From Balneolales bacterium (GTDB taxonomy: Bacteria; Bacteroidota; Rhodothermia; Balneolales; Natronogracilivirgulaceae): 34,303 nucleotides of DNA. Below are positions 1 to 34,303 of the stretch, piece by piece. Each line of letters opens with the position of its first letter. The first letter of the stretch is position 1. The position numbers and the translations under genes are program-made. The notes under the pieces are model-generated. The model made no database searches and was not told the origin of the DNA. It saw only the letters and a program-made list of their open reading frames with translations. The stretch is taken from contig SKIC01000276.1 of NCBI GenBank assembly GCA_007116685.1, positions 1 to 34,303 of the forward strand. Reading direction: 5' to 3'.

Positions 1-342
1 AATTTGTATATCAAAATGAGGAACGATCTGCCAACAGCACCTACCCAAAAGTGGCGGCTCAGTGGTTAAATCAAGCTTTATGCTTCTATCAAGGTTTCTG
101 CTTAGTTGACAGTGAAGTGCTAAAAATCACCACCTGCGTGTAGCTGCGAGACGTTGTGGCACAATAGTAACCGAAGAAATACTGCTACGAAAACTTAACA
201 AATGACTATCCTTGATAGTATCACATGAAGCTACCAAAGATTGTAATACTCCCTAAAACAAGCCCATCAGTTACGTTTGTTGTTTTACAAACTAACAAAA
301 AAATCATAGAGACGTGATAAGGCTCAATTGGCACATAATCCC

Positions 343-2271
343 TTACACTTGAATATACTCTAGCTCGAGTAACTGCCTGACAGCCATTTCCAGGGCACTT
401 GCATCAATTCCTGCTTCTTTGTGTAATTGAGCCTGACTTCCGTGCTCTATTAAATGGTCCGGAACGCCCAGAATTTTCATTCGGGGCTGATGTTCTGATT
501 CAGCGTAATATTCCGCTACGGCAGAGCCAAACCCACCCAAACGGGCTCCATCCTCAATAGTAATCACAAATTTATGTTTTTGGGCGATTTCGTCCAGCAA
601 GTCTGTATCAAGTGGCTTAACGAATCTCATATCATAATGAGCAACCTCAATATTTTCCTCAGAAAACGTTTCACAAACTTGAGTAGCGTAATTACCGATG
701 GTGCCGTAACTCAAAATGGCAACTTCGTCGCCATCTTTTAAACGGATTCCCTTGCCTATGGGCATGGCTTGTAACTCTTGATTATAACCCTTACCCGTAG
801 TTTCTCCTCGCGGATAGCGAATAGCAAAAGCACCATCATCATATAAAGAACTGGCGTAGAGCATGTCACGTAAATCCTGCTCATTCATAGGAGCAGCAAC
901 CACAATATGAGGAATGGCTCTCAAGTACGGAATATCGTAAAGTCCATGATGCGTCGGGCCATCAGCGCCTACTAAACCTGCTCTGTCCATGCAGAAAACC
1001 ACCGGTAATTTCTGTATGGCTACATCGTGGACCAACTGATCGTATCCACGTTGTAAAAATGTGGAATAAATGGCTACATAAGGACGCACACCTTCCGTTG
1101 CAAGTCCGGCTGCATAGGTGACTGCATGTTGCTCAGCAATTCCCACATCAAAACAGCGCTCAGGCATTTCATTCATCATTTTCAAAAGTCCGGTTCCGGA
1201 TGGCATGGCTGCCGTAATACCTACAATTCGCTCATCTTTTTGGGCCATTTGAATCAGCGTATCAGCAAAAACATCCTGATATTTCGGAACTTTCACCTTC
1301 GGTGCCTTAGACAAGGTATCACCGGTCACTTTGTTAAACGGACTTCCTGAGGCGTGCCATTTTACCTGATCGCGTTCAGCCGGTGCAAAACCTTTGCCTT
1401 TTACTGTAACAACGTGTAGAATTTTTGGCCCTTTCACGTTGCGTAAATCCTGCAATTGATGTGTCAATTTCTTGATGTTATGACCATCCACCGGACCATA
1501 ATACTTAAAACCAAGTGCTCTGAATAAGCCACCCGGAGTTACCGCTGAAGTAACCGCTGATTCAAGGCGGGAAGCAATTTTCCTCATTTTATCGCCGGCT
1601 CCCTTGAAATGCCCGAGCATATCGTAAATGTCGTCACGCATTTTATTGAAGGTTTGGCTTGTAGTGATTTCAGCCAAATATTCTTTCAGCGCACCAACAT
1701 TGGGATCAATCGACATGGCGTTATCATTCAAAACGACTAGCATATCCGTATTCAAAGCACCGGCATTGTTCATGGCCTCAAAAGCCATACCTGCTGTCAT
1801 AGAACCATCTCCAATCACAGATACTACTTTTTTATCGGTTTTTTGGAGATCACGGGCTACGGCCATCCCTAATCCAGCTGAAATAGAAGTACTTGAGTGC
1901 CCAACACCAAAAGTATCGTATTCGCTTTCGGTTCTTTTCGGAAAGCCGGAAACCCCACCATATTTTCTGTTCGTGTGGAAACTATCCCTGCGACCGGTCA
2001 GGATTTTATGCCCATAAGCCTGATGTCCCACATCCCAAACCAACAAATCTTCTGGGGTTTTGTAGGCATAATGCAAAGCTACAGTAAGCTCCACTACTCC
2101 TAAACTTGCTCCGAAATGTCCTCCATGAATGGCGACTGTGTCTATGATAAAATCTCGCAATTCGTGGCAAACTTCGGGAAGTTGCTCAGGGGATAGTTTT
2201 CGTAAATCTTCCGGACTATTGATTTTGGATAACAAAGGACCGGGAACGGCTTTCATTAAATTGGACATCAA
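343..2271 (-). CDS. dxs: 1-deoxy-D-xylulose-5-phosphate synthase
   Basis: 642-aa ORF; transketolase-like motifs GDGSMTAGMAFEAMNNAG (TPP binding), VVFCMDRAGLVGADGPTHHGLYD and GVPDHLIEHGS typical of DXS. Confidence 0.97.
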   Translation of the reverse strand: MMSNLMKAVPGPLLSKINSPEDLRKLSPEQLPEVCHELRDFIIDTVAIHGGHFGASLGVVELTVALHYAYKTPEDLLVWDVGHQAYGHKILTGRRDSFHTNRKYGGVSGFPKRTESEYDTFGVGHSSTSISAGLGMAVARDLQKTDKKVVSVIGDGSMTAGMAFEAMNNAGALNTDMLVVLNDNAMSIDPNVGALKEYLAEITTSQTFNKMRDDIYDMLGHFKGAGDKMRKIASRLESAVTSAVTPGGLFRALGFKYYGPVDGHNIKKLTHQLQDLRNVKGPKILHVVTVKGKGFAPAERDQVKWHASGSPFNKVTGDTLSKAPKVKVPKYQDVFADTLIQMAQKDERIVGITAAMPSGTGLLKMMNEMPERCFDVGIAEQHAVTYAAGLATEGVRPYVAIYSTFLQRGYDQLVHDVAIQKLPVVFCMDRAGLVGADGPTHHGLYDIPYLRAIPHIVVAAPMNEQDLRDMLYASSLYDDGAFAIRYPRGETTGKGYNQELQAMPIGKGIRLKDGDEVAILSYGTIGNYATQVCETFSEENIEVAHYDMRFVKPLDTDLLDEIAQKHKFVITIEDGARLGGFGSAVAEYYAESEHQPRMKILGVPDHLIEHGSQAQLHKEAGIDASALEMAVRQLLELEYIQV

Positions 2272-2480
2272 TCCTGAGTGTTTCGTTTATGTACCTGTTC
2301 GATTTTAAGTTCTGCTTCTTCAAGACTTACTGAACAATATTTCGAGAGTTTCATTCCCTCCTCATACAATGAGATGGAATCTTCCAGTGGAATTTCTTCG
2401 GATTCCAACTTTTCAACAATGTCAGATAATCTTTTCAGAGCGTCTTCAAAACGAAGCCCTTCGAGTGTATTTTCAGCCAT
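2268..2480 (-). CDS. xseB: Exodeoxyribonuclease VII small subunit
   Basis: 70 aa, 'FEDALKRLSDIVEKLESEEIPLEDSISLYEEGMKLSKYCSVSLEEAELKIEQV' typical of XseB; 4-nt overlap with dxs. Confidence 0.95.
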   Translation of the reverse strand: MAENTLEGLRFEDALKRLSDIVEKLESEEIPLEDSISLYEEGMKLSKYCSVSLEEAELKIEQVHKRNTQD

Positions 2481-2633
2481 AAATAAATTAGTATTAATTC
2501 AATCAAGTAATATCTATGCTAGTGGTTAAGATTGCAACTAAAAGCGCCACTTATTCCATGAAATAGTTTCGTTTTACTGCATAAATGCGTTTATTGTGCC
2601 ATTGAAACGGCTTCCATTCATATACCTAGCGGC

Positions 2634-3215
2634 TTGAACCACCTAAAACATTTTATAAAAGACTTTAAACACACCGGGGCGGTAGCGCCAAGTTCAAAAT
2701 ACTTGGCAAAAGATGTGGTGCAATCTTTAGAGAAAGACCTTCAAACAAGAAATGGAACTTCTGTAAAGATATTAGAAATTGGTCCGGGAACAGGTATTTT
2801 CACAGAAGCTATTCAGAGTCTAATAAGACCTTACGACCATTTCGATGTAATTGAGCAAAACGAGCATTTCTACGATTTGATCTATTCTCGCTTTCAGAAT
2901 GGTAACACAAAAGTTTACCACGGCGATGTTTTACAGTATCAGGCGAACAGTTCTTATGATTTTATTTTTTCCAGCGTGCCTTATGAAAGTCTACCGGAAG
3001 ATATCAGCACTCAAATCTGGCAGAAAAAACTTGAATTGAGCCATCAGGGTACAATTATCACCTACTACAAATATCTGAAACCAAATCAATTTCGCTGCTC
3101 TTTTGAAAAAGAAACCGTTAAGCGCTATTTGATAGAAGACAAAGTTATTCTAAGAAATATTCCACCCGCAAAAATGTATACACTGTGTATCAATCAGCAG
3201 GATGAATTGAGCTAA
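2634..3215 (+). CDS. Class I SAM-dependent methyltransferase, phospholipid N-methyltransferase (PmtA)-like
   Basis: 193 aa with TTG start; 'TGAVAPSSKYLAK' and SAM motif 'ILEIGPGTGIFTEAI' plus 'FSSVPYESLP' resembling PmtA/KsgA-like methyltransferases. Confidence 0.75.
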   Translation: MNHLKHFIKDFKHTGAVAPSSKYLAKDVVQSLEKDLQTRNGTSVKILEIGPGTGIFTEAIQSLIRPYDHFDVIEQNEHFYDLIYSRFQNGNTKVYHGDVLQYQANSSYDFIFSSVPYESLPEDISTQIWQKKLELSHQGTIITYYKYLKPNQFRCSFEKETVKRYLIEDKVILRNIPPAKMYTLCINQQDELS

Positions 3216-3940
3216 AGCGTTTCGCTGTCGGCAAAAACTATCGCTTCGTTTTTCTTCAGCCAGGCTTCTGCCTGCTTTCTTTCAGGATAATGCTGCTCCA
3301 CTAAATTCCAATAGTCTTTGCTGTGATTCAAATGCACAGTATGACAAAGTTCATGGATTATCAGATAATCTCTCACCCAGTCAGGCACTTTCATCAATCG
3401 CCAGTTCAATGAGATATTTTGCTTTGAGGAACAGGTGCCCCATTTTGTTTTTTGCGAACGGATGAAAATCTTCTGAAACTCAAAACTATTCTTTGCCGCC
3501 AATTGCTCAATTCGTAATCGCAATTCCGATTTTGCGCGTTCTTTTAACCAGGAATTCGCCGCTTTTTTTATCAATGGGAAATCTACGTAAAAGGAACTGC
3601 TTTTATCTGCAAACCATGCAATTACGTCGCCTTGTCTTCTAAATGAGATACCATTGGGATCAGAATGTGCACCGGAAAAAATTAAGGGCAACCATTTTCC
3701 TTCAACAAGTATCGCGCGCTTGTGTTTTTGAAGTGTTTCGTGAAGTGCTTCTTTATTCGCTTTTTGCTTCGATAGCGCATTTTCAATCCACTTCAGGTTT
3801 CCGCTAATAAATTGCTCTATCTCAGATGAACTGCAATAAACCGGAGCCGAAACAAATACATCGCTACCTTTTACTCTGAGTCTCAAATTCTTCTGTCGCT
3901 TTCTTTTTACGACCTCCACTTTGAAAGGAAAACTGTCCAT
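3212..3940 (-). CDS. YgjP-like M48/DUF45-type zinc metallopeptidase domain protein
   Basis: 242 aa; 'KTKWGTCSSKQNISLNWRLMKVPDWVRDYLIIHELCHTVHLNHSKDYWNLV' with HExxH (HELCH). Confidence 0.92.
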   Translation of the reverse strand: MDSFPFKVEVVKRKRQKNLRLRVKGSDVFVSAPVYCSSSEIEQFISGNLKWIENALSKQKANKEALHETLQKHKRAILVEGKWLPLIFSGAHSDPNGISFRRQGDVIAWFADKSSSFYVDFPLIKKAANSWLKERAKSELRLRIEQLAAKNSFEFQKIFIRSQKTKWGTCSSKQNISLNWRLMKVPDWVRDYLIIHELCHTVHLNHSKDYWNLVEQHYPERKQAEAWLKKNEAIVFADSETL

Positions 3941-4072
3941 ATAATTTTGTTATCCAATTGGATGATTTGTCAACTTTCTAAATAAAGACAGAAAATAATC
4001 ATCAGATGTGATTTTATGGTGAAAGGAAATTTGGAGATTACGAAGTTAGTTATGGTAGTATATGAGACCTTC

Positions 4073-5224
4073 TTACAGCGACTCTAAACGCTGGCGGGAT
4101 GACCTCACAAAGGGACTATCTGCCCCGGATTGACTCACCCATCGTAGTAAACGTCTTGCGTTTTCAATTTCGCCCCTATCGATATGCAAAAGTGCCTGAT
4201 AATACGCCGACATTAACTCTACTCTACGTTTTCCGGTATCAAATAATCCTTTAGATTCCTGCCGTGAAAGTTCAAAATAATGGATTGCCTGGGCTAAATT
4301 ATTATCGTGTGCTGCTATTCGTCCCCGCATATAAAGCATTTCCTCACGCAAAGCTGCGTATTCCAACCCCCTCCTTCCTTCGGCTTCTTCCAGTGCTCTT
4401 TCGATGATTTCAGAAGCTTTAAAAAATTGGTTTTGCCTGAAATATGTTCTCGCCAATAACCGAGCGTAGTACGAGTTTTGAGGATGTTCGGTGTATAAAT
4501 TCTCTAAAAAACTCATCGCCGTTGCCGCTTGTCTTTCGTAATGCAAGTAGATATGACCCAGAAAATAGATGGATTCAACTCTGAAAAATATTCCTTCATT
4601 GGCTACTTGCTCAACAATTACTAATCCTTTTGCTCTGTCACCTTTTGGTAGCATAAAAGAAAATGCTCTGGCGGCAGGATATTCATCCAATAAAAAAGCA
4701 GCAAAATACAGCGTCATCCCGTCTGCAAAAGGAATATCCGGATGGTCCGGGGCTATTTCGGTAATATCCTGAAGTATCGACATGGCACGTCTTGCATTCC
4801 GAAAACTGCGCAACCATTGCCCGCGATTGGATTGTAATCTTCCCCAAAAAGCGTGGCTTATTGCTCGTACGATGAGCGCATCTACGTAGTAATCATCATT
4901 TGGCCCTATTGTCTCTGCATAGGAAATACTATTCCGGATTACCCTGACAAAAACTTCGTCGTTTCTGGTGTCGGTTAAATCTGCAATTATGGGCCACCAA
5001 TGCTCAAATACCGGCCATAAAATCCAGATGGGGTTCTCCGTATGCTCTTCTCTCCACTCTTGCATGGAACGCACCGAAGCCACGTATTCTCTGTTGTAGG
5101 CTTGCTGAATGGCAATTTGGGCATCATCTATAAATACATCATCCAGCATTAAGGATTTTTGAGCGTATCCCGAATTAGAAATTGAAAGAAGAATCAGGAA
5201 AACAAACAAAAACCACTTAATCAT
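4073..5224 (-). CDS. Secreted tetratricopeptide-repeat protein
   Basis: 383 aa; N-terminal signal peptide (MIKWFLFVFLILLSISNSGYAQ) and helical repeat pattern with TPR-like motifs in the C-terminal half. Confidence 0.7.
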   Translation of the reverse strand: MIKWFLFVFLILLSISNSGYAQKSLMLDDVFIDDAQIAIQQAYNREYVASVRSMQEWREEHTENPIWILWPVFEHWWPIIADLTDTRNDEVFVRVIRNSISYAETIGPNDDYYVDALIVRAISHAFWGRLQSNRGQWLRSFRNARRAMSILQDITEIAPDHPDIPFADGMTLYFAAFLLDEYPAARAFSFMLPKGDRAKGLVIVEQVANEGIFFRVESIYFLGHIYLHYERQAATAMSFLENLYTEHPQNSYYARLLARTYFRQNQFFKASEIIERALEEAEGRRGLEYAALREEMLYMRGRIAAHDNNLAQAIHYFELSRQESKGLFDTGKRRVELMSAYYQALLHIDRGEIENARRLLRWVSQSGADSPFVRSSRQRLESL

Positions 5225-5239
5225 AAGGCTTTTTTCACC

Positions 5240-6115
5240 TTATTTCAGATAGGTTTCCAGCCAATTTATCGTCTCACTAACCAATCTTTCAAAATGAAGC
5301 GGGAAAGCGTGATCATCAAAAGGATGGGAGGCTCCGAAAGTATGTCCGGCGCCCTGAATAACCAATTTGTCTTTTTCGGGTGATGGGCACAGTCGGTACA
5401 ATTCATTTACGTGAGAAAGCGGAACAGCCTCGTCATTACTGCCGTGTATAAAACAGCAGGGAATTTGAAGTTGACTCACTCTGTTTTTCGCAAGAATTCG
5501 ACCGGCATTTTCGACAACATCATCCAACGCGCTTTTGTCCAAATGCAGAACTTGCCCGGTGCGGCTATTTACGATTTCGGTAACGCCTTTGTCAGCCCAA
5601 TCTTTTATCATTTTTTCACTGAAGAATTTCTGATAATCAGAAACCGCTGACCAGGTAATCAAAGTTGAGATTTCGCTGTATTCTGCGGCACACACAACGG
5701 CTGTATGTCCACCACGAGAATGACCGATTATTCCTATATTTTCGACATCAGGCATGCTATCGCCTAAATCTATCTCTGATTCACGAAGCGCTTCAATCAC
5801 ACGACCTACATCATTTACATCCTGGCTGATTGTTTGTGTTCGAAATAAATCAGGCTGATCAAAATCGGTAAGGGATTCGCCTACTCCATTATGGGAAAGG
5901 TTAATTGCAATAACTAAAAAACCTTCGGATGCGATATCATAACAGGCATCAGGAAAAGGTCCCCAATCTTTAAAACCTTTAAAGCCATGCAGAAAAATTA
6001 CCGGGCGAATCATTTCCTGAGCAGGATGTGGGACATACGCATCATATCTGATGGGCAAGTTTTCCGAAGATGGTATAGAACCACTTAATTTCTTTACTGA
6101 TTTCGTAATCATCAC
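5240..6115 (-). CDS. Alpha/beta hydrolase (dienelactone hydrolase/chlorophyllase-like)
   Basis: 291 aa; 'FLHGFKGFKDWG', nucleophile elbow 'GHSRGGH', late Asp/His 'HGSNDEAVP' and 'GAGHTF'. Confidence 0.85.
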   Translation of the reverse strand: MMITKSVKKLSGSIPSSENLPIRYDAYVPHPAQEMIRPVIFLHGFKGFKDWGPFPDACYDIASEGFLVIAINLSHNGVGESLTDFDQPDLFRTQTISQDVNDVGRVIEALRESEIDLGDSMPDVENIGIIGHSRGGHTAVVCAAEYSEISTLITWSAVSDYQKFFSEKMIKDWADKGVTEIVNSRTGQVLHLDKSALDDVVENAGRILAKNRVSQLQIPCCFIHGSNDEAVPLSHVNELYRLCPSPEKDKLVIQGAGHTFGASHPFDDHAFPLHFERLVSETINWLETYLK

Positions 6116-6993
6116 TTTTTATGTTTGAATTCCATGAGTTTCACTTTGCTGCGTAGCATGTTTACCTCACGTTGTTTCAGATGCCGCCATCTTCCGCTTC
6201 GTAAGCCTGCCATTGTTAACCCTGCGTATGTTATTCTACTGAGTTTTTGAACTTCTGCACCTAAGGCTTCCATCATTCTGCGAATCTGTCGGTTTCGCCC
6301 CTCATGCAAAGACAAGGTTAGTGAATATGGATCGCCTTCTACACCTTTGATATTATAGGCTTTTGAAGGCCCGTCCTCAAGTGTGATTCCGGATCTTAAT
6401 TTCGCCACATCATCCTGAGTAAATTCACGGTCAATGGTAACCTTGTATGTTTTACTTATTTCATAACTAGGATGCATCAGGCGATTGGCCAAGTCTCCAT
6501 CGTTGGTTAAAAGCAATAATCCTGTCGTATTTCTATCCAGTCTACCAACGGGATAAACACGGGCACCGGTGGCGTGCTCAATGGTATCCATCACGGTTTT
6601 TCTGCCTTTTTCATCACTGGTGGTCGTGATTGTGCCTCTTTGCTTGTTCAGCAAAATGTACTCAAACGACTCTTCAACAATGCGCTGGTTATCAACTTCA
6701 ACCTTATCCGTCGTTTTTACTTTGTAGCCCATTTCACGAATTACCGCGTTATTGACTTTCACTTTGCCATCAGCGATTAAAGTATCAGCTTCTCTTCGGG
6801 AGCAGATTCCGGCGTGAGCAATGAACTTGTTCAGGCGCATCTCTTCAACAAGAACTTCCGGCTCTGCTTTTTTCTTAGAAGCACCAGATTTACGCGGCCC
6901 GCTGTTTGGACGTCTTTTAAAATTCGAGGATGGACGCTTTTTTTCATCACCATTTTCAGGTGATCGTTTTTTATATGGTTTTCCAGGTTTCAA
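6112..6993 (-). CDS. rluB: 23S rRNA pseudouridine synthase, RluB/RsuA family, with basic N-terminal extension
   Basis: S4 domain 'MRLNKFIAHAGICSRREADTLI', catalytic 'VGRLDRNTTGLLLLTNDGDLANRLMHP'; Lys/Arg-rich low-complexity N-terminus of about 50 aa. Confidence 0.93.
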   Translation of the reverse strand: MKPGKPYKKRSPENGDEKKRPSSNFKRRPNSGPRKSGASKKKAEPEVLVEEMRLNKFIAHAGICSRREADTLIADGKVKVNNAVIREMGYKVKTTDKVEVDNQRIVEESFEYILLNKQRGTITTTSDEKGRKTVMDTIEHATGARVYPVGRLDRNTTGLLLLTNDGDLANRLMHPSYEISKTYKVTIDREFTQDDVAKLRSGITLEDGPSKAYNIKGVEGDPYSLTLSLHEGRNRQIRRMMEALGAEVQKLSRITYAGLTMAGLRSGRWRHLKQREVNMLRSKVKLMEFKHKK

Positions 6994-7658
6994 AATAAAT
7001 CTTTCGGGATTGGGGAGTCGTTGTTCTCAGGTTTGTCTGCTAATTCTGCCTTTAATTCCAGCATTAATTGTCGGTGTTCTGCCATATCATCATCTTTTAG
7101 AATTTCTTCAATCTCACGAGGTTTTGGCAACTCGTCAATGCTGTTCATTCCAAAGTGGCTCAGAAATACAGATGTTGTTTTATACAACAATGCACGTCCG
7201 GGACCATCAAAGCGGCCAGCAACTTCCACCAGACCCTTTTCGAGAAGCTGACGAACTACGTATGCGGAGTCAACTCCACGGATAGTATCTACTTCCGGTT
7301 TCGTGATTGGTTGCTTATAAGCGATAATAGCCAAGGTTTCCAAAGCGGATTGGGAAATTTTGCGTAATGCATTTTGATGCTGGAAAACTTGTAGCCAACG
7401 ATGCATATTCTTATTACTCGCAAATATATAACCTCCGCCTTTGAGAATTATTCTAAATGCACGTCCTGTTTCCTCATAACTCTCATTCAGTCTATTAACC
7501 GCCTCATCTATTGCATTTGAGTCGATTTCGAGTTCCGGCTCCGTAATTTGAAGTGTCTTAACTATGTCTTCTGCATTAAGTGGTTTATCGGTCGCAAATA
7601 GCACCGATTCAACTATTTGATCAAAAGGAATATCGTCTATGGAAAATGTTATGTGCAT
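6990..7658 (-). CDS. scpB: SMC-Scp complex subunit ScpB
   Basis: 222 aa; 'SQSALETLAIIAYKQPITKPEVDTIRGVDSAYVVRQLLEKGLVEVAGRFDGPGRALLYKTTSVFLSHFGM' is a ScpB winged-helix signature. Confidence 0.96.
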   Translation of the reverse strand: MHITFSIDDIPFDQIVESVLFATDKPLNAEDIVKTLQITEPELEIDSNAIDEAVNRLNESYEETGRAFRIILKGGGYIFASNKNMHRWLQVFQHQNALRKISQSALETLAIIAYKQPITKPEVDTIRGVDSAYVVRQLLEKGLVEVAGRFDGPGRALLYKTTSVFLSHFGMNSIDELPKPREIEEILKDDDMAEHRQLMLELKAELADKPENNDSPIPKDLF

Positions 7659-7670
7659 AGAGACAAAAAA

Positions 7671-7688
7671 GGCTGAAATTCTTCAGCC
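7671..7688 (-). terminator. Terminator-like hairpin directly upstream of scpB
   Basis: GGCTGAA-attc-TTCAGCC with A6 (7665-7670) on plus, i.e. U6 after the stem on minus. Confidence 0.65.
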
Positions 7689-7815
7689 ACAGGTTAATCT
7701 GATTAGGTTTGTAATAAATAAAATGTACCCACATGATAATAGCAAATACAGCTCTGTGCAAGTTAATCTTACTCTCATAACACTCTAACAAGTAAGGAAG
7801 AAAAAAACTGATAGA

Positions 7816-7951
7816 AGGCTTTGAAAAACCAGGATTTTTGTTCAAGATCGAGGCCAGTAGGATTTTAAAACCGCAGCATATTGGTTATATGTGAGGATTT
7901 TAAAATCCTGATAACGAAGATATTGGGCAAAAAGACAGTTTTTCAAAGCCT
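7816..7951. repeat. 136-bp inverted-repeat intergenic element
   Basis: 14-bp perfect terminal inverted repeats AGGCTTTGAAAAAC (7816-7829) / GTTTTTCAAAGCCT (7938-7951); internal palindrome AGGATTTTAAAATCCT (7894-7909) and near copy AGGATTTTAAAACC (7859-7872). Confidence 0.7.
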
Positions 7952-7953
7952 CC

Positions 7954-10401
7954 TCACAAAGAATCCACATGGATATTGATTCGCACACTACTCGCCCCTT
8001 CAGGTTTATTGTTTTCGTAGTGCGTATGTACAGCCTCAAGAAAATTGGCTGTATTCTGAGTGCCAAAAGTCTGAGGTAACTTTACGAACATCTCCCACAC
8101 AAATTTTCGGTTCACGCGATATAATGCCGCCGGACTCGGCCCCAAAATAATTGCTTTCGAATACGTTTTATAAATACTGTGCTTCATTTGCCCGGCCACT
8201 CTACCAACCAATTGCTCATTTCCACTCCTGAAAACAAACTTAATCAATTTCATAAACGGTGGATAAAGCAATGTTTTCCGGAATTGTAATTCCTGACGCG
8301 CAAATCCTTTGAAATCATGATGCCGTACAAACTGAAACGTTTGTTGCTCCGGTTTCCAGGTTTGTAAGAAAACTTCGCCTGGTTTATCGGCACGGCCGGA
8401 CCTCCCCGATACCTGACTCAGCATTTGGTACATTCGCTCTGATGACCGATACGATGGATAAGCAAGTTCCGTATCTGAATTCACAACGACTACAAGCGTG
8501 ACATTTGGGAAATCCAATCCTTTGGATACCAATTGGGTTCCTAATAAAATATCCGCCTCACCCCTGCCAAATGCCCCCAAAATATTGGAGTGACCATCTT
8601 TGCCCGAAGTTGTATCCTGATCCATCCTTAAAACAGAGCCTTCAGGAAATAAATCCTGAATTTCTTCTTCGATTTTTTGAGTCCCGCTACCCATTTCCTG
8701 TAAATCTTTTTCCCGACAGGCCGGACAGTGTTGAGGCTCTCTGGTACTGTGTCCGCAATAATGGCAACGTAATTGTCTTGTTTTCTTATGATATGTCAAG
8801 GAAACCGAACAATTCGGGCATTGAGGGATTTCTCCGCAACTATGGCAAATTAAAAAGGAAGCAAAGCCACGCCGGTTATACAAAATGATTACCTGCTCTT
8901 TTTTTTCTAATCGCTCTTTTATAGCCAGATAAACAGGAATTGCCAAAGGACCTTTCATGGCTTTTCCTTTGTACTGCTTCAAGTCGATTACTTTAACGGT
9001 GGGCATAGTAGCACCAGCATGACGAGCAGATAATTCCAACAATTTTGATTTACCTCGCGTGCAATTATGAAGCATATTCATACTAGGCGTTGCGGAGCCA
9101 CAAACAACCACGGCATTTTCGAAATAACCTCTCATCAATGCCACATCACGACCGTGATAGCGGGGTGCAGGATCTTCTTGCTTATACGATTGATCATGCT
9201 CTTCATCAACCAAAATGATTCCCAAATTCTGAACCGGAGCAAAAACGGCACTTCTCGGGCCAATCGCTATTTTCTTTTCACCTCTGTGTAGCGCTAACCA
9301 AGCCTCGTATCTTTGGCGCTCATTTTGGCGGCTGTGTAAAATGGCAATTTGATTCCCAAAGATTTGATAAAAACGTCGCATGGTCTGAGGTGTAAGTGCA
9401 ATTTCAGGAACCAATACTAATCCGCCTTTGCCCATTTCAAGCGCTGATTTCAAAGCGTGAATATAAACCTCAGTTTTTCCACTACCTGTAACACCAAAAA
9501 GTAAAAAGCTTTTGAACTCTTCCTTACGTAAAGGTTCAAGTATCTGCTCGTAGGCACTTTCTTGTTCCTCGTTTAGGGTTTTCAAAAGATGAGGTTCATG
9601 CAGCAAACTGGAAATTTCGTCAGGCGCTTCCTCTCCTACTTCTGAAATTACATGTTCATCTTTAATGCGTTTTAAAACATAATCTGAGAAAAGCTCATCC
9701 TGCCTCAAATCCGTCTTTGGTTTTGGAAGCCCCATTTCAAGCAGTTTTTCCAGAGCCATCAGCCATTTTGGCTGCTTTTTATTTTTTTTCTCTTCTTTGG
9801 TGATGAGTTCTTGCGATTTTTCCAAACCCCCTTCAGACCAATACCAAACGGTATGCGTTCTGACCGTCACCTTAACCTTTGGCTCTTCCCAAACCGAAAC
9901 GAAGTCTTTCTTCTGTAACCAACTGATTTGCCTTTTAACCCCATTTCCCCAACGACGCAGCATTTCATCCATGCTGATTTTCATTTCCGGTGCCTCCACA
10001 AGCGCCTGAAGTATCTCCGTTTCTTTAGGCTTCATATCCGGGGGGATGACAGGAATATCTGCCCTGACAAAAGTTTCTGATATAAAATTCAATCCCGCCG
10101 GTAAGGCTGCCTGAATGGCCTCTCCATAGGATGAAAAATAATAAGCACTCATCCAACCCGTCAGTTTTATCATTTCCAGAGACATGATGGGCTGCTCATC
10201 CAAAACCTGAGCAATTTCTTTTACCTTAAACGGAGGTTTTTTCTGATGAATATTAACCACCATCCCAATTACCATTCTAGACTGAAATGGGATATACACC
10301 CTCATACCCACAGACAGAATTTCCATTTTTTTCTTTGGGATTCTGTATGTAAAAACATCCCTGACATTCAGGGGAACGGCAACATCAGCAAAATTTTGCA
10401 A
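7954..10401 (-). CDS. priA: Primosomal protein N' (replication restart helicase PriA)
   Basis: 815 aa; Walker A 'GVTGSGKTEVY', 'DEEHDQSYKQ', zinc-binding cysteine cluster 'CHSCGEIPQCPNCSVSLTYH...CHYCGHS...CPAC'. Confidence 0.98.
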   Translation of the reverse strand: MQNFADVAVPLNVRDVFTYRIPKKKMEILSVGMRVYIPFQSRMVIGMVVNIHQKKPPFKVKEIAQVLDEQPIMSLEMIKLTGWMSAYYFSSYGEAIQAALPAGLNFISETFVRADIPVIPPDMKPKETEILQALVEAPEMKISMDEMLRRWGNGVKRQISWLQKKDFVSVWEEPKVKVTVRTHTVWYWSEGGLEKSQELITKEEKKNKKQPKWLMALEKLLEMGLPKPKTDLRQDELFSDYVLKRIKDEHVISEVGEEAPDEISSLLHEPHLLKTLNEEQESAYEQILEPLRKEEFKSFLLFGVTGSGKTEVYIHALKSALEMGKGGLVLVPEIALTPQTMRRFYQIFGNQIAILHSRQNERQRYEAWLALHRGEKKIAIGPRSAVFAPVQNLGIILVDEEHDQSYKQEDPAPRYHGRDVALMRGYFENAVVVCGSATPSMNMLHNCTRGKSKLLELSARHAGATMPTVKVIDLKQYKGKAMKGPLAIPVYLAIKERLEKKEQVIILYNRRGFASFLICHSCGEIPQCPNCSVSLTYHKKTRQLRCHYCGHSTREPQHCPACREKDLQEMGSGTQKIEEEIQDLFPEGSVLRMDQDTTSGKDGHSNILGAFGRGEADILLGTQLVSKGLDFPNVTLVVVVNSDTELAYPSYRSSERMYQMLSQVSGRSGRADKPGEVFLQTWKPEQQTFQFVRHHDFKGFARQELQFRKTLLYPPFMKLIKFVFRSGNEQLVGRVAGQMKHSIYKTYSKAIILGPSPAALYRVNRKFVWEMFVKLPQTFGTQNTANFLEAVHTHYENNKPEGASSVRINIHVDSL

Positions 10402-10575
10402 GGGTGTTGGAGTGGTTTTTCTGATTAGGTTTTACGAAACGCTTCTAAATTGCTTTAGAAGAATAGATAAACATACTGAATCAGAATACAATACGCTTAT
10501 CCTAATTGTATGAATTACCAACTCGCATACTCTTATTAATTTATGTACCTAAGAATTGTATTTGTATTAATAAGT

Positions 10576-10768
10576 CCGGCCATTGGAAAAAATGGCGTTT
10601 AGAACGAAACGGAATGAAGCGTTAAGAAAGAAAACATACCGCTGATGTAACTTTAGGCTTTTCCTAACGAAATGGAGCATTGTTTTCTTTTAGCGGAATG
10701 CAGTTGCGTTTAGCCAATTTTTTCCTCGTCCGGTGAGTTTTGGTTACTTTTGCTCAATCAAAAGTAAC
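10576..10768. repeat. Intergenic composite inverted-repeat element
   Basis: GGAAAAAATGGC (10585-10596)/GCCAATTTTTTCC (10713-10725); AAAGAAAACA (10627-10636)/TGTTTTCTTT (10681-10690); GTTACTTTTG-ctcaat-CAAAAGTAAC (10743-10768). Confidence 0.6.
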
Positions 10769-10915
10769 AGAAGTAAACTTTTCAGCTATTATCTTTTTGA
10801 ATATCGAGATCTTTGACAATGAACTAAATTTATAACAATACTTCCGCCTAATCGCCAATCATCACACATTCATAGTTGATAAATAAGTTTTGATTTTTGA
10901 TCTAGCAACTACGTT

Positions 10916-10956
10916 CACATATCTGGGGCAGGTTACAAACCTGCCTCAGGTATGTG
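10916..10956 (+). repeat. 41-nt near-perfect hairpin element
   Basis: CACATATCTGGGGCAGGTT-ACA-AACCTGCCTCAGGTATGTG; 19 bp with two mismatches that are U.G/G.U wobble only in plus-strand RNA. Confidence 0.65.
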
Positions 10957-11035
10957 AGATATGTGTGTAAGTGTGCTCCAAATATGTGTATTTGTGTATG
11001 TAAGACGGCGAACTTCTAGCTAAAACAAGTTTTTT

Positions 11036-12580
11036 CTAACCCAACCAGCCTTCTCTATCTAAATTCCGATACTGAATGGCCTCTGCAATGTGATTGCTCT
11101 TAATTTGCTCTGAAGAATCCAAATCAGCAATGGTTCTGCCAACTTTTAAAATTCGATCGTAGGCTCTGGCAGATAAGCTCAAGGATTGTATAGCCTTTTT
11201 CAAAAGTGCGGAGCCTGCGTCATCCAAGCCACAGAGTTTTCTTGCTTGTTTTGTACTCATTTGGGCATTACAGAAGACATCCTTCACACCCATAAATCGT
11301 TGCTTTTGGATTAAGCTCGCCTCCATCACCCTTTTTCTGATTTCAGCAGAAGACTCTCCTTTGGCTTTGGATGAAAGTTCTTCATAACTGACTTTCTGTA
11401 CTTCTATATGCAAATCAATTCTATCCAGCAGCGGTCCGCTTATTTTACTCAAATAACGCTGCATTAAACCGGGATTATTTCCACTGGTGGAATCAGATGG
11501 GTCGTACCAATCCCCAGACGGGGAGGGATTCATAGACGCCACCAACATAATTTGGGAAGGATAATTGACGGTCATTTTAGCACGAGATATCGTTACGTGA
11601 CCGTCTTCAAGCGGCTGACGCATAACTTCCAATGCACTTCTTTTAAACTCCGGAAGTTCATCCAAAAACAAAACTCCGTTGTGAGCCAACGATATTTCGC
11701 CGGGATGTGGAATACTACCACCACCTACCAAAGCCACGTCCGAAATGGTATGGTGAGGAGAACGAAATGGTCGGTGAGTGACAAGAGAGACACCATTTCC
11801 TAATAAGCCGGCTACCGAATGTATTTTGGTCGTTTCCAAAGCTTCATCCAATTCCAGTGGTGGCAGGATAGTTGGGAGGCGGCGGGCAATCATGGTTTTA
11901 CCGGAACCTGGCGGCCCCACCATTATTATATTATGTCCGCCGGCTGCGGCTACTTCCATTGCTCGCTTCACATTCTCCTGGCCTTTCACATCTGCGAAAT
12001 CAACGACCTCTTTATAAACATCCTGCGAGAAAATTTTAGAGATATCAACGCTAAATGGCTGAAATTCCTTTTCGGCGTTTAACCAGGACATCACTTCTTT
12101 AAGATGAGAGAAGCCAAAAACCTGTATACCTTCAACTACAGCTGCCTCGGTGGCATTTTCTTGGGGAACTACGATGTGCTTGATTCCCTTTTTCCTGGCC
12201 TCAACCGTTATTGGTAACACGCCACGCACCGGACGCAGATAACCATCAAGAGCCAATTCACCCAGAATCAGCGTTTCTGAAAGCAATCCTGTTTGGACTT
12301 GTTCGCTTACTGCCAGAAGCCCTATGGCAATAGGTAAATCAAACGAACTGCCTTCCTTTGGTAAATCGGCGGGAGCCAAATTCACCATAGTTCTGCCTCG
12401 GGGCATCTCGGCTCCCGAATTTTTGATTGCTGCTTCAATACGTGTTTGCGATTCACTAATGGCTCTGTCCGGCAATCCCACCAAATAGTATTTCGGCAAA
12501 CCACCTGTATAATGAATTTCAGTTGTAATGATATGGGCATCAACGCCATAGGTTGATGCGCAAAAGACTTTTGCTAGCAT
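11036..12580 (-). CDS. comM: YifB/ComM family Mg-chelatase-like AAA ATPase
   Basis: ORF track extends to 12664, but homology pattern supports the start at MLAKVFCASTYGVDAHIITTEI (ATG at 12578-12580); Walker A 'VGPPGSGKTMIARRLPTILPP', C-terminal 'SLSARAYDRILKVGRTIADLDSSEQI'. Confidence 0.93.
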   Translation of the reverse strand: MLAKVFCASTYGVDAHIITTEIHYTGGLPKYYLVGLPDRAISESQTRIEAAIKNSGAEMPRGRTMVNLAPADLPKEGSSFDLPIAIGLLAVSEQVQTGLLSETLILGELALDGYLRPVRGVLPITVEARKKGIKHIVVPQENATEAAVVEGIQVFGFSHLKEVMSWLNAEKEFQPFSVDISKIFSQDVYKEVVDFADVKGQENVKRAMEVAAAGGHNIIMVGPPGSGKTMIARRLPTILPPLELDEALETTKIHSVAGLLGNGVSLVTHRPFRSPHHTISDVALVGGGSIPHPGEISLAHNGVLFLDELPEFKRSALEVMRQPLEDGHVTISRAKMTVNYPSQIMLVASMNPSPSGDWYDPSDSTSGNNPGLMQRYLSKISGPLLDRIDLHIEVQKVSYEELSSKAKGESSAEIRKRVMEASLIQKQRFMGVKDVFCNAQMSTKQARKLCGLDDAGSALLKKAIQSLSLSARAYDRILKVGRTIADLDSSEQIKSNHIAEAIQYRNLDREGWLG

Positions 12581-12667
12581 AATAAATTCCTGTATCTGTT
12601 TACTCTTTTTTGCGTAAGTAGATACAGCTGGACAGAAATCCTTACAAAAACTTACCGGAGGCAAGCC

Positions 12668-12919
12668 ATGTCATTTACAGAAGAATTCAAAATCACCGGA
12701 AATAATATCGTGCAAAAAATTGCCGAAATTTTAAATGAGGGAAACATCCGCAGGCTTGTATTAAAGAATAAAGACGGCAAAGTTTTATTGGATACGACTC
12801 TTACTATAGCAAGCATTGGCGGGGGATGGATTTTCTTACTATCACCAATCATTGCTACTATCGCAGCCATAGTGATGAGCCTCAAAGAAGTGACATTAGA
12901 GATAGAAAGAATAGATTAA
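12668..12919 (+). CDS. DUF4342 domain-containing small membrane protein
   Basis: 83 aa 'FKITGNNIVQKIAEILNEGNIRRLVLKNKDGKVLLDTTLTI...' matches the DUF4342 pattern; GGAGG upstream of ATG. Confidence 0.85.
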   Translation: MSFTEEFKITGNNIVQKIAEILNEGNIRRLVLKNKDGKVLLDTTLTIASIGGGWIFLLSPIIATIAAIVMSLKEVTLEIERID

Positions 12920-13060
12920 TAGCAGACATTTCCTGTAGCAAATTCCATTTTTCTATTTATTAAAATCCTATTTCACGACCACATCTATATACATGTTTGA
13001 TATCTAGCTGAAGTAAAAACCTCAAAAAAAGCTATTTATGATATCTATATGCGGTTTTCT

Positions 13061-13214
13061 GGAAGCGTTTTTAGCATCTGTTATTTTGACAGATTTTCTT
13101 AAAAGCGCTTTTTTATTTATTAAAAAATCATAAAAGCGCTTCGACCATTTTTACACACGTCATTTAAGCATACTTGAAAGAGAATTAAAAGCGTTTCCAT
13201 TGTCATTTATGACA
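13061..13214. promoter_or_regulatory. Cluster of operator-like palindromes (GGAAGCGTTTTT, AAAAGCGCTTTT, AAAAGCGCTT, AAAAGCGTTTCC, TGTCATttATGACA)
   Basis: 13061-13072, perfect 12-bp palindrome 13101-13112, 13132-13141, 13187-13198, and TGTCAT-tt-ATGACA 13201-13214. Confidence 0.5.
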
Positions 13215-13263
13215 TACAATTGAAGGATAAAATAATAGTTCAATAATTATTCAAATGATTTTC

Positions 13264-13295
13264 TTTGAGACGAGGAACAAATCATCGTAATTTTG
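13264..13295 (+). promoter_or_regulatory. Bacteroidota-type promoter (TTTG-N20-TAATTTTG)
   Basis: TTTG 13264-13267, 20-nt spacer, TAATTTTG 13288-13295, matching the consensus TTTG-N19..21-TAnnTTTG. Confidence 0.6.
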
Positions 13296-13361
13296 CATTG
13301 TCATATTCAAACAAGAGTATCCAACCTCTTTCACAATATTATCAGTTACGGTCTTACTAAT

Positions 13362-13445
13362 AATTATCTCGAAAACGAAACAGATAATTTAACTAATCAC
13401 AGAAATTGGCATAACGCCAATACCAGCATGCAGTGAAAATCACTG
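13362..13445 (+). other. Putative structured 5' leader: three consecutive stem-loops
   Basis: AATTATCT-N12-AGATAATT (13362-13389); ATTGGC-ataac-GCCAAT (13405-13421); CAGTGA-aaa-TCACTG (13431-13445); all between predicted TSS and ATG at 13473. Confidence 0.45.
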
Positions 13446-13472
13446 TAGCTATTATAAATCAAATCATAATAC

Positions 13473-13949
13473 ATGATAAACATCAGATATATAATTAAAA
13501 CATTAGTCCTTGTACTTATTACAGGAACCAGTAGCGTCAGTTCCCTTCAGGCACTTGATACTACATACACACCACAACCTGACAGAAGCCATGTTGTGAT
13601 TCAACAATCAAATATGGATATGGTCGTAAATCAAAACATTCAGAATCTTTCCTCTGTGTCTGAGTCTGTGTTCACGATTTCTTTGACCAATCTAATGCAG
13701 ATTGCCTACTTAATGCCTGATGGCTCTTATCGCTCTGATATCAAAGAAGCCTTGCAGGAAACCATGAATACTGCTGCACTTACCTCGCACAGATATAAGG
13801 CATACCTTGCATTACTTACGCTCGACAGCGATGATTATGAAGAATGGATGAGCGACAGAATTAGTCTGGATCATCAAAACTTCATCATTGCGATTGCAAA
13901 TCACGTAAATCAAAAATTAATAGGAGACCCAACTCGTGACACTCCATAA
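13473..13949 (+). CDS. Orphan secreted/periplasmic protein of unknown function
   Basis: 158 aa; hydrophobic N-terminal signal (IRYIIKTLVLVLITGTSSVSSLQA), own promoter and terminator; no family recognised. Confidence 0.7.
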   Translation: MINIRYIIKTLVLVLITGTSSVSSLQALDTTYTPQPDRSHVVIQQSNMDMVVNQNIQNLSSVSESVFTISLTNLMQIAYLMPDGSYRSDIKEALQETMNTAALTSHRYKAYLALLTLDSDDYEEWMSDRISLDHQNFIIAIANHVNQKLIGDPTRDTP

Positions 13950-14010
13950 AAACTGAGGATATCTATGCTTGAAGAAACCGATTGTGAACCCTCACATCAG
14001 GTAGCACATA

Positions 14011-14053
14011 AAAAACCGGCTCTGTCTATACTTTTATGACATCCGGTTTTTTC
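14011..14053 (+). terminator. Rho-independent terminator after the orphan gene
   Basis: AAAAAACCGG ... CCGGTTTTTT with inner TGTC/GACA pairing and U-tract. Confidence 0.8.
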
Positions 14054-14222
14054 ATTTTCATTATATCCCCTAACATTTTTCTTGCCCTTCTATATCCCGA
14101 AATGGTCTCATAATCTAATATGAAAGACCATGCTGCACTTCCAAAATAACCGAAAAACAAATTTTGCAGATGCTATTTGATTGGTTATTATTGGCGAATA
14201 ACTCAAATCAACAACACTTCTT

Positions 14223-15635
14223 CTGGAATTTATAGAACAAATACTCGTCGATTTTGCCAACTTTGCCTGGGGTCCGTTTCTTTTAGTTCTCCTTGTGGGT
14301 GGCGGCTTGTTTTTTCTGATTATTTCTCGATTTATCCCCTATCGCCACTTTTTTCATGGGATAGATATCCTTACCGGCAAATATGAAGACCCAGACGCAC
14401 CGGGAGATATCAATCATTTCCAGGCGCTTTCCAGTGCGCTTGCGGCCACCGTTGGGATGGGGAATATCAGTGGCGTGGCAATCGCTATTATCGTTGGTGG
14501 ACCGGGAGCTATTTTCTGGATGTGGGTTTCTGCGCTTGTGGGTATGGCTACGAAGTTTTTCACCTGTACCCTGGCCATTCTTTATCGCGGTTACGATTCC
14601 ATGGGAAAGCTACAAGGTGGCCCGATGTATTTCATTACGGAAGGTCTTGGTAAAAAGTGGAAGCCGCTTGCCATTTTCTTTTCTATTGCCGGTTTATTGG
14701 GATGTACTCCTATGTTTCAGTCCAACCAATTGAGCCAAATTCTACGCGATACAGTTTTCATTCCTCTGGATATTTTGGGCGGCACTTCAACCGTATTGTC
14801 CGGTAGCGGAATTTCTGAGGCCGGATTTTTTATCTCTGATATTTTAGTTGGAATCACACTTGCCATTTTAGTTGCCTTGGTAATATTTGGAGGAATCAAA
14901 AGAATTGGATCGGTAACTGCCAGTTTGGTACCCCTTATGGTATTGATTTACGTGATGGCAGTAGTTTATATCATCATTAGCAATTACACCGAAATCCCAT
15001 ACTATCTCTCTTTAATCGTTACCGATGCTTTTACCGGACAAGCTGCTGCCGGAGGTGCTGTTGGAGTGGTGATTATAACTGGAATTCGCCGGGCAGCCTT
15101 TTCTAACGAAGCCGGTATTGGTACGGAAGCAATGGCACACGGCGCCGCAAAAACCCGAGAGCCTGTTCGCGAAGGCCTGGTAGCCATGCTCGAACCAGCC
15201 ATCGACACTTTGCTTGTGTGCACTATGACGGCCCTAGCAATTCTCATGACCGGCGTATGGACGACATCTGATGCGGATGGAATCACGCTTACGGCCATGG
15301 CTTTTTCTCAGGGGATTCCAGGCATAGGAAATACTGTGCTAATCATTTGTGTGGTTATTTTCAGCATTACCACCATGTTCACCTATAATTACTACGGCGC
15401 TAAATGCTTCGGATTTTTGTTCGGTGCCGAGCGCAGACACTACTATAATTACTTCTATCTTTTCGCCGTATTTTTTGGCGCCATCATGACCATTGACGCC
15501 GTAGTGAGTTTGATTGACGGCATGTTTGCCTTAATGGCCATCCCAACGATGACCGCCACATTATTACTCTCGCCAAAAGTGATGCAAGCCACCCGCGATT
15601 ACTTCCGCCGACGAGAAGCGGGTGAGATGGATTGA
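14223..15635 (+). CDS. Alanine/glycine:cation symporter family (AGCS) protein
   Basis: 'FSNEAGIGTEAMAHGAAKT' and 'VGMGNISGVAIAIIVGGPGAIFWMW' AGCS signatures; conserved N-terminus LEFIEQILVDFANFAWGPFLLVLLVGGG is in frame upstream of the ORF-caller GTG at 14295, with no ATG/GTG/TTG start. Confidence 0.9.
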   Translation: MEFIEQILVDFANFAWGPFLLVLLVGGGLFFLIISRFIPYRHFFHGIDILTGKYEDPDAPGDINHFQALSSALAATVGMGNISGVAIAIIVGGPGAIFWMWVSALVGMATKFFTCTLAILYRGYDSMGKLQGGPMYFITEGLGKKWKPLAIFFSIAGLLGCTPMFQSNQLSQILRDTVFIPLDILGGTSTVLSGSGISEAGFFISDILVGITLAILVALVIFGGIKRIGSVTASLVPLMVLIYVMAVVYIIISNYTEIPYYLSLIVTDAFTGQAAAGGAVGVVIITGIRRAAFSNEAGIGTEAMAHGAAKTREPVREGLVAMLEPAIDTLLVCTMTALAILMTGVWTTSDADGITLTAMAFSQGIPGIGNTVLIICVVIFSITTMFTYNYYGAKCFGFLFGAERRHYYNYFYLFAVFFGAIMTIDAVVSLIDGMFALMAIPTMTATLLLSPKVMQATRDYFRRREAGEMD

Positions 15636-15784
15636 ATAGAAATCTTATTGATTATGTGAAGCTTAATCAGGATTCTTAAATAATCCCCCTGTAGCAGTCG
15701 AGGATAGGAATCAGGTTTTGGGCAAGAACCCCGGCGAATATGATGCCATAATTTGGATTTATTCGCAAATCGTTTCATTGCCTA

Positions 15785-16005
15785 CATTTCAAGCTCCAGA
15801 GGAGCGGAATATTGGTAGCCCGGGGTTGAGCATAGCGATACCCCGGGTTAAAGAGAACGCGAAGCGTAAATGCGCCGGCGATATATGAATCGGAGATTGG
15901 GAAAGCATCCGGCGCGAAATGAAATGGGATTTGGTCGAACGTTGACGGTTGAACGTCGAACGGATTTGAATGGTGCGGTTGGCTAAATGGTATAATGCCA
16001 GACTC
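15785..16005. repeat. Bacteroidota-style intergenic repeat (CCCGGGGTTGAGCATAGCGATACCCCGGG type) with heptamer tandem
   Basis: GCTCC-aga-GGAGC (15793-15805); CCCGGGGT/ACCCCGGG arms (15819-15826, 15840-15847); four 7-mers TCGAACG TTGACGG TTGAACG TCGAACG (15935-15962). Confidence 0.65.
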
Positions 16006-16021
16006 ATCGGCTTTGCAAAAA

Positions 16022-16054
16022 AAACGTGTCAGGTTTTTAAAACCTGACACGTTT
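16022..16054 (-). terminator. Strong rho-independent terminator / palindrome downstream of the FN3-T9SS gene
   Basis: Perfect 16-bp arms AAACGTGTCAGGTTTT / AAAACCTGACACGTTT with 1-nt centre; on the minus strand the stem runs into an 8-nt U-tract (A-run 16017-16024 on plus). Confidence 0.8.
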
Positions 16055-16116
16055 CTGCTCTTTACTACCTCGAAGCTTTCGCTACGGGTGTTTTGTTATT
16101 CAAACTTTTGTGAGGT

Positions 16117-19100
16117 TTATTTCACTAAAGTCATCGTTCTGCTTAGGGTTTTGTTGCCTGCTTGCAGGCGATAGATATACATACCGGATGACAAGTTTGC
16201 GGCATCAAAAGTGGCGTTGTGTGTACCGGCTGGCATTACCTCGTTTACCAAGGTTGCCACCTGGCGTCCTAATACATCATACACCGTTAAACGTACCATT
16301 GCATTTTCCGGCAGCGCGTAGGAAATGACGGTAGTTGGGTTGAACGGGTTGGGGTAGTTTTGGGAGAGGGAGAGTGATGTAGGTAGTTCACTACCGGAAT
16401 CGCTACTTGTTACATCACCGGCAAAAATACTTATAGTGAATCTGTCTTTCATCTCGTCTACCGGCATACTCCGTAAAGCATTTAGTTTTTCGGATGCTTC
16501 AATTGTCACGGCATCGGAGTAAAACACGTAAGATTCTTCCAAAATGTTGATTTGCTTATCCAACTTGGTATCGTTCAGCAAAATAGACCAATCAGAAGGC
16601 AGGTTTCCGAAATCCTCAGAAGAAATTTCGAAATATCCATCATGATTTGCAGTAAGGAAAGCTAAATCTAAATCAACTCGCTCTTGTAAATGGAGAGGTT
16701 GTGATTCAATGGCTTTAGAAATTAGCTTACCGTTGCGCTCCCCTGTAAAGGCGATGGAAGCGAAAGTATCTGTAAGTGGAGCCAACATTGGCATATCCAG
16801 ATAATCAAAACCTGACGTTGCTTCTTCATGGAATCTCAGATACACATAATTACCGGCAATTTCCTCTGCTTGAGGCGTCAGATTAAGACGCACCATTATT
16901 TCATTAGCCTGAGACAGCATTGTAGCCTGAGGCTCTGTGGCAACAGTCACGCTTCCTGTAGTACTCTCATATACAGCAACGCCAAAAACCGGAATTTCTG
17001 CTGAGTTATCCGTTACTAGATCAAATGTCTGATTTTCTTCATTCAGCACGAAATAATCCGTACCGCTTAATCCTCCGGATATATGTTGACCGGTAATTGC
17101 ACTATTGAATGGGTTACCTACAAATTCCCAATCGTTTTCACTGAGTAGATTGCGGGTCACATCAGAAGTTGGTGTCAGACCTTGCAAACTAAGCGTAAAT
17201 GGCAATTCTACAGAAGGGCCAATGTCATTATCGTAATAATACCATAAGAAACCAGTAGCTGTTGGAATCTGATAATCAGCATCAGCGCCTGAAGGGATAC
17301 CATAATCACCGCCTGTTCTAAACAATAAATTTGGAGAGGCTGAGTCGTAATCAACTTCACCGCCATAAATTGCGTTTAGTCCGGAATATCCCTGCACCAG
17401 GTTTTGGTTGGCCAAATCAGAAATACGAACTCCACTAACTGGTGCGGAAAGCACTCTCCAACCGGCATTTTCTCCGGAAGCAATTTGCTCCGTAAAGGTT
17501 TCATTTCCGGATGGATAAGAGAAATAGCTGGTGAAGTTCATGTCTCCACCGCCGAGGTTATTATCACCATCGGGAAATCCACGACCGTATCCTTCGTTAG
17601 ATGTGAAGCCATTAACGCCATTCATATAAGTAGCCACAAAATCGAAACTATTGCCGCCAATATCAGATGTTTCAATTGTGAAAATGAATGACTCATCGCT
17701 TCCTGCATCCGGTGAACCAACAGCACTGATAAAATTCAATCCTTCATTATCAATTTGTCCCGTAGGAGGAATTTCCCATAGGCCACCAAAAGGCACTCCT
17801 ATAGAGATAGCATAACGAGCATTGAATCCATTAGGAAATGTTAAAGTAGAAGCAAAATCTCCGGCACTTGAAATAGCTCTGCGATTGTTGTCTTGCTGAT
17901 CATTAACCGCGCCATCAATTATATTTCTACCTTCTGAATCATTGTCTATATAGACTACAAAAAAGTCAATCGCGCCTTCTTCATTGCCAAAAGAGCCGGG
18001 ACCTCGCTGGAATTCGAAATAGATATTATCATCGTTATCCCACACTCGCAATGTGCTACCACTCACCGTTCCGCCAAATCCCGTACCACCGTTACCGGAA
18101 AATACAGCCTTTGGTGCTGTTGTGGTAAAACTGCGAACTTCTGACCAAGCACCATTACCAATATTATCTCTTCCTCTGACTCGCCAAAAGTATTCTGTTT
18201 CAAATCCCAGTATTTCGGTCAAGGTTAACGAAGTCGCTTCGATATTACTCACATTTCTTACTGTAGAAGTAAAATCATCCAAAGTAGAAATCTGGATTTG
18301 ATAATCGATGGCATTTGCGTCTGCTTGCCATGAAAAAGAAGGAAGTAGGGTTAATCCTGTTGCATTATCAGCAGGCGAAGTTAAAACGATTTGCTCAACA
18401 TCGGTTTCTTCAAGTGTTGTAAAAGACCAGGTGGCAGACCAAGGGCCGTTGCCATCAGCTCCAGTTCCTCTAACTCGCCAGAAATACTCTTGTCCGCTTA
18501 TCAAGTCACTGGAAACTGAAAAAGTAGTTGTGGTTAATCCTGATTCATCAATAACCGTAGATGAGAAATCACTCTCTGTAGAGATTTGGATAGAATATGT
18601 ATCTGCTCTGTCTGCGGTTGTCCATTCAAACTCCGGTTGAAATTCGATATCAACTGCGTTATTGGCAGGGGATGTTAAACTTACAGCATCTGGAATTGCC
18701 AATTGAGTGATTTGAAAATTGTTAAAATAGAAATTTTGGTTATCACCACCTGCGTTAGCATTATTAAATATGGTTACTTGATCCAAAATCCCGTTTACAG
18801 TTCCTGTTGCATTTGGGCTACTGCTATGCAATCCTGTAATCTCATAGTTCAAATCATCCCCAACTTGAACTAATTTCACAGTTAAGACCTCCCCATTTTG
18901 TCTCTGGCTATCCCAACCTGTCACTGGTGCTGTACCCCCGCCAGTCCATGAGTAGCCACCACCAGTAATATCAAAGAAAAAAATAGTTGCGTCTTCACTA
19001 TCCTGAATGTTGAAACCTCTGGTTCCCCCGTCAAAGCGAAAACTAACTTGGAAACTTAATTCTTGGCCATTTCCTAAAGATGAACTTACTCTACGTTGTG

Positions 19101-19386
19101 CAACAGTCGCATCATCAGTTCCACTATTCCACATTCCAAAAGCCTGCCCACCGGAATTAATACCATTAGTCCAATCTTCATTAGGGGTAGAGCTGCCTAA
19201 AAAATGTCCCCCATTACCAGCAGGTGCACTCAAAACCCACGGCTGAAACCCTGTTCCTTCATTAGAACCATTTGTCCAAGTACTATAATTCGAGGCATCA
19301 TCCTCAGCTAAAATGGTTTGAGCTTCTGCGGTTACGGAAAAGCCTAATAATATTACGCACAAGAATAATTTGTATAACTTTTTCAT
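16117..19386 (-). CDS. Fibronectin type III repeat surface protein with T9SS type A C-terminal sorting domain
   Basis: 1089 aa; signal peptide; two FN3-like repeats ('[17 protein letters not shown]...EYFWRVRG', '[17 protein letters not shown]...EYFWRVRG'); C-terminus '[85 protein letters not shown]'. Confidence 0.93.
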
Positions 19387-19568
19387 TTTGTATTTCTCCT
19401 CATAAGCTTAATTCCAAAAAAAGTAGCTCCTAGTAAAGCCATAACAATTGGTGTCCAAACCGGAGCCTGATCCGGTGGGTTTGGCAGGCCGGGTTGCGCA
19501 TGTAATGGGAATGCGATGACTAATACCAGAACAACGAGAATAGTAATACCAAGTAATATCTGTTTCAT
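19383..19568 (-). CDS. Small membrane protein with PID-CTERM-like architecture
   Basis: 61 aa: signal peptide [25 protein letters not shown], Pro-rich [12 protein letters not shown]-terminal [20 protein letters not shown], basic tail MRRNTK; ATGA overlap with next gene. Confidence 0.7.
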
Positions 19569-19606
19569 ACGAGCCTATTTTAGTTAAATGGGGGAATAGC
19601 ACAACT

Positions 19607-19620
19607 TGAAAGCGCTTACA
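19607..19620. promoter_or_regulatory. LacI/cre-like operator TGAAAGCGCTTACA
   Basis: Palindromic core AAGCGCTT 19610-19617, about 40 bp upstream of the small CTERM-like gene. Confidence 0.45.
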
Positions 19621-19762
19621 TCTAAGTAATATAAATTAATATTTTTTATTTCAGCAACACTTGTTTCGAAATCCTTTGAGTGATTTCATCAGTGTTTTTT
19701 ATTCGTTTTTTCCAGATAAGAGACACGAACACTTTTCCATTCAGTTTTGTTATTTTCCCATC

Positions 19763-20464
19763 ATGAACAACGCATATACAATTTTACTAATGGAAGACGA
19801 GCAGGAACCGGCCGAAATGCTCGTCAACTATCTGGAAATGCATGAATACAAGGTATTTCATGCTGCCAATGGGAAAAAGGCTGAAAAACTGATTAACGAC
19901 CACGCTTCAGAAATTGATTTGGCCGTTTTGGATATTATGGTGCCGGGTAGAGATGGTCATCAGGTTTGTAGGTTTATTCGTCAACATCCCGTAGTTAATA
20001 GTATTCCTGTCATTTTTCTTACTGCAAAAAACAAAGAAAAAGATAAAATTGACGGACTCACTGTTGGTGCTGATGATTATATCCCGAAACCTGCCAGCCT
20101 CAATCTGATTAAAGCCCACATCGAATCCTTACTTCGCAGACATAAAAAAGACAAAGGCGGATGGATAGCTTTTGGAGGTGTTCACATCAATCCCGCTTCC
20201 AGAGAAGTTACTTGTGGCGGAACGGCTTTGGAATTAACCCATACCGAATTTGAAATCCTGCACTTGTTTTTTGAAAGTCCCAAGCGGGTATTTACACGTC
20301 AGGAGATTCTGGAGCATATTGGCGGCGATGACAAATTTGTCTTTGACCGAACCGTAGATGTGCATATCAAAAACCTGCGACTAAAGATGGGCTCTCATGG
20401 AGATATCATCAAAACCTATCGCGGTACGGGATATGGGCTGCATAAGGAGGCTTTGCAGATTTAA
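19763..20464 (+). CDS. OmpR/PhoB-family DNA-binding response regulator
   Basis: REC domain 'ILLMEDEQ...LAVLDIMVPGRDGHQVCRFIR...VIFLTAKNKEKDKIDGLTVGADDYIPKP' and wHTH 'RTVDVHIKNLRLKMGSHGDIIKTYRGTGYGL'; ORF track start 19661 is upstream, ATG at 19763 preferred. Confidence 0.95.
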   Translation: MNNAYTILLMEDEQEPAEMLVNYLEMHEYKVFHAANGKKAEKLINDHASEIDLAVLDIMVPGRDGHQVCRFIRQHPVVNSIPVIFLTAKNKEKDKIDGLTVGADDYIPKPASLNLIKAHIESLLRRHKKDKGGWIAFGGVHINPASREVTCGGTALELTHTEFEILHLFFESPKRVFTRQEILEHIGGDDKFVFDRTVDVHIKNLRLKMGSHGDIIKTYRGTGYGLHKEALQI

Positions 20465-20727
20465 TCGGGTTTTCTGTGAATCTGATTTTTTCACGCGGAG
20501 TGATCGCTGAGTTGCGCAGATGTTTTTGGTGGTCATTTATATTCTTTGCAAACTACTTTCGTTGAAAATGAGCAGTAAAAGGAGATTTGACATATCAGCA
20601 TGATTAATTCTGATATGTGCTAAATCCCGAAGTTTATAAACGTGCCAATCCACAGTAGCAGACTGGCACGCTTTATATATTTATCTTGCTGTCCGACTAA
20701 ATAGAAAATCATCCACGTTTTATTCAC

Positions 20728-20836
20728 CTCCCCCTAAATCCCCCGCCAAAGGCAGGGGACTTAAAGAAAGCCCTGTCTTATACCCCTTATATTTTGGACT
20801 AGTCTGTCGCTATGACAGAAAGGGGCACTAGGGGAG
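20728..20836. repeat. Intergenic inverted-repeat element (CTCCCCCTA...TAGGGGAG)
   Basis: Outer arms CTCCCCCTA 20728-20736 and TAGGGGAG 20829-20836; nested CCCC/GCC-aaa-GGC/GGGG and CTGTC-gctat-GACAG (20804-20818). Confidence 0.55.
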
Positions 20837-20910
20837 AATTCTCCTTTAAGTAACTGATTTTTAATTCTTAGATGTATATGTCTAAAATTTTCCCGGATAA
20901 CAATGAGATA

Positions 20911-22965
20911 TTATCTTGCGCCCGGATCGGCGTATTGGCCTATCCACTCACGTACTTGCTCGTACCAGTAGAGTGAATTATTTGGTTTTAGAATCCAGTG
21001 ATTTTCATCGGGATAATAAATCAGGCGTGAATCTACACCTCTACTTTGCAAAGTGCGGAATAATTCAAATGCCTGCCCCACCGGAACTCGATAATCCAAT
21101 TGTCCGTGAATAATTAAGGCAGGAGTTCGGAAATCGCCGGCCATGTAGTGTGGCGAGATATCTTTGTAAATTGTGTTTCCTTCATCCCAATAATTGCCAA
21201 AACGAACGGTGTGCACAGCAAAATCTGCGGCCATTTGCGAATACATATTGTAAACTGGCGCATGAATTACCAATGCATTGAAAGGATGCTCTTTTGCCAA
21301 AAGTACAGAAGAAAGATATCCACCATAACTACCGCCACCGGCTACCATGCGGTCGGCATCAATCCAATCTTTTTCAGCAAACCAGGCTGCCGCTGCTTGC
21401 GTGTCTTTTAGCGGACGAGTTACCCAATCCGGATTTATAGAATCGGTAAAGTCCTGACCAAAACCTGAACTTCCATGGAAATTATGCCAGGCAACCACAT
21501 ATCCCCATGATGCGAAAGTTTGTGCATTCCAGCGGAAATGAAATCCGTCTGTAATTCCACTATGCGGTCCACCGTGAATCAATAAGAAAAGAGGATATTC
21601 TTTGCTTTTATCGAAATCCGGCGGATAATGAACCCACATTTGGATGTCTTGCCCATCATAGCCCTGATAGGTGACGCTTTCGTAGGTTCCTAAACGCACA
21701 TCAGCGAGAATATCATCATTGATGGTATCAATTCGTCGGGTATTTCCATTTCTGGTGTTGATTACTTTTAAGCGAGGGGGATACAGAAAACTGTGATTCA
21801 ATCCTACCAGAGTACCATTATCTGAGATGGCAACTGAGGGAAAATCAGTATCCGCCGTAACAGCACTTGGCGAACCACTTGTGGTGATATAATACACGCG
21901 TCGCGTTCCGGCATCATCGATTGAGCCATAAAGTCCACGATTATTCGGCGCCCAGACCAAGCCATCAGCGGAGCGGTCCCAACCTTCGGTAACTACTTCG
22001 GATCTGTCTCGGCGTACATCGTAAATAGCCAAACGGCGGGTATCAGCATAAAAGCCTTTTATGCGCTGCGTAGTGTAAGCGAGCATTCTCCCATTTGGAC
22101 TAAATTGAGGGTTTCCATCCGGCGCATCATTATCAGCAGTTAGATTGCGTGCTTCATCAGAGCCAATTTCGAACAGATAGATATCAAATTTAGGATCCAA
22201 ATCGTCTTGATTGGTATCAGACACAAAAGCAATCAGACTTTCATCCGGAGATACATCGTAATTGGCTGTACTCTGTCCGGATCTAGGCAATTGTAAACCG
22301 GTTTGCTTGGTTACTTCCTGAACTTCGCCTCCTTTAGCAGGAATACGGAAGATGTAAGCCTCATGGGTTTCATCTAACCATCTATCCCAGGAAGCAAATG
22401 GCAAAGCATTCCAGGTATGAGCAGACATGTGAGAACTTCTTCTTTGGGAAAGTGTCTCTGCCATCTCCTCCCAACTTTGTCCGGGAAAGATATTGGATAC
22501 AAAATAAATATGATCACCTACCCAGCGTGGCGCACTTACTCCGGTGGGAACTTCGGTCAGACGCTGAGCCTCGCCCGGTTCGTTAATTGGGAGAATATAG
22601 ATTTGTCCGGCATCGTCGCCCTCTCTGCGAGTAATAAAAGCAAGTTTGGTACCATCCGGACTAAAAACCGGCTGACCGGCTGCGGAACCATGCTGCGTTA
22701 GCGGTCGCTCAACAGAACCATCAGCGGCAAAAAGCCATAAATTTGTGTGACTTTTGTCGTCATCAACGGTGTAATGTGTTACAGGAGCCACAACCCAGCG
22801 TCCATCCGGGGAAATGGTTGGATTCCCGACACGCTTCATCTCCCAGAGGCGCTCGGCACTGAGTGTATTATCGGTTTCGCCATTGTTTTCCCGCGCTTCT
22901 GTAGCCAGCGTAGAAAACAAAAAAAGACCGACAAGCAATACTGCAAAAATGCGATTTTTCTTCAT
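20911..22965 (-). CDS. S9 family peptidase (acylaminoacyl/prolyl oligopeptidase-like), secreted
   Basis: 684 aa; signal peptide; beta-propeller 'SPDGRWV/SPDGTKLAF' repeats; catalytic 'GGGSYGGYLS', 'HGQLDYRVP', 'ENHWI'. Confidence 0.95.
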   Translation of the reverse strand: MKKNRIFAVLLVGLFLFSTLATEARENNGETDNTLSAERLWEMKRVGNPTISPDGRWVVAPVTHYTVDDDKSHTNLWLFAADGSVERPLTQHGSAAGQPVFSPDGTKLAFITRREGDDAGQIYILPINEPGEAQRLTEVPTGVSAPRWVGDHIYFVSNIFPGQSWEEMAETLSQRRSSHMSAHTWNALPFASWDRWLDETHEAYIFRIPAKGGEVQEVTKQTGLQLPRSGQSTANYDVSPDESLIAFVSDTNQDDLDPKFDIYLFEIGSDEARNLTADNDAPDGNPQFSPNGRMLAYTTQRIKGFYADTRRLAIYDVRRDRSEVVTEGWDRSADGLVWAPNNRGLYGSIDDAGTRRVYYITTSGSPSAVTADTDFPSVAISDNGTLVGLNHSFLYPPRLKVINTRNGNTRRIDTINDDILADVRLGTYESVTYQGYDGQDIQMWVHYPPDFDKSKEYPLFLLIHGGPHSGITDGFHFRWNAQTFASWGYVVAWHNFHGSSGFGQDFTDSINPDWVTRPLKDTQAAAAWFAEKDWIDADRMVAGGGSYGGYLSSVLLAKEHPFNALVIHAPVYNMYSQMAADFAVHTVRFGNYWDEGNTIYKDISPHYMAGDFRTPALIIHGQLDYRVPVGQAFELFRTLQSRGVDSRLIYYPDENHWILKPNNSLYWYEQVREWIGQYADPGAR

Positions 22966-23105
22966 ACTTAGTAGGTTTAGGTGAAAAGGGTTAGGTGACT
23001 AAGAATAGCAAAATGAGCCCATATCCCATAATTGATTCGTGTAAATTTATGGATTGATGTCTGAACATGTTTTTAGAAAAGTAGTAAACCACACACAGTC
23101 AATAA

Positions 23106-23286
23106 TCCCAACGGGGTCAGATGTTAATAATAACGTCAATCCCATGCCTCGACTCCGAAGGGAGTTAAATGCATAAAAAAAAGGAAGTCCCCCACACCTA
23201 ATCCAACAACTCAAACAGGTCGCATGTTTACAAAACGGCAACTTATCTCTTCCAATGACCCCGATGGGGTCGCATGTTTATAAAAT
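23106..23286. repeat. Degenerate repeat array, unit approx. CCCCGAnGGGGTCgcATGTTTAtAAAA
   Basis: Four related copies near 23106, 23151, 23218 and 23257; last copy has GACCCC-gat-GGGGTC hairpin; abuts osmC stop codon. Confidence 0.65.
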
Positions 23287-23288
23287 TG

Positions 23289-23678
23289 CTAAACCATCTC
23301 TTTGGTAATCACCGCTTCTTTTTTCAGAAACTTGTGTACCGGGCACATTTCAGCGATTTGTCCTAAGCGCTTATGCTCCTGCTCGGTGATATCTGCATCT
23401 ACTTCCAGTAATAGTTTGATTTCTTTGTCTTCATTCATAGAAGCTTCAATAGCGATTCTTCTTACTTTCATCTCTTTGCGCTGTATGTACATACGCAAAG
23501 TTATAGCCACGCAGCTGGTGAGTCCGGCAAGGATGAACCCAAACGGATCAGGGCCTTTATTATCACCATTTAATTCTTCCGGCTCATCCGCCACAAGTTG
23601 ATGTCCGTGATACTCCATAGTTGTGGTATAGCCACCTTCATCGTTAAAAGCGACCAATAAGCGTTCTTTGATTCCCAT
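23289..23678 (-). CDS. OsmC family protein
   Basis: 129 aa; 'GPDPFGFILAGLTSCVAITLRMYIQRKEMKV' and 'AEMCPVHKFL' with the two redox cysteines. Confidence 0.92.
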   Translation of the reverse strand: MGIKERLLVAFNDEGGYTTTMEYHGHQLVADEPEELNGDNKGPDPFGFILAGLTSCVAITLRMYIQRKEMKVRRIAIEASMNEDKEIKLLLEVDADITEQEHKRLGQIAEMCPVHKFLKKEAVITKEMV

Positions 23679-23869
23679 AATTTCCTCTATTAATAATATT
23701 CCAGCCGAAGCCTTGATTCAGTTTAATAATTTATTTTAATATATAATTTTTTATATATGTTTTCCAGTCTGGGTATAAGCAGATATTTTTTTCGTAACAT
23801 TACCTTAAAATAGACTTATACATTTTCCGGATTAAAATTTTTAATTACGGACAAATCATTTTCTGAGTT

Positions 23870-26332
23870 TTGATTTCTAAATTCTCAAAATCCGACACCT
23901 ATATTTTTGCAGGAGGCCTGATTGGTCTTTTGCTAATGCTCATAGTCTTGCCACGGGTTTCACCGGAATATTATCTTTCTATATCCAACTCTGAGGAAGA
24001 CATCCTAAACAGAACCCAATCTATATTAGAGGTGATGGATGTTCAAACCCCACCTGAAGCTGTTACCATTTCGATCAGACGTAACTATCCTCTTATCAGA
24101 GATGTAATTCACAATTTTGGAAAGCGTAAAGTGAACAATTGGCTGAGTAAAGGTGATGAACAGCATGTGCTTTTTTATTGGGATGTTTCTGTAGGTCATC
24201 GCCAGACTAACTGGGTGGAAATATCTGAAATGGAGGGAGATGATTTCTCAGAAGAAGAGTTTTCTCGCAGTGATTTCCGTATGAGGTTTTCACCGGATGG
24301 CGCCCTGCTCTCTTTCCAAAGTGATTCGCTATCTTTGCCATATTACGATTCCCATATTCTGGATACCGAGAATATCACGGAGGAAAAGCTTATAGCTATT
24401 GCAAAATTTCATCTTGAAAAAACAATCTGGCATCAGGATAAGCTGCAATTTTCTTCATTTACTGTAAATCAGGATGAAATAGAAATTACTTTCTTGCGAG
24501 ATGAGTTCATCCCATTAGACATCAATGTACGAATCAATAATGATGGTAGTTTAAACCGCATTTCTTATGACGGAAACGAACTTTTAGCAACTAGCTCAAC
24601 GACGAATGATTTACGAGGTATCGTAACAACCATAGCCAGTATTATCCTGGGTATCTTTATTCTTATTACCTTTTTCAGAAGGCAATTTGATCGCCTAATT
24701 GATATGCGTCTCGTAAAACTGGATGCCTTTGCGATAGGTTTGCTGTCTTTTTTTATTCTGATTTTGATTCTCTATCGTGAGTTAATTGGTGAAACTACAG
24801 CGTCTCCGAGTGTTTGGTTTATCATTGTGTTTGTGCCCATAGTAACCGGATTGATTACTGCAGGTATTTCGATGTTGGTTTTGGGAACTGCTGATTCGCT
24901 AACCGAAGAGGCATCCAGTGGCAAGAAACATGCTATCACCTTACTGCGTCATGGCTATGTAAAAAATGATATCGTGGGCTTTTCTCTAACACGTGGGCTT
25001 GCCGGTGGTTTAATAATGATTGGATTGGCAACTCTGATTTTTGCAATTGCAGATTACTCCTGGTTTTCACCTCTGGAATCATCCTCCCTTTACACGGTTA
25101 ACGAATACGCTATTGCACCTTTATATGGTTTAGCCGTAAAAGGTTTTACCGCCATATTAATGTCCATTTCTTTGGTGATGATTCCGGGAGCATGGTTACA
25201 ACTCAAGCGACTTTCAAAATTCTGGATTTTTCTCATTTTAGTTTTTTTGAATTCGCTTTTTCTGTTCAGCGTACCATTATTCTTAAACGATTATACCGGC
25301 TTTATTTCCAGTTTGATTCTGGTAGCTATCCCTGTCTGGTTTTATCTCAAGTATGATGTACTTACAGTTATCACAACCTACTTTGTGTATGGCATCAGTT
25401 TATTTTCTTCGCAATTTTTGATTCTTCCCGGCTACTCTGATGTGAGTGTTTTTCTGATGTTCTTATTTGTAGCGGCTACCTTTCTAATTACAGGGTATCA
25501 AGGCTTAAAGACGGAAGATGATTTAAGCAAAATGCCCGACTTGGTTCCTGAATATCTGAAACGCCTGGCCCGCGAGCAGCGCATTGAAAAAGAGTTTGAA
25601 CTGGCTAAAGAAGTACAGGATCACTTTTTGACTTCGTCAGAGCCAAACATAAGAGGATTCGATATTGCGGCTAGTTGTAAAACGGCTTACGAAGTAGGTG
25701 GGGATTATTATGATTTTATTGCTTTGGATGATAAGCACACATTGATAATCATTGCCGATGTTAGTGGGAAAGGCGTAAAAGCAGCATTTTATATGACTTT
25801 GTTAAAGGGATATTTACAGGCCGTTTGTAAAACTCAGAAAACCATTCATGATATAATTGTAGAAGTAAATCGGCTTTTCTATCAAAATAGCTCTCCCGGA
25901 ACCTTCATTACAGCTTTAGCGGGGATTTTGAATAGTGAGACTCAAACATTTGAATATGTCCGTGCTGGTCATGATCCCTTGTATTTGCATGACCATGAGA
26001 CCGGTGATTGCCAAAAATTTATTCCAAAAGGGTTTGCTCTTGGGATGGCTGATCCGGATACATTTGAAAAGCATCTGGAAGTTTCGAAAATCAAACTCAC
26101 TCCGGAAAAGACTTTATTACTATTTACTGATGGCTATGCAGAAAGCACCAATATTGCCCGGGAACAGTTTGGCGAACAACGATTAGAAAATTCCATTCTC
26201 CGTAATGCTAACAAGCAAATATCCTCAGGAAAACTAGCAAAAATGATTACCGAGGATGTAAAAGGATTTACCGGTTCGGCAGTGCAACATGATGATATGA
26301 CTATCATAATTGTTCAAAAAAAGCTTGTTTAA
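23870..26332 (+). CDS. Multi-TM membrane protein with C-terminal PP2C/SpoIIE-type serine phosphatase domain
   Basis: 820 aa, TTG start; multiple TM helices; 'ELAKEVQDHFLTSSEPNIRGFDIAASCKTAYEVGGDYYDFI...IIADVSGKGVKAAFYMTLLKGYLQ...LLLFTDGYAES...HDDMTIIIV'. Confidence 0.93.
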   Translation: MISKFSKSDTYIFAGGLIGLLLMLIVLPRVSPEYYLSISNSEEDILNRTQSILEVMDVQTPPEAVTISIRRNYPLIRDVIHNFGKRKVNNWLSKGDEQHVLFYWDVSVGHRQTNWVEISEMEGDDFSEEEFSRSDFRMRFSPDGALLSFQSDSLSLPYYDSHILDTENITEEKLIAIAKFHLEKTIWHQDKLQFSSFTVNQDEIEITFLRDEFIPLDINVRINNDGSLNRISYDGNELLATSSTTNDLRGIVTTIASIILGIFILITFFRRQFDRLIDMRLVKLDAFAIGLLSFFILILILYRELIGETTASPSVWFIIVFVPIVTGLITAGISMLVLGTADSLTEEASSGKKHAITLLRHGYVKNDIVGFSLTRGLAGGLIMIGLATLIFAIADYSWFSPLESSSLYTVNEYAIAPLYGLAVKGFTAILMSISLVMIPGAWLQLKRLSKFWIFLILVFLNSLFLFSVPLFLNDYTGFISSLILVAIPVWFYLKYDVLTVITTYFVYGISLFSSQFLILPGYSDVSVFLMFLFVAATFLITGYQGLKTEDDLSKMPDLVPEYLKRLAREQRIEKEFELAKEVQDHFLTSSEPNIRGFDIAASCKTAYEVGGDYYDFIALDDKHTLIIIADVSGKGVKAAFYMTLLKGYLQAVCKTQKTIHDIIVEVNRLFYQNSSPGTFITALAGILNSETQTFEYVRAGHDPLYLHDHETGDCQKFIPKGFALGMADPDTFEKHLEVSKIKLTPEKTLLLFTDGYAESTNIAREQFGEQRLENSILRNANKQISSGKLAKMITEDVKGFTGSAVQHDDMTIIIVQKKLV

Positions 26333-26609
26333 TGGATTGAAATACGTGTACAAATCATTTATCCAAAAACAAAGGCTACGCTTAAAAAGAACAATCCACT
26401 GTAGAACAGAAAGTTAATCCAATAATCAAGCTTAACTAATTCATGATGATTTGAGATTGTGGTATTCATAATACCTCCCCATGGCATTACCCATTGACTC
26501 ATTGATTTCATTATATCGCATTATTGCATTAGTAAACTAAGCTTCTGCATATAGACAAATTGTAGGACTAACCTCAAGAGTCTTGTAGGATAGTAGCGTA
26601 GACTTGTCG

Positions 26610-28109
26610 CTAACTCGATTTATAATCTTCAATAGCATCGTCAAGACTGCCTTCTTTACTGTAGAATTTTTCCCATTTTTCTTTGGGGTCAGGCGGCGTT
26701 GCGAGAGAAACCACTATCAAAACCAATAGCGATAAACCGGCAGCAGGTAAGACGATATGTGTTGTGGGAATCAGGGGCTCCGCTAATACGGCATTTACGA
26801 CGGTTATCAAAAGAGTGACAATCATACCTGTGGCAATGGATGCAACTCCGCCGGCTGTGGTAACGCGTTTCCAAAGAAAAGCTGCTAGTAAGGCGGGAGT
26901 GAGTCCGGCACCAACCATCGTGTATGCCGTGAAAGCCATATCCAGTATGGTTCGGAACTGTGTGAGCAGCAAATAAGCGACGATGCCCAACAGCAAAACC
27001 ATCACACGCTGAAATAGTACAATTCTTTGCTCAGAAGCAGATGGATTTATAAAACGCTGGTAAATGTCTCGTGTAATATTTGTGGATGGCGCCAATAGAA
27101 AACTATTTCCTGTAGATGTGATTATCGCTACTGCAGCACAGATGAGGAGCAGCCCTCCGGCCAAGGGTAAGCCCACTTCGGTTCCGAATCGGGCGGCGTG
27201 TAAGATAATGCGCTCGCTGTCTTCAACAGCAAGGTGCATGATGGATGAAGGATCAAGAGCATTAAAATGAGAAAATGCGAGTATAGCCAGCGAAGCAATT
27301 GCAGTCTCAACGATTATCGTACCCACAACCCACCACATAACGGCTGTTTTGGCGGATTTTTCGTTCTTCGCCGAAAAAAACTTTTGATACATGTTTGATT
27401 CACCCATGAGCAGTAAAAATGTGGGGAAAAAGACTCCCATTGCCCAAAACCAATCATGACCACCTAATACAGTAAAAAACTGGGGATCAATATTTGCTGA
27501 AATATATTCAGCACCTCCAAGATGAGAATAGACCAATGGCACTGCCAAAATAACAGCAACTGTAATCACAGCTCCATTTATTATATCCACCGAAACAATG
27601 GAGAGCATTCCGGCAAATGCGGTAAAAGTGATGATAAACCCCGCAGTTAATAAAACTCCCTGCCATTCCGGAATTCCAGCTACCAATTCCAACACAAAAC
27701 CACCACCTCTGAACTGATATCCAACTATAGTAGTGTAGGCAATTACGATGACCATGGTACCCAGAATTCGTGCCCATTTATTGTAGCGCAATTCCAGAAT
27801 ATCAGGAACCGTATATTGGGCGATTCGTCTTACCCGGGCAGCCAAAAAGAAAACAATAACAATCCCTACCCAAGCACCGGCCGCCATCCACAATTCAGAT
27901 AAACCAACCTGAGCGGCAAATCCGGCACCGGCTAATAAACTCCCCGAGCCAATCCATGTACAGAGTAATGTACCAACAAGTTTATAGGTAGGCACAGAGC
28001 GACCGGCAACCATGAAATCTTCCTGGCTCTTTATCATTCGGCTTTTGAAAACGGAAATCCCCATCAGCAAGCCGAGGTAAATCAGTACAACCGCGAAAAA
28101 AATACTCAT
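26610..28109 (-). CDS. Sodium:solute symporter family (SSF) protein
   Basis: 499 aa; 'EDFMVAGRSVPTYKLVGTLLCTWIGSGSLLAGAGFAAQVG' and 'RYNKWARILGT' SSF N-terminal signatures. Confidence 0.93.
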   Translation of the reverse strand: MSIFFAVVLIYLGLLMGISVFKSRMIKSQEDFMVAGRSVPTYKLVGTLLCTWIGSGSLLAGAGFAAQVGLSELWMAAGAWVGIVIVFFLAARVRRIAQYTVPDILELRYNKWARILGTMVIVIAYTTIVGYQFRGGGFVLELVAGIPEWQGVLLTAGFIITFTAFAGMLSIVSVDIINGAVITVAVILAVPLVYSHLGGAEYISANIDPQFFTVLGGHDWFWAMGVFFPTFLLLMGESNMYQKFFSAKNEKSAKTAVMWWVVGTIIVETAIASLAILAFSHFNALDPSSIMHLAVEDSERIILHAARFGTEVGLPLAGGLLLICAAVAIITSTGNSFLLAPSTNITRDIYQRFINPSASEQRIVLFQRVMVLLLGIVAYLLLTQFRTILDMAFTAYTMVGAGLTPALLAAFLWKRVTTAGGVASIATGMIVTLLITVVNAVLAEPLIPTTHIVLPAAGLSLLVLIVVSLATPPDPKEKWEKFYSKEGSLDDAIEDYKSS

Positions 28110-28151
28110 GAGTTGCTAATCCTTACGTTTGTTGGAATGTGACAGAACTTT

Positions 28152-29528
28152 TCAGGAGTACCCAAACCAAATCATCGCAACCATCACAATTGCTGCAAAA
28201 CCTAATAGCTTGAGCAGTAGTGGCATACAAAATCGAAACCATCGATCATAAGGAACACCAGCCATACCAAGAATTCCCATTAAAACAGCGTTGGTAGGCA
28301 CAATCATATTTGCAAAACCATCCCCAAATAAAAACGCTTGAACAGCAATTTGGCGGGAAAGGCCAAGGATGTCGGCCAGTGGCGCCATTAGTGGCATTGT
28401 TACAAAAGCCTGACCGCTACCTGAGGGCACAAACAAGTTTAGCAAGGTTTGCATTACAATCATACCAACACCCGCCAATTCAGGGCCAACAGCCGATAAG
28501 GGAACCGATAAAACGTGAACAATAGTGTGCAGGATTTGTCCGTCTTCCAACATCAGAGCTATTCCTCTTGCAACACCTACGAGCAAGGCTGTTTCGGTGA
28601 GGTCTTTGGCTCCACTAACGAACTTTTTGGCAACCAAATCAGGCGCCAGGCGGCCAATTATTGCCACTACAATTCCGGCAATTAAAAAAGCTGCTCCTAA
28701 TTCCGTTAGATACCATCCTTGGGTGGCAATTCCCCAAACCGAAATCCCAAGAGCTAAGAAAAATGCTCCTAATATTGCCATGTGAGCAAAATTCAAAGCT
28801 GGATATGAATTTTTATCGAATTCTGGCTCATCAGAATTGACGTTATACATTAGACTTTTTGTGGGATCGAGCTGAATTTTCTTGCTATAACTCCACACAT
28901 GATGTGCACCTATCATAACAAAGGGAACCAGCATCGCCATACGAACTTCCCAGCCCGAATACGTTGGCAGTCCGGCAACGCCTTGCGCTACAACCACGGT
29001 GTATTGATTAAAGGCAGCAGCACCATAGCCAATGCCATAACCTGCGATTATGACGGCAACGGCAGTCATGCTATCCAGTTTCATAGCCCGGCAAAGCGCC
29101 ACTAATATCAGAACAAAGGGGATGTATTCTCCACTGGCACCCATGGCACTTGAGGCCAATGCAAACACAAATGTCACCGTAAATATCAATATACCGGGCT
29201 TACCACCCAATCGCTCAAGCATACGACCCAGAACGGCATCAATAGCTCCTGTTGCACGCATTACGGCTAACACGCCACCAATTATAAAGAGAAAGAAAAT
29301 AATGTCCTGAGCTGCGGCAAAAGCTCTTGGAATGGCTGTAAACAGTGAAATTGGATTCATAAATTCCTGCTGCTCAGCAACCTGATACGAACCGGGAATG
29401 ACCACTTCCCGCCCCATTTCATTCAATTCAGTTTCAAAAAATCCCTGTGGAATAATCCAGGTGGCCACTAAAGCTGCGACCATCAGAAAAAATAATAAGT
29501 TCAGCGTGTGAGGCATTCGGAATTGCAT
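28152..29528 (-). CDS. YfcC-family / DcuC-like putative basic amino acid or dicarboxylate transporter
   Basis: 458 aa polytopic; 'NLFVPSGSGQAFVTMPLMAPLADILGLSRQIAVQAFLFGDGFANMIVPTNAVLMGILGMAGVPYDRWFRF' typical of YfcC. Confidence 0.88.
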   Translation of the reverse strand: MQFRMPHTLNLLFFLMVAALVATWIIPQGFFETELNEMGREVVIPGSYQVAEQQEFMNPISLFTAIPRAFAAAQDIIFFLFIIGGVLAVMRATGAIDAVLGRMLERLGGKPGILIFTVTFVFALASSAMGASGEYIPFVLILVALCRAMKLDSMTAVAVIIAGYGIGYGAAAFNQYTVVVAQGVAGLPTYSGWEVRMAMLVPFVMIGAHHVWSYSKKIQLDPTKSLMYNVNSDEPEFDKNSYPALNFAHMAILGAFFLALGISVWGIATQGWYLTELGAAFLIAGIVVAIIGRLAPDLVAKKFVSGAKDLTETALLVGVARGIALMLEDGQILHTIVHVLSVPLSAVGPELAGVGMIVMQTLLNLFVPSGSGQAFVTMPLMAPLADILGLSRQIAVQAFLFGDGFANMIVPTNAVLMGILGMAGVPYDRWFRFCMPLLLKLLGFAAIVMVAMIWFGYS

Positions 29529-29704
29529 AGCAGCGCATTTTATTCGTTGGAAGAAACTATCATTAGCCGAAAATAATAACGTGTGACAATGAGATAACCA
29601 AATCTCATAAATGTTTAAAAACCCGACTCAAAAACTTTATTTTGGGCTTGTACGATAAACAAATTGCTCAGAATTCAACTTTTGATATCCTAAAAAACAA
29701 AACA

Positions 29705-29989
29705 ATGCTACGATTTGAAGACACCCGACTTGAAATTTTTCGATTAGGAGATAGCGAAGAGGATAATTTTTACAGCCTAACGAACATCAAGAAAAACCCT
29801 AAAGGTTTGGATGCTGAAAGACTTGCGAAAACTAGCCCGTTGGCTTTTGATGAGACTTTACACGCAATGGGTTGTGTGTTACTAATGAATCATCAGGATA
29901 TTTTGCAATTAAAAGAAAATGAAGGGCTAACTGATGAAAACCTGCATCAGGGTATTTTTGAAGTGGCAAAAAAAGAAGGGATACTCTGA
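29705..29989 (+). CDS. Hypothetical small protein
   Basis: ATG at 29705 (ORF track start 29642 is TTG); about 94 aa 'MLRFEDTRLEIFRLGDSEEDNFYSLTNIKKNPKGLDAERL...'; no family recognised. Confidence 0.6.
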   Translation: MLRFEDTRLEIFRLGDSEEDNFYSLTNIKKNPKGLDAERLAKTSPLAFDETLHAMGCVLLMNHQDILQLKENEGLTDENLHQGIFEVAKKEGIL

Positions 29990-30034
29990 CTAGCAGAATA
30001 TCCCTTAATAAAAAGTACAACGCTAAAAACGTAG

Positions 30035-31258
30035 TTAAACTAAAGTAGTAGTTCCTTTTATCGAGTTTTCTCCATCATTTTTTGCGTAATCCATAACCAT
30101 AATTTCATCTCCGGCTTTAGTAACAATCCTGAATGTTTCACAGGAAGAAGACTGGGTTAGAGCTCTGTTGTAGTGTGCTTTCGCAAGAGCCATATCCTCT
30201 GCTTTTATCAAACGGTGTAGCCCCTCAGGTCCTTCGAGTTCGTTTTCTTTGTAACCGGCAATTCGCTGTATAGTTTCTGACAACCAATTAAATTCAAACT
30301 GCTCGTTATTCAGTTTCATACCATAATCAAATTCACGAGCAACACTGAAAATTTGCGCAAAACTTGAATTTTGTTTTTGCAATTTCTCCATCACTTTTTT
30401 GCGGAGACTCAAGTTTTTAACATCAATTCGAAGCATTTCACCACCATCGAGCGACATTTTCTTGAAAGAAAACTCAACCTGTATAGGTGTGCCATTCTTA
30501 CATCGAAGAATAAACTGCCTTTTCTCTTCGCCTTGACCCGGGTTGTTCCATAGTTGCTCAAAATGAGAAGAGAATACAGCCTGTTGCTTATTAGGCATCA
30601 GTTCCCAAACGGACATTTTCGAGAGTTCTTCGCGAGTATAGCCAGTCAATTCACGGAAAGCTTTATTCGCAAAAATCATCTTACCACGTGAGTCAACATC
30701 AACAATAGTTCTTTTGGAACTTTCGTATGCATCATTAACATCTGTATCAGCTTCAAAGATAGTCTGTTCCGCTTTTTTGCGCTCAGTGATGTCGTGTTGA
30801 TAGGAAACCCAATGTGTGATGTTTCCATCCTTGCTTATAAGTGGATGGATATCCCATTGGTTAATAAATTCTGAGCCGTCTTTACGATAGTTTACTGTTT
30901 GACCAAAAAAGCTGCGACCCTCCTCCAAATTTTTACGGAGCTTGTCTAAGGTGCTTCGATCGGTTTTTGGCCCCTGTAGAATACGTGGCGTTTTACCGAT
31001 AGCTTCTTCACGACTGTATCCGGTCATTTTGGTAAAACCATCGTTTACGTAAACGATTTTCGGTCCCGGTTTTTCCAGAGTTAGTTCTGTGATAAGTATG
31101 GAATCATAATCATTCTTAATTGAAGCTTCGAGTAGCTCCAAATATTTTTGATATGTTTCCTTTTCAGAAACTAGTTTTTCAAATACCTGCTCTAATTCAG
31201 AATAAGCGTTATCGTCTTTAGCGCAAGATTTTAGCAATAATTTTAATTCTTTATCCAT
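30035..31258 (-). CDS. PAS-domain-only sensor protein (three PAS units)
   Basis: 407 aa; 'NDGFTKMTGYSREEAIGKTPRILQGPKTD...DITERKKAE', second 'NKAFRELTGYTREELSKMSVWELMP', third 'FNWLSETIQRIAGYKENELEGPEGLHRLI'; no kinase, GGDEF or HTH domain seen. Confidence 0.88.
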   Translation of the reverse strand: MDKELKLLLKSCAKDDNAYSELEQVFEKLVSEKETYQKYLELLEASIKNDYDSILITELTLEKPGPKIVYVNDGFTKMTGYSREEAIGKTPRILQGPKTDRSTLDKLRKNLEEGRSFFGQTVNYRKDGSEFINQWDIHPLISKDGNITHWVSYQHDITERKKAEQTIFEADTDVNDAYESSKRTIVDVDSRGKMIFANKAFRELTGYTREELSKMSVWELMPNKQQAVFSSHFEQLWNNPGQGEEKRQFILRCKNGTPIQVEFSFKKMSLDGGEMLRIDVKNLSLRKKVMEKLQKQNSSFAQIFSVAREFDYGMKLNNEQFEFNWLSETIQRIAGYKENELEGPEGLHRLIKAEDMALAKAHYNRALTQSSSCETFRIVTKAGDEIMVMDYAKNDGENSIKGTTTLV

Positions 31259-31362
31259 CTTAGAAATGAGATTTCAATTTTCCATCCATTAACAAAAACT
31301 ACCCATGTAGGGTTCAGTTTGTAGTAGCAAAACATTAATTGGGTAGCAGCGTTCCTTTTTTC

Positions 31363-31881
31363 TCAAAAATTAACGGTTCGTGCTCCGTTTCGCTGCAGCA
31401 ACAATACGATATCTGAATAACCACCACGATAAGCATATAAATAGGCAGTACCACCATACATGTCTGAAGAGTTTATACTGGCACCATATTCAATCAGAAC
31501 TCTAACCCCATCATAAAAACCAATTCTTGCAGCTTCAATTAAGACCGTTCTTCTCTGATTATTTCTAAAATTGGGCGACGCACCCTCATTTAAGAGATTT
31601 CGCATTTCACGAGCGTTAAAATCATGGATTGCTCTCCATAAAGCATCATCCAATTCAAACTGAGAGAAATTTTCATAAGGATTACGAACACGTTCGCGGT
31701 CATCAGGAGTACGCCAAAACATGAGTCGTTCCAATAGCGTAGGGCGACGTTCTTCGACTACTTCCTCATCATCTTGATCACTACTCTGAGCCTGAGCATA
31801 TACACTCGTCTCAAGCGCAAATAGCATAACTGCTATGCACATAAGCAAAGAAAAAATATTTCTATGAAATGGTTTGCCCAT
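31363..31881 (-). CDS. Secreted ankyrin-repeat protein
   Basis: 172 aa; signal peptide; 'LWRAIHDFNAREMRNLLNEGASPNFRNNQRRTVLIEAARIGFYDGVRVLIEYGASINSSDMYGGTAYLYAYRGGYSDIVLLLQRNGA'. Confidence 0.88.
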   Translation of the reverse strand: MGKPFHRNIFSLLMCIAVMLFALETSVYAQAQSSDQDDEEVVEERRPTLLERLMFWRTPDDRERVRNPYENFSQFELDDALWRAIHDFNAREMRNLLNEGASPNFRNNQRRTVLIEAARIGFYDGVRVLIEYGASINSSDMYGGTAYLYAYRGGYSDIVLLLQRNGARTVNF

Positions 31882-31985
31882 GATTTGCCGAGGGTGTAAT
31901 AATGTATTAGAATCGTAAAATAGTAATACTTAACGAGTAATGGAACAAAATCAGAGAGTTGTTAATTTCACAATTTATAAAAAAT

Positions 31986-32024
31986 AAAAAGAGTCACAAA
32001 AATTATACCTTTGTGACTCTTTTT
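31986..32024. terminator. Bidirectional rho-independent terminator
   Basis: AAAAAGAGTCACAAA (31986-32000) / TTTGTGACTCTTTTT (32010-32024), 15-bp perfect arms, 9-nt loop. Confidence 0.85.
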
Positions 32025-32048
32025 TAGCGTTCCGTAAAATTATTATAA

Positions 32049-33209
32049 CTACTCTGCTAAAATTAATTTAGCGATAGTTTGAAGTTGCATAAATGATGTG
32101 CCTTCATAAATCTTACCAATTTTGGCATCTCTGTAGAATTTTTCTACCGGATACTCTTTTACGTAGCCATACCCGCCAAAAACTTCTACTGCACGCGAGG
32201 TAACTTTCTCTGCAACGTCAGAAGCGTAGTATTTTGCCATAGCAGCTTCTTTTAGGAAAGGTTGTCCGGCCATTTTTAATCTTGCGGCATTGTATACCAG
32301 CAACCTAGCTGTTTCCAACCATGTTGCCATTTCGGCTAATTGAAACTGCATTCCCTGAAACGAAGATATCGACTTACCAAACTGCTTTCGCTCTTTGGAA
32401 TAATCCAATGCGGCATCTAAGGCCCCCTGAGCAATACCAATCATTTGGGCACCGATACCAATCCGGCCTTCGTTGAGTGTTTCGATAGCTACTTTGTAGC
32501 CTTTTCCTTCTTCGCCTAAAATGTTTTCAGCCGGTACTTCGCAATCTTCCAGAATAAGTTCACATGTGGAACTTGCGCGAATCCCAAGTTTGTCTTCTTT
32601 CTTGCCCACAGAAAATCCGGGAAAACTTTTCTCAACTACAAATGCTGTAATTCCCTTGTATCCGGCTTCAGGATTAACATTTGCGAAAACTATAAAAATG
32701 TCGGCTTCATTAGCATTGGTAATCCATAGCTTATTGCCGTTGAGGATATATTTATCACCTTTTTTCTCAGCACGGCATTTAAGGCCAAAAGCATCTGAGC
32801 CAGAACCGGCCTCAGAGAGGGCGTAAGCACCAACTTCTTTTTCAGCTAGTCTTGGCAGATATTTTTGCTTGATTTCATCATTCCCAAAGTTGATAAAGGC
32901 ATTGTTTACTAATGTATTTTGAACATCCATAAAAACAGAAGCTGAGGCATCTACACGCGCAATTTCTTCAATGGCTAGAATAGACATAAAGAAGTTTCCG
33001 CCACCACCGTTGTATTCTTCAGGGATTTCAATTCCCATTAAACCCATTTCAAAGAATTGCTGAACCAATTCAGGCTTGAGTTTTGCCTCCTGATCCATTT
33101 CATGCACGTGCGGTTTAATAATAGTATCAGCGAATTCAGCAGCGGCATCCTTCAACATCTGCTCGTCTTCGGTAAATTTTGTGAGAGGGCTAATAATTTG
33201 TTCAGACAT
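32049..33209 (-). CDS. Acyl-CoA dehydrogenase
   Basis: 386 aa; 'AYALSEAGSGSDAFGLKCRAEKKGDKYILNGNKLWITNA' and 'QFGKSISSFQGMQFQLAEMA', 'EVFGGYGYVKEYPVEKFYRDAKIGKIYEGTS'. Confidence 0.97.
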   Translation of the reverse strand: MSEQIISPLTKFTEDEQMLKDAAAEFADTIIKPHVHEMDQEAKLKPELVQQFFEMGLMGIEIPEEYNGGGGNFFMSILAIEEIARVDASASVFMDVQNTLVNNAFINFGNDEIKQKYLPRLAEKEVGAYALSEAGSGSDAFGLKCRAEKKGDKYILNGNKLWITNANEADIFIVFANVNPEAGYKGITAFVVEKSFPGFSVGKKEDKLGIRASSTCELILEDCEVPAENILGEEGKGYKVAIETLNEGRIGIGAQMIGIAQGALDAALDYSKERKQFGKSISSFQGMQFQLAEMATWLETARLLVYNAARLKMAGQPFLKEAAMAKYYASDVAEKVTSRAVEVFGGYGYVKEYPVEKFYRDAKIGKIYEGTSFMQLQTIAKLILAE

Positions 33210-33263
33210 AAATACTTTCCTGCTTGTTTAGAATAATTGTTTCAGACTTTGATTTTTCCTGCG

Positions 33264-33302
33264 CAAATATACGGCTTGGCCAATTGATTTGAAAAAGCGC
33301 TT
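33264..33302 (-). promoter_or_regulatory. Predicted promoter of acyl-CoA dehydrogenase with adjacent AAGCGCTT operator-like palindrome
   Basis: Minus strand TTTC (33294-33291) N19 TATATTTG (33271-33264); AAGCGCTT 33295-33302 directly upstream of the -33 box. Confidence 0.5.
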
Positions 33303-33384
33303 ACAATTATTAAAGAAGATTGTATTTCAATTTAAAGCAGGTTCTTTCTGAAACGAACTATGATTTGCTGTAGTTTGCTATCTA

Positions 33385-34209
33385 ATGAAAACAATACTCT
33401 ACACCGCGCTAGCTTTTTTCATCTCTTCATGTACCACCATTGAGATAAAAGAGGCAGACATATTCGACAATCACAAAACGGTTACGCCTCAGACATTTGA
33501 CAATAGCCAAATTCGACTGGTGGAGCGTATGATTCCTACATCAGACGGTGAAACTATCAACGCTTGGTTTTTCTACAGAGACGATGCCATCGCTACTGTT
33601 TTGTATACCGGCGGAAATGGGTTCCTCATGGTAAAATCAGGACTCCTGGTGAATATGTTTGAGCAAATCCCAGTCAATTTTGTGCTTTTTGATTATCGAG
33701 GGTTTGGGCAGAGCAGCGGCACACCAACCATAGCAGGCTTAAAAAATGACGTAGAAGCAATAATCGGGGAAATACATTTAGATGAAGATTTGAGCCATGT
33801 TCCCATAATAAACCACGGACATTCCATGGGTTCTTTCCTCGCATCTGATGCTGCGCGAAAATTCTATACGGATGCTCTGATTCTTGAAAGTCCAATCTCC
33901 AATCCGGAATCCTGGTCAAGAGGAATGGTTCCTTGGTTTTTGAGACCTTTTATTCGATTATCATTCGAAGACCATATTGCTAAAGAAGACAACATGGTTA
34001 TTCTCAAAGAATGGGAAAAACCATTACTGATTATGAATGGCACTGAGGATAATATCACTCCCATGTTTATGTCGGAGGAATTGTACGAGGTGGCTTTGAG
34101 CAATAAAAAGCATCTGATCAAAATCAACGGTGGGAATCACAACGATTTGCCAGGCTTTGAGGAATATGTAGATGCTTATCGGGAATTGATTGAGATGGTT
34201 TTGGAATAA
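33385..34209 (+). CDS. Alpha/beta hydrolase, putative lipoprotein
   Basis: 274 aa; lipobox-like 'FISSC'; 'LFDYRGFGQSSG', 'GHSMGSFLA', 'NGTEDNITP', 'GGNHND'. Confidence 0.88.
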   Translation: MKTILYTALAFFISSCTTIEIKEADIFDNHKTVTPQTFDNSQIRLVERMIPTSDGETINAWFFYRDDAIATVLYTGGNGFLMVKSGLLVNMFEQIPVNFVLFDYRGFGQSSGTPTIAGLKNDVEAIIGEIHLDEDLSHVPIINHGHSMGSFLASDAARKFYTDALILESPISNPESWSRGMVPWFLRPFIRLSFEDHIAKEDNMVILKEWEKPLLIMNGTEDNITPMFMSEELYEVALSNKKHLIKINGGNHNDLPGFEEYVDAYRELIEMVLE

Positions 34210-34303
34210 TCCCGCACGGTTTTGAGCGTATTCTACTAAACAGGCGGCTTCGTAAATCCTGAAATTGCTTTTAATTTATAACCGGAGCGCCGTAAATAAA
34301 GCA

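Follow-up and report, generated by a model that had tools for sequence, protein, structure and literature searches.

A predicted LacI-type operator array and a hairpin-bearing leader upstream of a small secreted protein gene in Balneolales

The locus and the family of its secreted protein

How is a small gene for a secreted protein controlled when some 550 bp of non-coding DNA stand in front of it, and does the control lie in the leader of its mRNA or in the DNA further upstream? We analysed this locus within a window of 34,303 nucleotides, the whole stretch of DNA under study. The region between 12920 and 13472 had been described as non-coding, and it contained no open reading frame of at least 80 aa; it is flanked by a DUF4342 gene (12668–12919) and by the gene of the 158-aa protein, behind which the expected terminator was also found, as a hairpin with 10-bp perfect arms, a T-run and a folding z of −5.3 (Table 1). 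A DUF4342 gene beside a comM-type gene is the general gene order in relatives, and a gene-order comparison did not find the secreted-protein gene at that position in them. Further along the window (14220–14300), the frame of a sodium:alanine symporter runs on 5′ of its listed GTG (14295), with no evident ATG and an in-frame CTG at 14223.

Table 1. Coordinates of the observed and predicted features of the control region and its gene
Feature	Position	Strand	Description
Predicted LacI-type operator O1	13060–13074	−	TGGAAGCGTTTTTAG; CG centre 13066/13067; matrix score 15.7
Predicted LacI-type operator O2	13100–13114	−	TAAAAGCGCTTTTTT; CG centre 13106/13107; score 20.3
Predicted LacI-type operator O3	13130–13144	+	ATAAAAGCGCTTCGA; CG centre 13137/13138; score 19.8
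Predicted LacI-type operator O4	13185–13199	+	TTAAAAGCGTTTCCA; CG centre 13192/13193; score 18.6
Inverted repeat	13201–13214	.	TGTCATTTATGACA; perfect TGTCA-N4-TGACA; counterpart of an element kept after O4 in relatives
Predicted promoter	13264–13267, 13288–13295	+	TTTG (−33), N20, TAATTTTG (−7)
Leader stem-loop 1	13362–13389	+	8-bp stem AATTATCT/AGATAATT; fold, shuffles
Leader stem-loop 2	13405–13421	+	6-bp stem ATTGGC/GCCAAT, 5-nt loop; fold, shuffles
Leader stem-loop 3	13425–13450	+	CAGTGA/TCACTG (13431–13445), extending in the fold to ~11 bp; likely counterpart of the relatives' 5′-terminal hairpin
Small secreted protein gene	13473–13949	+	158 aa; RYKAYLALL at residues 107–115
Terminator-like hairpin and T-run	14010–14052	+	3′ of the secreted-protein gene

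The original prediction treated the 158-aa protein as an orphan that could not be placed in a family. As far as Pfam, NCBIfam, PHROGs, the PDB and phages are concerned this stood, as no family was found for it there; a single weak NCBIfam score for DnaN (17 bits) was judged to be due to chance. The protein returned no relative when used directly as a query against genome and viral contigs. Relatives in the order were reached through one weak match in genome G009 (24% identity, 155-aa frame), a small secreted protein sharing its layout, and a search with this protein returned the window gene (E 0.005) together with other loci fitting one family. A profile built from eight sequences matched in 38 of the 117 sampled Balneolales genomes (approximately one-third), a few of the weakest matches lying in long unrelated frames, and the orphan status was thereby refuted. 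The family is characterized by a signal peptide and a helical core bearing the motif RYKAYLxL, both of which are present in the window protein; its identity with most members is 15–22%, so that membership is at the profile level. Thus, on sequence comparison, the 158-aa protein belongs to an unnamed Balneolales family of small secreted proteins, in which it is divergent. None of the 27 members in the alignment was convincingly matched by a Pfam model. AlphaFold models were all-helical, one moderate (pLDDT 62) and one poor (40), and a PDB fold comparison of the former gave no match.

In Rhodohalobacter (L146, R. sulfatireducens) and its relatives the family gene has a macro-domain-like gene on one side and a Clp-type chaperone gene on the other, both neighbours being identified by eye from their N-termini. 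In genus g12 of another family of the order (L149–L152) it lies beside, and divergent from, a gene judged by eye to encode a BlaI/MecI-type regulator. At one locus (L070) the gene is tandemly duplicated, the downstream copy having no operator array of the kind described below.

An array of predicted operators upstream of the promoter

The inverted repeats of the upstream region are made up of four occurrences of one CG-centred site, AAAAGCGYTT, which is often flanked on one side by CCA (O1–O4; scored with a matrix derived from sites elsewhere in the host genome). Their spacing is O1-40-O2-31-O3-55-O4, followed by 95 bp to the −7 box. A central CG pair within an even palindrome is a hallmark of LacI-family operators, according to PMC4052901; all four sites are CG-centred, and O2 contains a perfect even palindrome, AAAAGCGCTTTT. 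The suggestion that this stretch is a regulatory island was therefore strongly supported, with the qualification that its main content is an array of DNA operators, the four sites of which were absent from the original prediction.

The same motif recurs in the host genome, where AAAAGCGYTT occurs 60 times as against 25 for the reversed control. When the site entries were sorted by position (palindromes being counted twice), 38 of 59 were intergenic, often 10–100 bases 5′ of a start codon. The window holds the sole four-site cluster among the host loci examined. The consensus of the host sites is near TNAAAAGCGCTTNCA, which was found in 43 of the 60 genomes examined; controls gave next to no matches. 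Recurrence upstream of genes and in related genomes, as expected of LacI operators, was thus seen in the host genome, at the family loci and across the order. Two other operator-like sites, both intergenic, lie elsewhere in the window, one at 33291–33305 (score 20.8) before an alpha/beta hydrolase gene (33385) and one at 19606–19620 (score 16.1) before a response-regulator gene region.

We then compared the DNA upstream of the family members. At a score of at least 13, with a matrix derived from other host sites alone, the 460 bp upstream contained 70 sites (6.6/kb), compared with three (0.046/kb) elsewhere in those loci; exact-core sites numbered 55 in the upstream regions, against 1.1 in shuffles and none in the reversed control. 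The usual layout was O1-(60, 70–71 or 81–82)-O2-(28–29)-O3-(84–86)-O4-(86 or 95–97)-TAnnTT, the variants differing by approximately 10–11 bp, one helical turn. Rhodohalobacter has spacings of 71/28/84, unlike the 40/31/55 of the window; L156, which belongs to a different Balneolales family, has 31/56. More divergent members had weaker arrays with 21/64 spacing, and no clear array was found upstream of the distant members L055–L057. The operator array is kept upstream of the gene in Rhodohalobacter and other families of the order. A TGACA/TGTCA element, of which the inverted repeat next to O4 is the counterpart in the window, was present within 60 bp past O4 in 21 of 26 members (upstream regions of L067–L092), mostly 26–27 bp past the O4 centre and 15 bp where the operator sits one turn nearer the promoter; it is possibly the site of a second factor.

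Could the inverted repeats have another origin, as the remnant of a mobile element or a bidirectional terminator? The segment 12990–13240 folds well (z −3.2), as such a reading would expect, owing to base pairing between the repeats. However, no further DNA copy of the island was found in the genome, and it is the short core, not its flanks, that recurs genome-wide, in intergenic positions and with fixed spacing in orthologues, making this origin highly improbable. A transposon or attC reading was ruled out because each arm of the repeats is itself a predicted operator.

The promoter is an exact match to the Bacteroidota-type pattern TTTG-N20-TAnnTTTG, and 2.1 TTTG/TAnnTTTG matches are expected by chance (spacers of 17–23, whole window, both strands). 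It was upheld by the array, since the 95 bp between O4 and the −7 box fall within the 86 or 95–97 bp of the relatives. Because this distance matches that of the orthologues, the promoter, and hence the predicted leader of ~170 nt, gains independent support; from the sequence, we infer a transcription start near 13302.

The leader RNA

Folding of the leader gave a z of −4.0 for 13302–13490 and −4.7 for 13350–13460, and no shuffle out of 200 folded equally well. The leader contained four perfect stems of 6 bp or longer, the fourth being weak, and three or more such stems were seen in 0.55% of shuffles. The three stem-loops originally proposed were recovered in place, the third of them longer than predicted (Table 1), and are stronger than chance would give.

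The leaders of relatives are shorter, approximately 55–60 nt with one hairpin. The Rhodohalobacter-type promoter (TTGA, ~20 bp, TAACTTT) lies ~60 bp 5′ of the ATG, so that the hairpin begins at the predicted 5′ end of the mRNA or immediately beside it. Covariation, which the original prediction had named as a check, was detected in the Rhodohalobacter-type hairpin, where, for a structure picked by eye on the closer set A5 and counted on those same sequences, eight pairs were changed on both sides with 19 such cells, compared with 4.4 and 7.7 in shuffles. None of 500 shuffles equalled this result, which was also above slid controls, the counts including kinship among the sequences. In the wider leader alignment (A3), however, RNAalifold predicted no structure, and stem-loops 1 and 2 had no alignable homologue or counterpart in the relatives' leaders. 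A covariance model of the relatives' hairpin placed held-out members correctly (L148, E 0.0005; L079 and L090, E 0.01–0.015), the match of L147 being a repeat of a sequence already in the model. Applied to 13200–13500 of the window (301 bases), the model gave stem-loop 3 as its best match, a weak one (9.3 bits, E ~0.1). Stem-loop 3 ends ~22 nt 5′ of the ATG and the relatives' hairpin ~28 nt. The window leader thus looks like a longer version of the relatives' leader with two extra hairpins.

We considered whether the leader itself might be the controlling element, a riboswitch-like or protein-responsive cis-regulatory RNA in the ~170-nt 5′ UTR to which the operators are secondary. Such a role would fit the strong folding and the covarying hairpin that was recovered in held-out members, but the Rfam search put forward with the original prediction gave no match in the window's leader at gathering or permissive thresholds. 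The short, single-hairpin leaders of the relatives, which have nothing corresponding to the first two stem-loops, also speak against it, as does the finding that no terminator or ribosome-site-sequestering alternative was seen, the stretch 5′ of the ATG being unpaired. Control by the leader is therefore improbable, and ligand-controlled regulation by it is not supported. What stood of the cis-regulatory RNA proposed at the outset is the covarying hairpin of Rhodohalobacter-type leaders; for the window, a riboregulator role is unproven. The simplest and most likely reading is that the hairpins, chiefly the last, would have a stabilizing or insulating role. The arrangement resembles that of ompA-type mRNAs, in which a 5′ stabilizing hairpin lies at or near the start of the message of an exported-protein gene and the A/T-rich sequence between hairpin and ATG is unpaired. 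The sequences are unrelated and the window hairpins lie inside a longer leader, a stabilizing role here being our proposal.

A candidate carbon-control regulator and its regulon

By site position alone, the genes assigned to the motif in the host genome include those of central metabolism, namely PEP carboxykinase, a fructose-1,6-bisphosphatase, glutamate dehydrogenase and 2-oxoglutarate dehydrogenase E2, as well as glycine C-acetyltransferase, isobutyryl-CoA mutase and an enoyl-CoA hydratase-type gene. The placement of the motif near gluconeogenic and amino-acid-catabolic genes suggests a CcpA-like global regulator. At locus L137 (G000:C235), three motif sites flank a divergent gene pair, of which one gene encodes a Fib_succ_major protein carrying a Por secretion tail and the other a lipoprotein resembling glycosyl hydrolases; these exported products apparently belong to the putative regulon.

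Four LacI-HTH proteins are encoded in the host genome (C243, C326, C14 and C62). The 333-aa protein of contig C243, whose gene adjoins a purC-like gene, was found in 57 of 60 genomes with 52–74% identity in relatives, and its best PDB match was CcpA with PurR close behind; scanning its locus for an operator of its own revealed no clear autoregulatory site. We take this protein to be the best candidate reader of the motif. The presence of four such proteins, and of motif sites near a glycosyl hydrolase gene and a glycosyltransferase gene, would also be consistent with a local reader of the array, a LacI protein that regulates a sugar pathway (e.g. C326, C14 or C62), in place of an order-wide global one. 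This is rather unlikely, given that the motif is found close to many genes of central metabolism and in genomes across the order, and that C14-type proteins pass the threshold in just 24 of 60 relatives.

Taken together, our results point to a LacI-family control region in which, probably, four operators read by a CcpA-like global regulator set the secreted-protein promoter and the mRNA carries a hairpin leader. The regulator would occupy the four CG-centred operators (TGNAAGCGCTTTT type), probably co-operatively and with DNA looping; by this looping it would set the activity of the promoter and thereby tie expression of the secreted protein to carbon status. The transcript would carry the ~170-nt leader, and the hairpins of this leader, the last above all, would most probably shield or insulate the 5′ region of the mRNA. 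Because the operators lie at least ~110 bp from the predicted start, upstream of the promoter and not on it, activation seems slightly more likely than repression by looping. A comparable arrangement is seen in promoters of the lac type, which are controlled by looping: several operators, spaced in steps of the helical repeat, lie upstream of a single promoter. The control region here has four sites, all of them upstream of the promoter, and looping is a proposal.

The system resembles CcpA/cre of Firmicutes in its LacI-family candidate regulator, its CG-centred TGNAARCG-type site, and the genes of central carbon and amino-acid metabolism nearby. It differs in its phylum, Balneolota, in having four phased sites on one promoter and in its second half-site, which is AAAA/TTTT here where TGWAANCGNTNWCA has CA. 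The motif that is conserved in our sites is TGNAAGCGCTTTT, and the second CA of the full cre consensus is absent from most sites. In Proteobacteria, FruR, PckR, GapR and GluR are single LacI regulators predicted to control gluconeogenic and glycolytic genes through CG-centred palindromes (PMC4052901), and the list of site-adjoining genes in our host resembles those of these global regulators, although the motifs differ and the host belongs to Balneolota. For none of the four did the passages of PMC4052901 consulted mention an operator array at the gene of a secreted protein. No carbon-control regulator for Balneolota was found in the literature searched.

More tentatively, the motif may mark an undescribed, order-wide LacI-type carbon-control regulon in Balneolota, whose most heavily wired target would be an uncharacterized small secreted protein rather than an enzyme, under a phased four-operator looping array coupled to a 5′-terminal mRNA hairpin; this protein could then be a main extracellular output of carbon status. 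What appeared to be an orphan with a curious leader becomes a defined regulatory unit that can be tested and is conserved across an order. The finding points to a carbon-control regulator in Balneolota and connects a conserved secreted protein with central metabolism.
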